This document shows, in pieces, positions 1 to 52,439 of a stretch of DNA of 52,439 nt; position 1 is the first letter of the stretch; each line of letters begins with the position of its first letter. The stretch spans positions 1 to 52,439 of the forward strand of contig NZ_LWSK01000033.1 in assembly GCF_001642955.1 (NCBI RefSeq), given 5' to 3'. The DNA comes from Rubripirellula obstinata (GTDB lineage Bacteria > Planctomycetota > Planctomycetia > Pirellulales > Pirellulaceae). Made by a program: the position numbers and the translations under genes. The notes beneath the pieces were generated by a model. The model searched no databases. It saw nothing but the letters and a program-made list of their open reading frames with translations, and was not told the DNA's origin.

Positions 1-159
1 CGACTTGTGTGTAGTTTCCTACTGCTGATTGTTTGCAGTTCTTCGCTGGGCCACGCCAATGCAATTGACCTGAGTGGGACTTGGAATGTCCGCCTTGATG
101 AACAGGATGTTGGCGAATCGGAATCCTCCAGGCTGCGAGGCTGTCGTTGCGGATGTTAA
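1..159 (+). pseudogene. N-terminal remnant of a secreted GH2-like glycoside hydrolase (partial at window edge)
   Basis: The frame is open from the first base and stops at TAA 157-159. It reads a hydrophobic stretch (SFLLLIVCSSSLGHANA) like the end of a signal peptide, then DLSGTWNVRLDEQDVGES. That mature start matches the usual opening of GH2 family beta-galactosidase-like proteins ('LSGxWxFxLDxxDxG'), which normally run on for 600 or more residues. Here the similarity ends at about base 120 and the frame closes shortly after, so I read it as a truncated gene. The true start lies upstream of the window. The family call is inferred from a short motif only. Confidence 0.45.
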
Positions 160-385
160 GTCTCGGTTTCCCGGCGTCTGCAACTTTCCTTTCTTCGTCT
201 TTCTCTTTTCTTTCCTTCTCTCTGTTCGCATGGCCCCGGCGGCTACGAGCGACAAAGTGTTAGTGGCCAGCGAACTCATCCAATTCAACGGCCAATTTGC
301 TGATTCGGGCCTCAGGATTTTCAGGTTACAATTTGAGGCTGCTCCATTTGCCCGCTAACGTCCGAGATCTAAAGACAGAAACACT
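160..385. other. Intergenic region upstream of sulfatase
   Basis: I see no convincing gene here. Bases 180-235 are pyrimidine-rich (repeated cttt/cttc). The region probably holds decayed sequence of the upstream hydrolase and the promoter of the sulfatase; no clear -35/-10 pair stands out. Confidence 0.3.
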
Positions 386-1837
386 ATGAAGAACTTATTG
401 TGCCGCTCACTTTTGATTCCACTGGTTGCCTTGGTTTGCTTCGCCATCGCGCCGACAACATTACGTGCTGCCGATGAAGGTAAGCCCAACATCGTCTTCT
501 TCATTACGGATGATTACGGCTGGCAGGATACTTCTGAACCGATGTGGGAAAACCGCACCGAGTTCAATGACCGCTTTCGTACTCCCAACATGGAAAAGCT
601 GGCGAAGCAAGGAGTGAAATTCACCACCGCTTACACCGCGTGCAGCGTTTGCACCGCTTCGCGAATTTCTATCTTGACTGGACAGAATCCAGTTCGACAC
701 GGGACGACGTTCATCATTGGTACGCCTGGCGTTAACTCAAAGACGATGCGATCGGCGGTACAGGATAATGACGGTATCCAGAAAGATGATACCGTGCTGC
801 CTGCTCTGTTAAAGAAATCCGGTTACCGCACGATTTGCATCGGAAAGGCTCACTTCGGAGACGGGGATAAGTTTGCGGGCGACCCTAGGAATCTCGATTT
901 CGATCGCATTCATTACGCCAATCACTATGGTTCGCCGGTTGGCAAAGATTTCGGGGGCAACGATGCGTATCACGTCGATCGCGGTGGCGAACAGGTGCAT
1001 CTCAGCGAGGCCCTAACGCTTGAGGCCAAAGCGGAGATCCGTGAAGCGGTTCAAGATGACAAACCATTCTTTCTGTATCTGTCGCACTACGCGGTGCATA
1101 CGCCCATTCTGGAAGACAAGCGTTTCAGCCAGAATTACCCAAACCTGACTGGACGTGATCGAGCCTACGCAACCTTGGTGGAAGGTGCCGACAAGAGCCT
1201 GGGCGACGTGATGACGCAACTAAAGGAACTTGGCGTGGCCAAGAACACGCTCGTTATCTGGACCGCGGATAACGGCAGCCTTTGGAGTAACGCGCCGCTA
1301 AAGGGATCAAAGAACGACGCCTACGAAGGCGGGCACCGTGTTCCAAATTTGATTGCGTGGGGAGAGCAAGACAATTCGCTGGCGTACCAGCAACGAATGC
1401 CGCTTGCGCCCGGGCGTGTCGATGACCGCCCTTTCATTCACCAAGATTGGATGCCGACCCTGCTTCGTCTGGCCGGGACCGAGCATCCCAACCCAGACGT
1501 TCTGGATGGCTACGACATCACAGACCTGCTTGCAGGCAAGGGGCAAGATGTTCGACCAGATCTTTTCTTCTGGCACGAGCCTAACTTCTGGGCACACAGT
1601 GGGCCTGAATCGTCTGTACGCGAAAACAATTGGAAGCTCATCTACTTCTATGCCACGAAGACATGGGAGCTTTACGATTTGAGCGAAGATATTGGCGAGA
1701 GGTCCAACCTGGTTGGCAAGTATCCCGAAAAAGCCGCGGCGATGGCTGAGAAGCTGATCAATCATCTAACCAGCAACAATGCGAACTATCCAACTGATAT
1801 CGAAAGCGGTGAAGAGTTGCCACCACGATGGCAATAA
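386..1837 (+). CDS. Secreted formylglycine-dependent sulfatase (arylsulfatase family)
   Basis: This 483-residue protein should hydrolyse sulfate esters, probably on sulfated polysaccharides, outside the cytoplasm. Residues 1-28 form a signal peptide ending in LRAA. The sulfatase core starts at NIVFFITDDYGW, where D42 and D43 are expected calcium ligands. The formylglycine signature is CTASR at residues 89-93, so C89 should be converted to formylglycine by a sulfatase-modifying enzyme not in this window. GKAHFG and WTADNGS are further active-site motifs. The length is normal for the family. The gene follows a truncated glycosidase remnant, so it may once have belonged to a polysaccharide-use cluster. 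The substrate cannot be told from sequence. Confidence 0.93.
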   Translation: MKNLLCRSLLIPLVALVCFAIAPTTLRAADEGKPNIVFFITDDYGWQDTSEPMWENRTEFNDRFRTPNMEKLAKQGVKFTTAYTACSVCTASRISILTGQNPVRHGTTFIIGTPGVNSKTMRSAVQDNDGIQKDDTVLPALLKKSGYRTICIGKAHFGDGDKFAGDPRNLDFDRIHYANHYGSPVGKDFGGNDAYHVDRGGEQVHLSEALTLEAKAEIREAVQDDKPFFLYLSHYAVHTPILEDKRFSQNYPNLTGRDRAYATLVEGADKSLGDVMTQLKELGVAKNTLVIWTADNGSLWSNAPLKGSKNDAYEGGHRVPNLIAWGEQDNSLAYQQRMPLAPGRVDDRPFIHQDWMPTLLRLAGTEHPNPDVLDGYDITDLLAGKGQDVRPDLFFWHEPNFWAHSGPESSVRENNWKLIYFYATKTWELYDLSEDIGERSNLVGKYPEKAAAMAEKLINHLTSNNANYPTDIESGEELPPRWQ

Positions 1838-1877
1838 GTCCATAGGAACTGTGGCGAAATAACTTGCCGCTTTTCCC

Positions 1878-2107
1878 GTAGCTGGGCCCGCCAGGGTTCA
1901 GACGCACAGGCGATATTCAACGCCGTGAAGGGATTTTGTCTGGTAAAACCGCCTGTTTTGTTAAGCCGCGTGGGCATCGCCCCGCGCGTCGTGCGGCCAA
2001 GCGCGCGGGGCGATGCCCACGCGGTTAAACAGTTTAGAAACCCTTCCCGGCGCTTGGTTCAGTCGCACAGGCGATGTTCCCAACTGAACCCTGGCGGGCC
2101 CAGCTAC
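1878..2107. repeat. Nested REP-like inverted repeat (family A arms with a family B palindrome inside)
   Basis: The outer arms at 1878-1901 and 2084-2107 (GTAGCTGGGCCCGCC.. and its complement) are perfect inverted copies of family A. Inside lies a second palindrome, family B, with arms at 1961-1988 and 2002-2028 (CCGCGTGGGCATCGCCCCGC.. and its complement). A 'cgcacaggcgat(a/g)ttc' motif also appears twice as a direct repeat. Family A recurs at 2827, 11913, 27160 and 39371, and family B at 51966. The layout looks like one repeat inserted into another. Confidence 0.9.
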
Positions 2108-2251
2108 GTTAGAGTGAAATGGCCCAGCGATAAACCCAGGACTTGCTGCGGTCATAGAGTGGATGAACGAGGGATTGATGTTGGCAATTTTGTCAGTTCC
2201 TTCGTTACGACGTTTCAGACAAAGCGATCCACACACAGCGAGAAATTAACG

Positions 2252-2464
2252 ATGAGTACCGATCAAGCAACGAACACCTGGCCCGAACTGGCGGCCGGAC
2301 TCTACGACGCTCTGACAGGACGCAATGCCGAGATCTGTTACGAATTCGAGAACATGCACGTCCACGTTCCGGCCAGCACTGGCGGTGCCGACGTCAAACA
2401 AGCTCATTGGACTCTGAACGGCATCGTGAAGATCCGCACCAGTGACCTGAAATCTAATGGCTGA
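2252..2464 (+). CDS. Small conserved-looking protein of unknown function (70 aa)
   Basis: The protein starts MSTDQATNTWPELAAGLYD and ends at TGA 2462-2464. The frame is open further upstream, but that part runs through the repeat at 1878-2107, so the ATG at 2252 is the sensible start. It has no signal peptide or membrane segment; the body (EICYEFENMHVHVPAST) looks like a beta-rich soluble domain. Its last 8 bases overlap the start of the next gene, which suggests coupled translation of a two-gene unit. I do not recognise the family. Confidence 0.6.
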   Translation: MSTDQATNTWPELAAGLYDALTGRNAEICYEFENMHVHVPASTGGADVKQAHWTLNGIVKIRTSDLKSNG

Positions 2465-2804
2465 TCCGGAATCACGTCACCGATCACCAACAACCACGAC
2501 AGTCGAAGCCAACTTGGTACTGCAACAGAAAGACGGCGATGCTGTCGTTGCTGAAATCACTGTTTCGACGGCCGCCGACGGGACACTGAACGTTTCATCG
2601 GAAGGTAAACTGCCGTCGTTGTCGCTACGAGAAATCGGTGAAGCCAAAAATCGGCTGAAGGCGTTTTCCAAGCAGACCAGTCAGGACATTCAATTCCAAC
2701 ACAACGGTCGGGCTCTCGCATCGTTGAAAGCGAAGTCGTCGGGTGATGCGAAATTGTCCGTCCATTGGTGGGCAATGTTGAGACATTTGCTAGGGCTTGG
2801 CTAG
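2457..2804 (+). CDS. Small hypothetical protein (115 aa), overlapping the preceding gene
   Basis: It starts at ATG 2457 inside the end of the previous gene and reads MADPESRHRSPTTTTVEAN. Residues 15-60 alternate like beta strands (LVLQQKDGDAVVAEITVS), followed by a probable helix (LSLREIGEAKNRLKAFSK) and a tryptophan-containing tail (HWWAMLRHLLGLG). Continuity of themes with the 70-residue gene and the 8-base overlap make it possible that the two were once a single gene split by a frameshift; the alternative is a normal coupled pair. The function is unknown. Confidence 0.5.
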   Translation: MADPESRHRSPTTTTVEANLVLQQKDGDAVVAEITVSTAADGTLNVSSEGKLPSLSLREIGEAKNRLKAFSKQTSQDIQFQHNGRALASLKAKSSGDAKLSVHWWAMLRHLLGLG

Positions 2805-2826
2805 AGGTTAGAGTCTGCCCGAAATC

Positions 2827-2885
2827 GTAGCTGATCCCGCCAGGGTTCAGTCGAGGCAGCACTGAACCCTGACGGGATCAGCTAC
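2827..2885. repeat. REP-like inverted repeat, family A
   Basis: A left arm starting GTAGCTGATCCCGCCAGGG and its complementary right arm, with one mismatch (CTGACGG versus CTGGCGG), enclose a loop of about 11 bases. It sits between convergent genes and could act as a bidirectional terminator. Confidence 0.9.
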
Positions 2886-2900
2886 GTTTCAAAACGAACC

Positions 2901-4043
2901 TCACACGACTTTCCAATTTTCCTCGGCGGCACTTTTTAGAACAGCGTCGCAGACGACTTGCGTTTCCAAAGCGTCCCGGAAATTGGGGTGCATGGTTTCG
3001 CCGGTGTCGAGTGATTTCAGGAAGTCGGCGACATGGTGAACGAAGGTGTGTTCGTAACCGATATTCAAACCGGGAACCCACCAACGGTCCATGTAGGGTT
3101 GTTCGCCGTCGTGATCGCTGACGTGGATCGAACGCCAACCGCGAAGCTTGCCTTCGTCGCCATGGTCAAACCATTCCAGTCGGTGCAGGTCATGCAAGTC
3201 CCATCGGATCGATGCGTTCTCGCCATTGATTTCAAACGTGTAAAGCGCTTTGTGACCTCGCGCGTATCGAGTGGACTCGAACAGTCCGAGCGACCCGTTT
3301 TCAAACCGGCATAGGAATGCACACGCATCGTCGATGCTGACCGGTTGGACCTTACCTGTTTCGGTATGCACTCGTTCTTTGACAAACGTTTCGGTCATTC
3401 CTGAAACCTTGCTGATCGAACCGTTGAGCCAGATTGCCGTGTCGATGCAGTGCGCCAGCAGGTCGCCGGTCACACCGCTGCCGGCTGCGGCGGCATCCAA
3501 ACGCCACAATGCCGCGCCGCCTTGAGGTACATCGTCGGAAATCGTCCAATCCTGTAAGAAGTTGGCTCGGTAATGGAAGATGCGTCCCAGTCGTCCTTCG
3601 TCGATCAACTGCTTTGCCATTGTCACCGCTGGCACTCGGCGATAGTTGTACCAGACTGAATTTGCGACACCGGCTTTTTCAACCGCCGCCACCATCGCTT
3701 CGCCTTCGGTCGGATTCAGCGCCAGTGGTTTTTCGCAAAGGATCATCTTTCCGGCTTCGGCTGCTGCAATCGCGATTTCCGCGTGTGAATTGTTGGGCGT
3801 GACAATGTCAATCGCGTCGATGTCATCTCGCTTGATCAGCTCACGCCAATCTGTTTCGGTCGATTCGTATTGCCACTGATCGGCGAACGCTTTCAATTTT
3901 TCCGGGCTGCGTCCACAGACGGCTTTTAAAACCGGGCGATGCTTTAGTTCAGGAAAGAAGTCGTTGACGCGTTTGTAGCCGTTGCTGTGTGTACGGCCCA
4001 TGAAGCCGTAACCGATCAGTCCGATGTTCAGTGGTTTCTGCAA
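2901..4043 (-). CDS. Gfo/Idh/MocA family NAD(P)-dependent oxidoreductase
   Basis: This 380-residue protein has the family's normal length. The N-terminal Rossmann fold shows [12 protein letters not shown] (residues 8-19), and EKPLA at 104-108 is the conserved lysine-containing signature. Further on, [17 protein letters not shown] carries the DxxxH(x)xxD pattern typical of the C-terminal substrate domain. Members oxidise or reduce hydroxyl groups of sugars and inositols. No signal peptide is seen, so it is likely cytoplasmic. It is followed upstream by a TIM-barrel isomerase and a cupin-like protein on the same strand, which supports a sugar or inositol catabolic cluster. The exact substrate is unknown. 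Confidence 0.92.
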
Positions 4044-4102
4044 TTTGATCTCGCGAGTTGATAGGTTTGATAGGTTTCGTCATCTTTCACCTCACCCGCA
4101 GC

Positions 4103-4230
4103 TAGGCTGTGAAGTTTTCTCATCCTTAAACGTCAACTTGAACTTCAACCTAAACTTCCGTCGTGATAGTTGAAGTTTAAGAAAAAGTTGAAGTACAAGT
4201 TTTGGGATTGCTCATTTATTCACAGCCTAT
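4103..4230. repeat. Nested inverted repeats between oxidoreductase and TIM-barrel gene
   Basis: Outer arms TAGGCTGTGAA (about 4103-4113) and TTCACAGCCTA (about 4219-4229) enclose an inner pair, AACTTGAACTTCAAC (4135-4149) and GTTGAAGTACAAGTT (4187-4201), with one mismatch. The sequence between is AT-rich with further gttgaagttt copies. It separates two same-strand genes and could form a strong hairpin in the transcript. Confidence 0.7.
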
Positions 4231-4280
4231 GCGCGGTGGAGGTAAACCACTGACTGGAGAAGGTGTCGCTCAAAACACCT

Positions 4281-5336
4281 TTACTCGTTCCAGCCGTGGG
4301 CATCTTGGACGGCCAGCATGGACGCCAAGATGCTGTTCCAGGTTTCCGGCTTCATCATTTGTTCGTTGGGGAACATGCAACCGTCCCAGCAAATGTGGCG
4401 GCATGTTTTTAGCACGTCGCCATGTTCGTCACGCAACCAGAACCCAGCGTCTTCGGCGATGTTGAGTTTGCCATTCGGGTCATTAGGCAAACAGTGACGT
4501 CCGGTCTTGTCATGGCTGCCGGTGCCGTGAACGGTGGCGTCGTTTTGTGCGACGTGAAAATCAATGGTCCACTCGCGCAGTGAGTGAGTCAGTTTTTTGA
4601 GTGCAGCTTTCTTTTGCTCGTTGTCGCTCCAGTCAAAATCCACAGGCAAGATCGCATCATCGGGCGCGTTGTGTCCGACCAAGTACAACAACGTGTGTGC
4701 CATGTCGGCTTGAAAGCCCAGACGTTCCGGGTGGCCGACTCGGCGAAGCAAATCCACCATCATCTTCCAGCTATGCATTCCGCCCCAGCAGATTTCGCCT
4801 TCCGCTGCCAAACGCTCGTCATATTCTTCGGCGATGTCGCATGCGGCTTTCATCGTGTCGGCGATCTTTGATTGACATTCTTCTGGTGCCTTGGACCAAT
4901 CTTCGACCGAGGTCGCGGAATCGATCCGCACGACACCCGTTGGTCGGACGCCCATCTGCCGAAGCTTTTGCGCAATCGTGCAACCCTTTCGGACTTGTTT
5001 CAAATAAGCATCCACTTCGTCGCTATCGCCGCCCGCCGCACCGCCATCGGTCGGTGGCCAAACGGGCGCGACAACGGTTCCGATGACAAGGTCACGCGAT
5101 CGAACTTGCTCTGCCAGAGATTCAAGTTCTTGGTCGGTCGCGTCGATGGAAACATGCGGATCAAAAAGGAACAGATCAACGCCGTCGAATTTTCGTCCAT
5201 CGACTTCGGCCGCAGCCGTTAGATCCAGCATCGTGTCCAGGTCGATCGGTGGCTCGTTCCCATCGCCACCCTTACCGACCACGCCTGGCCAAGCCGCATT
5301 GTGAAGCTTCGGGAATTGGTTTGGATGATCGGTCAT
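4281..5336 (-). CDS. Sugar phosphate isomerase/epimerase, xylose isomerase-like TIM barrel
   Basis: The 351-residue protein shows the AP endonuclease 2/xylose isomerase-like TIM-barrel pattern: strand-like segments with acidic and histidine residues (FDGVDLFLFDPH, GEICWGGMHSWKMM, LGFQADMAHTLLYL, WTIDFHVAQND) that are likely metal ligands. No signal peptide is visible. It lies between a Gfo/Idh/MocA oxidoreductase and a cupin-like protein on the same strand, a combination often seen in inositol or rare-sugar breakdown. The specific reaction cannot be read from sequence. Confidence 0.85.
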   Translation of the reverse strand: MTDHPNQFPKLHNAAWPGVVGKGGDGNEPPIDLDTMLDLTAAAEVDGRKFDGVDLFLFDPHVSIDATDQELESLAEQVRSRDLVIGTVVAPVWPPTDGGAAGGDSDEVDAYLKQVRKGCTIAQKLRQMGVRPTGVVRIDSATSVEDWSKAPEECQSKIADTMKAACDIAEEYDERLAAEGEICWGGMHSWKMMVDLLRRVGHPERLGFQADMAHTLLYLVGHNAPDDAILPVDFDWSDNEQKKAALKKLTHSLREWTIDFHVAQNDATVHGTGSHDKTGRHCLPNDPNGKLNIAEDAGFWLRDEHGDVLKTCRHICWDGCMFPNEQMMKPETWNSILASMLAVQDAHGWNE

Positions 5337-5396
5337 GGTTTCGTTTCCATTGAGACGGTGATTGCGGCGAGTCGAAGATAACTTAGTCGGAGCGAC

Positions 5397-5484
5397 GTAG
5401 GCCGGAACAAGCGGAGCGAAGTTCCGGCAATTGCATTGCTGAGTGTTGGATTGCCGGAACTTCGCTCCGCTTGTTCCGGCCTAC
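5397..5484. repeat. REP-like inverted repeat, family C
   Basis: Arms beginning GTAGGCCGGAACAAGCGGAG and ending in the complement enclose a short centre containing CAATTGCATTG. Similar copies lie at 8829, 16741 and 49057. Confidence 0.92.
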
Positions 5485-5534
5485 ATCAATTCACCCAATG
5501 CACATCTCTGCAAAATACTGGCGCGGACGAAACA

Positions 5535-6785
5535 CTACGAACCAGCCTTCGGCAAATCATCATGCACGTTGGGTCCAAAGTAACGTAATCCAACCAAAGG
5601 TTCGGTGCCGGTGTTTTCAATTTCGACGCCCGCCGTCGCCGCAGTATGGGTGATGAAGACTTCATCGGTGGTTTCCGCACCAAATCGAATCATGGCAGGG
5701 GTTTGCAAATCGAGCGAACCAATTCGTCCGCGACCCTGAACCGTGATCCAACTGCTGGCACCGGGATCCTTCAACATGCATTTTGCACCAGGCTGAATTG
5801 TTAACTCTTTTGCGCTGAACAATTGTTCGCCGTCAACGGTGCCGTAAACAATCCAAAGGTCTTCGTAGCCATCGCCGCTGCGGTTTTCATCGCGAACGGG
5901 TTCCAGGTAGTTGCTGTTTTTAAAATGAGTGTCAACGTTTTTGTCCCAGTCCAATTGATCGACGATGAAGTCAAGGTCTTGGTGTTTCTCTTCGGGCATA
6001 TCCTTGACCAGCAACGACCAGGGAACATACCGGCCTTCGACAATCGACTGATACATCCCAAACACATCGCTGCCCCATTGCGGTTCGTACGTGCAAAGCG
6101 AACCCGGTGCATGCAACACGCCTGGCGGGATCAACCAGCCGGTACCACGTTTGAGTCGGTAGGCGCGGCTAAGATCCAGAATGCCGTTGTCGCCTTCGTT
6201 CCAGTTTTCAAGGCAGCGACGTACATCTGATTTCTGCGTGCCCGGTTCCAAACCCATGAACGTGTATGAAAAATTGTTGTCCACGTTGTTCAGTTGAGGC
6301 GGGAAATAATAGCTTTCCGGTTTCCCTTCTTGACCGACCAGTTTCGCATCCTCGAACGATTGGTGCATGTGATGCGGGATCGGGCCCATGTTGTCAAAGA
6401 ACTTGGAATAGACAGGCCACTTTTGATACTTGCTGAAGATTGCTTCGCCGACCAAAGCGTTACCGGATTCGGCGACCGCATCGCGAAGCAGGAACTTATT
6501 GCCGTCGAAGCTGCACATGCTGAGGCCTTCGTGCCAGACGCGACCTTCATTGGCGGCTTCGGTCGTGCTGCCAAACCAACGTTCGTCGATCCCGCCGCGA
6601 TCGGCTCCGAATCGATAGTAGTCGCCGGGATGCAACTTGATTCGTCGTCCGGGGTGCAGGAATGATCGCGGAACCCATGTCGGCGTCAGCCTTAGCAACC
6701 CGTCGCCGGCGTTCATGGCGGATTCAAGGATCGAGCCAACGCTGTCGCCTTTGATTAGGCCGTCGTCCAACTTCACATTGCTCAT
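5535..6785 (-). CDS. Cupin/phosphomannose isomerase-like protein of a sugar cluster
   Basis: This 416-residue cytoplasmic protein has two cupin-like halves. PIPHHMHQS (around residue 140) and GTGWLIPPGVLHAPGSLCTYEPQWGSDVF (written in parts, around 215-245) give histidines and a glutamate placed as in the metal site of type I mannose-6-phosphate isomerases. The C-terminal part (LTIQPGAKCML..VQGRGRIGSLDLQ) is a second beta-barrel. The sequence is too divergent for a firm enzyme call. It shares strand and cluster with the TIM-barrel isomerase and faces the DUF4432 gene across 168 bases, so one divergent promoter region probably serves both. Confidence 0.75.
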   Translation of the reverse strand: MSNVKLDDGLIKGDSVGSILESAMNAGDGLLRLTPTWVPRSFLHPGRRIKLHPGDYYRFGADRGGIDERWFGSTTEAANEGRVWHEGLSMCSFDGNKFLLRDAVAESGNALVGEAIFSKYQKWPVYSKFFDNMGPIPHHMHQSFEDAKLVGQEGKPESYYFPPQLNNVDNNFSYTFMGLEPGTQKSDVRRCLENWNEGDNGILDLSRAYRLKRGTGWLIPPGVLHAPGSLCTYEPQWGSDVFGMYQSIVEGRYVPWSLLVKDMPEEKHQDLDFIVDQLDWDKNVDTHFKNSNYLEPVRDENRSGDGYEDLWIVYGTVDGEQLFSAKELTIQPGAKCMLKDPGASSWITVQGRGRIGSLDLQTPAMIRFGAETTDEVFITHTAATAGVEIENTGTEPLVGLRYFGPNVHDDLPKAGS

Positions 6786-6953
6786 GGCTGTTGTGTCTCT
6801 GTGGTATAGAAGGTTCTTGTGGCGTGAAATATGCTAACCAGTCGACCGATAGGTGCGTTGTCTATCTGTTGTAAGGGCTGGCTGTTTGCAAAACAACCTA
6901 CTCAGCATCTTTGCAGGCCACCCAACGATTCTCACACTTTTGCGACTTTTTCA

Positions 6954-8132
6954 ATGCCAACAAAAACTCTGACACAACGTGTTCTTGGTCCTCGACATGA
7001 AAACATCCAATGGGATGAATCGTCTTCTTTGACGATGCAGGTCGAAACTCGTTCGGGCATGATCAAAACGCGATATGGAAAGTTCGTCGGCGGTGCCAGT
7101 GATGGCGTCGAAGTGCTTGAAGTCGATACCGGCGAGACAACGACCATGATCCTGCCGACGCGAGGCATGTCGATCTGGCGAATGCGATCAAGCGGAATCG
7201 ATTTTGCGTGGCAGTCGCCCGTTGCCGGACCCATTCACCCAGATCATGTTCCGACTTTCGATCCAAGCGGTCTGGGTTGGTTAGAAGGTTTCGATGAACT
7301 GGTTGTTCGTTGTGGTTTGGAAAGCAACGGTGCGCCCCAGTTCGATGACAACGGTCAACTTGTTTATCCATTGCACGGTCGCATCGCGGGAACGCCCGCG
7401 GCGGGTCTGTCGATTGAATACGACGAAGCGTCGGGTCGTTTGGAAGTGATCGGCGAAATGGTTGAATCGCGTTTGTTTTTTAAGCGGTTGCGATTGCGAA
7501 GTCGAATCCGTTTTCACGCCGGCAGCGACGATGTGGAATTGTTGGATGATGTGACCAACGATTTGGCAGGGCCAGCCAGCATGCAATTGCTGTATCACAT
7601 CAACGTCGGAACCCCGGTTTTGACCGAGGGTGCTGTTGTGGAAGCTGCGATAGAATCGTTGGCACCCAAGGATGCTTTGTCGGCGAGTGAAATTGAAACT
7701 TGGAATCAGGTTGGTCCACCCCAAGACGGTTTCGCCGAACGTGTTTACTTTGCTCGGTTGCAAGCCGATGAAAACAATGTCACGACCACCATGTTACGAT
7801 CAGCGGATCAAGAAAGCGGCATGGCGGTCAGCTTTAACGTGACCGGTTTGCCAAGATTCATCTTGTGGAAAAACACCGCCGCGATTTCTGATGGCTACGT
7901 GGTCGGGATGGAACCAGCAACGAACTATCCAAACGTTCGCCAATTCGAGCAGGAACAGGGCAGGGTGGTAGAACTTGCCGGTGGCGAAACCAAAAGCTTT
8001 CGCGTGACGCTGCATCCTTTGACAACGAAAGAACGCGTCACCGAGTTTGGTCAAAAGATCGAAAAGCTACGAGAAGAAAAGCCGGCTGAAGTTCATGCGA
8101 CGCCGCGTCCGGGTTGGACGCCGGGAGCGTAA
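6954..8132 (+). CDS. DUF4432 family aldose 1-epimerase-like protein
   Basis: The frame is open from 6831, but the sequence with family character starts at ATG 6954 (MPTKTLTQRVLG), giving 392 residues. Motifs fit the galactose mutarotase-like beta-sandwich: PTRGMSIWRM, GWLEGFDELVVRCGLESNG, PLHGRIAGTPA with a conserved histidine, and LLYHINVGTP. Proteins of this group are thought to interconvert sugar anomers or bind sugars. It points away from the cupin/TIM-barrel/oxidoreductase genes and probably works in the same sugar pathway. Confidence 0.85.
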   Translation: MPTKTLTQRVLGPRHENIQWDESSSLTMQVETRSGMIKTRYGKFVGGASDGVEVLEVDTGETTTMILPTRGMSIWRMRSSGIDFAWQSPVAGPIHPDHVPTFDPSGLGWLEGFDELVVRCGLESNGAPQFDDNGQLVYPLHGRIAGTPAAGLSIEYDEASGRLEVIGEMVESRLFFKRLRLRSRIRFHAGSDDVELLDDVTNDLAGPASMQLLYHINVGTPVLTEGAVVEAAIESLAPKDALSASEIETWNQVGPPQDGFAERVYFARLQADENNVTTTMLRSADQESGMAVSFNVTGLPRFILWKNTAAISDGYVVGMEPATNYPNVRQFEQEQGRVVELAGGETKSFRVTLHPLTTKERVTEFGQKIEKLREEKPAEVHATPRPGWTPGA

Positions 8133-8153
8133 GAACAACTCGCGCGGCCATGA

Positions 8154-8699
8154 TCATTTGACCGAAATTCCCTTGATGCGAAAAATCGCAAAGTGGGATG
8201 CACCTTTGGGACCGGCACCGTCGGGGTACTTGTAGGTTTCGGTATCGATCTCGAACTTGCCTTCGACTGTGACGGGGCGAGTCACAAAGTCGGTCGTCTT
8301 GCCAGGCACCATGTCGATCCAGACGCAATCGAAGAGAGCCGCGCCCGGTCCAAAGCAACATTCTTGGTTGTCGCGGACTAAGACAAATTGCTCGATCCCT
8401 TTTTCCTTGTACAAGGTTGCTGGCAAGATATAGCCGCGTAGTTTGACTTTCTTGCCAACCAAGGATTTGACATCCTCGTTTAGTTGGGACTTGTCGAATG
8501 CCTGATCTTTTTCGATGTCAAATACCAGGTCATCAAAATTGATTTCGCCCTTGGCTTTCGACGCGGCGCTGCTGCTACGGTCGGCAACTTTCTCGCGAGT
8601 TTCTGTTTCATCCGCGAAAACGATCGTGGTCGAGGCAAACGTGATCGCCAGGAATCCGATCAGGATTCGGGTGTGGACGCAAGTGGAAAGCATGAGCAA
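8154..8699 (-). CDS. DUF3299 domain protein, exported
   Basis: The 181-residue protein begins with a hydrophobic export signal (about residues 10-29, ending VFADE). The DUF3299 core follows: KVKLRGYILPATLYKEKGI, then FVLVRDNQECCFGPGA with the family's paired cysteines and CCFG motif, and VTVEGKFEID. In structure these domains resemble OB-like small barrels; the function is not established. A second DUF3299-type protein follows on the same strand at 8935. Confidence 0.82.
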   Translation of the reverse strand: MLMLSTCVHTRILIGFLAITFASTTIVFADETETREKVADRSSSAASKAKGEINFDDLVFDIEKDQAFDKSQLNEDVKSLVGKKVKLRGYILPATLYKEKGIEQFVLVRDNQECCFGPGAALFDCVWIDMVPGKTTDFVTRPVTVEGKFEIDTETYKYPDGAGPKGASHFAIFRIKGISVK

Positions 8700-8828
8700 T
8701 CAATGATGGATCGTTGGGATGGATCGTCGTGATGGATCGTCGGCGACGTTTAACTCGAACGGTCGTATTGTATTGCCTAACGCAATTTGATCGCTAGAAC
8801 GATTTATTCGTTGATTTTTGTAGCCCTT

Positions 8829-8920
8829 GTAGGCCGGAACAAGCCGCTTCGGCGCAGTTCCGGCAATTGCATGACTCTACATTGGATTGCCGGAACTGCG
8901 CTAAGCTTGTTCCGGCCTAC
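8829..8920. repeat. REP-like inverted repeat, family C
   Basis: Arms start GTAGGCCGGAACAAGC and end in the complement around a CAATTGCAT centre. The stems have diverged slightly (CCGCTTCGGCG versus CGCTAAG). Confidence 0.9.
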
Positions 8921-8934
8921 TTAGTGCAGCCAGA

Positions 8935-9738
8935 TTATTTGATCTGGTCGGCACGCAGTCGGTAGAAAACCGCATTGTCGAAATCAGTGAGCGATTGCGG
9001 CGCTTGGTTGACCCGGAATTTCCCGGCTAGTTTTTTCTTTCGCAAATTGGCGACCGTGGATTGACCGCCCGAAAGCGTGACTTCGACCATATCGCTGCTT
9101 TCGGGTTGCCCGCCAAAACAGCAAGTTCCCAAATCGGGGACCAGGATGAAGTGCTTTAGCAGTCCGCTGCCGGAGGATGGATGGATGTATCCCTTCAAGA
9201 ATATGTCCTGGTCATGAACCTCAATCGCCTTCTCGGTCGGCCCCTGAACATTGTTTCCGAGCGATTCCTGTTGAAGCTCGTAAAATTTGACGCGAGTGTA
9301 CCCGTCGGGTACTTCGGTCATGTACGTGTAAACATGCATGCCGACGCCGCCAAACAGCAACACAGCATTGACCACCAGTCCCGCCATCGCGAGTCCTCGA
9401 CCACTGAACTCTTCCGGGTAACGACGAATCGATCGCAAGGCGAAGATTGCGCCAATGACTCCCAAAATGCAAAGAGCCAACAAGGGAGCGAATTCGGAGA
9501 TCAATCCAGGGATCGCCAGAACCGCCATCACGATCGCCACGACAGCACCGCGGCTGATGGCCTTGTATGGAAATTCCGCCGTATCGGTCCCCGATGATGA
9601 CAACCCAGCCGACAACCCGCCGCTCAACATCTCACTGGTTTGACCAGTCGTTGACGATGCAGTCGTTGACGATTCAGCAGTCGAAGATGCCGTCGTCGAG
9701 TTTGGACGGGGTTCAATTTCAGTATTTGCGGACATCAA
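8935..9738 (-). CDS. Membrane protein with DUF4190-like helices and C-terminal DUF3299-like domain
   Basis: The N-terminal 50 residues are Ser/Thr-rich and low complexity. Three hydrophobic segments follow between about residues 60 and 140 (AVVAIVMAVLAIPGLI, LLALCILGVIGAIFAL, GLAMAGLVVNAVLLFGG). The C-terminal domain carries DIFLKGYIHPSSG and LGTCCFGGQPES, matching the CCFG motif of the DUF3299 protein at 8154. Its start codon overlaps the stop of the upstream gene by four bases (ATGA), so the two are translationally coupled. The three genes look like one membrane-associated module of unknown function. Confidence 0.78.
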   Translation of the reverse strand: MMSANTEIEPRPNSTTASSTAESSTTASSTTGQTSEMLSGGLSAGLSSSGTDTAEFPYKAISRGAVVAIVMAVLAIPGLISEFAPLLALCILGVIGAIFALRSIRRYPEEFSGRGLAMAGLVVNAVLLFGGVGMHVYTYMTEVPDGYTRVKFYELQQESLGNNVQGPTEKAIEVHDQDIFLKGYIHPSSGSGLLKHFILVPDLGTCCFGGQPESSDMVEVTLSGGQSTVANLRKKKLAGKFRVNQAPQSLTDFDNAVFYRLRADQIK

Positions 9739-11231
9739 GTATTCTCATTCATGGCCGATGCGGTTTCCTGCTGTGGAAGCGTGCCGCCGGTTAATAGTAA
9801 AAACTGGGCGATCATCAAAGTACTAATCGCGACGGCTATTACGAAACCAAGCTGCAGTAGGTTCGCTAATCGATCGGGTTGGTCCACCGCCGCGACATTG
9901 CGACGCCCCATCAGCATGCTGGTACCGGCAACGACGCCCATTTGAGGCCCTTTTAGCGGTACAGCCGACGCCAATTTGACACCTGGCGTCATCGCGACCG
10001 CCGCGGGGGCCGCGATCACTGAAGCAATCGAATGGTCGGGATTGGACGTCGCAGAAGCATCGCTGTCAGCGGGTTGAGTGTTGTCGTCGCGTGCGGGAAC
10101 GGGAATCGAAAAGAAGGTGTTGGCTCGTTTGACACTTTCTGGATCGACTTTTTCTAGTTTGGCGATCGCTTCCTTCGCTTTATCCAAAGGACAAGCTCGC
10201 AAATAGTTGATCACGGGGACGCGAATCCAATTGTTGTCGGGATCCGATTTCAGAAACAGATCCGTCAGTCGATCGATCTGTGTCCAGTCTTCCCACCGCG
10301 CCAAGTCTGGAATCACCAGGTCGGCCAAGTCCTTGCGATCGAGAACATAATGCAGCGATTCCACCAACGCGCTTCGCTGGATCACTTCCCCTTCGGTTCC
10401 GTGAAATCGAACCGCCATGATCGCGGCATAAGTGTCGGCATACGGAGCGCTTTTGTTGTTCAGGAAAAGCTCGTCAATCAGCGGCAGACCGTCTTCGCCG
10501 GCGAGCGTCAAGTAACAAGCGATCAATGCATCCAAGCCACCGCGAGTGCTCTTTTTGGTGCTGCGAAGCATTTTTTCCAGCATCGGTAAGTCGTCTTTGT
10601 TTCCGCAAATGCCCAGCATCGTCAGGAACAAACGTTTTCGATCGCTCGACAATTCGGGATCGCTAATCCATTCGACTAATTGATCGTGATCCATGTGGTC
10701 ATGCAATTCCTTCATCACGCTGTACGGAGCGATCGCAAACTCGTCATAGGCATCACGCGCCAGCATGGTTTCTTCGTCTTGAAGGAAGTCGTCATAGTAA
10801 CGCAGTCGCTCGGCGGGGTCAGCGTCGGCGAGTTCCGCAACTTTGATAACGTAGGCTTCGCCTCGCTCGGTCACCGGCAAACATGACCACTGTAAATCCG
10901 GCGGGTCCACGCCGGACAGCATGAAGCGGCGACCGACGGCGACTTCACCGTAGTAAACCGCTGTCACTTCGTCGCCGACTTTGATGTGGTCGTCGCCCAT
11001 CAAGACCTTTTCAATCCGCATCGTGGTCTCGCCGGTGCTGTGATTGCGGGTCACGTCGCTTTGAGTGCAAGAAGCAATCACGACCGCGTCCATGACCTCC
11101 ATTTCTTGCCGCAGGGTTTGCGAGACGGCGCTGCAAAACGGGCACGCGATCGATGGGGTCACGGTGCCAGCTAAAATGACGGCTGCCAGGGCAATCGCCG
11201 GGATGGGGGCGTTCAAAAGGGCTGGATTCAT
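9735..11231 (-). CDS. Exported, C-terminally anchored protein with HEAT-like helical repeats
   Basis: The 498-residue protein has an N-terminal signal (ALLNAPIPAIALAAVILAG) followed by an IACPFCSAVSQ CxxC motif. Residues 40-140 look like an exported beta-rich domain (VVIASCTQSDV, GDEVTAVYYG). From about 170 to 370 the sequence is helical with repeated leucine/aspartate patterns such as DDLPMLEKMLRSTKKS and DLADLVIPDLARWED, reminiscent of HEAT-type repeats. One membrane helix (LGFVIAVAISTLMIAQFLLL) lies near the C-terminus. It overlaps the next gene by 4 bases. No function is recognised. Confidence 0.7.
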   Translation of the reverse strand: MNPALLNAPIPAIALAAVILAGTVTPSIACPFCSAVSQTLRQEMEVMDAVVIASCTQSDVTRNHSTGETTMRIEKVLMGDDHIKVGDEVTAVYYGEVAVGRRFMLSGVDPPDLQWSCLPVTERGEAYVIKVAELADADPAERLRYYDDFLQDEETMLARDAYDEFAIAPYSVMKELHDHMDHDQLVEWISDPELSSDRKRLFLTMLGICGNKDDLPMLEKMLRSTKKSTRGGLDALIACYLTLAGEDGLPLIDELFLNNKSAPYADTYAAIMAVRFHGTEGEVIQRSALVESLHYVLDRKDLADLVIPDLARWEDWTQIDRLTDLFLKSDPDNNWIRVPVINYLRACPLDKAKEAIAKLEKVDPESVKRANTFFSIPVPARDDNTQPADSDASATSNPDHSIASVIAAPAAVAMTPGVKLASAVPLKGPQMGVVAGTSMLMGRRNVAAVDQPDRLANLLQLGFVIAVAISTLMIAQFLLLTGGTLPQQETASAMNENT

Positions 11232-11506
11232 ATCAGCAGATCTATTAGGCAGAGATTCATCGGATTTATTAAAGTCTAGGCGGTAATTCGATTTCTGGCT
11301 GCATGATAGGCGTCTTGCCCAGGACTTGAGAAGTCAAATTGGTGCTCGGAGCGTCTGAATTAGTTGTGATGATGGTCACCGGAGGAATTTTTGCCGCAGA
11401 ATGTCACCCTGAACGGCTCAACCGATACGACTGATTGTGCCGATAGATCCGGTACGCTGTTTTGCAAAGACGTTTTGACGTGTGTCTCGAAAGGGGGGAC
11501 GCTCAC

Positions 11507-11881
11507 ATGAATCGACCACAAATACAACCATTGGTGATGGCCGCCCTGTTGGCTGCTGGCCTTGCCCTGACCGCCGAAACCGCTTCCGCACAGGGAGGCT
11601 ATGGTTATCAGCAAGGTGGGCAACAACAAGGCCAACGCGCCTACGGCCAAAACTGGGGCGGGCAGGCCGATACGCGTGATTGGAACCGCTTTTACCACTA
11701 TCCCTATGTCTATTACCCCCACAATTTCCAGGGGCAAGACCATTTCAAGAGTAGCGATAGTTTGTACCATCGCTATCCCCAAGAAATGCGGATTCCGGTC
11801 TACAATCGTAAGTGGCACAACTTTTATCCAAGCAGTCGCCGTTACCACTCCGGCCACCACTTTATGCTGGACGTGTTTTAA
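11507..11881 (+). CDS. Small secreted Gly/Gln/Tyr/His-rich protein
   Basis: The start at ATG 11507 is preceded by a strong purine-rich site (AAGGGGGGACG), and gives 124 residues. Residues 1-29 form a signal peptide (LLAAGLALTAETASA). The mature part begins GGYGYQQGGQQQGQRAYGQ, low-complexity Gly/Gln, then a Tyr/His-rich section (FYHYPYVYYPHN, YHRYPQEMR). Such composition fits a surface or envelope-associated protein. I do not recognise a family. Confidence 0.75.
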   Translation: MNRPQIQPLVMAALLAAGLALTAETASAQGGYGYQQGGQQQGQRAYGQNWGGQADTRDWNRFYHYPYVYYPHNFQGQDHFKSSDSLYHRYPQEMRIPVYNRKWHNFYPSSRRYHSGHHFMLDVF

Positions 11882-11912
11882 ACTGAGGTCGGCTAGGAAC
11901 CTGTGTTAGAAC

Positions 11913-11982
11913 GTAGCTGATCCCGCCAGGGTTCAGTTTTCGATCTGCCTAAGCTCGACTGAACCCTGGCGGGATCAGCTAC
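11913..11982. repeat. REP-like inverted repeat, family A
   Basis: Perfect arms of the GTAGCTGATCCCGCCAGGG type enclose a centre of about 22 bases. It sits 32 bases after the small secreted protein and before the regulator gene. Confidence 0.92.
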
Positions 11983-12032
11983 GACAATTGTTTTCCGTTC
12001 GTTACTAAACGTTTCGGAACAGTTCGTCGGCA

Positions 12033-13445
12033 ATGGAGCGATGGTGCATGAGCGGTACGAAAATTCGGCCACTATCGCGGCTGTTGGATTCCAGCGACGC
12101 TCGGTTTTGGGTGATCGGTCCTGATGGCACGCTGGTCTATTTGTCCGGCGGTATTCAGGACTGGCTAGACGTTTCGCCCGAGCAATTGCTTGGACGCCGC
12201 TGCGTTGCCGGTTCGCCGGTGTCGGACGATCCGCTTGATCAAATCGCCGCCATGTTATCGCCGCCACCTGGTTTGGAAAAACGAGGCACGGCGTCGCTGC
12301 GGATCGGTGCGCTGCAAGGATCGTCAGTAACAAAGTCCGTGGCGACAACCGAGGCAAGATTCTTTTGCGTCGGTGACAATGATGACGCGCTGATCTTTGG
12401 CGTGGCCGGTGCCTTTGACGACCGGGCGGTTGATGTCGAGGTTCAAGACGCCGTTGCGATCCGCCAGCGTATCGACAACTGGCGAAAAATGTCATCCAAG
12501 CAAGCATCGATCGTTACCGCGGGTGACTCGACGATCGCTCGGCGGTTGCGTCATCGGTTGCACGTCGCGTCTTTGGCACGCACGGATGTGTTGCTGGTTG
12601 GACCACGTGGTTGTGGCAGCGAGCGAATTGCAAAGGGGATGATCGATGAGTCGTCGATCGTCGTTGATGGCCCGTTGATGGACAGCGAACTGCTGGACGC
12701 GACCCTTTCACCGCTTACAAATTCACTGACCAGTTCAACGTCTAGCTCGCTGGCCGATTCAGCGGAAATTTTTGGCTCAGCGATCATACGCGACCTGGAA
12801 CAAATGCCAGTCGATGCACAGGTTCGGTTGGCGTATTGGCACCAACAATTTTCGGGTCGTTTGCGATTGATCGGGCTTAGCCAAACTGCGGATGGTCAAG
12901 ATTTGAATGGCAGTCAAGATCGTGATTCTGATCCAGGCAAATTGAACTGGGCCGAAACTCAAGCCCACGGTTTGTCTGAACCGCTGATTGATCTGTTTTG
13001 TGCCTGCGTGATTCCGATTGGTTCGCTTTCGGATCGAGTGGAAGACCTTTCGGTGATGGCATCCGCATTGTTGGATCGTCGTCGAGCGGCCGGTGAAACG
13101 AAAGCGGATCGTTTTAACCGCGCGGCACTGGATGCGATGGTAATTTATCCTTGGCCAGGGCAGTTTGATGAACTGGATCATTCGATTCGTCACGCCGCGC
13201 GTTCGGCCACCAGTGACGCGATCGGTCCAGCGGATTTGCCATTGGCGATTCGTTCTTATCGTCCCGGCGACCCACTGTTAATCGCAAAGCATGCTGCGGT
13301 GGATTTGGATAAGGCCGTTGCCAGTTTTGAACAACGTCTGATTGATCAAACGTTGGATTCCACCGGCGGTAACCGAGCCGAAGCGGCGCGTCGGTTGGGA
13401 ATCAGTCGCGCACGGTTGCTTCGTAAAATCGGCGAAACACCGTGA
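12033..13445 (+). CDS. Degenerate NtrC-like regulator with PAS-like N-terminus and Fis-type HTH
   Basis: The 470-residue protein starts with a PAS-like sensor region (ARFWVIGPDGTLVYLSGG). The middle aligns in layout with sigma-54 activator AAA+ domains, but the Walker A position reads VGPRGCGSER, without the catalytic lysine, and no GAFTGA loop is visible. The C-terminus is a clear Fis-type helix-turn-helix (TLDSTGGNRAEAARRLGIS). It therefore probably binds DNA without ATP-driven sigma-54 activation. ATG 12048 is an alternative start. Its stop overlaps the GTG start of the next gene by four bases. Confidence 0.75.
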   Translation: MERWCMSGTKIRPLSRLLDSSDARFWVIGPDGTLVYLSGGIQDWLDVSPEQLLGRRCVAGSPVSDDPLDQIAAMLSPPPGLEKRGTASLRIGALQGSSVTKSVATTEARFFCVGDNDDALIFGVAGAFDDRAVDVEVQDAVAIRQRIDNWRKMSSKQASIVTAGDSTIARRLRHRLHVASLARTDVLLVGPRGCGSERIAKGMIDESSIVVDGPLMDSELLDATLSPLTNSLTSSTSSSLADSAEIFGSAIIRDLEQMPVDAQVRLAYWHQQFSGRLRLIGLSQTADGQDLNGSQDRDSDPGKLNWAETQAHGLSEPLIDLFCACVIPIGSLSDRVEDLSVMASALLDRRRAAGETKADRFNRAALDAMVIYPWPGQFDELDHSIRHAARSATSDAIGPADLPLAIRSYRPGDPLLIAKHAAVDLDKAVASFEQRLIDQTLDSTGGNRAEAARRLGISRARLLRKIGETP

Positions 13446-13906
13446 CTGCGGCAGACCCATCGGAAGCAATCAGCGGCCAGGTTTCGCTTTGTCCATGGCT
13501 GATCTGTGACGATCAAAATCGGTTTGTCGATGTCGCTTTCCGGTTCGCACCAGCGATGACGCCCGCTGGATCGGTACCCAGCATCCGATCGATTTCGCTG
13601 TTGCAGGGGCGTGAATCGGTGGCGTCGTTGGTTCGCAGCGGCAACCCAAGTGTGCTGTTATGGCACTTTCAGCACGAAGATGTGTTGACGGTTTTAGACC
13701 AGGTTATCTTGCTTGCGAATCATTCCAATTTGACTTTGGGCAGCGGTGTTTTGCCCATCGTTGCATGTGATCGTCTGAGCCGTGCGGGTGAATTGGCGTT
13801 GGCGGAAATCGGTGTTTCGGTGTTCCTGCGGCATCCCGAGGACTTGCCGAAGTTTGGACCGCTGATTCAAGCCCACTTCGCAAGCTTTGACGGCGGCTTA
13901 AAGTAG
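13442..13906 (+). CDS. Unknown protein coupled to the regulator (possible pseudo-receiver)
   Basis: Translation starts at GTG 13442, overlapping the regulator's stop (GTGA), and gives 154 residues with no signal or membrane segment. The alternation of hydrophobic strands and helices (PSVLLWHFQ, LGSGVLPIVACD, LAEIGVSVFLRHPEDL) recalls the response-regulator receiver fold, but no phospho-acceptor aspartate pattern is clear. Coupling suggests it acts with the regulator; this is inference. Confidence 0.65.
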   Translation: MTAADPSEAISGQVSLCPWLICDDQNRFVDVAFRFAPAMTPAGSVPSIRSISLLQGRESVASLVRSGNPSVLLWHFQHEDVLTVLDQVILLANHSNLTLGSGVLPIVACDRLSRAGELALAEIGVSVFLRHPEDLPKFGPLIQAHFASFDGGLK

Positions 13907-13950
13907 GGATCAGTGAATTTGCTGTTCCGCCTCACCAAAGCTTGATTTCC

Positions 13951-15030
13951 ATGCCTGAATTATCCGTCGCCGCTGTCCGTGAATCGATCGCCGACCATCC
14001 CGACCCCGAAACCGGACGTCCGATCGGCAAAACAGATCAGATCGTTGATATCCAAGTCGAACAGAAATCGATCACGGTCAAACTTGGTTTGACTTCTCAT
14101 TCAGCGGCGATTGCCGACGAAGTCGCTGATGCAGTGTCGTCCAAGATCGTGACAGCTTTCCCAGGAACCGACATCAAGGTCGATGTGGTTGAGTTCCGCC
14201 GAATGGCGGCCAGGATGGGACAAGCCGGTTTGAAGGTGAAGAGTGTGATTGTTGTCGGCAGTGGTAAAGGCGGCGTCGGTAAGAGCACCGTGGCCGCATC
14301 GATCGCGTTGTCGCTGCAAAAATTCGGTTCCAAAGTTGGATTGATGGACGCCGACGTTTACGGTCCCAGCATTCCGCAATTGTTGGGCTTGGATGGTCGT
14401 CCAGCGATCACGGAATCCAAACGCATCGAACCGATCAAGACGGTTGGTGGCATGCCAGTGATGTCGATGGGCTTTTTAGTTGAACCTGATCAAGCCGTCA
14501 TTTGGCGAGGCCCGATGTTGCACGGGTCGATCAATCAATTCTTGGGCGAAACCGATTGGGGCGAACTCGATTATTTAGTCATCGACATGCCACCGGGCAC
14601 CGGCGATGTCGCACTGACACTTTCGCAAGCGATTCCGATCGCCGGTTCGGTCATCGTTTGCACGCCGCAAGAAGTCGCGTTACTTGACGCGATCAAAGCG
14701 ATCAGCATGTTCCGCAAGGTAAAGATTCCGATCTTGGGAATGGTCGAAAACATGAGCGGTTTCCTTTGTCCCGACAACGGAAAGACGTACGACATTTTCG
14801 GTCGCGGTGGTGCTCGTGAAAGGGCCGAGGAGAAAGACGTGGCATTCCTGGGAACGCTTCCCATCGACATCACGCTTCGCATCGCGGGTGATGAAGGCCG
14901 TTTGGCTGAAGTCCTTGCCGAAAATGATCAGTCACGGGCTCCGGTTGATGCCATCACCAAGGCGTTGATCCGAAATTTGTCCGCCAAAACGGCTCAGGCA
15001 CCCGCAAAACCCAGTTTGCCAACGCTTTAG
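13951..15030 (+). CDS. mrp: Mrp/ApbC-type P-loop ATPase, iron-sulfur cluster carrier family
   Basis: The start is ATG 13951 (MPELSVAAVRESI), giving 359 residues; an in-frame TTG at 13942 is less likely. The N-terminal 90 residues form a MIP18/DUF59-type domain. The ATPase domain shows the deviant P-loop GSGKGGVGKST, then MDADVYGPSIPQLLG and IDMPPGTGDVALTLSQ, all hallmarks of Mrp. The family carries Fe-S clusters to target proteins in the cytoplasm. Where most members have CxxC, this protein reads CPDN (bases 14767-14778), so one cluster-ligand cysteine is missing. It follows the regulator pair by 44 bases. Confidence 0.93.
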   Translation: MPELSVAAVRESIADHPDPETGRPIGKTDQIVDIQVEQKSITVKLGLTSHSAAIADEVADAVSSKIVTAFPGTDIKVDVVEFRRMAARMGQAGLKVKSVIVVGSGKGGVGKSTVAASIALSLQKFGSKVGLMDADVYGPSIPQLLGLDGRPAITESKRIEPIKTVGGMPVMSMGFLVEPDQAVIWRGPMLHGSINQFLGETDWGELDYLVIDMPPGTGDVALTLSQAIPIAGSVIVCTPQEVALLDAIKAISMFRKVKIPILGMVENMSGFLCPDNGKTYDIFGRGGARERAEEKDVAFLGTLPIDITLRIAGDEGRLAEVLAENDQSRAPVDAITKALIRNLSAKTAQAPAKPSLPTL

Positions 15031-15128
15031 AGCCGATCTCGCGTGTCGCGCGTATTTGCGGTTTCGCCTCGCCTTCACGCCCCGGCAGTCGGAGCCCGCA
15101 AGACATTGCCTAAGATGTAGGTGTAGAT

Positions 15129-15203
15129 GTAGGCCGTAGCGAGTAAAGCGAGTTACGGCATTTTGCATCCCTGCCGTAACTCGCTTCACTCGCTACGGCC
15201 TAC
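15129..15203. repeat. REP-like inverted repeat, family D
   Basis: Arms of the form GTAGGCCGTAGCGAG..GTTACGGCA and the complement flank a TTTTGCATCC centre. Two further copies lie at 52094 and 52310. Confidence 0.9.
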
Positions 15204-15274
15204 TTTTGGCACGTCCTCGTTCCCAGGCTTTGACGCTAGAATTTCCTGTGTTAACGAGATTAAATGCAGCAACG

Positions 15275-15310
15275 AAAAAAGCCGCATCGGAGAAGTTCCG
15301 CTGCGGCTTG
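15275..15310 (-). terminator. Rho-independent terminator of the lysine-rich protein gene
   Basis: Read on the minus strand, an AAGCCGCA..TGCGGCTT stem with an inner CGGA/TCCG pair is followed by a run of six T. It lies about 50 bases after the stop of the gene at 15363-15617. Confidence 0.85.
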
Positions 15311-15362
15311 ATTTGTTAGGTAGCAGTTCGCAGAAACGTGTTACTGCGACTTGAAACGTGAA

Positions 15363-15617
15363 CTAGCGGCGCTTTTTAGCGGCCTTCTTCTTGGTCGCAC
15401 GCTTCTTGGTAGCTTTCTTCTTAGCAACCTTTTTCTTAGCTGCCTTCTTCTTCACAGCTTTCTTCTTAGTTGCTTTTTTCTTGGTTGCCTTCTTCTTAGC
15501 AACCTTCTTCTTAGTTGCTTTCTTCTTAGTAGCCTTCTTCTTGACTACCTTCTTCTTAGCAACCTTCTTCTTTGTTGCTTTCTTTGCAACTTTCTTCTTG
15601 GCTTTCTTCTTGGCCAT
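15363..15617 (-). CDS. Lysine-repeat histone H1-like nucleoid protein
   Basis: The 84-residue product is built almost only from KKKAT, KKKVA and KKKAA units; 48 of 84 residues are lysine, and it ends in RR. Such histone H1/AlgP-like tails bind DNA non-specifically and compact the nucleoid. A GGAGG site lies just before the start, unusual here where most genes lack one, and a good terminator follows, so it is probably a strongly expressed single gene. It has no globular domain. Because the DNA itself is a short-period repeat, its length is likely to vary between strains. Confidence 0.88.
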   Translation of the reverse strand: MAKKKAKKKVAKKATKKKVAKKKVVKKKATKKKATKKKVAKKKATKKKATKKKAVKKKAAKKKVAKKKATKKRATKKKAAKKRR

Positions 15618-15901
15618 GTTTTCCTCCGCTAGGGAAAGAAACGTCAGTGAGTCCTCGAGACTTTCAACAGGTTAAAAAACTTGTGTTGGAAGTCACCGGC
15701 CACGGCTCACCAATCGTCAAAAATTGATTGAACACAATTCATTTGATGTCCAACATCGTTAATTGAATTGCTTTCAATCTGTAAACTGCGCGTAACTGTA
15801 CGTGCTTCTTGAAATTTCGCAACATCTTTTTGCCAAAAAAGTGGTTGCAAAAACATTTTTTTTTGATACGCCGCAATGACAACTTGGTCGTTCGTGATGC
15901 T
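15618..15901. other. AT-rich intergenic region, probable promoter of the lysine-rich gene
   Basis: This 284-base stretch is much more AT-rich than its surroundings and holds runs such as ACATTTTTTTTTGATACG near 15854. I see no gene. It lies upstream of the strongly equipped minus-strand gene at 15363 and downstream of the protease gene at 15902. Confidence 0.4.
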
Positions 15902-16708
15902 TTAAAAGCGACGACCACCGTACTGATCCAACATCTGATAGTTGTTGTATCCGAACAACGCAAACATCATCGCCAAGTAAGTGTCGCCGTTGCTGTATGC
16001 GTAAAACGCGACAAGACAAGCCGTGGCCAAGCTGATCTTAAATGACAACGACATCGGTCCGTTGTTCAACCGCACCAATGCGCTGCAAATGCGACCACCA
16101 TCAAGCGGTAACACAGGAATCAAATTTAAAAGCGCCCAAAGGAAGCTTGGGAACAAATAGAACACGGTTACCGCGTAAAGAATCGGTCGATCGATTGAAT
16201 TTCCAGACGTAAAACCCGGGATCAAATCAAACGGCCAAATCGACATTGGGTAGTAACCGGTAAAGCTTAAACCGTAACCCGAAACCTTGATGATCGCCCA
16301 CAACAACAACCCCGATGCCATCTGCAAAAGTGGTCCCGACAAACCCACAATCATGTCTTCGATCGGCGAGAGCGACGACGCACTGCGGCCTCGAAAATCA
16401 CTCGACCGTTCCGGGATCGCTAGACCGCCAAAGTGGTACAGAACGATCGACGATTCAATGCCAAAACGGCGAAATGCTAATGCGTGACCCAGTTCGTGGA
16501 CCACGATCGACACCAGCAAACACGCCATCCACATCAATAACAGCGGTAAGACGCCCGGACTGCCGTCCTCGAACAAACGATCCAGTCCTCTGGCCAGCGA
16601 AAACCCAAAGAATAACGCCCCCAGCCAAAACCATGCCGAAACGCGAACGGGAAAACCAAGCACGGGAAAGTGAAGGTCGTAAGGTGTTTCGGCGGGCGAT
16701 TGAAGCAT
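15902..16708 (-). CDS. Site-2 protease-like membrane metalloprotease (M50 family)
   Basis: The 268-residue integral membrane protein has about six hydrophobic segments. H71-E-L-G-H75 in VVHELGHALAF is the zinc-binding motif, and NLIPVLPLDGGR supplies the third ligand, D203. Members cut transmembrane substrates within the membrane, often to release transcription regulators. No PDZ or CBS domain is attached. The gene stands alone between the lysine-rich gene and a prolyl oligopeptidase. Confidence 0.92.
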   Translation of the reverse strand: MLQSPAETPYDLHFPVLGFPVRVSAWFWLGALFFGFSLARGLDRLFEDGSPGVLPLLLMWMACLLVSIVVHELGHALAFRRFGIESSIVLYHFGGLAIPERSSDFRGRSASSLSPIEDMIVGLSGPLLQMASGLLLWAIIKVSGYGLSFTGYYPMSIWPFDLIPGFTSGNSIDRPILYAVTVFYLFPSFLWALLNLIPVLPLDGGRICSALVRLNNGPMSLSFKISLATACLVAFYAYSNGDTYLAMMFALFGYNNYQMLDQYGGRRF

Positions 16709-16740
16709 CGTGTCTTAGGTGTGAATAGGGGCGGGGCGAC

Positions 16741-16828
16741 GTAGGCCGGAACAAGCGGAGCGCAGTTCCGGCAATTGCATTGTAAATCTTTGGATTGCCG
16801 GAACTGCGCTCCGCTTGTTCCGGCCTAC
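16741..16828. repeat. REP-like inverted repeat, family C
   Basis: Near-perfect arms (GTAGGCCGGAACAAGCGGAG.. and its complement) enclose a CAATTGCATTGTAAATC centre, between two minus-strand genes. Confidence 0.93.
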
Positions 16829-16853
16829 TTTAACTCTGAAACTGCTCGAGCAA

Positions 16854-19004
16854 TCATCGCAGGTTGTCGATCAGGAACGCCCAGCAATCCGCGTACTCTT
16901 CGATCTTCTTGCTGATCGGGGTTCCCGCGCCGTGACCTGCTCGTGTTTCGACTCGAATCAACGTTGGGTGCGGACATGTTTTCGCTTGAGCGGCTTGCAG
17001 CGCGGCGGCGAACTTGAAACTGTGTCCCGGTACGACGCGATCATCACGGTCGGCCGTGATCACCATCGTGGCTGGGTAACAGGTGCCAGGTTTCAAATTG
17101 TGTAGCGGTGAATACGACAGCAAGTTGTCGATCTGATCTTCTTCATCGCTGCTGCCAAATTCAGCCGCCCACGCCCAACCGATCGTGAACTTGTGATACC
17201 GCAGCATGTCCATCACGCCGACACCCGGCAAGCATGCGGCGAACAAGTCGGGTCGCTGAGTCATGACGGCACCGACCAACAATCCACCGTTGCTGCGACC
17301 CGACAAAGCCAAGTGCTCGCTGCGAGTGTACTGCTTTTCGATCAACAGTTCCGCGGCAGCAATGCAATCGTCGAACACGTTCTGTTTCTTTAGCCGCATG
17401 CCGTCCTCATGCCACTGACGACCGTATTCACCGCCGCCGCGAAGATTGACGACCGCGTAGATGCCGCCTGAATCGATCCAAGCCGCCGTCGCTGGTGAAA
17501 ACGAAGGCGTGATCGAGATATTGAATCCGCCGTAACCGTACAGAAGCGTCGGATTGGATCCGCCCAAGACAGAATCCTTTCGCCGGGTCACGATCATCGG
17601 CACCTTGGTTCCGTCTTTGCTGGTGCAAAACATTTGTTCGGTCACAAACTGATCAACATCAAACGCGACTTCGGGTTGCCGCCACAAACTGGTTTTGCCG
17701 GTGGTCAAATCAACTCGATAGATCGACGTTGGCGTGACGTAGTTGGAAAACGAGAAAAAGGTATCGGTCGAATCACGGTCACCACCAAACCCGCCGACCG
17801 AACCGACGCCCGGCAGTGCCAGTTCATCGATCAATTCGCCGTCGATCTTGTGACGAGTCACTTTGGCTCGAGCGTCTTTCAAGTAATCAGCGTAGAACGT
17901 ATTGCCAAACAGGCTGACTGTTTGCAAGACGTCATCGGTTTGAGGGATCACTTCGGTCCATGCCGATCGATCTTCCGCTTGGGCGGGAACCGCAATCAAT
18001 CGGCGGCGATCGGCATCAGCGTCCGTCATCACGAAAAACGTAGAACCATCAGACGCGATGAATTCGTACTCGGCATCAAAACCGGTGATCAGCGGGGTTA
18101 CCTGAGAATCGTCGTCGGTCAGGTCTTTGTAAAACAACTGCGACTTTGGTTCGCTGCCCTGCCAATTATTGATGATCAGGTAACGCCCATCGTCAGTGAC
18201 CTCGGGGCTGAATCCCCATTTGGGATGATCGGGCCGCTTTAGAATCAGCGTGTCGCTGGATTGCGGATCGCCGATGCGGTGAAAGTACAGTTCTTGGTTT
18301 TCGTTGGTTCCCGTTAGCAGTTCACCGTCGGCGGGTGGCTCGTAACGACCGTAAAAGAATCCGCTGCCGTCCTTTTTCCAAGCGATGCCGCTGAACTTGA
18401 CCCAACGCACTTCGTCTTCCAAATCCTGACCGGTTTCAACGTCGCGAACTTTCCAGGTTCGCCAATCGCTGCCGCCGTCGGCAATCCCGTAAGCGATCAA
18501 CCGCCCGTCGTCACTCAACGCTGTGCCCGCCAGTGCAACGGTGCCGTCTTCGCTAAGCGTGTTGGGATCGATCAAAACTTGTCGCGGTGCGTCCAACGAA
18601 TCCGCCTTGTACAGAATGCTCTGATCTTGCAGCCCATCATTGTGCGAATAGAAAACACGTTCGCGACGACGACTGGGGATTCCGAATCGTTCGTAATTCC
18701 AAAACTGTTCCAGCTTTTCTCGCATCGCAGTACGCTCGGGGATCGATTCCAGGTACTGGTCGGTCAGCTCGTTCTGTGCTTCGATCCAAGCCGCGGTTGC
18801 TTCGCTTTCGGTGTCTTCGAGCCATCGATAGGGATCGGCCACTTTGCGGCCAAAGTAGTCATCGATAACAGGGACCGTCGCGGTTTCGGGATAGTTCATG
18901 GTGTTTGATTGGTGGGCTGCTTCTTGGCCGGTGGCGTTGGGGCCAATGACATTGAAAACGCACAGGCTTACGCAAGCGACGGCGGATGGAAAGTGTTTCA
19001 GCAT
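16854..19004 (-). CDS. Prolyl oligopeptidase, S9A family, exported
   Basis: The frame is open to 19121, but ATG 19004 (MLKHFPSAVACVSLCVFNVIG) gives a signal peptide and 716 residues, a normal length. After the signal, PVIDDYFGRKVADPYRWLED is the family's classic N-terminus. A beta-propeller follows, then the alpha/beta hydrolase domain with GRSNGGLLVGA (nucleophile serine), DRDDRVVPGHS (aspartate) and TRAGHGAG (histidine). The enzyme cuts short peptides after proline, probably in the periplasmic space. It is divergent from the DinB-like gene. Confidence 0.94.
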   Translation of the reverse strand: MLKHFPSAVACVSLCVFNVIGPNATGQEAAHQSNTMNYPETATVPVIDDYFGRKVADPYRWLEDTESEATAAWIEAQNELTDQYLESIPERTAMREKLEQFWNYERFGIPSRRRERVFYSHNDGLQDQSILYKADSLDAPRQVLIDPNTLSEDGTVALAGTALSDDGRLIAYGIADGGSDWRTWKVRDVETGQDLEDEVRWVKFSGIAWKKDGSGFFYGRYEPPADGELLTGTNENQELYFHRIGDPQSSDTLILKRPDHPKWGFSPEVTDDGRYLIINNWQGSEPKSQLFYKDLTDDDSQVTPLITGFDAEYEFIASDGSTFFVMTDADADRRRLIAVPAQAEDRSAWTEVIPQTDDVLQTVSLFGNTFYADYLKDARAKVTRHKIDGELIDELALPGVGSVGGFGGDRDSTDTFFSFSNYVTPTSIYRVDLTTGKTSLWRQPEVAFDVDQFVTEQMFCTSKDGTKVPMIVTRRKDSVLGGSNPTLLYGYGGFNISITPSFSPATAAWIDSGGIYAVVNLRGGGEYGRQWHEDGMRLKKQNVFDDCIAAAELLIEKQYTRSEHLALSGRSNGGLLVGAVMTQRPDLFAACLPGVGVMDMLRYHKFTIGWAWAAEFGSSDEEDQIDNLLSYSPLHNLKPGTCYPATMVITADRDDRVVPGHSFKFAAALQAAQAKTCPHPTLIRVETRAGHGAGTPISKKIEEYADCWAFLIDNLR

Positions 19005-19121
19005 GGTTTTAAAACTGGGGACGCGGGGAATATGCTTAAACGGGAACTCGCTTAGAATACCGTGAACCACACAAGCTGGCATTGTGCTTGATTTCGTTTT
19101 TACCTCGATGAAAAATCTCAA

Positions 19122-19646
19122 ATGACAAAGAACATTGGTCCCATGATCGCCGCTTCCGCCCGTTTGGGGCTCGGATACGCGGAGCGACTGCTCGGTGATG
19201 TGCCCGCCGAAAAGTTCGGAGCCTTCGCAAAAGTCGGTAACGGCCAGATCAAATCAAACCATCCCGCATTCGTGTGTGGCCACTTGAGTCTGTATGCGCC
19301 GAAGATTTTGGCCGACCTGGGCCAAGACGCCTCCGCAATCGGGCCGCCGGAATCCTACGACGCGTTGTTCTCTAAAGACGCGACTTGCCAAGACGATTCC
19401 GATCAAAAGCTGTATCCGTCGGCCGATGAGCTACGTCGCGTTCTGATTGAAGGCTACACCGCGGTCGCCGACGCATTGGAACAGTCCGACGACACTATTT
19501 TCCTGACGGAGAATTCCAACGAAGTCATGCGCAAGAAGTTTCCAACCACCGGAGCCATGCACGGCTTTTACGTTGGCGGTCACTTCATGATTCACATGGG
19601 CCAAATCAGTGCTTGGCGTCGAGCCATCGGCATGGGGCCGGCGTAG
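19122..19646 (+). CDS. DinB-like (YfiT/DinB superfamily) four-helix protein
   Basis: The 174-residue protein has the helical layout of the DinB superfamily, with HLSLY near residue 54 and GGHFMIHMGQISAWRR near the C-terminus supplying histidines as possible metal ligands. Members are metal-dependent enzymes, often thiol transferases; the substrate is unknown. It diverges from the prolyl oligopeptidase gene with about 117 bases between the starts used here. Confidence 0.8.
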   Translation: MTKNIGPMIAASARLGLGYAERLLGDVPAEKFGAFAKVGNGQIKSNHPAFVCGHLSLYAPKILADLGQDASAIGPPESYDALFSKDATCQDDSDQKLYPSADELRRVLIEGYTAVADALEQSDDTIFLTENSNEVMRKKFPTTGAMHGFYVGGHFMIHMGQISAWRRAIGMGPA

Positions 19647-19687
19647 CAATGAAGTGCAACTGACAGTTTGCAGCCCGCACCGTTGGA

Positions 19688-20116
19688 GTCCAGGCTTTAG
19701 CCGCTCATACTCACACGTGATGCTCTCGCGATTCCACCTGTGAGTAAGAGCGTCTGAAGAGAGCGTCGGAACAACAACTGGCGTAGCGAAACTCGCCAAG
19801 AGTTTCGGCAACTCGACAAACCGAAAGTCTTGGCGACTTTCGCTACCAATTGTCCCGCCATTTATTGTTCCGACTGTCCTAACGACAGCTCGGTGCCGGG
19901 TGCGTCAGCACCCGGATACGAAGCAAAAAACAACCCTCTCAGCCTCGATCGATCGGCGGCAAAGCCGCCGATCGATCGAGGCTGAGACAAACATGGGGGC
20001 GGCATGATCCGGGTGCTGCGCACCCGGCAAAGGGCTTTCACCGCTCCGCGGCTAGATTGGCTGGGTAGCGCAGCATTGATAACGTTTCTAGGCTAGACTT
20101 TCTGTAAAGCCTGGAC
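19688..20116. repeat. Nested set of inverted repeats
   Basis: Four inverted pairs occupy this gene-free stretch. The outermost is GTCCAGGCTTTA (19688-19699) with its complement (20105-20116). Inside are 26-base arms at 19783-19808 and 19821-19846 (2 mismatches) and TGCCGGGTGCGTCAGCACCCGGA (shown in two families: 19894-19916 and 20008-20029, each palindromic). At the centre is a perfect 23-base palindrome with an AAA loop at 19938-19986. No gene is seen between 19647 and 20161. Confidence 0.85.
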
Positions 20117-20161
20117 CCCAGCAAACTCAGTCATCTTCTGCAAACCGTTTGGTGCATTTCC

Positions 20162-22402
20162 TCATCCCGCCGCTCGCGGCTTGGTCTTGCCGCCTTGTAC
20201 CTCACGGCGGGATCTTGCCCGGTCCCTGACTTGTGTCAGGGGAATCGTGTTGGGCGCGTCTTCTGCAGCCGCGACCATGTGAAGTTCAATCGGCGTGGAC
20301 GATGACAATTGCATGTCCGGACGCGGTAGTTCAATCGATACGCCGTGTTCTCGGAAGATGCGATCAATCGAAAGTCGGACCAACGTTTCGCAGTCCCTGC
20401 GCTGAGTGACCGATCGCACGCTCAGCCAAAAATTGACCTCGAACTCTAGCGACTCTTCCCCAAACTCGTTGAACCACACAAACGGTTCAGGTTCCGAATG
20501 AACGCCCGGCGTCCCGATCGCCGCCTGTTTCAACAGAGACATCACATGGTCCAGCGATGACCCGTAGGCGACCTGAATCTTGATCGATGTACGAAGTCGA
20601 TCATCAAGCCGCGTTAGGTTCACGACATTGTTTTCCAGGAACTTGCTGTTGGGAACGATGATGTCCAAGTTGTCACCCGTACGGACCTGCGTGCTGCGAG
20701 CGCCGATTTGAGTCACGGTGCCGTGCGTATCATCAATCAGGATCAAGTCTCCCACCTTGATCGGTCGCTCGACCAATAGAATCAGACCGCTGATGAAGTT
20801 ATTGAGGATGTTCTGGCTTCCAAATCCAACGCCGATCGCGACTGCACCACCCAAGAATGTGAATACCGTCAACGGCACGTTGGCGTATCGCAGCGACGTC
20901 ATTCCAAACGCGATCACGAGTGCATAAAACGACAGCGACTCGATTGCATGGGCGGCAGCAGGGTTAACGCCAAGTTTTGGAAGACGCCTAGCGATCAAGC
21001 CGCTAATCAATCCAGCGGCGAAGTACCCAAAGATGATGAACAGCAAACTGCTAAGCACTCGACCGACGGTCAGCGATGTGTCTTCGATTCGGGTCAGTTC
21101 GTAATTCCAGCATCGCCGAATCGCCGCCCAACCGTCGGCCGCCCATTCCTGCAGGCTGCGCGATGGGCCGCCTTCCAACTCGAATTGCAAACGCGTTAGC
21201 GCTCGTCTGCCGCTATCGATCCCGATGATGGCTCGGTTGTGCAGATCACTCTGCTGGCTAAGCGAATCGGTCATTCGCGTCAGCCACTGATGAATTTCCT
21301 CGCTCTGTAAATCCTGTTCTTGCGTCTGGGTTGTGGCCGATGCCAATGCCGACGTTGTTTCTCGCAAAGCCAATTCACGCGACCGACGTTCTCGATCGAA
21401 CTGCTCGATCTGTTCATTTGTTTCGACCAACCAAGCCTGTCTATCTGGGCGAGTGGATTGGCCGGTGACCAAGTGATATCGCCGAAGCCAGTACTGACGC
21501 ATGATCGGCAAACGCACGATCCGCTGGTGGTTGACGCCGCCGGCGATGCGAAGCGTTTCCAGAGCAGTCTTTAATGCGTCAACTTCCGCGACCAGTTCTG
21601 CGGTTGGTGACGCAGTCGTGCCAAGCTTTTGCCGAGCGTCCATCCAAAGCCGCTCGGCTGTTTGAATGTCGGACTGAATTGAGTCTGCCTTCTGGCGAAT
21701 CTCGGTTTCTCGTGAATCGAGTTGTTTGGTTTTCGCGTCGATCGTTTCTTTGTTGAAAACGACCGACGGGGAGATTAAATCTCGTTTGCCTTTTAGGAAA
21801 CGCGATTCCAGACGGTTGATCGAGTATTCGGTCTGCCGGGTCGCAAGTTCTTGTCTTCGCAGGATCAGTGTTTCCTGAGCCAATCGCAGTTCGGACTCCG
21901 CTGTCCTGATTAGGTTTGCAAAAAGAGCGGAATCAGATTCGCTGATTTGGTTGATGGATCGCTGTCGATCCGCCACATCACCACTGGCGCGTTCGACCGC
22001 GCCGCGTGCTGACAGCAGTGACTCTTCGAGCGATTCGCGTTTCACTTCGTTGCGGGTGATTGAATCGGTCAGTCGATCAAAAAGCAAGATCGAATAGGGC
22101 GGCGATTCATCGATCTGACCTTGATCGAGCCTGCTTAGATCCAGTTGCAACTGAGTTTGTTGAGTCTGTAGATCTTTCAACACCACATTGGCCGATTGCT
22201 GATGAGCCATCGTGACATTGATCAGCCGAAGTAGATGCAGTTGATCAGGATTCCTTTGGAAACCAGCGACGGCAGACTGGGCTGCGATCAGGTCCGCATT
22301 GCCGTTAACCAGGCCGTCGGTCATCGAGTCCGCAGCAACATCCGAGCTGCCCACACAGAAGCCAAATGCTAAAAATAGCAAAGCGAAGAAAACTGCGGGC
22401 AT
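20162..22402 (-). CDS. Large MscS/MscK-type mechanosensitive channel
   Basis: The 746-residue protein begins with a signal peptide (AVFFALLFLAFGFCVGSS). Residues 30-430 are a long, mostly helical periplasmic region with coiled-coil character, as in MscK. Membrane helices follow (VLSSLLFIIFGYFAAGLI, SLSFYALVIAFGMTSL, FTFLGGAVAIGVGFGSQN); the last is the pore-lining helix and leads into NILNNFISGLILLVERPIKVGD, written here in parts, typical of the MscS beta domain. It should release solutes on hypo-osmotic shock. It appears monocistronic. Confidence 0.92.
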   Translation of the reverse strand: MPAVFFALLFLAFGFCVGSSDVAADSMTDGLVNGNADLIAAQSAVAGFQRNPDQLHLLRLINVTMAHQQSANVVLKDLQTQQTQLQLDLSRLDQGQIDESPPYSILLFDRLTDSITRNEVKRESLEESLLSARGAVERASGDVADRQRSINQISESDSALFANLIRTAESELRLAQETLILRRQELATRQTEYSINRLESRFLKGKRDLISPSVVFNKETIDAKTKQLDSRETEIRQKADSIQSDIQTAERLWMDARQKLGTTASPTAELVAEVDALKTALETLRIAGGVNHQRIVRLPIMRQYWLRRYHLVTGQSTRPDRQAWLVETNEQIEQFDRERRSRELALRETTSALASATTQTQEQDLQSEEIHQWLTRMTDSLSQQSDLHNRAIIGIDSGRRALTRLQFELEGGPSRSLQEWAADGWAAIRRCWNYELTRIEDTSLTVGRVLSSLLFIIFGYFAAGLISGLIARRLPKLGVNPAAAHAIESLSFYALVIAFGMTSLRYANVPLTVFTFLGGAVAIGVGFGSQNILNNFISGLILLVERPIKVGDLILIDDTHGTVTQIGARSTQVRTGDNLDIIVPNSKFLENNVVNLTRLDDRLRTSIKIQVAYGSSLDHVMSLLKQAAIGTPGVHSEPEPFVWFNEFGEESLEFEVNFWLSVRSVTQRRDCETLVRLSIDRIFREHGVSIELPRPDMQLSSSTPIELHMVAAAEDAPNTIPLTQVRDRARSRREVQGGKTKPRAAG

Positions 22403-22620
22403 CCCATCGACCTTTATTTGATGACGCTTCCGTCGTGCGTCCGCGGCGGCAGACCTCCCGTGGCCCGATCCTTCGCTCCCAAATAGGGGATACTTTTAAT
22501 CTGCCCAGGAAGTCAAGCGAGAGATGAGGCTTTTAAAGCGATTGAAGACCAGTTTGGTGCAGAGATCTCGTTGTGACGGCTAGCCAGCGATTCTTTGATC
22601 GAGCCGAGTTTTCTGAAAAT

Positions 22621-22714
22621 GGGCAAAACGATGAAGGGGAAAAACGATGGTGCGCAGTCTTCTTCTGGCTCTACCATCCGCGCACCATCGTTTTGCCCCT
22701 TCATCGTTTTGCCC
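22621..22714. repeat. 35-bp inverted repeat with 24-base loop
   Basis: The arms at 22621-22655 and 22680-22714 are complementary with one mismatch. Each arm itself contains two copies of GGCAAAACGATG-like sequence. The surrounding region 22403-22828 holds no convincing gene; short frames across the repeat are on both strands and are not credible. Confidence 0.9.
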
Positions 22715-22828
22715 AAAAGTTGATCGCTAACCCGGCAACGCTTCACGAGCGCCAGGCTTTATGTTGGTTATTCAGCCAAACGAAAATCCATCGCAAGCCC
22801 TGACCCCGGCGAAGCCACTCCCCATATT

Positions 22829-24478
22829 TCAAAATGGTACGTCGGGATCGTCGTTGGGTGTTGCCAGCGTACGCTGAGCCTCGTCGATTCGGCTTTGCAA
22901 GTCGGCGGACTTCGAGAGCAGTTCTTGATGATGTTCGGCAAGCGTTTGCAAGTTCGCTTTCAAACGTGACGCCTCTTCGTCAAGGTGTTCTTCGTCGGCG
23001 CGGCGGTAATTGGCAAAGCACGCGTTGAGGGATTGGATTTCCTCGCGGGAGGCGTCGAGCCGTTCCAGGTCTGAAACGATTTCCGCGACCATGAAGGCCA
23101 TTTTTAGATGGCCGCCTGCGTCGCCGGGCAGGGGACGATCGTCTTGGATTCCTGACCACGCAGACGCAAGCGGATCGTCTTGCTCGTCACCGAAATAACC
23201 GGCCGCTTCGCGCTCGGCATGCTTGCGATCCATCTCGGCATTGAATTCGGCATACTCGCGCTGTTGCTCTTCCCAAGCTTCACGCGTCTCGTGAATCGAA
23301 AAAGCGAACTCGTCGTCCAGGTCCAAGTGATGTCCGTCTAGGCTGGTGAATCCGACGCCGAACAATCCGTCCGCCATCATTTCGCAAATCGGGCAATCGC
23401 AATCGGCAATGTGTTGCTCGGTCTGAACCGCGTCGATGCCCTCGATCGTCACGCCCGCCCCACGCGGAACCCGCCGCCGACCACATTCGATCATGAATCT
23501 CGGTGGCGAACCGCCTTCAAAAGGGCTTTCGTGCCATTCGTCACGGACGCCACGCAAAAAGCCAACCAATTCATTTGCGGCATCGTCACGGTTGGCTCGC
23601 GTTGAAGTTCCCTGCTCGCTTTCACACCAAAACCAAGCCGCACCGATCAGTTCGCGACAAAGATCGAAGTACAGAATCATTTCTTGGCTACCCATCGGCG
23701 CGGTTTCAAAACCGTCCCAATCATCCGGCGCGGCGACCATCGGTCCGCCGTCTTCAAACCGCATCCGCTGACCCCACGTCACTTGATCGCTCCAATCCTG
23801 CGCCCCGTGCAGCAACTCACGCGGCGTCCGCCCGTCCAAATCTTCTCGCGGCGTCATCAACCAATCGCGATGAACCGAAATCGTGAACGGATAGCGGGCC
23901 TGTTGCTCGCCGGACGCCTCACTCTCTTTCCACGCATCGGTTTGCACCGTTTGCAGAACTCGCGCGGCGATGTCGGCAAGCAACGCGTCGCCAAACAGTA
24001 CTTCGCGATCGACATACGGTTTGTTGATCGGCGTCTGGCGAGGATCGTTGACCGCATCGGGCGAAACGCCTTCACGTAATTCCCACCACGGCGGCAAATG
24101 GACACTCAGCGGACAATGCTGCTTGCCCGATTCGTCTTTGCTCATCGCAAACGCCGCATCGCGCCCCACCGGCATGAAGTCGCCACCGATCAAGACACGT
24201 TTGTCACAAAAGTCGACGACAACGAAGGCTTCCGCTGAAAGCAAGCGGTTCATCGCATCACCCGAATCCGTTTGTTCGAGCGGCACACAGCTGACGAATT
24301 CACAAACCGCCGGCGTTCGATAGCGAGGCCAAACGCCCATCGCTTCCGCCCAATCGCCCGGATCTTCGGAAGCCAAAGCAATCAGAGTCGTCGCGGTATC
24401 AACATTAAGATTGTTCGCCACTTGCCACCCGGACGAATCAATAACGACCACCGCGACCGCACCGTTTTCCTGGTCCAT
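22829..24478 (-). CDS. Large hypothetical protein (549 aa)
   Basis: The frame extends to 24553, but ATG 24478 (MDQENGAVAVVVIDSSGW) follows an AAGGAGTGAG site and is the better start. There is no signal peptide. The protein is acidic and Trp-rich, with a CDCPICEMMADGLFGVG segment near residue 360 holding three cysteines in a CxCxxC pattern that could bind metal. The C-terminal 60 residues are a predicted coiled coil (LKANLQTLAEHHQELLSKS). I do not recognise a family, and the flanks give no clue. Confidence 0.75.
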   Translation of the reverse strand: MDQENGAVAVVVIDSSGWQVANNLNVDTATTLIALASEDPGDWAEAMGVWPRYRTPAVCEFVSCVPLEQTDSGDAMNRLLSAEAFVVVDFCDKRVLIGGDFMPVGRDAAFAMSKDESGKQHCPLSVHLPPWWELREGVSPDAVNDPRQTPINKPYVDREVLFGDALLADIAARVLQTVQTDAWKESEASGEQQARYPFTISVHRDWLMTPREDLDGRTPRELLHGAQDWSDQVTWGQRMRFEDGGPMVAAPDDWDGFETAPMGSQEMILYFDLCRELIGAAWFWCESEQGTSTRANRDDAANELVGFLRGVRDEWHESPFEGGSPPRFMIECGRRRVPRGAGVTIEGIDAVQTEQHIADCDCPICEMMADGLFGVGFTSLDGHHLDLDDEFAFSIHETREAWEEQQREYAEFNAEMDRKHAEREAAGYFGDEQDDPLASAWSGIQDDRPLPGDAGGHLKMAFMVAEIVSDLERLDASREEIQSLNACFANYRRADEEHLDEEASRLKANLQTLAEHHQELLSKSADLQSRIDEAQRTLATPNDDPDVPF

Positions 24479-24684
24479 TTTCTCACTCCTTCTGTGTTCG
24501 CTGAAAGGCCTTCCATTAAATGTAACGAATCGCATTGAGCGAAGTGGAAACACTTGAAGATAAAAAACGGGCAGGAAGTTGCTATTTGGCCTTTGGTTGC
24601 CTCGCGTTAGGCCTCAGCTCAAGATTCGTTTTTCCCGCCCGGTCCTAGCCACCAAGCTCCTAACCACCAAGCTCCGAATCATCG

Positions 24685-24792
24685 TCAGTCGCCTCGCCAC
24701 GAGAAACCAGCCACGCCCAACCAAACCGTGAACCCCGCAAAGCTGGCCGCGGTGATCAGGATCGCCATCGTTGGCAAATCTGGTTTGGTCAT
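24685..24792 (-). CDS. 35-residue single-pass membrane peptide, coupled to BtuF-like gene
   Basis: Directly after the BtuF-like gene, ATG 24792 overlaps its stop codon (ATGA) and opens a frame of 35 codons ending TGA at 24685-24687. The product starts MTKPDLPTMAILITAASFAG and continues FTVWLGVAGFSWRGD, one hydrophobic helix of about 20 residues with short polar ends. The four-base overlap and the coherent membrane segment argue that it is real. Its role is unknown; it could anchor or accompany the binding protein. Confidence 0.6.
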   Translation of the reverse strand: MTKPDLPTMAILITAASFAGFTVWLGVAGFSWRGD

Positions 24793-25676
24793 GTCAGCGG
24801 GGCCGCTGGTTGATAGCGACCGATCAGATCGCTCAAGATCTCAAGACTGTCGACCAGTCGCGGACCAGGCCGGCTGAAGAACGCTGAACCATCGACGATG
24901 TGAACCTGGTCATTTCGCACGCAAGCCAGCGACGACCAACCGGGATACGATTCCAAGATCGGCAAATCCTGCCGTGTTCGCTCGACCGTGAACCCACAAC
25001 ACGCGATGACCAGCATTTCCGGATCCGCTTCGACAATCTGTTCCCAAGCCACCGTCGTCGATCGCTGACCGGCAACACCGATCACTTCACGTCCACCCGC
25101 CATCTCGACAAGCTCGGGACTCCAGTGCCCCGCGCTAAACGGCGGGTCGATCCATTCGAGCAACATCATCGAAGGCCGGTGCGAAAGCGATTCGCGACGC
25201 TCGATCACTGCATCGACACGAGCCTTCAGCCGGGCGACCACCTCGGCCGCGTGACCTTCGATGCCAACCGCCGACCCGACGGCTCGGATGCAATCGAACA
25301 CTTCTTCCAAACAAGTCGGTTCCAGGTTGATCACGCGCGTCGATCCGGGCAGCGAACAAGCCGCCTCGTTGACCTCTTTCTCAGCCACCGCACAAACGTC
25401 GCACAACGCCTGCGTTACGATCAACTCCGGTGCAATCCGCTGTAACGTATCCATGTCGAGCGAATACAACGCCTTCTCCGTCTTCAACCGTTCTCGTACC
25501 AACGCGTCAATTTCCGCACTGGTCGCATCGTGCGGGATCAACGTCCGAGTCACCTTGGGTAGCGTTTCCACCCCGGCCGGAAAATCACATTCATGCGTCA
25601 CGCCGACCAACTGTTCACGCAGCCCCAACGAGCAGATGATTTCGGTCGCGCTGGGCAATAGAGAAACAATTCGCAT
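24789..25676 (-). CDS. BtuF-like helical-backbone metal/cobalamin-binding protein
   Basis: The 295-residue protein has the periplasmic binding protein fold of the BtuF/FhuD class: MRIVSLLPSATEIICSLGL at the start, VGVTHECDFP, and ELIVTQALCDVCAV. It lacks a signal peptide, since the core begins at residue 1, so it may be cytoplasmic or exported differently. No ABC permease or ATPase lies beside it. It resembles the stand-alone 'cobalamin-binding' group common in planctomycetes. The ligand is uncertain. Confidence 0.82.
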   Translation of the reverse strand: MRIVSLLPSATEIICSLGLREQLVGVTHECDFPAGVETLPKVTRTLIPHDATSAEIDALVRERLKTEKALYSLDMDTLQRIAPELIVTQALCDVCAVAEKEVNEAACSLPGSTRVINLEPTCLEEVFDCIRAVGSAVGIEGHAAEVVARLKARVDAVIERRESLSHRPSMMLLEWIDPPFSAGHWSPELVEMAGGREVIGVAGQRSTTVAWEQIVEADPEMLVIACCGFTVERTRQDLPILESYPGWSSLACVRNDQVHIVDGSAFFSRPGPRLVDSLEILSDLIGRYQPAAPLT

Positions 25677-25714
25677 TGGTTAGATTTCAATCAAACAAGT
25701 GAAAGCATCGACAT

Positions 25715-26269
25715 TCATTCGGTGGACTCCAACGCCAGTGCCCATAATTTTTCAAGCTCATCGGTAACGCCAAGCGTCTCTGCCCACTCGTCGAGATGCT
25801 TTCGATCAAGCGTTTTGTGGTTCGCCACAATTATGCCCAAGACGTCGTCGTTGTCTTTGCGCCGCGACCAAATGAGTTTTTGCAGGATGACGTCTTCGGC
25901 GGTTGGAAGCCACACCTCATCGCCCGCAAGGGTCACCTTCCGGCGGCGGTCAAAACGCGCTCGATCGAACGGCTGGTCGGTCAGCCGAAACAGCTCGATC
26001 CGAAACGGAGTCCCTTCGATGTGAATTTCGTTTTTGATTGATCCGCCGAAAGATTCAAACGAAAGTTGCGGGTCGAACTTGAATTCGCCGCCAAGCGATT
26101 TCGCGAGCGAGAAAACGTCCAGATCAGCCGTCCCAATCACAAAGTCCGCGTCGGTGGTTGAACGTGGGAACGAGTAATACATGCTTGAGAACGAACCGAC
26201 GAGCATGTAGTCCAATCCCGCCTCATTCAGTGCGGCAATGAGTCGCGATACTGCTTGTTGAAGATTCAC
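25715..26269 (-). CDS. Nucleotidyltransferase-fold protein (MNT/AbiEii-like)
   Basis: The 184-residue protein shows the GSxnDxD signature of the polymerase-beta-like nucleotidyltransferases: G25-S26 in LVGSFSSMYY and D40/D42 in PRSTTDADFVI. DVILQKLIWSRRKDNDD later in the protein matches the C-terminal region of AbiEii-like and related toxins. Its start overlaps the stop of a small upstream gene by four bases. Such pairs are often toxin-antitoxin or resistance modules, but housekeeping roles are also possible. Confidence 0.8.
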   Translation of the reverse strand: MNLQQAVSRLIAALNEAGLDYMLVGSFSSMYYSFPRSTTDADFVIGTADLDVFSLAKSLGGEFKFDPQLSFESFGGSIKNEIHIEGTPFRIELFRLTDQPFDRARFDRRRKVTLAGDEVWLPTAEDVILQKLIWSRRKDNDDVLGIIVANHKTLDRKHLDEWAETLGVTDELEKLWALALESTE

Positions 26270-26502
26270 GGGCTGGATGGTCCCCGGTTTTGCATGCGAC
26301 GCATCAACTCGATGCGTTCGGCCAACAGTCGTTTGACCGTCGCCTCATCGGCAAGCGGATGGTGGTCGCGAATCCCATCTTCAACCACTCGAAACGCCAC
26401 TTCCGATTGCTCCATGCCTGCCAGCACGCGTTGCTCGGGCGATATGCTGTTAGCCTGCATGACGCGAGATCGAATCGGATCAAACGAGGATGCTGAGGTC
26501 AT
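26266..26502 (-). CDS. Small partner of the nucleotidyltransferase, possible antitoxin
   Basis: ATG 26502 (MTSASSFDPIRSRVMQAN) gives 78 residues; the frame is open to 26571 but the added part has no family character. The protein is helical and charged (ADEATVKRLLAERIELMRR), without membrane segments. It overlaps the nucleotidyltransferase gene by ATGA, so the two are made together. An antitoxin or subunit role is inferred from this arrangement only. Confidence 0.65.
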   Translation of the reverse strand: MTSASSFDPIRSRVMQANSISPEQRVLAGMEQSEVAFRVVEDGIRDHHPLADEATVKRLLAERIELMRRMQNRGPSSP

Positions 26503-26588
26503 CTTGTTTGTGTAAAACGGGTTAGCAAAGGTGAGATACGAAGAGAGATTGACATTTCCATAGTTTACCAAAAATTCCCGAGAGCGTG

Positions 26589-26894
26589 ATGGACCAAAAA
26601 GCGGCGATCATGATCGTCATCGAACATTTCGGCAACGTCGCCCCCGGCACGAAGTGTTCGGCGGTGTTCTTTGACAAACACAGGATCGCTCGCGAGAAAG
26701 ATTTCTACGCGAAACTGTACAGCGAGAACGGCGTTCATGACCTCGAAGTCCTGCGAGCGATGGTCGCCGCCAACGTGCCCGACGATCCGTATTGGTTGGT
26801 CTCGCTAAAAACCGGCGATGGTGCCACGGCCGAGACCACGCGTCTGCACCGAGTCGACGACCGAACGGGAAAAATCATCCCTGATCCGGCGTAG
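26589..26894 (+). CDS. Small hypothetical protein (101 aa)
   Basis: The start is ATG 26589; a GTG lies one codon upstream. The product reads MDQKAAIMIVIEHFGNVAPG and ends in a lysine/arginine-rich tail. It contains two cysteine-free beta-rich halves (KCSAVFFDKH, DPYWLVSLKTGD). No signal peptide or membrane segment is present. It diverges from the nucleotidyltransferase pair. The function is unknown. Confidence 0.55.
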   Translation: MDQKAAIMIVIEHFGNVAPGTKCSAVFFDKHRIAREKDFYAKLYSENGVHDLEVLRAMVAANVPDDPYWLVSLKTGDGATAETTRLHRVDDRTGKIIPDPA

Positions 26895-27755
26895 TGGTTC
26901 CTGCGGTAGTGAACGAGTCCAACAGTCCCATGCAGCACGCCAACCGAGTCGTCCATCAGATCCCACTCCGTCGTGCCGATTTCTTCCTTCCGCTTTTCAA
27001 TTGCTGCGTAAATTCTCTGCCGATCTCGGTCGGTCAACTCGGTCTTCGTTTGGGTCGATCACAGTCGGCTCCGTTACGATGGGTGAACTTGATTGTGGGA
27101 AATCTAAACGGGACGAAGGAACGGTCCTGAAACAAGTTCCGTATTTGGCGAAGTCCTTCGTAGCTGGGCCCGCCAGGGTTCAGTCGGGTACAGCTAGTAG
27201 TGAACTGAACCCTGGCGGGACCAGCTACGGGAAAACCGGGAAGTTATTTCGGGACAGTTCCTAAAAAGAACAACTCTCGGTGAACGCTACCAAGTGGTCG
27301 GCTTGGGACTCACGATTTGATCAGCACTCGTCTGGTTCTGGAACAGTTTGGTGATGGCAAAAGCTGGATGGGCAAAGAATGAAAATACAGGAGAAACCAA
27401 TGAAGAACGGGTTTCCATTTTTTGCCAAATTCCGATCTTCCATTCCCGGTAATTGGTGGCGTTCACCGAGAAGTGTCCTAAAAGGTCTCGCTGTGAACCA
27501 ATTAGACGCATTTCAGAAAAGCCATGCGGTGATCGTGAAACGCCGGATTGAAATACCTGTGTATCATGTGCGTGCACGATGGATGATTGGGAATCAGGCG
27601 GTATCAATGCTAACCGCGGGAAACGCTGTGAATTCAAATCGCTTCCCATCGTGCGTTGGGGCATTCGGAATATGCAGGCGGGCATTTGCTTGAATCAAAG
27701 TCCCTTTTGGAGATCTTTCACTGACCATGAATTAGCGTTTTAGAAAGCAAATCAC
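26895..27755. other. Long intergenic region with one family A repeat
   Basis: Apart from the family A palindrome at 27160-27228 I see no gene. Frames of about 100-130 codons occur on both strands over 27287-27693 but overlap each other and lack domain character. The last 150 bases probably carry the promoter of the exported protein at 27756. Confidence 0.5.
27160..27228. repeat. REP-like inverted repeat, family A
   Basis: Arms GTAGCTGGGCCCGCCAGGG.. and the complement (GGGACCAGCTAC on the right, one change) enclose about 23 bases. Confidence 0.9.
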
Positions 27756-30700
27756 GTGTCCCTGGATGAACCCGCATTTTATCGCAGCCTAAGAAATCTT
27801 GTTGGCTTAAGTTCTCGCAGTGAAAAAGCGAAGTCGATAAAACGGCCCACGTATCGGCCACGCATCCAGAACCTTGAACAGCGAGTCGTCATGGATGCAT
27901 CGCTGGCCATTCAAGACGACATCCATCGTGCCGACACGCTGCCCGACACCACTGCGATCCTGACTGGAACGTCGGAACTGCATCTGACCGGAACCGGCGA
28001 TCCGATCGCGGGAAGCGTCGTCCACCTGAACTCGCCCGATTCCTGGGTGTTCTTCAACAGCATCCGACCATCGGCGGTCGCGGCAACGCTGCTGGACCAA
28101 ATCCAGGTCAATGGTGCCGCCGCGGTTCTTGATGACAACGTTCGCGTGGTGCAACATGGTTTAGGTGCGGTGGTGATTCCGCACGCTCCCGACTTCACGC
28201 CTTTGGAAGTGTTCACCGATAGCGACTTTGGTGGATCGTCGCTGCAAGTCAGCCAGTACACGCAGTACAACAACGTGTCGCTGGGCAGCTTCAACAACAC
28301 AATCAGTTCTTTCACTCTGAAACGTGGCTACACCGCAACCGTAGCTGTGAATTCAAACGGCACCGGAGCCAGCCGCAACTACGTTGCGCAGGACGGCGAT
28401 CTAAACATCAACCTCTTGCCGGATGATTTGGATGATGGCATCAGTTTCATTCGAGTCTTTCCGTGGCGATGGGTGACCAAGAAAGGTATCGCCGGTGACA
28501 TTGGTCAGCAGTTGGATACGCAGTGGTGGTACAACTGGAACATCAACCACGAATCAAGCTTGGATCAGGAATACGTCGCGATTCGCCACGTGCGATGGTG
28601 GCCTGGACTGGAACAGGATTGGCAGGCACGCGGCGTTAACCATTTGCTCGGCTACAACGAACCCGACAGTCCTGGCCAAGCAGACATCGAAGTGGTCGAT
28701 GCGTTGTGGTCTTGGCCAGACTTGTTAAGTACCGGTTTGCGACTGGGCGCGCCTGCGGTCACCGACGGCGGGTTGGACTGGCTGTACGAATTTCTCGACG
28801 GTGCCGAAGCCCAAGGGATGCGGGTCGACTTCATTCCCGTTCACTATTACCGCAGTCGCGATCCGGCAGATCCCGTCGGTGCCGCGACTCAGTTCTACAA
28901 TTTCCTAGAACGCATTCACGATCGGACTGGGTTGCCGATTTGGGTGACGGAATGGAACAACGGTGCAGACTGGACGACTCACGACGATCCCACCTGGGAT
29001 CAGCAAGCTGCCGCGGTTGCCGAAATGGTGCAGATGCTTGAAGACGCACCCTTTGTCGAACGTTACGCACCGTTCAACTGGGTCGAACGGACACGGCGAT
29101 TCCAGTGGGACGATCCATTGGGAACCTTGTTGCCAGCAGGCGAAATCTATCGCGATACGGCTTCGCAAATTTCATACAGGCAAGCCCTGCCGGACCCCGG
29201 AACGGACCCCAACGCCGCCTATTCGTTCGATGATGTTGCACTGGACGAATCCGGTTACGGTCATCCGATCCTGCAATCAGGTGCGAACACGTTTGTGGAA
29301 GGCAAACACGGTTCAGCGATTCAACTGGATGGGCAAGATGACTTCTTGCAACTCTCGCCTGCCCTGGGTGACGGTGAAGACTTCACGTTCAGCACATGGG
29401 TCAATTGGGATGGCGGTGCCGCAGGTCAACGAATTTTTGACCTCGGAATAACCAATAGCGAATCGCTTTACTTGACTCCTCGATCGCCCAGCGGAAACCT
29501 TCAGTTCACGATCCGAGATGGCGGCAACATTCAACAACTCAACGCACCGGTACTGTCACCGGGCGTTTGGACGCACGTGGCGGTGACGCTTTCCGGGAAC
29601 ACCGGCAAACTGTTCGTCAATGGCGAAGTCGTGGCGACGAACAACTCGATGACTCTGAATCCATCGCAGATCAATTCGCCCGAAAACTATCTGGGCAAGA
29701 GCCAAGCATCTTGGAATCCGTTGTTCTCTGGATCGCTGGATGAAACCAAGTTCTTTGATCGGGCGCTCAGTTCTGAAGAGCTGTTCATTGAGCTTTCCGA
29801 CGGACTGGATTTCAGCGACGCGCCGACCTCTTATCCAACACAATTGGTTCGCGATGGTGCTCGCCATGTCGCCGAAGGTCCGCGTTTGGGTGACGATCGC
29901 GATCGTGAACGCGATGGGACGGCGACTTCATCCGCCAACGGCGACGGCAGCGACGAAGATGGCGTAACGTTTGGAGTTATCGATGTCGGTAACCCGTTGG
30001 GTGGAATCAATATCGACCTGCAAGACGCATCCCAAGCTTACGTGGATGCGTGGATCGATTTTGACGGAAATGGTTCGTGGGATTTTGACGAACAGGTTTT
30101 AACGAGCGAGTCGGTGCGGAGTGGATTGCAGACCTTCAACTACACCATTCCCGCTGACGTTGTCGCCGGCGAAACGTTTGCTCGCGTGCGTGTCAGTTCT
30201 GCTGGTAACCTGGGCGTGACCGGTTTGGCGGCCGATGGCGAAGTCGAGGATTATGCGGTCACCATCACCGCAGGTCGGGCTCCGGCGGTGGAGCGTGTCG
30301 AGATCAACGGCGGGGAATCTCAACGAAGTGCTCTGACGCAAATCGAAGTCATGTTTGACGCCAAAGTCATTGCAGCCGACGAAGCGTTTTCGATTGTGGA
30401 TCAGGATTCAGGTGCCGTCCTGGATGGTCTGAACGTCGATTCCTTATTGGTCGACGGCCGGACTGTCAGTGTGTTGACGTTTGCTGCGTCAAGCAATCTC
30501 GTCAGCCCGAATCCGGTCGGCGGATACTTCACACTACTCGATGCGAGTTACCGACTAGAAATTGATCGCTCAAAAATTGCATCCGTCGGCGGCGGTGTGA
30601 ACCTGGCCAGCGACGTTTCGTACGGCACAAAGGCGACGGATAGTTTCTTCCGCAAGTACGGCGACTTCAGCGGCGATAACCAGGTAGGCCTAACCGATTT

Positions 30701-30830
30701 CGCAGCTTTCCGTGGCGCATTCGGTCTGCAAGCCGGTGACGGCGGATACGAACCAAGCCTAGATTCAAACGGCGACGCAATCATCGGCCTGACCGACTTC
30801 GCCGCCTTCCGTAGCGCATTCGGAACCTGA
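27756..30830 (+). CDS. Exported multidomain GH128-like glycosidase with LamG, GEVED and dockerin-type repeats
   Basis: Translation starts at GTG 27756 and gives 1024 residues. RIQNLEQRVVMDASL (36-50) is the planctomycetal exported-protein motif. Residues about 148-200 (LEVFTDSDFGGSSL.. FNNTISSFTLKRG) look like a beta/gamma-crystallin-type module. Residues about 225-470 resemble the Asl1/GH128 glycosidase core, with YNEPD (E302, likely acid/base) and VTEWN (E399, likely nucleophile). A LamG-type domain spans about 495-690, a GEVED domain about 770-860 (WIDFDGNGSWDFDE), and two dockerin-like calcium repeats end the chain (GDFSGDNQVGLTDFAAFRGAF). It probably acts on beta-1,3-glucan at the surface; the substrate is inferred. 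Confidence 0.85.
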   Translation: MSLDEPAFYRSLRNLVGLSSRSEKAKSIKRPTYRPRIQNLEQRVVMDASLAIQDDIHRADTLPDTTAILTGTSELHLTGTGDPIAGSVVHLNSPDSWVFFNSIRPSAVAATLLDQIQVNGAAAVLDDNVRVVQHGLGAVVIPHAPDFTPLEVFTDSDFGGSSLQVSQYTQYNNVSLGSFNNTISSFTLKRGYTATVAVNSNGTGASRNYVAQDGDLNINLLPDDLDDGISFIRVFPWRWVTKKGIAGDIGQQLDTQWWYNWNINHESSLDQEYVAIRHVRWWPGLEQDWQARGVNHLLGYNEPDSPGQADIEVVDALWSWPDLLSTGLRLGAPAVTDGGLDWLYEFLDGAEAQGMRVDFIPVHYYRSRDPADPVGAATQFYNFLERIHDRTGLPIWVTEWNNGADWTTHDDPTWDQQAAAVAEMVQMLEDAPFVERYAPFNWVERTRRFQWDDPLGTLLPAGEIYRDTASQISYRQALPDPGTDPNAAYSFDDVALDESGYGHPILQSGANTFVEGKHGSAIQLDGQDDFLQLSPALGDGEDFTFSTWVNWDGGAAGQRIFDLGITNSESLYLTPRSPSGNLQFTIRDGGNIQQLNAPVLSPGVWTHVAVTLSGNTGKLFVNGEVVATNNSMTLNPSQINSPENYLGKSQASWNPLFSGSLDETKFFDRALSSEELFIELSDGLDFSDAPTSYPTQLVRDGARHVAEGPRLGDDRDRERDGTATSSANGDGSDEDGVTFGVIDVGNPLGGINIDLQDASQAYVDAWIDFDGNGSWDFDEQVLTSESVRSGLQTFNYTIPADVVAGETFARVRVSSAGNLGVTGLAADGEVEDYAVTITAGRAPAVERVEINGGESQRSALTQIEVMFDAKVIAADEAFSIVDQDSGAVLDGLNVDSLLVDGRTVSVLTFAASSNLVSPNPVGGYFTLLDASYRLEIDRSKIASVGGGVNLASDVSYGTKATDSFFRKYGDFSGDNQVGLTDFAAFRGAFGLQAGDGGYEPSLDSNGDAIIGLTDFAAFRSAFGT

Positions 30831-30957
30831 TCCAAGCACCAGTTTTCTGGACGAGAAGCGTCGTGATGGTAGGCCCTGTGGAGTTCCACGACACACGGCA
30901 TCAATAAAGCAAGCCGCGCGCAACACGCAGCTCTACGTGGCATCGACCAAATCAAAA

Positions 30958-31535
30958 CGCAAAGTCGCCAGGCCGCAAAGCCGCAAAGAAGTTTTAACTC
31001 CAAAACCTTTGCGACCTAGCGTCTCCGCGTCTTTGCGTTGAAACCGTCCACCATCGCCACCCCGATTTCCGCTCAACGAATCGAACGCAAAGTCGCCAGG
31101 CCGCAAAGCCGCAAAGAAGATTTAATTCCAAAACCTTTGCGACCTTGCGTCTCCGCGTCTTTGCGTTGAAACCTTCCACTATCGCCCCTCGATTTCCGCT
31201 CAACGAATCGAACGCAAAGTCGCCAGGCCGCAAAGACGCAAAGAAGTTTTAACTCCAAAACCTTTGCGACCTAGCGTCTCCGCGTCTTTGCGTTGAAACC
31301 TTCCACTATCGCCCCTCGATTTCCGCTCAACGAATCGAACGCAAAGTCGCCAGGCCGCGAAGACGCAAAGAAGATTTAATTCCAAAACCTTTGCGACCTA
31401 GCGTCTCCGCGTCTTTGCGTTGAAACCTTCCACTATCGCCCCTCGATTTCCGCTCAACGAATCGAACGCAAAGCCGCCAGGCCGCAAAGAAGATTTATTT
31501 CCGAAAAAACTCTGCGTTTGTTAGTTGGTGATTTC
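30958..31535. repeat. 127-bp tandem repeat array, left block
   Basis: Units start at 30958, 31086, 31213, 31340 and 31467 with CGCAAAGTCGCCAGGCCG, giving a period of 127-128. Each unit has two arms rich in CGCAAAG and its complement CTTTGCG, so it is itself an imperfect palindrome. The last unit is truncated near 31500. A second block follows the GxxExxY gene. Confidence 0.95.
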
Positions 31536-31582
31536 GCGTTCAATCATTAGACAGCCACTCACTTCTAACCTGGGTTCAACTA

Positions 31583-31963
31583 ATGAATGAAAACGAAATC
31601 AGCAAGATCATTGTTACTGCCACGATTGAAGTACACCGGACGCTTGGTGGGCCAGGACTGCTTGAATCCGTCTACGAGGAAGCGTTGGCCTACGAACTAC
31701 AGCAAGCAGGATGCGACGTCCAGCGACAATCGCAATCTCCTATTCATTACAAAGGTGTTACGCTCGCCACGCCGCTGCGTATCGACTTGCTGGTCAATGA
31801 TTTGGTCATCGTCGAATGTAAAGCGGTCGCTCAATACAATGCGATTTTTGCTACCCAAGTCCTGACCTACCTACGACTACGCAACTTGAAACTTGGCTTA
31901 ATCGTCAACTTCGGCGAGAAGTTGGTCAAAGATGGCATTCATCGGGTAGTGAACAATCTATAA
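31583..31963 (+). CDS. GxxExxY family PD-(D/E)XK nuclease-like protein
   Basis: The 126-residue protein carries the family-naming motif G25-L-L-E28-S-V-Y31, and D68 with E78-C-K80 (RIDLLVNDLVIVECKA) form the D...ExK site of the PD-(D/E)XK nuclease fold. The rest (TYLRLRNLKLGLIVNFGE) matches the family throughout. The length is complete, so it should be functional. The biological role is not established. It lies inside a 127-bp repeat array, as such genes often do, which suggests that gene and repeats move or spread together. Confidence 0.93.
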   Translation: MNENEISKIIVTATIEVHRTLGGPGLLESVYEEALAYELQQAGCDVQRQSQSPIHYKGVTLATPLRIDLLVNDLVIVECKAVAQYNAIFATQVLTYLRLRNLKLGLIVNFGEKLVKDGIHRVVNNL

Positions 31964-31984
31964 ATCGGGATCTAGGAATAGAAA

Positions 31985-32290
31985 CGCAAAGTCGCCAGGC
32001 CGCGAAGACGCAAAGAAGATTTCATTCCAAAACCTTTGCGACCTAGCGTCTCCGCGTCTTCGCGTTGAAACTTTCCACAACCCACCCTCGATTTTCGCTC
32101 AATGAATCGAACGCAAAGTCGCTAGGCCGCAAAGCCGCAAAGAAGATTTAATTCCAAAACCTTTGCGACCTAGCGTCTCCGCGTCTTTGCGTTGAAATCT
32201 TCCACAACCCACTCTCGATGTCTTCTCAATGAATCGAACGCAAAGTCGCCAGGCCGCGAAGACGCAAAGAAGAATTAATTCCGAAAATCT
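31985..32290. repeat. 127-bp tandem repeat array, right block
   Basis: Units start at 31985, 32112 and 32239 with the same CGCAAAGTCGCC core and the same 127-base period as the left block. The last copy is cut off near 32285, at the 3' end of the PfkB kinase gene. Confidence 0.95.
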
Positions 32291-33185
32291 ACGAATCAAG
32301 ATGGTAGAAGTCTCGGTCATTGGTGGTTGCTCCGCCAAGTGAGCACACTCGCGATGCAAACCCGACCGCTTTGTGAAGTAATTCGTGGGGCTCAACTTCG
32401 CGAACCAGTCCGGCGATGGTGGCGGCAGCGAATGCATCGCCAGCTCCCACGGTATCGACCATTTTGGGTGGCTTGGGTGCCGGCGCATGGATGACGGATT
32501 CATCGCTAATCAGGTAGGCACCGCTGGAACCGGCCGTCACCAAAACATGATCGATGTTGTAGTGCGATCTAAGTTCGTTGGCACCGCGAGTGATCGCTGC
32601 TTCGTCTTCGCAGGAATCTAGCGATGTTAGTTCAGGGAGTTCTTCGTCACTCAGTTTCACCCACGTCGCGCCGCCAATCAAAATCTCTAAGTCTGATTCT
32701 TTGAACCACGGCCGTCGAATGTTGACGTCAACGAAACGGGGCAAGTTGGCGTGGTTGATCAGATTGGTGATGGAACGTTTGGAGACCTCTCCACGAAAGG
32801 CCAGCGATCCGAGATACAGGATTGAATGCTTGTCTGCGAACGTCTTGGCGTCTTCGATGGCGATGAAGTCAAACGCAACGGGATGAACGATGTCGTAAGA
32901 AGGTTGTCCATCGTTGAACGTGACAGCGACTTGGCCGGTGGGAAAATCAACCGTTGCCAGTCCGGCGACATCCATTCCCCAGTCTCGCATTCGATCGCGG
33001 ATTTGTTTTCCTTCGGCGTCATCGCCCACTGCTGACAAGAACAGGCTTTCCACGCCCAGTCCTTGCAGATCCCAGGCGACGTTGAACGGAGCACCGCCGA
33101 GGATTTTCTTTCCGTCGGGGAAATGATCCAGCAGCACTTCACCAATAATCAGGGGCGGTTTCGACGACGATAGGGTCGGATTCAT
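32289..33185 (-). CDS. PfkB family carbohydrate kinase, fructokinase-like
   Basis: The 298-residue protein has both PfkB signatures: GGAPFNVAWDLQGLG near the start and DTVGAGDAFAAA near residue 245, where the aspartate is the catalytic base. Members phosphorylate sugars with ATP in the cytoplasm; fructose is the closest guess. Its stop codon lies at the very edge of the 127-bp repeat array. It diverges from the PSCyt1 gene. Confidence 0.9.
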   Translation of the reverse strand: MNPTLSSSKPPLIIGEVLLDHFPDGKKILGGAPFNVAWDLQGLGVESLFLSAVGDDAEGKQIRDRMRDWGMDVAGLATVDFPTGQVAVTFNDGQPSYDIVHPVAFDFIAIEDAKTFADKHSILYLGSLAFRGEVSKRSITNLINHANLPRFVDVNIRRPWFKESDLEILIGGATWVKLSDEELPELTSLDSCEDEAAITRGANELRSHYNIDHVLVTAGSSGAYLISDESVIHAPAPKPPKMVDTVGAGDAFAAATIAGLVREVEPHELLHKAVGFASRVCSLGGATTNDRDFYHLDS

Positions 33186-33389
33186 GTTGATGAAGGTGTC
33201 TTGCGGAACGGTTTTTTGTAAATCTTGCTCTCTATCCTGTTCATTTTAGCGATTTGTTGGAAGGACGCAGCGAAACTTGGGCGGAGCACAGGGGTTATTC
33301 AACTAGCGACCCACGACCATCTGAAACTCATCGAAACAGCATCTGTGGTCGATGATCGTCGATTCAATGTCCCTATCGCGAGCGAACTG

Positions 33390-36032
33390 ATGACGAAAAC
33401 CACTTTGTTCCGCCGCTCAATCGCCTGCTTGGTTGTTGGATTTGTCATGTTGGCCGGGATGGTTTCAAACGTCAAAGCAGAGGAATTGGATCCGGCGGGC
33501 GTCGCGTTTTTCGAATCAAAGATTCGTCCTGTTTTGATCCGAGAGTGCTATAGCTGCCATTCCAATCAGACGGGTAACGCGCGTGGCGGGTTGCGACTGG
33601 ACACGCGGCAGTTGTGCCTGATCGGTGGCGATGCCGGCGCGGCGGTGGTGCCGGGTGACTTGGACGAAAGTTCGATTTGGGCGGCGATCAACTATGACAG
33701 CTACGAAATGCCGCCGCGAGGAAAGTTGCCGCAAAGCACGATCGACGATTTCCAAAAGTGGATCGAAATGGGGGCACCGGATCCTCGCGAAACCAAAGTC
33801 ACCGCCATCAAGTCAACGATTGGTGCCGACGATATCGAAAACGCCAAAGCGAATTTCTGGGCCTATCAAACGCCTCGCAAAGTTGATGTGCCTAAATCAG
33901 AATTCGCGAATACTGGTGTAGTGGATCTTGCTAAAGATCGGTCAACAATCGGATCTTTAACAAGATCCACTACCAGCGATGTAATCGACCGATTCGTCAT
34001 CGCCAAACTTAATCAAGAAGGCCTCGCACCCGCACCTGGTGCCGATGCCCGAACGTTGCTGCGACGTTTGAGTTTTGACTTAATCGGTCTACCGCCTACT
34101 CCGGCGCAGCTTGCAGATTTTGAATCCGATTGGAAAGCAAACCCTGATCAGGCGGTTGCCAATGCGGCCGATCGAATGCTGGCTAGCGACCAATTCGGCG
34201 AGCGTTGGGGACGACACTGGTTAGATGTCGCTCGGTACGCTGAATCAACCGGACGCGGCGTCAATATGACCTATCCCAACGCATGGCGGTATCGTGATTT
34301 TGTGATCGATTCGTTTAATGACGATAAGCCTTTTAACGAATTTGTTGTTCAACAGATTGCGGGCGATTTGATGCCCGCACCGACGGATGAAAAGTGGGCC
34401 GAGAACCTTGTCGCGACGACGTTCTTGGCATTGGGTTCCAAGGACTTGAACGAACGGAACCCGGTTCAGTTCAAAGCCGATTTGGTGGATGAACAGATCG
34501 ACGTAACGACTCGAGTTTTCCTGGGACAATCGGTCGCCTGCGCCCGGTGTCACGACCACAAGTTTGATCCGATTCCGCAAACCGATTACTACGCGATGGC
34601 GGGCATCTTTGCCGGCATGAAAACGTACTTTGGAAACCCACCCTCCGAATTTGGTGAGATCCAAACGGCTCAGCTAAGACGTCAAAGCAGTTTGTTGATC
34701 ATGCCCGTTGATGATCCGAATCCGATCGGTCGTTCGTACACCGTGGATGAACTCGATGGCATGCGTGATCAGATTCGTCGTCTTCAAGGCGATCTGCGAG
34801 AGCTTGGACGCGGGGCAGTGCAGAGCCAACGCATTCGATTGATCAATCAGATTGCTGATTTGTCATCCAAGATTTCAACGGTTGACGAATCAGGGAAACC
34901 GCGAACGTATTGCATGGGCGTGCAAGACGACGAGATTCAACAAGATGTCCCGGTTTTGGTCCGCGGCGAAATCGACGCGCCGGGACAGACCGTGCCGCGA
35001 GGTTTTCCGCAAGTCTTATGCAGCACACCCATCGAAATCGAAGATCAGAAAAGTGGTCGTCTTGAAATCGCCAGAGAGATTGGCAGCGAATCCAATCCTT
35101 TGACGGCGCGAGTCATGGTGAACCGAATTTGGCAGCATCTTTTCGGACGCGGCATCGTCGCCAGTCCCGAGAATTTCGGCACGACCGGCGAAGCGCCTTC
35201 GCATCCCGAGTTGCTGGATTACCTGGCGGTCGATTTCATGCAAAACGATTGGTCGGTCAAGTCGGTGATCCGCAACATTGTGACTTCGCGGACCTATCGA
35301 ATGAGTTCAGATTTCGATCAAACGCATTTCGATGCTGATCCGAACAACACATTGCTGTGGCGTCATTCTGCGCGCCGATTGGATGCTGAAGCAATGCGAG
35401 ACGCGATGTTGCAGGCGAGCGGAGAATTAGATTTGGATCGGGTTCATGGCAGCGAGGTCGCCAAGGCGGGCTACGTGCGTGTCCGCGATGGAGTGCTCGG
35501 GAATGCTCGTGACATGATTCAGAGTCAGATGAGAACCATGCAACGTTCACGCTCTCGATCCGGTTTCTTCGGCCGTGGTCGTCCAGATCGTCAATCCTTC
35601 GCAGCCGCAATTTCAAAAATCCGAAACCAGTTGGATATGGAAGATGCAACTTGCCGCAGCGTGTATTTGCCGGTCGTCCGCGATGAATTGGCTCGTTCGA
35701 TGGAAGTGTTTGACGCTGCCGATCCAAACTCTGTCATCGGAACGCGTGAATCTTCCAACACCGCCAATCAATCGCTGTACATGATGAACAACCCTTTTGT
35801 GATCGCTCAAAGCGACGCGTTGGCCAACAAGATTGCCAGTCGCCACAAGCGAGTTGGTGATCAGATTTCCGAAGCGTTTCAGGTGATCTACTTGCGTGAC
35901 CCGACATCCGGTGAACGAAGTGCCGTGTCATCGTACATTCGCTCCGCTGGCAGAGACGCTTCGGCAACCGAAACGTTGTCCGCGATCTGCCAAAGTCTTT
36001 TTGCTTCCGCTGAATTCCGCTACTTGGATTAA
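33390..36032 (+). CDS. Planctomycete cytochrome-type protein: PSCyt1, DUF1549 and DUF1553
   Basis: The frame opens at 33225, but ATG 33390 (MTKTTLFRRSIACLVVGFVM) yields a signal peptide and 880 residues. CYSCH is the c-type haem motif of the PSCyt1 domain; a second CARCH (CARCHDHKFDPIPQTDYY, with the HDHKFDPI hallmark) lies in DUF1549. DUF1553 follows (RVMVNRIWQHLFGRGIV). Such proteins are abundant in planctomycetes and pair with DUF1501 proteins, as here. The function is unknown, possibly polysaccharide-linked redox work. A 54-base REP-like hairpin lies in frame near residues 177-194. Confidence 0.92.
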   Translation: MTKTTLFRRSIACLVVGFVMLAGMVSNVKAEELDPAGVAFFESKIRPVLIRECYSCHSNQTGNARGGLRLDTRQLCLIGGDAGAAVVPGDLDESSIWAAINYDSYEMPPRGKLPQSTIDDFQKWIEMGAPDPRETKVTAIKSTIGADDIENAKANFWAYQTPRKVDVPKSEFANTGVVDLAKDRSTIGSLTRSTTSDVIDRFVIAKLNQEGLAPAPGADARTLLRRLSFDLIGLPPTPAQLADFESDWKANPDQAVANAADRMLASDQFGERWGRHWLDVARYAESTGRGVNMTYPNAWRYRDFVIDSFNDDKPFNEFVVQQIAGDLMPAPTDEKWAENLVATTFLALGSKDLNERNPVQFKADLVDEQIDVTTRVFLGQSVACARCHDHKFDPIPQTDYYAMAGIFAGMKTYFGNPPSEFGEIQTAQLRRQSSLLIMPVDDPNPIGRSYTVDELDGMRDQIRRLQGDLRELGRGAVQSQRIRLINQIADLSSKISTVDESGKPRTYCMGVQDDEIQQDVPVLVRGEIDAPGQTVPRGFPQVLCSTPIEIEDQKSGRLEIAREIGSESNPLTARVMVNRIWQHLFGRGIVASPENFGTTGEAPSHPELLDYLAVDFMQNDWSVKSVIRNIVTSRTYRMSSDFDQTHFDADPNNTLLWRHSARRLDAEAMRDAMLQASGELDLDRVHGSEVAKAGYVRVRDGVLGNARDMIQSQMRTMQRSRSRSGFFGRGRPDRQSFAAAISKIRNQLDMEDATCRSVYLPVVRDELARSMEVFDAADPNSVIGTRESSNTANQSLYMMNNPFVIAQSDALANKIASRHKRVGDQISEAFQVIYLRDPTSGERSAVSSYIRSAGRDASATETLSAICQSLFASAEFRYLD
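33919..33972. repeat. Intragenic REP-like hairpin
   Basis: Arms TAGTGGATCTTGCTAAAGAT.. (33919-33939) and its complement (33952-33972) differ by one base over 21 and are separated by 12 bases. The element lies inside the PSCyt1 coding region and is translated in frame as a polar linker between PSCyt1 and DUF1549. Confidence 0.85.
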
Positions 36033-36039
36033 AAATACC

Positions 36040-37422
36040 ATGTTTACTAGACGACAATTGCTGCAAAGCACGTCCGCCGGTTTTGGTTACTTGGCGTTTG
36101 CAGGACTGAGTAGCTTGGCGGCGGAAAAAGAATCGTTGCCAAGCACCAATCCGCTCGCACCGAAAAAGCCGCACCTACAACCTCGTGCCAAGCGCGTTAT
36201 CTTTCTGTGCATGCAGGGTGGGCCGTCGCACGTTGATACGTTCGACTACAAACCGCAATTGGAAAAGGATCATGGGAAAGCTGGTAAGTACGGCGGTCGC
36301 TTGTTGAAGTCTCCTTGGGAATTCAAACAACGTGGCGAAAGTGGTTTGTGGATCAGCGATCTGTTTCCGAAGGTCGCCAGCCACGCTGATGACATGTGCC
36401 TGATCCGATCGATGCAGTGCGATCAACCGGTTCACACGTCGGCGGTGACCGAAATGCATACCGGCACGGCGCAGTTCATTCGTCCTTCGCTGGGTGCGTG
36501 GACGTTGTACGGATTGGGCAGCGAAAACGAATCGCTTCCGGGATTCATCTCGCTTAGTCCGCCGGCTGGCACTTCGCGAAACTATGGGAACTCGTTCTTG
36601 CCTGCGATCTATGGCGGTACTGCTGTTGGTGGCAGCGGTTCGCGGGCACTCGCTCGGTTGGGCGTCGGAAACGGCGGTTTAGCGGTTCCCGACATTCAGT
36701 CATCGCGAATGGATACTCGTCAGCAGCGAAAACAACTCGACCTGATTCAATCGCTGAACCGAGAAAAGTTGCGACGCGAAGAGTTTGCGCCCGGCGTCGA
36801 AGGTGTGATCGAATCTTATGAACTTGCCTTTCGTATGCAGGACGCGATGCCCAAGTTGATGGACGTGTCCGACGAAACGCAGCGAACGCGTGACCTGTAT
36901 GGAATCGATAATGAATCGACCGCCAACTTTGGCAAGCAATGTCTGCTGGCTCGTCGATTTGCGGAAGCGGGTGTTCGGTTCATCGAAGTTTCGCATGGCG
37001 GGTGGGATCAACACACGCGATTGACGACCGACCATGCGGCGCGAGCACTCGGTTGCGATCAGCCGATTGCCGGTCTGCTGCAAGACTTGAAGGAACGTGG
37101 TTTGCTCGAGGACACGTTGGTGGTTTGGGGCGGCGAGTTTGGTCGAACGCCTGCGGCCCAAGGTGGCGATGGTCGCAACCATAACAACAAGGGTTACACC
37201 ACGTGGATGGCCGGTGGCGGAGTCAAAGGCGGTTACAGCTACGGCGAAACCGACGAACATGGTTACGAAGCGATCGAAAACCAGTGCCACATTCACGACT
37301 GGCACGCAACGCTGTTGCACTTGATGGGACTCGATCACGAGCGACTGACTTATCGCTACGCCGGTCGTGATTTCCGGCTGACCGACGTCCATGGATCGGT
37401 CGCCACGGACATTCTGGCTTAG
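36040..37422 (+). CDS. DUF1501 protein, Tat-type exported
   Basis: The frame extends upstream into the PSCyt1 gene, but ATG 36040 (MFTRRQLLQSTSAGFGYLAF) gives a twin-arginine-like signal and 460 residues, normal for the family. VIFLCMQGGPSHVDTFDYKP, shown in parts, and WGGEFGRTPAAQG match the alkaline phosphatase/sulfatase-like fold of DUF1501. It follows PSCyt1 by 7 bases and certainly shares its transcript; the two families nearly always travel together. The enzymatic role is not known. Confidence 0.92.
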   Translation: MFTRRQLLQSTSAGFGYLAFAGLSSLAAEKESLPSTNPLAPKKPHLQPRAKRVIFLCMQGGPSHVDTFDYKPQLEKDHGKAGKYGGRLLKSPWEFKQRGESGLWISDLFPKVASHADDMCLIRSMQCDQPVHTSAVTEMHTGTAQFIRPSLGAWTLYGLGSENESLPGFISLSPPAGTSRNYGNSFLPAIYGGTAVGGSGSRALARLGVGNGGLAVPDIQSSRMDTRQQRKQLDLIQSLNREKLRREEFAPGVEGVIESYELAFRMQDAMPKLMDVSDETQRTRDLYGIDNESTANFGKQCLLARRFAEAGVRFIEVSHGGWDQHTRLTTDHAARALGCDQPIAGLLQDLKERGLLEDTLVVWGGEFGRTPAAQGGDGRNHNNKGYTTWMAGGGVKGGYSYGETDEHGYEAIENQCHIHDWHATLLHLMGLDHERLTYRYAGRDFRLTDVHGSVATDILA

Positions 37423-37475
37423 GAACTGTCCCGAACAGCGATGCCACCCAATCCCAATTCCAACCCCAATTCCAA

Positions 37476-37535
37476 CCCGAACGCGCAAGCGAGGGATTTT
37501 GTTTGACGCGGAAATCCCTCGCTTACGCGTTCGGG
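37476..37535. repeat. Inverted repeat upstream of the BMC operon
   Basis: Arms starting CCCGAACGCGCAAGCGAGGG (37476-37499) and the complement (37512-37535), with one mismatch, lie after a run of short AATTCCAACCCC-like direct repeats at 37455-37480. It may terminate the DUF1501 transcript. Confidence 0.85.
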
Positions 37536-37604
37536 TTGGGAAATCGGGAAGTTGTTCCGGCCTACGTCTGAAACGCCCGGCATTTTGCTGAACGACCATT
37601 TGCA

Positions 37605-37620
37605 TGACAAATAACTGTCA
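37605..37620. promoter_or_regulatory. Candidate operator upstream of the BMC regulator
   Basis: TGACA-AATAAC-TGTCA is a small palindrome 100 bases before the DeoR-type gene, in the only long gap before the BMC operon. DeoR proteins bind short inverted repeats near their own promoters. No firm -35/-10 pair could be placed. Confidence 0.25.
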
Positions 37621-37719
37621 TCTAGCGGCAGTCATGTCGCCCTTTTATTTGACCTAAATCACCTTTGTTGCCCAGTAGGTACTTGTTTTCGGATTCAACT
37701 GATAGAATACTAGCATCTT

Positions 37720-38622
37720 GTGATAGAAATCCGTCGCTTTGCGAGAGATGCTCTTTTGTCCACTAATAACCGCCGCGAGAAGCTTCGCGACCATATCCAG
37801 GCCTCCGGGTTTGCTGCGTTGGGGGAACTTGCGTGCTTGCTGGATGTCAGTGAATCGACGATTCGCCGCGATCTGGAATCGCTCGAGGAAGCTGGCGAGG
37901 CTCGTCGAACCCATGGCGGCGTTTATTGGACCGGTCAATCGGCGACGATTAGCGTCTTTCAATCAAGACAAGATGACGCTTGGCCTCGTAAGCAAGCGAT
38001 CGGCCAAATCGCTGACACGCTGATCGAAGACGGCGACACGATTCTGCTGGACGGTGGAAGCACGGTTTATGAATTGGCCCGGCGAATCGTCAATCGTCCG
38101 CTGCAGGTGGTCACCAACTCGCTGCCCGTTGCTCATCTTTTGTCCACCAGTGATTCGATTGACCTGATCATGGTTGGCGGATGCGTTCGCGGTCGAACTT
38201 CGGTCGCGATCGGTCCGATGGCTGACACGATGTTGGCTGGTATCAACGTTTCAAAGACGTTTCTTTCGGTTGCCGGGGTCACCAAGCGAGGCTTTTTCAA
38301 CAGCGACATGATGTTGGTGGAAAGCGAGAAGGCGATGATCGCCGCCGCGGATCAGACCATCGTTTTGACGGATCACACCAAGTTCGGAAAAGTCAGCCTG
38401 TCCCAGATATGTGGATTGCAAGACGTTGACCGGGTGGTCACCGACACCGGACTCGATTCCAAGTGGAATTCAGTATTGGAAACGGCGGGCGTCGAACTAA
38501 TGTTGGCATCAAGTGCCGAACACGCAGACCCGAATACGTCACGCAAAACTTCGCAAAATCATTCCGGCGGCGTGCCGCCTTTAAACCATTCTCCTCAATC
38601 CGGTTCGTCCATTTCATCATGA
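37720..38622 (+). CDS. DeoR family regulator of the BMC operon
   Basis: The most upstream start is GTG 37720; TTG 37756 (STNNRREKL) would fit the family better. The N-terminal HTH shows [20 protein letters not shown], the DeoR recognition helix, followed by RRTHGG. The C-terminal DeoRC sensor domain contains [19 protein letters not shown] and [10 protein letters not shown] and should bind a sugar phosphate. About 40 extra residues, low in complexity, end the chain. Its stop overlaps the PduL start (ATGA), so it is the first gene of the operon and probably represses it until an intermediate appears. Confidence 0.92.
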
Positions 38623-39365
38623 GCATGACTGTCGATCGATCTCAAATTGAATCCCTCGTTCGCGATGCGATTCGTCAATCCATGTCTGGCGCGGGTGTTG
38701 CCGCTTCGCCCGCAAGTTCTTCGGCGAGTCCTTCTTCGCAGCCGGCCGGTTGGGTCGATGGAAAACCAAACTTGCGAGTCAGCATTTCGGCTCGCCATTG
38801 TCACCTAACCGACGAACACGTCGAGATCTTGTTTGGTGCTGGCAGCGTTTTGGAACCCGACAAAGATCTTTACCAAGATGGCTTTTACGCCGCCAAGCAA
38901 ACCGTGATGGTGGTTGGCCCGCGTCGCCGCATGTTGCCCAACGTACGAGTGTTGGGGCCGACGCGTCCCTTCAGCCAACTGGAACTTGCGTTTACCGATT
39001 CAATTTCACTGGGCATCGACGCACCGGTTCGCCATTCGGGAAAAATCGAAGGCACACCGGGTTGCGTGTTGGTCGGGCCTGCCGGAAGCGTGCAGCTTGA
39101 ACAGGGCGTGATTCGCGCCGCTCGCCACGTCCACCTCAACGAACATGACGCCAATTTCTACGGCGTTTCAAATGGCGACATGATGCAATTGGTGATCAAG
39201 AGCAACGACTGCTCGGTCATCTTTGACGATGTCCTTGTCCGCGAAGACAAGGCCGCCAAGCTAGAAGTACACATTGATACTGACGAAGGCAACGCGTGCA
39301 ATTTGGATGCGGCTTCGGAAGTGTTTCTGCAAAAGATGCCCGGCGATTGTGCGTGCGGACATTGA
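38619..39365 (+). CDS. pduL: PduL-type phosphate acyltransferase with encapsulation peptide
   Basis: ATG 38619 overlaps the regulator stop and gives 248 residues. Residues 6-22 ([18 protein letters not shown]) form an amphipathic helix, then a Ser/Ala/Pro linker, the usual layout of a BMC targeting peptide. The PduL domains carry the zinc ligands in R59-H-C-H62-L and R169-H-V-H172-L. The enzyme converts acyl-CoA to acyl-phosphate, regenerating CoA inside the shell; here the acyl group is probably lactoyl. It is unrelated to Pta. Confidence 0.94.
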
Positions 39366-39370
39366 TTGAT

Positions 39371-39425
39371 GTAGCTGGGCCCGCCAGGGTTCAGTCAGCA
39401 CAGACTGAACCCTGGCGGGTCCAGT
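39371..39425. repeat. REP-like inverted repeat, family A, inside the BMC operon
   Basis: GTAGCTGGGCCCGCCAGGG.. and its complement (right end CCAGTC, decayed) lie between pduL and the first shell gene. Confidence 0.88.
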
Positions 39426-39481
39426 CAAGATGAAAACGATTCTTTACCTCCTGTTTCTGATTACGAAAGGCATCCAATTCG

Positions 39482-39781
39482 ATGGCAAAAATTAGTGAAG
39501 CGCTCGGCATGATCGAGACCAAGGGCTTTGTCGCCATGGTCGAAGCATCCGACGCAATGATGAAGGCCGCCAATGTTCAATTCCTCGGCTGGGACAAAGT
39601 CGGTGCTGGTTTAGCAGCCGTCTTCGTCACCGGTGACGTCGCTGCTGTGAAAGCTGCAACCGACGCTGGTGCCGCTGCTGCGGGACGCATTGGTGAAGTC
39701 GTCAGCGTTCAAGTGATTCCACGTCCCCACGGCGACCTGGAAAAAGTTCTCAAGTTGCCCGCCGCGACTGGCAAGAAGTAA
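39482..39781 (+). CDS. BMC-H hexameric shell protein 1
   Basis: The 99-residue protein is a single BMC domain. [20 protein letters not shown] is the family's start and [20 protein letters not shown] with VIPRPH its end. The pore loop carries G41-A-G43. Hexamers of such proteins tile the facets of the compartment shell. An 18-residue basic tail follows the domain. A repeat separates it from pduL, and 50 bases separate it from the second BMC-H gene. Confidence 0.97.
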
Positions 39782-39831
39782 CAACCGCAACTTCTACTCC
39801 ATAAATTATCCATCAAAGAAAGATAGACAAG

Positions 39832-40101
39832 ATGAACGACGCAATTGGATTGATTGAAACCAAAGGCTTGCTGCCGCTCGTGGAAGCAACCGACGCGATG
39901 GCCAAAGCAGCCAACGTTGAAATCGTAAAGCGAGTTGACCTTGGCGGCGGATTGGTCACAACCGTGGTCAGTGGTGACGTCGGTAGCGTTCGCGCTGCTG
40001 TCGAAGCAGGTGCCGCTGCCGCAGCCTCCGCAGGCGAATTGGTCAGCAGCCACATCATTCCTCGGCCTGCCGAAGGTTTGATTGGCGCTTACTTTAGCTA
40101 A
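39832..40101 (+). CDS. BMC-H hexameric shell protein 2
   Basis: The 89-residue BMC domain starts AIGLIETKGLLPLVEATDAM and ends with the canonical HIIPRPAEGL. Its pore loop is G38-G-G40, different from the GAG of the first hexamer, so the two may pass different metabolites. It has no basic tail. The two genes probably arose by duplication. Confidence 0.97.
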   Translation: MNDAIGLIETKGLLPLVEATDAMAKAANVEIVKRVDLGGGLVTTVVSGDVGSVRAAVEAGAAAAASAGELVSSHIIPRPAEGLIGAYFS

Positions 40102-40148
40102 TCAGCGTTTCGTCACACCATCCCACCCATCACGGAAGATTTCCCCTC

Positions 40149-41408
40149 ATGCTTATTCTTGTTGCAAATCTGGGTTCCACCAGTTTCAAATACAAATTGC
40201 TAGACGTCAGTGGCGAACTAACCGCCGACGTTCGGCCCGATGATCGTGTGCTTGCACGCGGTGCGGTCGAACGAATCGGTGATGCCCAAGGTGACGGTGA
40301 ACCGACTAGCCGTTGTGAGGTCACCATTGGTGACTACCACCACGTCTACGAAATGCCGGTTCCCGATCATGGCATCGCAGTGCAATCGTGTTTGGATCAG
40401 TTGACCGACCCGCAACATGGTTGCTTGAAGGATGCTTCGGCGGTTTCTGCGATCGGTTTTAAAGCCGTTCACGGTGGTCGCAAAAGTGGAACGTTTTTGG
40501 TTGATGACGATGTGCTTGAAGCGATGGCGGAAATGAATGCGGCCGCGCCCGCGCACAACCCGCCCTACATCGCAGCAATGAAGTTGTTGCGAGATCGGTT
40601 CCCCAACTTGCCGTTGGTCGCCGCCTTTGAAACTGAGTTTCATGATTCGATCCCCGAGGCTCGTCGCGTTTACGCGATCCCGCCAAATTGGAGAGAAGAC
40701 TATCAAGTTCAAAAGTGGGGATTCCATGGTTCCAGTCACCGTTACGTTGCCGAACGCGCCGCCGAATTGTTAGGCCGTAAAGATGCACGAATCATTTCGT
40801 GTCACCTGGGCGGAAGCAATTCATTGACCGCGATCCAAAACGGTCAAAGCGTGATGACGACGATGGGCATGACGCCTCAAACTGGGTTGCCGCAAAATAA
40901 TCGAGTCGGTGATTTCGATCCGTTTGCTCTGCCGCTGTTGATGCAGCGAAGTGGCAAAACGCTCGAACAACTGCTCGCTGAACTTGCCAGCGAAGGTGGG
41001 ATCAAAGGAATCAGCGAACGAAGTGGCGATCTTCGTGATGTTGAATTGGCCGCCGAGGACGGTGACGCCAAGTCCCAACTAGCACTGAACGTTTTTGTCG
41101 AAGAAATTCGTCGGCACATGGGTGGCATGATTGTCGCCATGGGCGGCGTCGATGCGATCGTGTTTACGGCAGGCATTGGCGAGAATTCAGACATCGTTCG
41201 ATCGGCAGTTTGTAAGAACTTGGATTCACTGGGCATCCAGTTCGATGAAGAACGAAACCAGAACCACCGTGGCAGCAGTCCGCCCGAAGGAGGAAATCCG
41301 GGCGAGGGCTATCTGCATGCGGAATCGAGTTCGACACAAATTTGGGTTATCCCCACCAACGAAGAATGGATTGTCGCCAAACGCACCAAGTTAGCACTTA
41401 GCCATTAG
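40149..41408 (+). CDS. ackA: Acetate/propionate-type kinase of the BMC pathway
   Basis: The 419-residue protein has the ASKHA acetate kinase signatures: VANLGSTSFKYKL at the start, GFHGSSHRYVAERAAELLG, and FTAGIGENSDIVR. It turns acyl-phosphate plus ADP into acid plus ATP and is the energy-yielding end of the PduL branch. Near the C-terminus, residues 375-390 (GSSPPEGGNPGEGYLH) are a low-complexity insertion where other acetate kinases have a short loop. The last codons and the stop lie in a 7-base repeat array. Confidence 0.94.
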   Translation: MLILVANLGSTSFKYKLLDVSGELTADVRPDDRVLARGAVERIGDAQGDGEPTSRCEVTIGDYHHVYEMPVPDHGIAVQSCLDQLTDPQHGCLKDASAVSAIGFKAVHGGRKSGTFLVDDDVLEAMAEMNAAAPAHNPPYIAAMKLLRDRFPNLPLVAAFETEFHDSIPEARRVYAIPPNWREDYQVQKWGFHGSSHRYVAERAAELLGRKDARIISCHLGGSNSLTAIQNGQSVMTTMGMTPQTGLPQNNRVGDFDPFALPLLMQRSGKTLEQLLAELASEGGIKGISERSGDLRDVELAAEDGDAKSQLALNVFVEEIRRHMGGMIVAMGGVDAIVFTAGIGENSDIVRSAVCKNLDSLGIQFDEERNQNHRGSSPPEGGNPGEGYLHAESSSTQIWVIPTNEEWIVAKRTKLALSH

Positions 41409-41425
41409 CCACTAGCGATTAGCTT
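41391..41425. repeat. Heptanucleotide array TTAGCNN over the ackA stop codon
   Basis: Five consecutive 7-base units (TTAGCAC, TTAGCCA, TTAGCCA, CTAGCGA, TTAGCTT) cover the last four codons and the stop codon of the kinase gene. Matching arrays occur at 45821-45855 and, inverted, at 45931-45965. Confidence 0.85.
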
Positions 41426-41463
41426 TTTTCACTCTTCACCCTTCACACTTCAAACGTCCAAAC

Positions 41464-41778
41464 ATGTTTCTAGCACGCGTTACCGGATCCGTTGTCAGCA
41501 CTCAAAAGGTGCCAACGATGACGGGCCATAAACTGCTGATCGTCGAACCGTATCGGCTGGACGAGAAGAAGCGTGATCGCCTGGTCACGACGGGACGAAC
41601 CTTCATCACGTGTGACACGCTTGGTGCAGGTGAAGGTGACTTGGTTTTGGTGTGCCAGGGGAGTTCGGCACGCCTGACGCCCGAAACAAAAACGTTGCCC
41701 ATTGATGCCGTGATCACTGGCATTATCGACAGCGTCCATGTTGAAAAGAAGGCGGTCTACGACCGCAGCGACGACTGA
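41464..41778 (+). CDS. BMC-P pentameric shell protein 1 (EutN/CcmL family)
   Basis: The 104-residue protein has the EutN/CcmL pattern: MFLARVTGSVVSTQKVPTMT, then a beta-barrel with DTLGAGEGDLVLVCQGSSAR and AVITGIIDSV. Pentamers of this family cap the twelve vertices of the shell. It stands between the kinase and the aldehyde dehydrogenase, and it is the first of three pentamer genes in the operon. Confidence 0.96.
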   Translation: MFLARVTGSVVSTQKVPTMTGHKLLIVEPYRLDEKKRDRLVTTGRTFITCDTLGAGEGDLVLVCQGSSARLTPETKTLPIDAVITGIIDSVHVEKKAVYDRSDD

Positions 41779-41885
41779 ATGAATAACCGTGGCCTAGGCT
41801 TTTAGCCTGTGATGAATTTCATCTCGGGCAACACGCCCAAGTCACGGTCAAACCAAAACAACGAACCTCACCCGAGTCTTCTAAT

Positions 41886-43325
41886 ATGCAATTTGACGAA
41901 TCCATTATCCGCAATGTCGTGGCTCAGGTCTTATCCGAAGTCGGCCCCATGCCCGCTGGTAATTCTGGTCCACTTCACAAGCATGTTGCACCCGGTGCCG
42001 GTCGCAATGGTGTCTTCACCGATGTCAATGAAGCGGTTGCCGCCGCCAAACATGCTCAAGAACAGCTTCGCCTGCGAAGCATGGAAGAACGCAAACAAGT
42101 CATCGACATCATTCGCCGGATCAGCATCGATCAGTGCGAAGAGTTGGGCTTGATGGAGATGAAGGAAACGGGCGTCGGACGTCCTGAGCATAAGATCGAA
42201 AAACTCAAAACGCTCGGCGAGCTATCACCCGGCACTGAAATGCTTGAAACAAAAGCATTCAGCGGCGATCACGGATTGGCGATTATCGAGCGTGCTCCGT
42301 TCGGCGTCATCGCCGCGATCACTCCCGTCACGCACAGCTTGCCCACGATCACCGGCAACTCCGTGAGCATGATTGCCGGCGGTAATTCAGTCGTCGTCAA
42401 TCCGCACCCATCGGGTAAGAAGATTGCTGCAGAAGGCGTTCGCCGCTTCAACGCTGCGATCGCGGAGGAAGTTGGCATCGACAATCTGATCTGCGTGATC
42501 GCCGAACCAACGTTGGAGTCGGCCGACGCATTGTTCACTCATCGCGACGTTTCACTGATCTGCGTTACCGGTGGTCCCGCCGTCGGTCGCGCCGCACTTC
42601 GCAGTGGCAAACGAGCCATCGTCGCAGGGCCCGGCAACCCGCCAGTGGTGGTTGATGAAACTGCTGATCTGGACAACGCAGCGAAGTGCATCATTCAAGG
42701 TGCTGCTTACGACAACAATCTGCTTTGCATTGCTGAAAAAGAAGTCTTCGTTGTTGATTCAGTTTTCGACGACATGATGGCTGCGATGGAGCGAGCGGGT
42801 GCTTTGCGATTGGACGCCACGCAAGTTCAAACGCTCACCTCGAAAGCGATCGTCAAAGTTGGCGACGACCAACACGACGCTGCCGCCAAAGAATTCATCG
42901 GCCAAGATGCAGCAGTCCTCGCCCGTGCGGCTGGTGCTCATCCCGCGGAAGGTTGCGAGCTTGTCTTTGGCGAAACTGACGAACATCACCCGTTTGTCAC
43001 CGTCGAACAGATGATGCCGTTCTTGCCTTTCGTCCGTGCTCGCAACGTTGATCACGCGATCGCGATGGCTAAGGAATACGAACATGGTTTCCGTCACACC
43101 GCGATCATTCACTCACGCAATGTTAGCAACATGACCAAGATGGGCCGCGAACTTGATACGACTTTGTACATCAAGAATGGACCCAGCATGGCCAGCCTTG
43201 GGCTGGGTGGCGAAGGTTACCTATCGTTTTCAATCGCCGGACCAACGGGTGAAGGCGTGACGAATCCCAACACATTCACTCGCGAACGCCGATGCAGCAT
43301 GATCGACGAATTGCGAGTCGTCTAA
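41886..43325 (+). CDS. CoA-acylating aldehyde dehydrogenase with encapsulation peptide (PduP-like)
   Basis: The 479-residue protein belongs to the EutE/PduP group. Catalytic cysteine C281 lies in YDNNLLCIAEKE, and VTGGPAVGRAAL is the cofactor-binding segment. Residues 1-20 (MQFDESIIRNVVAQVLSEVG) form an amphipathic helix followed by a linker, a typical cargo signal. It should oxidise L-lactaldehyde to lactoyl-CoA with NAD, feeding PduL. Its TAA overlaps the next start (TAATG). Confidence 0.95.
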   Translation: MQFDESIIRNVVAQVLSEVGPMPAGNSGPLHKHVAPGAGRNGVFTDVNEAVAAAKHAQEQLRLRSMEERKQVIDIIRRISIDQCEELGLMEMKETGVGRPEHKIEKLKTLGELSPGTEMLETKAFSGDHGLAIIERAPFGVIAAITPVTHSLPTITGNSVSMIAGGNSVVVNPHPSGKKIAAEGVRRFNAAIAEEVGIDNLICVIAEPTLESADALFTHRDVSLICVTGGPAVGRAALRSGKRAIVAGPGNPPVVVDETADLDNAAKCIIQGAAYDNNLLCIAEKEVFVVDSVFDDMMAAMERAGALRLDATQVQTLTSKAIVKVGDDQHDAAAKEFIGQDAAVLARAAGAHPAEGCELVFGETDEHHPFVTVEQMMPFLPFVRARNVDHAIAMAKEYEHGFRHTAIIHSRNVSNMTKMGRELDTTLYIKNGPSMASLGLGGEGYLSFSIAGPTGEGVTNPNTFTRERRCSMIDELRVV

Positions 43326-43579
43326 TGCAAACCGCCAACGTTATCGGTAACGCAAGAGCGACCACGAAACACAGTTCGCTCGTCGGACAAAGGCTGGTGA
43401 TTGCTCAACCGGTTGGCGTCGAAGGTGGCCCGGATGGACCGCCTTTGTTGATTTTGGATTCACTCGGATGCCGTGTCGGCGACCAAGTGATGATCACCAG
43501 CGACGGATCCGCTGTCGATGACATTACCGGAGTAGATAATTGTCCCGCACGATGGAGTGTGTGCGGGTTGATTGACTGA
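43325..43579 (+). CDS. BMC-P pentameric shell protein 2 (EutN/CcmL family)
   Basis: ATG 43325 shares one base with the preceding stop and gives 84 residues. VIGNARATTKHSSLVGQRLV and DSLGCRVGDQVMITSDGSAV follow the EutN/CcmL pattern. The open frame begins at 43292, but the earlier ATG lies inside the dehydrogenase gene. It is the shortest of the three pentamers. Confidence 0.95.
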   Translation: MQTANVIGNARATTKHSSLVGQRLVIAQPVGVEGGPDGPPLLILDSLGCRVGDQVMITSDGSAVDDITGVDNCPARWSVCGLID

Positions 43580-43611
43580 ACTGATCGTACTGTTAAGCCA
43601 CGAAGTGGCGG

Positions 43612-43895
43612 CAGCACTTAGCCTGGGGCGTAAGCCCCAGGAACAAAGAAAGAAGAATTCAAGAGGCCCCGACGGGGCGACACGAACGCGACGATTGATT
43701 GCTTTCGCCCCTCTGGGGCTTGTGACTCGGTTGACTCGCGAAACCTGGGGCTTACCGGCCTGTCGATTGAATAGTAGATCCAAATTTATAGTCGCCTTTT
43801 GCTCCGCAAAAGCAGCGTTTGTGGACGCAACTTTCGCGGAGCGAAAGGCGACTATGATTTAAACGACAAGCCGTTACGCCCCAGGCTAAATGCTG
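43612..43895. repeat. Composite nested inverted repeat inside the BMC operon
   Basis: Outer arms CAGCACTTAGCCTGGGGCG.. (43612-43633) and the complement (43874-43895) differ by one base over 22. Inside lie arms ATAGTCGCCTTTTGCTCCGC (43788-43807) and its complement (43836-43855), and between these a GGCCCCGACGGGGCGA-type hairpin near 43664-43680. The 368-base gap contains no gene. Confidence 0.85.
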
Positions 43896-43947
43896 TCGTG
43901 CCTTCGGTACTGAGAAATTACGACTTGAAAGTTACTTAAAAAAACCT

Positions 43948-44619
43948 GTGTCTTCCATTCATCTTCCTGCCGAAATCACCCCAAGCATCGACATCGCGTC
44001 GATTGTTCGGCGAGTGATACATGAACTGAAGAAAATGGAAGTGGACGAAGTGATTTCCGAGCAGCCTGTCGAAACGCGAGCGACGACGTTTGTGTTCGAT
44101 CATCGCGTGATCACGTTGTCGGATATCGACGGCGTGCCAGCCGCGATGAACACGATTGAATTACCAGCGGGCGGAATTGTCACACCGGCAGTTCGTGACG
44201 TGCTTCGTAGCCGAGGGATTTCAATCTCGCGCACGACGTCGAAACCAGTTGTTAGCCAAGTCGGCAAGTCCGGCTCGAAATCAAAAGCTCACTCGCCGTT
44301 TCGCCCGATCCATCTGCAACATGATGAATCGATTGACGCGGCTCTTTTGGAATCCGTTAAAAAACAGCTTTCGATTCGTGGCATCAAACTTTGCAATCGA
44401 GCCAGTCGCGGCGTGATGTTATCCAGTCGCCCGGCAACCGCAGTCTATCGCTGCATCAGCGACAATGTTTCAGCGGTTTCGATCAACCGAATGGATGACG
44501 TGATTCGGTTCAAACAAGAACTCAAGCCGTCGGTCTACGTGCTGGACGCGCAACACCTGAATTTGATCGCGATCGTCAATGCGATTGCTCAAATTGCTAG
44601 ACACGGAGGCCAAAAATGA
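43948..44619 (+). CDS. Unknown BMC-associated protein with a cargo-like N-terminal helix
   Basis: GTG 43948 opens a 223-residue frame. Residues 13-32 (DIASIVRRVIHELKKMEVDE) look like the targeting helices of the other cargo proteins. VITLSDIDGVPAAMNTIELPAGGIVTPAVRD, given in parts, resembles a segment found in several BMC-linked proteins. The last 95 residues are arranged like an RpiB/LacA isomerase fold, with RASRGVMLSSRPATAVYR in place of the active-site loop, but lack its catalytic cysteine. The stop overlaps the next pentamer gene (ATGA). The function is unknown; the RpiB resemblance is weak. Confidence 0.8.
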   Translation: MSSIHLPAEITPSIDIASIVRRVIHELKKMEVDEVISEQPVETRATTFVFDHRVITLSDIDGVPAAMNTIELPAGGIVTPAVRDVLRSRGISISRTTSKPVVSQVGKSGSKSKAHSPFRPIHLQHDESIDAALLESVKKQLSIRGIKLCNRASRGVMLSSRPATAVYRCISDNVSAVSINRMDDVIRFKQELKPSVYVLDAQHLNLIAIVNAIAQIARHGGQK

Positions 44620-44906
44620 AGATGGCTCGAGTCGTCGGGAACACAACGCTGGCAAGGATGCATCCTGCAATGCACTCGTCGACCTTGCGATGCGTCGAAG
44701 TGATTGGATCGATCGACGAGATTGACAATCTGACACCGGGCGGCGACTTGATTGTCGCCTGGGATACTTGCGGATCCAGTGTCGGTGACCTCGTCGCACT
44801 CGCCGAGGGCCCCGAAGCCGCAGCACCGTTCAAACCGGACATCAAACCCATTGATGCCTCCATCGTGGCCATTTTGGATTCCTACGATATCCAGAAGCCG
44901 AATTAG
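44616..44906 (+). CDS. BMC-P pentameric shell protein 3 (EutN/CcmL family)
   Basis: ATG 44616 overlaps the unknown cargo gene's stop and gives 96 residues. KMARVVGNTTLARMHPAMHS and DTCGSSVGDLVALAEG fit the EutN/CcmL fold, and ASIVAILDSYDI its end. Three different pentamers suggest either specialised vertices or mixed shells, as reported for other BMC types. Confidence 0.95.
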   Translation: MKMARVVGNTTLARMHPAMHSSTLRCVEVIGSIDEIDNLTPGGDLIVAWDTCGSSVGDLVALAEGPEAAAPFKPDIKPIDASIVAILDSYDIQKPN

Positions 44907-44952
44907 TCTCCATTAACCCGCTAACTTTTCCTTTTCATCAACGAGTTTCACC

Positions 44953-45825
44953 ATGGAAAACCTGCACAAGATTAAACAAGACATGTGCGACATCGGACGC
45001 CGTATTTACAACCGACAATTCGCTGCGGCCAACGACGGAAACATCACCGTGCGGGTCAGTGAAAACGAAGTGCTTTGCACACCAACGTTGCATTGCAAAG
45101 GCTTCTTGAAGCCAGACGACATCTCACTTGTTGACATGACTGGCAAGCAATTGTCGGGTCGTAAAAAGCGTTCCAGCGAAGCTTTGTTGCACCTGGAAAT
45201 CTACAAGCAACGCGAAGACATTCGCAGCGTCGTTCACTGCCACCCACCGCACGCGACCGCATTCGCGATCGCACGTGAACCGATTCCACAGTGCATTCTG
45301 CCTGAGGTCGAAGTGTTCTTGGGTGACGTTCCGATCACGAAGTACGAAACACCCGGCGGTCAATCGTTCGCCGATACGATCATTCCCTACGTCAACAAGA
45401 CGAACGTGATGATCCTGGCCAATCACGGTACGGTGTCTTACGGCGAAACGGTTGAACAAGCTTATTGGTGGACCGAAATCCTTGACGCATATTGCCGCAT
45501 GTTGTTGCTGGCGAAGCAGCTTGGCAACGTGTCGTTCTTGAATGCCGAGAAGTCGCAAGAGTTGCTCGACCTGAAGGACAAGTGGGGCTACAAAGATCCT
45601 CGAAACACCGAGGACTACAAAGATTGCGACATCTGTGCGAACGATATCTTCCGCGAATCGTGGGCCGACACCGGTGTCGAGCGTCGTGCATTCCCAGCAC
45701 CTCCGCCAATCAAGTCGACTGGCGACGCATCACCGTCGGCCAAACCAGCGATGCCAGCAGGTGTCGATGAAGCTCAGTTGGTCAAGGCAATCACTGATGA
45801 AGTGATTCGTCAAATGTCTAAGTAG
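44953..45825 (+). CDS. Class II aldolase (fuculose/rhamnulose-1-phosphate type) with C-terminal encapsulation peptide
   Basis: The 290-residue protein has an aldolase/adducin domain (1-220). E76 is the likely catalytic base, and H95, H97 (VVHCHPPHA) and H158 (ANHGTVSYG) are the zinc ligands. It should split fuculose-1-phosphate or rhamnulose-1-phosphate into DHAP and L-lactaldehyde. A Pro/Ala-rich linker leads to a C-terminal helix (DEAQLVKAITDEVIRQMSK) similar to the N-terminal ones of PduL and the dehydrogenase, so the aldehyde is probably made inside the shell. Which sugar is used cannot be told here. Confidence 0.94.
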   Translation: MENLHKIKQDMCDIGRRIYNRQFAAANDGNITVRVSENEVLCTPTLHCKGFLKPDDISLVDMTGKQLSGRKKRSSEALLHLEIYKQREDIRSVVHCHPPHATAFAIAREPIPQCILPEVEVFLGDVPITKYETPGGQSFADTIIPYVNKTNVMILANHGTVSYGETVEQAYWWTEILDAYCRMLLLAKQLGNVSFLNAEKSQELLDLKDKWGYKDPRNTEDYKDCDICANDIFRESWADTGVERRAFPAPPPIKSTGDASPSAKPAMPAGVDEAQLVKAITDEVIRQMSK

Positions 45826-45855
45826 CTTTTAGCGTTTAGCACTTAGCTATTAGCT
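45821..45855. repeat. Heptanucleotide array TTAGCNN over the aldolase stop codon
   Basis: Units AGTAGCT, TTTAGCG, TTTAGCA, CTTAGCT and ATTAGCT repeat with period 7 and include the aldolase stop codon, just as at the kinase gene. Confidence 0.85.
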
Positions 45856-45930
45856 TTTGATATGCCCGGTCTTCGCCGAAACGGCTACGACCCAGTCTCC
45901 TAAATCCTTACTATTCCTTATCCCCGATCG

Positions 45931-45965
45931 GCTGTTGGCTAATCGCTAACAGCTAATCGCTATGA
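45931..45965. repeat. Inverted heptanucleotide array GCTAANN before the dehydrogenase gene
   Basis: GCTGTTG, GCTAATC, GCTAACA, GCTAATC and GCTATGA repeat with period 7 and are the complement of the TTAGC array 80 bases upstream, so the two can pair. It ends ten bases before ATG 45976. Confidence 0.85.
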
Positions 45966-45975
45966 GCCAAAAAAA

Positions 45976-46911
45976 ATGAAAGTTTCCATCATCGGTGGCG
46001 GTGGCCTCGTCGGTTCCTGTGCTGCCTACGCATTGCAGTGCGGCGGACTTGCTAACGAAGTCGCTTTGCTTGACGTCAACGAAGAATTGGCGGTCGGTCA
46101 CGCTTTGGATTTGCAGCACGGCGGACCTAGCGTCTCGAACACGGTCTACGCGGGCGGTGGCTACGAGCACATTCCAACGTCGGACATCATCTGCATCACC
46201 GCGGGCCTGCGTCGCAAACCGGACGAATCGCGTTTGGATTTGATCAATCGCAACACCGACTTGTTTGTTGACATCCTGAAGAACGTCAAAGCGGCTGGTC
46301 CAAAGTCAACTGCGATCGTTTTGGTGGTCAGCAATCCTGTTGACATTTTGACTTACGTGGCCGCCGACAAACTCGGTTTGCCGCCACAGCAAGTCATCGG
46401 ACTGGGAACACAGCTTGATACGATCCGATTCTGTTCGCTGATCGCACAAGAATTAAAGGCTCCCGCGTCACAGACCAAGGCATTGATCTTGGGCGAACAC
46501 GGCGAGTCGATGGTTCCGATCTGGAGCAGTGCGACGATCGCTGGTCTGCCATTGGATAAGTATCCTGGTTGGAATCCGTCGCTATCGAGTGCTTTGTTTA
46601 CTCGAACCCGCGGCAGTGGTGCGGAAGTCATTAGTCGTAAGGGCGGTGCGGGATTCGCCGTTGGTATCGCAATCCGTGACTGTATCGACGCGATCATCTT
46701 GGACACGCAATCGGTGTTGCCGGTCAGTAGCATTCAAAATGGTTGCTACGGAATCCGCGACGTTGCCCTCAGCGTTCCCACGGTGCTGGGCCGAACTGGC
46801 GTTCAAGCAACGATGGAAATTGATTTGTGGCCAAAGGAAGTCCAAGGCCTAGTTCAGAGCGGTGCGGCCCTTCGCAAGACGCTTGACACGGTCATGCAAC
46901 GCGTCGGTTAG
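45976..46911 (+). CDS. Malate/lactate dehydrogenase of the BMC operon
   Basis: The 311-residue protein has the LDH/MDH Rossmann start (VSIIGGGGLVGSCAAYAL), catalytic H175 in GEHGES, and substrate arginine R151 in DTIRFC. In the specificity loop (AGLRRKPDESR) the residue that is Gln in lactate and Arg in malate dehydrogenases is R80, so malate use is favoured by the classical rule. Unlike its neighbours it shows no encapsulation helix. It ends the operon and may recycle NADH made by the aldehyde dehydrogenase. Confidence 0.9.
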   Translation: MKVSIIGGGGLVGSCAAYALQCGGLANEVALLDVNEELAVGHALDLQHGGPSVSNTVYAGGGYEHIPTSDIICITAGLRRKPDESRLDLINRNTDLFVDILKNVKAAGPKSTAIVLVVSNPVDILTYVAADKLGLPPQQVIGLGTQLDTIRFCSLIAQELKAPASQTKALILGEHGESMVPIWSSATIAGLPLDKYPGWNPSLSSALFTRTRGSGAEVISRKGGAGFAVGIAIRDCIDAIILDTQSVLPVSSIQNGCYGIRDVALSVPTVLGRTGVQATMEIDLWPKEVQGLVQSGAALRKTLDTVMQRVG

Positions 46912-46983
46912 GAGTCTGACCAGGGTAGTGGTCTAACCAGGGTAGTGGTTTGGCCACGGCACGGCTTGGTATCGCTATCAACA

Positions 46984-47084
46984 GAACCGCTAATCGACGC
47001 TGATCGAACGCTAACAAATCCAACGGTCGTGATGTAGAACACCTAATGTTTTGTTAGCGTTCGATCAGCGAAGATTAGCGGTTC
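46984..47084. repeat. 35-bp inverted repeat after the BMC operon
   Basis: Arms at 46984-47018 and 47050-47084 (GAACCGCTAATC..CGCTAACAAA and complement) differ by two adjacent bases. The loop is 31 bases. It lies 70 bases after the last BMC gene and may end its transcript. A short direct repeat, CCAGGGTAGTGGT, occurs twice at 46920-46951. Confidence 0.9.
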
Positions 47085-47192
47085 AAAAATTCTGTCATAT
47101 CAATCCGATGCACAACCAATTCAGCGACCGTGCGAAAGCAAAAAGCGACACGGATCGCTTTACAGCCAACAGTGATCGATGCTGTTTGGCGT

Positions 47193-47747
47193 TCAGGTCT
47201 CGCTGAACAAGTCTGCCAGAACGAGAACTGCATCCGGTCTGCATCGCGGCGATAGTGTTTGACCAACCGTCAATTGGCCGCGGTCTTGATAGGCATGGTT
47301 CACAGCGTCTGCAAAGACGTGGATGCATCGAGACGCCACATCGATCACCCAGTACTCGGCAACGTTGAATTCAGCATACAGTTCAGCCTTTTCTCCCATG
47401 TCCGATGGGAGGCTTGAATGAGCGACTTCAATCAGCAACAAGACATCACTTGCTTGCGGACGCCGAGCGGCGTAACGACCAGGGCGAAGCCAGGTCAAAT
47501 CGGGTTCAGGGCGACTGTCAAGCAAATCGATACTTGACTGAACTCGAACGACGCAATCGCGGGAAGTCGTTGCGTCAGTGGACCACCGATTTAAATAGTC
47601 GATGTAGTCTTCGTGAACTGGGCTGGCTGGGTTCATTTCGCGTAGCTCTCCTCGGATCAGTTCAATTTTACGAGGAATCCCATCGAACGCCCCTTTGGCG
47701 ATCATCTGATCGTATTCATCAGCGGTTAGGCGAAGTGCTGTGCTCAT
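47193..47747 (-). CDS. Uma2 family (DUF820) PD-(D/E)XK nuclease-like protein
   Basis: ATG 47747 (MSTALRLTADEYDQMIAKG) gives 184 residues; an earlier in-frame ATG at 47789 lacks family character. RKIELIRGELREMNP, EPDLTWLR, VLLLIEVAHSS and KAELYAEFNVAEYWVID are the standard Uma2 motifs, with D and ExA(K)-type residues of the nuclease fold. These genes spread widely in cyanobacteria and planctomycetes; the role is unknown. Confidence 0.92.
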   Translation of the reverse strand: MSTALRLTADEYDQMIAKGAFDGIPRKIELIRGELREMNPASPVHEDYIDYLNRWSTDATTSRDCVVRVQSSIDLLDSRPEPDLTWLRPGRYAARRPQASDVLLLIEVAHSSLPSDMGEKAELYAEFNVAEYWVIDVASRCIHVFADAVNHAYQDRGQLTVGQTLSPRCRPDAVLVLADLFSET

Positions 47748-47803
47748 GCCCAGATTATAGACCGAACTGATCAGCCGTTTCCAGCACAAACAACGCTATC
47801 GCT

Positions 47804-49006
47804 CTACCAGCGATAAAACGGACGTGGTTCGTTGTCAGCAGTGTTGGGTGGAATTTGGATGAATCCATCGCTGTGGGCCAAGGCAACCAAGTCACCTGAA
47901 CCTTTCGATGGAACGACAACGCCGTGACCCGCTTCGTTGATCTTGACCAGGATCATCTGATGCAGCGGTAGCAGTTTTGACTTAAGTCCCTCGACATGAA
48001 TCTTGGGCTGCGAGGGAAGCCAGTTCGTTTGGCCGCTCTTCTTGGCCAGCAACGGCAGCACCATTCGACGAGCGTTCACGATTGCGCTGACTGGATTTCC
48101 CGGCAATCCGACGATCAGTTTCCCTTCGCGAGTTACTGCGCCCAGGATTGGTTTTCCGGGACGCAGGGGCAATCGGTGGAAAATGATCTGCCCGCCAACT
48201 TCAGTAATCACATCAGGAACGAAGTCGTAGTCGCCCATCGAAACACCGCCGGTCAAGATGACTGCGTCACTGTTGCCGAGCGATTGTTGTAAAGCGGTTG
48301 CCAGTTTGTCACGATCGTCACCGCAATGCTGTGACGACTGAGTTTGTAACCAGGGTTTATTGCTCAGCATCGCGACGAGCGAGTGCATGTTGCTGTTGCG
48401 CAATTGCCAAGGCTTAGGCGAATCGTGTTGCGAAATGACTTCGTCGCCGGTCGTCAACACCGAAACGTTGACGCGTTTGAAAACTGTTGGAGAGTAATGA
48501 CCGAAGTTGACCAACGCAGCTTGAGTTACCGCCGAGATCCAAACCCCGGGCTCGAACACGGACTGACCAGCAGCCAAGTTTTCGCCGGACCTGCGAATGT
48601 TGGCACCTGTTTCGACAACCTTGCCTTCGCTTCGTATCTCGATCGCATTGTCTGACTCAACGGTGTCTTCGCGTTTAATCACCGCCTCGCATTCATCAGG
48701 CACGATTGCCCCAGTAAAGATTCTGAGCACTCCTTGGGCTGGCATCGGCGGAGGTGATTGTCCACACGCGGATTCACCAACGACCTCAATGGCACCAGTG
48801 ATCTTCAGGTCTGACATGCGAATCGCGTAGCCATCCATTGCCGATACATCGGCCGCAGGTGAATCGCGATCGGCGTTGACGGGATCGGCTAGGACTCGGC
48901 CAATGCACTCGTTTGCACCGGAGTCGATCGGTTGGATGGCAAGACGATCGGCGAGGGCACGCAGTGCGTCGTCAGGATGGTCAAAGGCGTATTGATTGTT
49001 GTTCAT
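47804..49006 (-). CDS. moeA: Molybdopterin molybdenumtransferase MoeA
   Basis: The 400-residue protein inserts molybdate into molybdopterin. Motifs are DRDSPAADVSAMDGYAIR, VLTTGDEVI, ILTGGVSMGDYDFVPDV and VGLPGNPVSAIV, all standard for MoeA. The length is normal. It is followed, after a family C repeat, by mobA on the same strand. Confidence 0.96.
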   Translation of the reverse strand: MNNNQYAFDHPDDALRALADRLAIQPIDSGANECIGRVLADPVNADRDSPAADVSAMDGYAIRMSDLKITGAIEVVGESACGQSPPPMPAQGVLRIFTGAIVPDECEAVIKREDTVESDNAIEIRSEGKVVETGANIRRSGENLAAGQSVFEPGVWISAVTQAALVNFGHYSPTVFKRVNVSVLTTGDEVISQHDSPKPWQLRNSNMHSLVAMLSNKPWLQTQSSQHCGDDRDKLATALQQSLGNSDAVILTGGVSMGDYDFVPDVITEVGGQIIFHRLPLRPGKPILGAVTREGKLIVGLPGNPVSAIVNARRMVLPLLAKKSGQTNWLPSQPKIHVEGLKSKLLPLHQMILVKINEAGHGVVVPSKGSGDLVALAHSDGFIQIPPNTADNEPRPFYRW

Positions 49007-49056
49007 GTCAGTAATGTATCAAGCAAAAAGTTAATCGCGTGGGCTTCACAAGCAAC

Positions 49057-49092
49057 GTAGGCCGGAACTGCGCTCCGCTTGTTCCGGCCTAC
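49057..49092. repeat. Short REP-like palindrome, family C
   Basis: GTAGGCCGGAAC and its complement flank 12 bases, a short form of family C without the CAATTGCAT centre, between moeA and mobA. Confidence 0.88.
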
Positions 49093-49115
49093 AATTCTGA
49101 CAAGCGATGGCCGCG

Positions 49116-49712
49116 TCATCCTAGTTTTAGGTCTTCCGGACGATTGATATTTCGGCAGGAAGTCTTCGTAAGGGCGACACTTTGAAAAGGAATGTCTTTG
49201 ATCCATTTCATCAGGCTGCGTTGATCGTTCGCGAGGCTAACGCGTAAGCCTTCGATCAACGACGTTGGATAGATCGCGATCAGCGGTTCGATACGATCTG
49301 AAAACGCGACCGCTGGTTCTTGCTTTTGATTCCAAGTGGCGATCAGCAAGGACAGATCTCGGTCAGTCAAGAAGGGAACGTCGATTGGCGTACACAAGCA
49401 TGCTTGGAAATCATTGGCCTTGGCAAATTCAAGCGATGAAAGTACGCCCTGCATCGGGCCCTGGTCGGCAACTTGATCTTCGATCAGTGAAAACGAATGT
49501 TCAACAGAGCAATGCCCACTGATCGCGACAGACAAGGATTGTTTTTCTAGTCGTTTGGTTGCGACGTCAAAGAGTGAATTGCCGACTGCGTGGTACTCAG
49601 CCGCATTGCTTTCTGGCGGAGCAGGGCAGGGCAGGGCGGCTTTGTCTTGTCCCATGCGTGTCGATTTTCCACCGCACAGAACAACACCCAGGATCGACGA
49701 AGAGTGGTTCAC
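49116..49712 (-). CDS. mobA: Molybdenum cofactor guanylyltransferase MobA
   Basis: The 198-residue protein transfers GMP to molybdenum cofactor. GVVLCGGKSTRMGQDKAAL is the nucleotide-binding loop, and CLCTPIDVPFLTDRDLSLL carries the family aspartate. The length is normal. Its start overlaps the upstream decarboxylase-like gene by 4 bases, and that gene overlaps cobA/hemD, so the three are coupled. Confidence 0.93.
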   Translation of the reverse strand: MNHSSSILGVVLCGGKSTRMGQDKAALPCPAPPESNAAEYHAVGNSLFDVATKRLEKQSLSVAISGHCSVEHSFSLIEDQVADQGPMQGVLSSLEFAKANDFQACLCTPIDVPFLTDRDLSLLIATWNQKQEPAVAFSDRIEPLIAIYPTSLIEGLRVSLANDQRSLMKWIKDIPFQSVALTKTSCRNINRPEDLKLG

Positions 49713-50026
49713 GATTTTGGTTGATCACCGACGACATCTTCGACCCAACTGCGAGCACGCATCATGGTTGGGAATCCAATCGTGGGTGCGGATACGACGG
49801 CGACGTGTCGTAGGTCTTCGGCGGTGCAACCGGCTTCCATTGCTTTGCGGCAGTGAGAGTGCGACGCGCCTTCCAGGGCTGCGCCGATGGAAACTGCCAG
49901 CTTCACCAAGGCGACTTCACGAGCGGAGAGTGGGCCAGCTTCCTTGGCGGCTTTGCCAAACGCTTCGTAAGCCTGCATCAAGTCAGGATAGGACTCGTGC
50001 ATTTTCTTGTAGGACTTTGGGATCAT
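49709..50026 (-). CDS. Carboxymuconolactone decarboxylase/AhpD-like protein
   Basis: The 105-residue helical protein fits the CMD family: LSAREVALVKLAVSIGAALEG and HSHCRKAMEAGCTAEDLRHV. It has no CxxC redox pair at the usual place, so AhpD-like thiol activity is uncertain. It overlaps both neighbours by four bases (ATGA), which links it to molybdenum cofactor and sirohaem synthesis, perhaps for a nitrate or sulfite enzyme encoded elsewhere. Confidence 0.88.
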   Translation of the reverse strand: MIPKSYKKMHESYPDLMQAYEAFGKAAKEAGPLSAREVALVKLAVSIGAALEGASHSHCRKAMEAGCTAEDLRHVAVVSAPTIGFPTMMRARSWVEDVVGDQPKS

Positions 50027-51522
50027 GATTTCAGGATCTGTTCAATGAGGGAATCGATGGTGTAGGGATTGGCTTCGGCGGAAATCTCTAGTCCAGCTTT
50101 GCGAACCGCAGTGGAAGTGATCGGTGACAGGCTTGCGATCTTTGTCTTTGTTAAAGCATCGCCAAACATTCGCGACAGGCTTTCGGCGGTCGCGCTGCTG
50201 GTGATCGTGGTCCAATCAATGTTGCCATCTCGCATCGAATCGATGACGGCCGGATCAGCTTTTTCGACATCGCTATTTTCATAGGCGATCACTTGATGAA
50301 CGATCGCGCCGGACTGAGTAAGAAGTACTGGCAACGTGTCGGCACCGCGACTGGCTCGGATGACCAGCACTTGCTTTCCGGCCAATTCATCCGCTATGGC
50401 GTCGGCCAACGATTCGGCACTGAAATCTTGCGGAACCACATCGGTTCGCAAGTGATAGTCTTGAAACAGTCTGTTGGCGGTTTTGGAACCGATGCATCCG
50501 ATCAACTTGCCTGCGAAGCTGCGGATGTCAGCGTTGGATTGCTGCGTGAAGTGATCCATGAAATAGCGAACACCGTTCTCGCTGCAAAAGATCACCGCAT
50601 CAAATTCATCGAAGCGATCAGTCACTTGCTGTAATTCAGTCCTGTCTTTGACTGGACCAGTTTTGATCGCCGGATGGACCAAAACATGGGCCCCCAAATC
50701 GCGTAGCGGACCGGCCAGTGATTCCGCTTTATCGATCGGACGAGTGACCAGAACGGTTTGCCCGTGGAGCGGTCGGCGAGTGACCCAGTCCATCGACTCG
50801 GCCAGTTCGGTGACCGGTCCGATGATCGTGATCACGGGCGGACGAAACTTGGACGCGGGTGTTAGATGCCCGGCGACTTCGTCGAGCCGGCAATGGATCG
50901 CCTGCTGATCGGGCAGACTGCAGCGGCGGATGATCGCGGCGGAGGTCGCTGGATCCTTGCCCGCTTGGATCAGCGAATTCGTCCAGGCCTGGGCAGTGGT
51001 GACGCCCATGTAGACGACCAAGGTACCAGGGAAATTCGCCAACGCCTGCCAATCGAGAGCTGATTCGACTTTGCCAGGTTCTTCGTGACCGGTCACCAGG
51101 GCGACGGCGGACGCCAGACGCCGGTGAGTGATGGGAATCCCAGCAAACGACCCGGCCGCCAGTGCTGCGGTGATTCCAGGAACAATTTCAAAGTCAATTT
51201 CCGCTTCTCGAAGTGCGTCGACTTCCTCGGATGTCCTGGCAAAAACCGCTGGATCGCCTCCTTTTAGCCTGGCAACGGTTTTCCCTGCCACTGCGTGGGC
51301 CAGCATTTCTGCGATGATCTCGGGTTGCTTCCAAATGCGACTTTGCCCGTGTTTTCCAACGCAAATGTGCTCTGCGTGGGGTGCGTGGGCCAGCAAATCG
51401 ACGTTGGAAAGGCCGTCGTAGAGCACCACATCGGCTTTTCCCAGCCGATCGGCCCCGCGCAGCGTCAAAAGGCCCGGATCGCCGGGGCCTGCACCGATTA
51501 AAAAGACTCGTCCTATACCCAT
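50023..51522 (-). CDS. cobA/hemD: Fused uroporphyrinogen-III C-methyltransferase and uroporphyrinogen-III synthase
   Basis: ATG 51522 (MGIGRVFLIGAGPGDPGLL) is preferred over the upstream ATG at 51561, and gives 499 residues. The first 245 are the SUMT domain: GAGPGDPGLLTLRGADRL, RLKGGDPAVFARTSEE and PGITAALAAGSFAGIPITHR. The remainder is HemD-like (VLVTRPIDKAESLAGPL, FCSENGVRYFMDHF, TTITSSATAESLSRMFG). The fusion makes uroporphyrinogen III and methylates it towards sirohaem or cobalamin. It diverges from rpsT. Confidence 0.95.
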   Translation of the reverse strand: MGIGRVFLIGAGPGDPGLLTLRGADRLGKADVVLYDGLSNVDLLAHAPHAEHICVGKHGQSRIWKQPEIIAEMLAHAVAGKTVARLKGGDPAVFARTSEEVDALREAEIDFEIVPGITAALAAGSFAGIPITHRRLASAVALVTGHEEPGKVESALDWQALANFPGTLVVYMGVTTAQAWTNSLIQAGKDPATSAAIIRRCSLPDQQAIHCRLDEVAGHLTPASKFRPPVITIIGPVTELAESMDWVTRRPLHGQTVLVTRPIDKAESLAGPLRDLGAHVLVHPAIKTGPVKDRTELQQVTDRFDEFDAVIFCSENGVRYFMDHFTQQSNADIRSFAGKLIGCIGSKTANRLFQDYHLRTDVVPQDFSAESLADAIADELAGKQVLVIRASRGADTLPVLLTQSGAIVHQVIAYENSDVEKADPAVIDSMRDGNIDWTTITSSATAESLSRMFGDALTKTKIASLSPITSTAVRKAGLEISAEANPYTIDSLIEQILKS

Positions 51523-51633
51523 CAAGGTTCCTAAAATAGACTCTGGACAGCAGCCGTCCATGTCGCCATACTACGCGGCTCAAAAATCAAACCGCGGCCC
51601 TCACCAAAAATAAAGAACTGGCCCAATAAAACT

Positions 51634-51897
51634 ATGCCAAATACAGCAAGTGCGAAGAAACGACTTCGCCAAAACGACAAACTCCGTCTCCTGAACCGTT
51701 CTCGCAAGAGTGCTCTTCGCAGCCAAATTCGCAAGGTACGCGAAGCAGTGCAAGCAGGGGACGCAGAAAAGGCGCAATCCGAGCTACGTTTGGCTCAAAA
51801 GCGAATCGATCAAGCCGCCGGCAAAAACATCATGCACAAGAACGCCGCCGCTCGAACCAAGAGCCGTCTGGTCAAGCTAGTCAAAACCGCCGGCTAA
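51634..51897 (+). CDS. rpsT: 30S ribosomal protein S20
   Basis: The 87-residue basic protein matches S20 throughout: MPNTASAKKRLRQNDKLRLL at the start, SRKSALRSQIRKV, and IMHKNAAARTKSRLVKLV at the end. It binds 16S rRNA in the small subunit. The gene stands alone and has its own terminator. Confidence 0.97.
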   Translation: MPNTASAKKRLRQNDKLRLLNRSRKSALRSQIRKVREAVQAGDAEKAQSELRLAQKRIDQAAGKNIMHKNAAARTKSRLVKLVKTAG

Positions 51898-51923
51898 TTC
51901 AGCCGTTCGTTGAAATCATCGAA

Positions 51924-51955
51924 AAACCACCTGTGAGTTACAGGTGGTTTTTTTC
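51924..51955 (+). terminator. Rho-independent terminator of rpsT
   Basis: ACCACCTGT-GAGT-TACAGGTGGT forms a stem followed by TTTTTTT, 27 bases after the rpsT stop. Confidence 0.93.
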
Positions 51956-51965
51956 GTGCGCATCG

Positions 51966-52034
51966 TTTAACCGCGTGGGCATCGCCCCGCGCGCTGCGCT
52001 GTGCTTTTCAGATCCAGGACGAACGCGCGGGGCG
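51966..52034. repeat. Decayed REP-like repeat, family B
   Basis: The left arm TTTAACCGCGTGGGCATCGC.. is intact; the right arm keeps only CGCGCGGGGCG. Confidence 0.8.
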
Positions 52035-52093
52035 TTGTCTGGGGTGATGAAAATGTGTCGTTGTCAACTTGTCACGACCCTTGAAAGTAGAAA

Positions 52094-52169
52094 GTAGGCC
52101 GTAGCGAGCCATAGCGAGTTACGGCGGTGCGCAAATTGCCGTAACTCGCTTTGGCTCGCTACGGCCTAC
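52094..52169. repeat. REP-like inverted repeat, family D
   Basis: GTAGGCCGTAGCGAG..TTACGGC and its complement flank GGTGCGCAAATT. The hairpin and about 40 bases after it are repeated at 52310. Confidence 0.92.
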
Positions 52170-52309
52170 ATGCTGGCGATCAGGCAATTGTGCCGTTGCC
52201 ACAATGTTTCCCAGCGTTCCAGTTCGTGTTGCCTGCCATGTTGTTACTTGCCCAATTTGCTGCGTTGCAATGATTTTCATCAGGCCAGGCTTTGTCCGGG
52301 AACCAGAAA

Positions 52310-52439
52310 GTAGGCCATAGCGAGTTACGGCGGTGCGCAAATTGCCGTAACTCGCTATGGCTCGCTACGGCCTACATGCTGGCGATCAGGGAAATGTGCC
52401 GTTGCCACCGTGCTTTACAACGCTGCAGTTTGTGTTGTC
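52310..52439. repeat. Second family D copy with duplicated flank (continues to window edge)
   Basis: The hairpin at 52310-52375 matches the one at 52094 with small changes, and the following ATGCTGGCGATCAGG..TGTGCCGTTGCCAC is shared too, so more than the palindrome was duplicated. No gene is seen from 51898 to the end. Confidence 0.88.

Follow-up and report, generated by a model that had tools for sequence, protein, structure and literature searches.

A probable PVM-type bacterial microcompartment operon of a planctomycete, with a predicted RpiB-fold, cargo-like protein encoded between two vertex-protein genes

The window (the whole stretch of 52,439 nucleotides that was analysed) carries a sugar-degrading bacterial microcompartment (BMC) cluster which, judged from its genes, is very probably an operon of the Planctomycetes-Verrucomicrobia (PVM) type from a planctomycete resembling Rhodopirellula and Neorhodopirellula, and which includes a gene, here called HYP, for an apparently RpiB-fold, cargo-like protein. 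The organelle type is already described, and the locus adds one member to it. It also tightens the substrate prediction to rhamnose, and it draws attention to HYP, which is kept between two vertex-protein genes in almost all of the examined planctomycetal PVM loci that cover this position. HYP is best read as a cargo or adaptor protein derived from RpiB and degenerate, and it is probably PvmL.

The cluster is real. Two BMC-H, three BMC-P, PduL, the kinase, the dehydrogenases, the class II aldolase and the DeoR regulator, the eleven genes named in a sequence-only reading of this DNA, were all found at the coordinates below, on the plus strand and with strong Pfam matches, for which the scores exclude a chance origin. 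That reading had called the operon complete; it had overlooked the conserved HYP gene, with which the total is twelve, all on the plus strand and all with open reading frames. The genes and repeat elements are as follows.

37720..38622, + strand: DeoR-family regulator (PvmA equivalent); DeoRC 1.6e-48, HTH_DeoR 2.6e-14
38619..39365, + strand: PduL phosphotransacylase (PvmB equivalent); PTAC 6.1e-70, NF011652 239.9 bits (cut-off 209)
39375..39424, no strand: 22-nt inverted repeat in the gap between PduL and the first BMC-H; arms 95% complementary, 6 nt apart
39482..39781, + strand: BMC-H shell protein 1; PF00936 8.3e-27
39832..40101, + strand: BMC-H shell protein 2; PF00936 1.4e-26
40149..41408, + strand: acetate/propionate-type kinase (PvmG equivalent); PF00871 (Acetate_kinase) 1.3e-98, TIGR00016 319 bits (cut-off 293)
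41391..41423, + strand: (TTAGCNN)n heptad array, covering the last kinase codons and extending beyond the kinase stop
41464..41778, + strand: BMC-P 1 (pentameric vertex protein); PF03319 (EutN_CcmL) 1.6e-28
41886..43325, + strand: CoA-acylating aldehyde dehydrogenase (PvmJ equivalent); PF00171 (Aldedh) 3.6e-37, NF011927 627 bits (cut-off 403)
43325..43579, + strand: BMC-P 2; PF03319 6e-21, scored on the frame from 43292, the start being read from the sequence
43580..43947, no strand: 368-bp block of dispersed genomic repeats between BMC-P 2 and HYP
43948..44619, + strand: HYP (223 aa), probably PvmL; conserved place, weak PF02502 in relatives, fold matches
44616..44906, + strand: BMC-P 3; PF03319 3.1e-16
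44953..45825, + strand: class II aldolase, the signature enzyme (PvmN by position); PF00596 (Aldolase_II) 1.4e-48
45822..45970, no strand: inverted pair of (TTAGCNN)n heptad arrays in the gap between aldolase and dehydrogenase
45976..46911, + strand: lactate/malate dehydrogenase family (PvmO equivalent); PF00056 (Ldh_1_N) 1.5e-34, PF02866 4.2e-29
46984..47084, no strand: 35-nt inverted repeat 3' of the cluster; arms 94% complementary, 31 nt apart

Overlaps between genes exist, although the earlier description of several ATGA overlaps is slightly generous: two are ATGA (38619-38622, DeoR stop and PduL start; 44616-44619, HYP and BMC-P 3) and one is TAATG (43323-43327, aldehyde dehydrogenase stop and BMC-P 2 start). 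An ORF at 43572-43862, lying inside the repeat block, was rejected as a gene, having no Pfam match. The promoter scan found 4 candidates against 5.3 expected, and the terminator scan 18 against 12.0 expected, with nothing usable. The reported lack of a BMC-T shell protein holds for the whole genome: in the 6.58 Mb assembly (completeness 99.99, contamination 2.07) there are two PF00936 matches, both inside this operon, which rules out a BMC-T hidden elsewhere. Its absence is normal for the PVM type, and functional metabolosomes without BMC-T are described (PMC4207490, in excerpt).

The planctomycetal type proposed earlier agrees with the signature genes of the published PVM type (PMC4207490, PMC8217296 and PMC11958385, all in excerpt). 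There is a class II aldolase; an acylating aldehyde dehydrogenase together with PduL and an acetate-type kinase; a lactate/malate dehydrogenase together with DeoR; a gene order shared with planctomycetal loci; and a rhamnose isomerase and kinase in the genome. The organelle is very probably of the ordinary PVM type, probably serving rhamnose first, and we infer the following working scheme. RhaA and RhaB, encoded elsewhere in the genome, would produce L-rhamnulose-1-phosphate, which the encapsulated class II aldolase would cleave to DHAP and L-lactaldehyde. The acylating aldehyde dehydrogenase would convert the aldehyde to lactyl-CoA, PduL would give lactyl-phosphate, and the kinase would release lactate and ATP, while the lactate/malate dehydrogenase homologue, the proposed NADH recycler, would regenerate NAD+ as a second lactaldehyde is reduced. 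BMC-H and BMC-P would form a shell enclosing the toxic aldehyde, and expression of the operon would be under the control of DeoR. For Planctopirus limnophila, the pvm regulator and promoter are described as giving expression that rhamnose induces (PMC11958385, in excerpt).

Putative encapsulation peptides were scored by helical moment against shuffled sequences. The N-terminal amphipathic helix of PduL (moment reached by 1.6% of shuffles), the N-terminus of HYP (by a fraction of 0.006) and the C-terminal amphipathic helix of the class II aldolase (by 3.3%) have moments that few shuffles reach. The encapsulation-peptide-like N-terminal extension of the aldehyde dehydrogenase is not significant (41% of shuffles), and a low fraction (0.019) likewise results for the N-terminus of the aldolase, which had not been put forward as a peptide.

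On genomic grounds there is good support for rhamnose as a substrate: the genome encodes an L-rhamnose isomerase RhaA (1.3e-204, elsewhere in the genome), a rhamnulokinase (TIGR02627 9.3e-152; 505.7 bits, just below the equivalog cut-off of 527.95), a RhaT symporter and an alpha-L-rhamnosidase. The earlier reading as an organelle for fucose/rhamnose breakdown is supported. Fucose is less certain, its genes being incomplete: there is one alpha-L-fucosidase and a single weak fucose-isomerase-like match (Fucose_iso_C, 3.4e-7) in a protein nearer to arabinose isomerase, which is also its best NCBIfam match, far below cut-off. The two FGGY kinases found are one rhamnulokinase-like protein and one xylulokinase over its cut-off. 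An organelle mainly for fucose, or for another lactaldehyde-yielding sugar phosphate, would accord with the fucosidase, with the general promiscuity of class II aldolases (PMC4207490, in excerpt) and with the best PDB relatives of this aldolase, which are two aldolases and two L-fuculose phosphate aldolases (E 1.8e-24 to 4.8e-20). We nevertheless consider it unlikely, while giving it some weight, since the four rhamnose functions are all present and no convincing fucose isomerase or fuculokinase was among the matches, the isomerase search having covered the C-terminal family (Fucose_iso_C) and NCBIfam. Rhamnose genes also form a second, separate cluster in this genome, equipped with a double class II aldolase and an aldehyde dehydrogenase of its own, so that the organelle may not be the sole route.

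The gene order had been thought specific to this genome; on the contrary, most relatives' loci keep it. Counting only loci with at least four of the genes found, the window's order recurs in 32 of the 33 chosen through HYP, in 17 of the 19 chosen through BMC-P and in 34 of the 36 chosen through the dehydrogenase (the HYP and dehydrogenase sets have 7 records in common, and the BMC-P set has none in common). The BMC-P loci were 20 that had been hand-picked out of 46 other genomes in which BMC-P was matched and which belong to the same family, order or class; 63 matching genomes from other classes of the phylum lay outside this choice. In this set, picked by BMC-P and not by HYP, HYP lies between BMC-P 2 and BMC-P 3 in 17/19 loci. 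The DeoR gene is the first of the cluster in those relatives whose sequence extends that far. Of 60 related genomes searched at E 1e-3 with the single window protein as query, 26 gave no HYP match; the loci of two of these (L073 and L074) were inspected, and both have the operon and HYP. In the one verrucomicrobial locus examined, a 5.4 kb contig, HYP is missing from the place between BMC-P 2 and BMC-P 3, nor was there a HYP match in the 1.9 Mb searched of that genome. No plasmid relatives of HYP were found.

The repeats do prove largely specific to this genome, as claimed. The 368-bp block has 79 matches in its own genome, a count that includes itself and both strands of palindromic pieces and comes from scoring 40 of 220 first-look candidates; it holds inverted repeats at 43601-43633/43874-43906 and 43783-43818/43825-43860. 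In Neorhodopirellula pilleata Pla100 the gap between BMC-P 2 and HYP is 26 bp, compared with 368 bp here, and its locus has no exact heptad triplet in 17.4 kb. It could be argued that the block and the heptad arrays uncouple HYP and BMC-P 3 in a decaying operon which no longer makes a complete organelle, given that the block breaks a junction with a median width of 2 bp (77 loci, nearest-start estimate). This is very unlikely: all twelve frames are open, other relatives have gaps of up to 300 bp, and dN/dS is estimated at well below 1 for 11 of the 12 genes against N. pilleata (with dS saturated and the BMC-P 2 row invalid).

Neither Pfam nor NCBIfam has a name for the window's HYP. Its layout is an N-terminal encapsulation-like helix, a short ITP-ARD module and an RpiB-like C-terminal domain. 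It evolves very fast, much more rapidly than the genes around it, with a median identity within the genus of 31% against 80% for the dehydrogenase. The open frame and a dN/dS of 0.19-0.37 in five pairs argue that it is no pseudogene. The dN/dS rows of fetched loci use stop-to-stop frames, which include some sequence 5' of the start codon. Values no lower than those of HYP occur there in some BMC-P rows (0.23 to 0.63) and in one row for PduL (0.22), so it is the longer enzyme genes that carry the contrast. Only T79, P80 and D84 are invariant in 33 HYP sequences, and all lie outside the RpiB domain. The ITP-ARD module matches two gemmatimonadotal proteins well (9e-10 and 3e-9). Its likeness to EutQ, EutT and a verrucomicrobial aldolase has weak scores only (E 0.023, 0.066 and 0.42 in a search space of 4300 proteins), falls at the N-termini in EutQ and EutT, and is kept as a lead. 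Separately, PF15953 (PDU_like) matches 2 of 33 HYP members weakly, at best 0.0067.

The predicted fold of a distant homologue has RpiB as its top Foldseek match (E 5.9e-8, TM-score by target 0.73), and ranks 1-34 of its list are RpiB or galactose-6-phosphate isomerase chains. The model of the window's HYP reaches RpiB at no better than E 2.3e-3; nothing matches it at 0.001 or below, and its first-ranked row superposes poorly (rmsd 15.8, TM by target 0.43). Of its 50 listed rows, 41 are RpiB/LacAB-type chains, including two 4u8f ketol-isomerase chains. Profile matches of HYP members to RpiB/LacB were also found. PF02502 (RpiB) is weak in 5 of 33 members, the window's own having no match, and among seven members scored singly the best reaches 20.7 bits against the Pfam cut-off of 24.7, so that none passes, and three have no RpiB match at all. 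The 33-member profile gave 7 matches in the PDB, designed TIM barrels first and none of them RpiB, and comparison of all 33 with true RpiB gave a probability of 11%. That HYP is an RpiB enzyme of this genome was considered and rejected, since the two true RpiB genes are located on different contigs and HYP was not among the matches.

In 83 HYP loci (the window not included, and some genomes counted twice), the columns of the Cys and His that we take to be the catalytic residues of RpiB have changed: at the Cys position 75 loci have T, S or A and 2 have C, at the other no locus has H, and the glycine-rich loop is mostly lost. When the window's protein is aligned by profile, Ser stands opposite the Cys and Glu opposite the His. 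The best reading of the C-terminal domain is a predicted RpiB-like fold without the RpiB catalytic residues. HYP might instead be an active enzyme inside the organelle, an isomerase or epimerase whose active site has been rebuilt, acting for example on a sugar phosphate; the RpiB fold is predicted, the gene is conserved between shell genes, and RpiB-type proteins belong to the SPU and SPU-like BMC types (PMC4207490 and PMC8217296, in excerpt). The replaced columns, the missing loop, the Ser and Glu of the window's protein, the position of the invariant residues and the very fast evolution all speak against such an enzyme, and we regard it as quite improbable.

In our view HYP is most likely a structural cargo adaptor. 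The fuller proposal, that planctomycetal PVM organelles have made a catalytically dead RpiB (probably PvmL) into an adaptor bridging enzymes and shell, is a serious possibility, though we put it forward tentatively and as somewhat short of probable. RpiB forms oligomers, and self-association of HYP would present several encapsulation helices along with the ITP-ARD module. If the proposal is true, an SPU-type isomerase would be the evolutionary ancestor of a structural part; as an RpiB-derived, probably non-catalytic protein, HYP becomes a candidate PVM assembly protein and links PVM to SPU-type organelles. No likeness of any PVM protein to RpiB was found in the literature searched, outside the scope of which was Erbilgin 2014, reportedly the primary paper on the PVM organelle. 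Published genetic tools for Planctopirus limnophila (PMC11958385, in excerpt) make the candidate accessible to deletion in that species.

The PVM locus of P. limnophila is pvmABDEGHIJKLMNO (PMC11958385 and PMC6620236, in excerpt). It has in common with the window the DeoR gene first, PduL, shell genes, kinase, acylating dehydrogenase, and a dehydrogenase last, and its letter order would fit the window if HYP is PvmL and the aldolase PvmN. The window's operon has 12 genes to its 13, and carries repeats, unlike the P. limnophila locus. A small membrane-protein-like frame between BMC-P 1 and the aldehyde dehydrogenase occurs in 9 of 9 listed loci of another family of the same class, in 0 of 12 other listed loci, and not in the window; it is probably PvmI, and the family probably that of P. 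limnophila. N. pilleata Pla100 has the same twelve genes in the same order, with an aldehyde dehydrogenase 92% identical to the window's and a HYP only 48% identical. SPU and SPU-like loci also have an RpiB-type protein, and the SPU-like loci a class II aldolase as well (PMC4207490, in excerpt); the SPU isomerase is 48-53% identical to true RpiB (same source), whereas the HYP members scored singly are below the Pfam cut-off and the catalytic residues of HYP are gone. With the RpiB/LacAB isomerases the C-terminal domain of HYP is predicted to share its fold, but HYP has lost the catalytic Cys and His and the glycine loop, and has the N-terminal helix and module in addition.

Every gene that had been named from the sequence alone between 37720 and 46911 was found; all match their families strongly and lie on the + strand. 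Two starts were corrected: PduL begins at 38619, in an ATGA overlap with the stop codon of DeoR; the start of the second BMC-P is at 43325, within a TAATG overlap. A twelfth gene, here called HYP (223 aa), was absent from that list; it is joined to the third BMC-P by another ATGA overlap, at 44616. The claim that there is no BMC-T shell protein is borne out: none was found, because the only BMC domains in this genome (6.58 Mb in 307 contigs scanned) are the two in the operon. The additional features are as follows.

41391-41423: (TTAGCNN)n heptad array, at an operon junction
43580-43947: repeat composite between the second BMC-P and HYP
43948-44619, + strand: HYP, the twelfth gene
45822-45970: inverted pair of (TTAGCNN)n heptad arrays, at a further operon junction

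The sequence-only reading held both the gene order and the repeats to be specific to this genome. For the order this does not stand. Loci from relatives were fetched in three ways, 33 by HYP, 20 by BMC-P irrespective of HYP and 38 by the aldehyde dehydrogenase, and the window's order is kept in 32 of 33, 17 of 19 and 34 of 36 respectively, counting loci with at least four genes found (thus leaving out L115, L119 and the BMC-P-picked L077, which has only BMC-P 1 in its stretch). The first and third sets have seven records in common, so that the three counts cannot be summed; the BMC-P-picked set shares none. Among the exceptions, the last gene shows up in two frames in L054, HYP comes after the third BMC-P in L074, and L084 has the second BMC-H in two copies, with HYP not found; the remaining two come from other phyla, L121 from the Puniceicoccaceae and L122 from the Gemmatimonadaceae. 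The place immediately between BMC-P 2 and 3 is taken by HYP in 17/19 BMC-P-picked loci with both BMC-P and in 27/27 dehydrogenase-picked loci, as well as in 32/32 HYP-picked loci, by choice of that set. L121, without HYP at this place, is outside the position count, its third BMC-P having been labelled P1. A search with the window's HYP alone as query gave a match at 1e-3 in 34 of 60 related genomes, its own included; of those without a match, two (G042 and G055) proved on profile reading to carry the operon and HYP (L074 and L073). Of the named relatives, Neorhodopirellula pilleata Pla100 is the closest (92% for the dehydrogenase).

Between BMC-P 1 and the aldehyde dehydrogenase, all nine listed loci of one family of the same class, f21 (L075, L076, L078-L083 and L085), have a membrane-protein-like frame of about 160-190 codons, which is absent in 12 other listed loci. 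It gave no match above the Pfam cut-off in the five of the nine scanned, and is probably PvmI in the nomenclature of the Planctopirus limnophila locus.

The repeats, unlike the gene order, are for the most part particular to this lineage: the exact three-unit TTAGCNN pattern occurs 98 times per strand genome-wide (reversed control, 1 and 11), whereas of 39 other genomes 36 lack it and 3 have it no more than 15 times. The gap before HYP is 368 bp in the window; over 77 loci of all three sets its median is 2 bp and its largest value 300, these widths being nearest-start estimates that are sometimes too low (-19 for N. pilleata, vs 26 read from the sequence). It is built of genome-dispersed pieces (79 matches, self and palindrome strands counted, with 40 of 220 candidates scored), contains nested inverted repeats, and is absent from the corresponding place in N. 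pilleata. By eye, a + heptad array is often followed some 20-140 bp on by a - array, giving a hairpin-like element. A literature search turned up nothing on such arrays among 20 listed papers out of 528. Elsewhere in the window, 30956-31490 and 31983-32287 are two arrays sharing nearly one 127-bp tandem repeat unit, and 15372-15611 is a tandem repeat with units of 15, 45 and 60 bp, which, read by eye, would code a lysine-/alanine-rich stretch on the - strand.

HYP is conserved in position and divergent in sequence. Its identity to within-genus counterparts is 25-36% (median 31, n=19); the medians are 80 for the aldehyde dehydrogenase and 84 for the aldolase (n=18 each), and 88 and 84 for the two BMC-H (n=17 each). 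Its dN/dS is 0.19-0.37 in five pairs, compared with 0.01-0.1 for the aldehyde dehydrogenase, aldolase, kinase and last dehydrogenase, and 0.04-0.22 for PduL; some short BMC-P rows reach the HYP range, partly because their frames were padded upstream.

Several comparisons relate the C-terminal domain of HYP to RpiB. PF02502 matches 5 of 33 HYP members (E up to 1, best 1.3e-4), and with a profile of 12 divergent members RpiB/LacB chains make up 9 of 13 PDB matches (E up to 10, best 0.0088); weakening this link, none of the 7 PDB matches obtained with a profile of all 33 is RpiB. Compared by profile with 23 true RpiB sequences, the divergent set scored 74% probability but the whole 33 only 11%. 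The AlphaFold2 model of one member, L056 (mean pLDDT 82.3, pTM 0.54), matches E. coli RpiB with a Foldseek E of 5.9e-8; the model of the window's HYP (pLDDT 84.4, pTM 0.51) gives a weaker result, with RpiB on top at 2.3e-3 in a poor superposition and no Foldseek match at 0.001 or better. An RpiB origin of HYP is thus very likely. The catalytic residues were compared across 83 HYP loci (window excluded, some genomes twice) and 12 true RpiB sequences, leaving out the N-terminal Asp-His and C-terminal Arg positions, which fall mostly in alignment gaps. In the catalytic cysteine column 75 loci have T, S or A and 2 have C; none has H in the histidine column, and the loop glycines are kept in at most 2. 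Profile alignment of the window's HYP places Ser opposite the cysteine and Glu opposite the histidine. Two true RpiB genes lie elsewhere in the genome. It is likely that HYP is not a working RpiB, and it may instead serve as an adaptor.

The N-terminus of HYP is an amphipathic, encapsulation-peptide-like helix, with a moment reached by 0.6% of shuffles. Among its weak profile matches are EutC N-termini (E 0.38 and 0.47 for the 12 divergent members, 0.032 and 0.75 for all 33). The only residues invariant across the 33 aligned members, T79, P80 and D84, are all in the middle part, which carries a short module, ITP-ARD. In L062 (8217-8465), an 83-codon HYP frame has the helix and this module without the RpiB-like domain, and is either a frameshift or a natural short form. 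The module was also seen in two gemmatimonadotal BMC-locus proteins (L122, 10435-10917 and 12283-13869), in one of them fused, by eye, to an apparent DapA-type domain; and a verrucomicrobial PVM-type aldolase (L121, 3279-4370), in a locus without HYP, has an N-terminal extension weakly like it (E 0.42).

Elsewhere in the genome, contig C265 encodes L-rhamnose isomerase (1.3e-204), a rhamnulokinase (505.7 bits, under the equivalog cut-off of 527.95 and far over the fuculokinase model's 116.4), an aldehyde dehydrogenase, and what looks like a permease, for which Pfam gives no match at 1e-5. Adjoining the isomerase and kinase is a protein of 486 aa in which two class II aldolase domains lie in tandem (L172, 7365-8825), possibly a second, non-organelle route for rhamnulose-1-phosphate. 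Contig C113 has side by side a RhaT symporter, an isomerase related to arabinose/fucose isomerases and an alpha-L-rhamnosidase. The second FGGY kinase found scores above cut-off as a xylulokinase, and there is one alpha-L-fucosidase. Given this rhamnose gene set and the single fucosidase, rhamnose is the better-supported substrate, with fucose possible.

The operon is an ordinary one of the Planctomycetes-Verrucomicrobia microcompartment (PVM) type, and its organelle is probably functional. One paper counts 285 PVM representatives (PMC8217296). The P. limnophila cluster is named pvmABDEGHIJKLMNO in a report that also describes how rhamnose induces expression when the cluster's regulator and promoter are used (PMC11958385), and a supplementary legend groups PvmB with phosphate acyltransferases, PvmG with kinases, PvmJ with acylating dehydrogenases and PvmO with alcohol dehydrogenases (PMC6620236). 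HYP is the one conserved, under-described part of this otherwise known operon, and merits testing; the pvm letter order would match the window, provided that HYP is PvmL and the aldolase PvmN.
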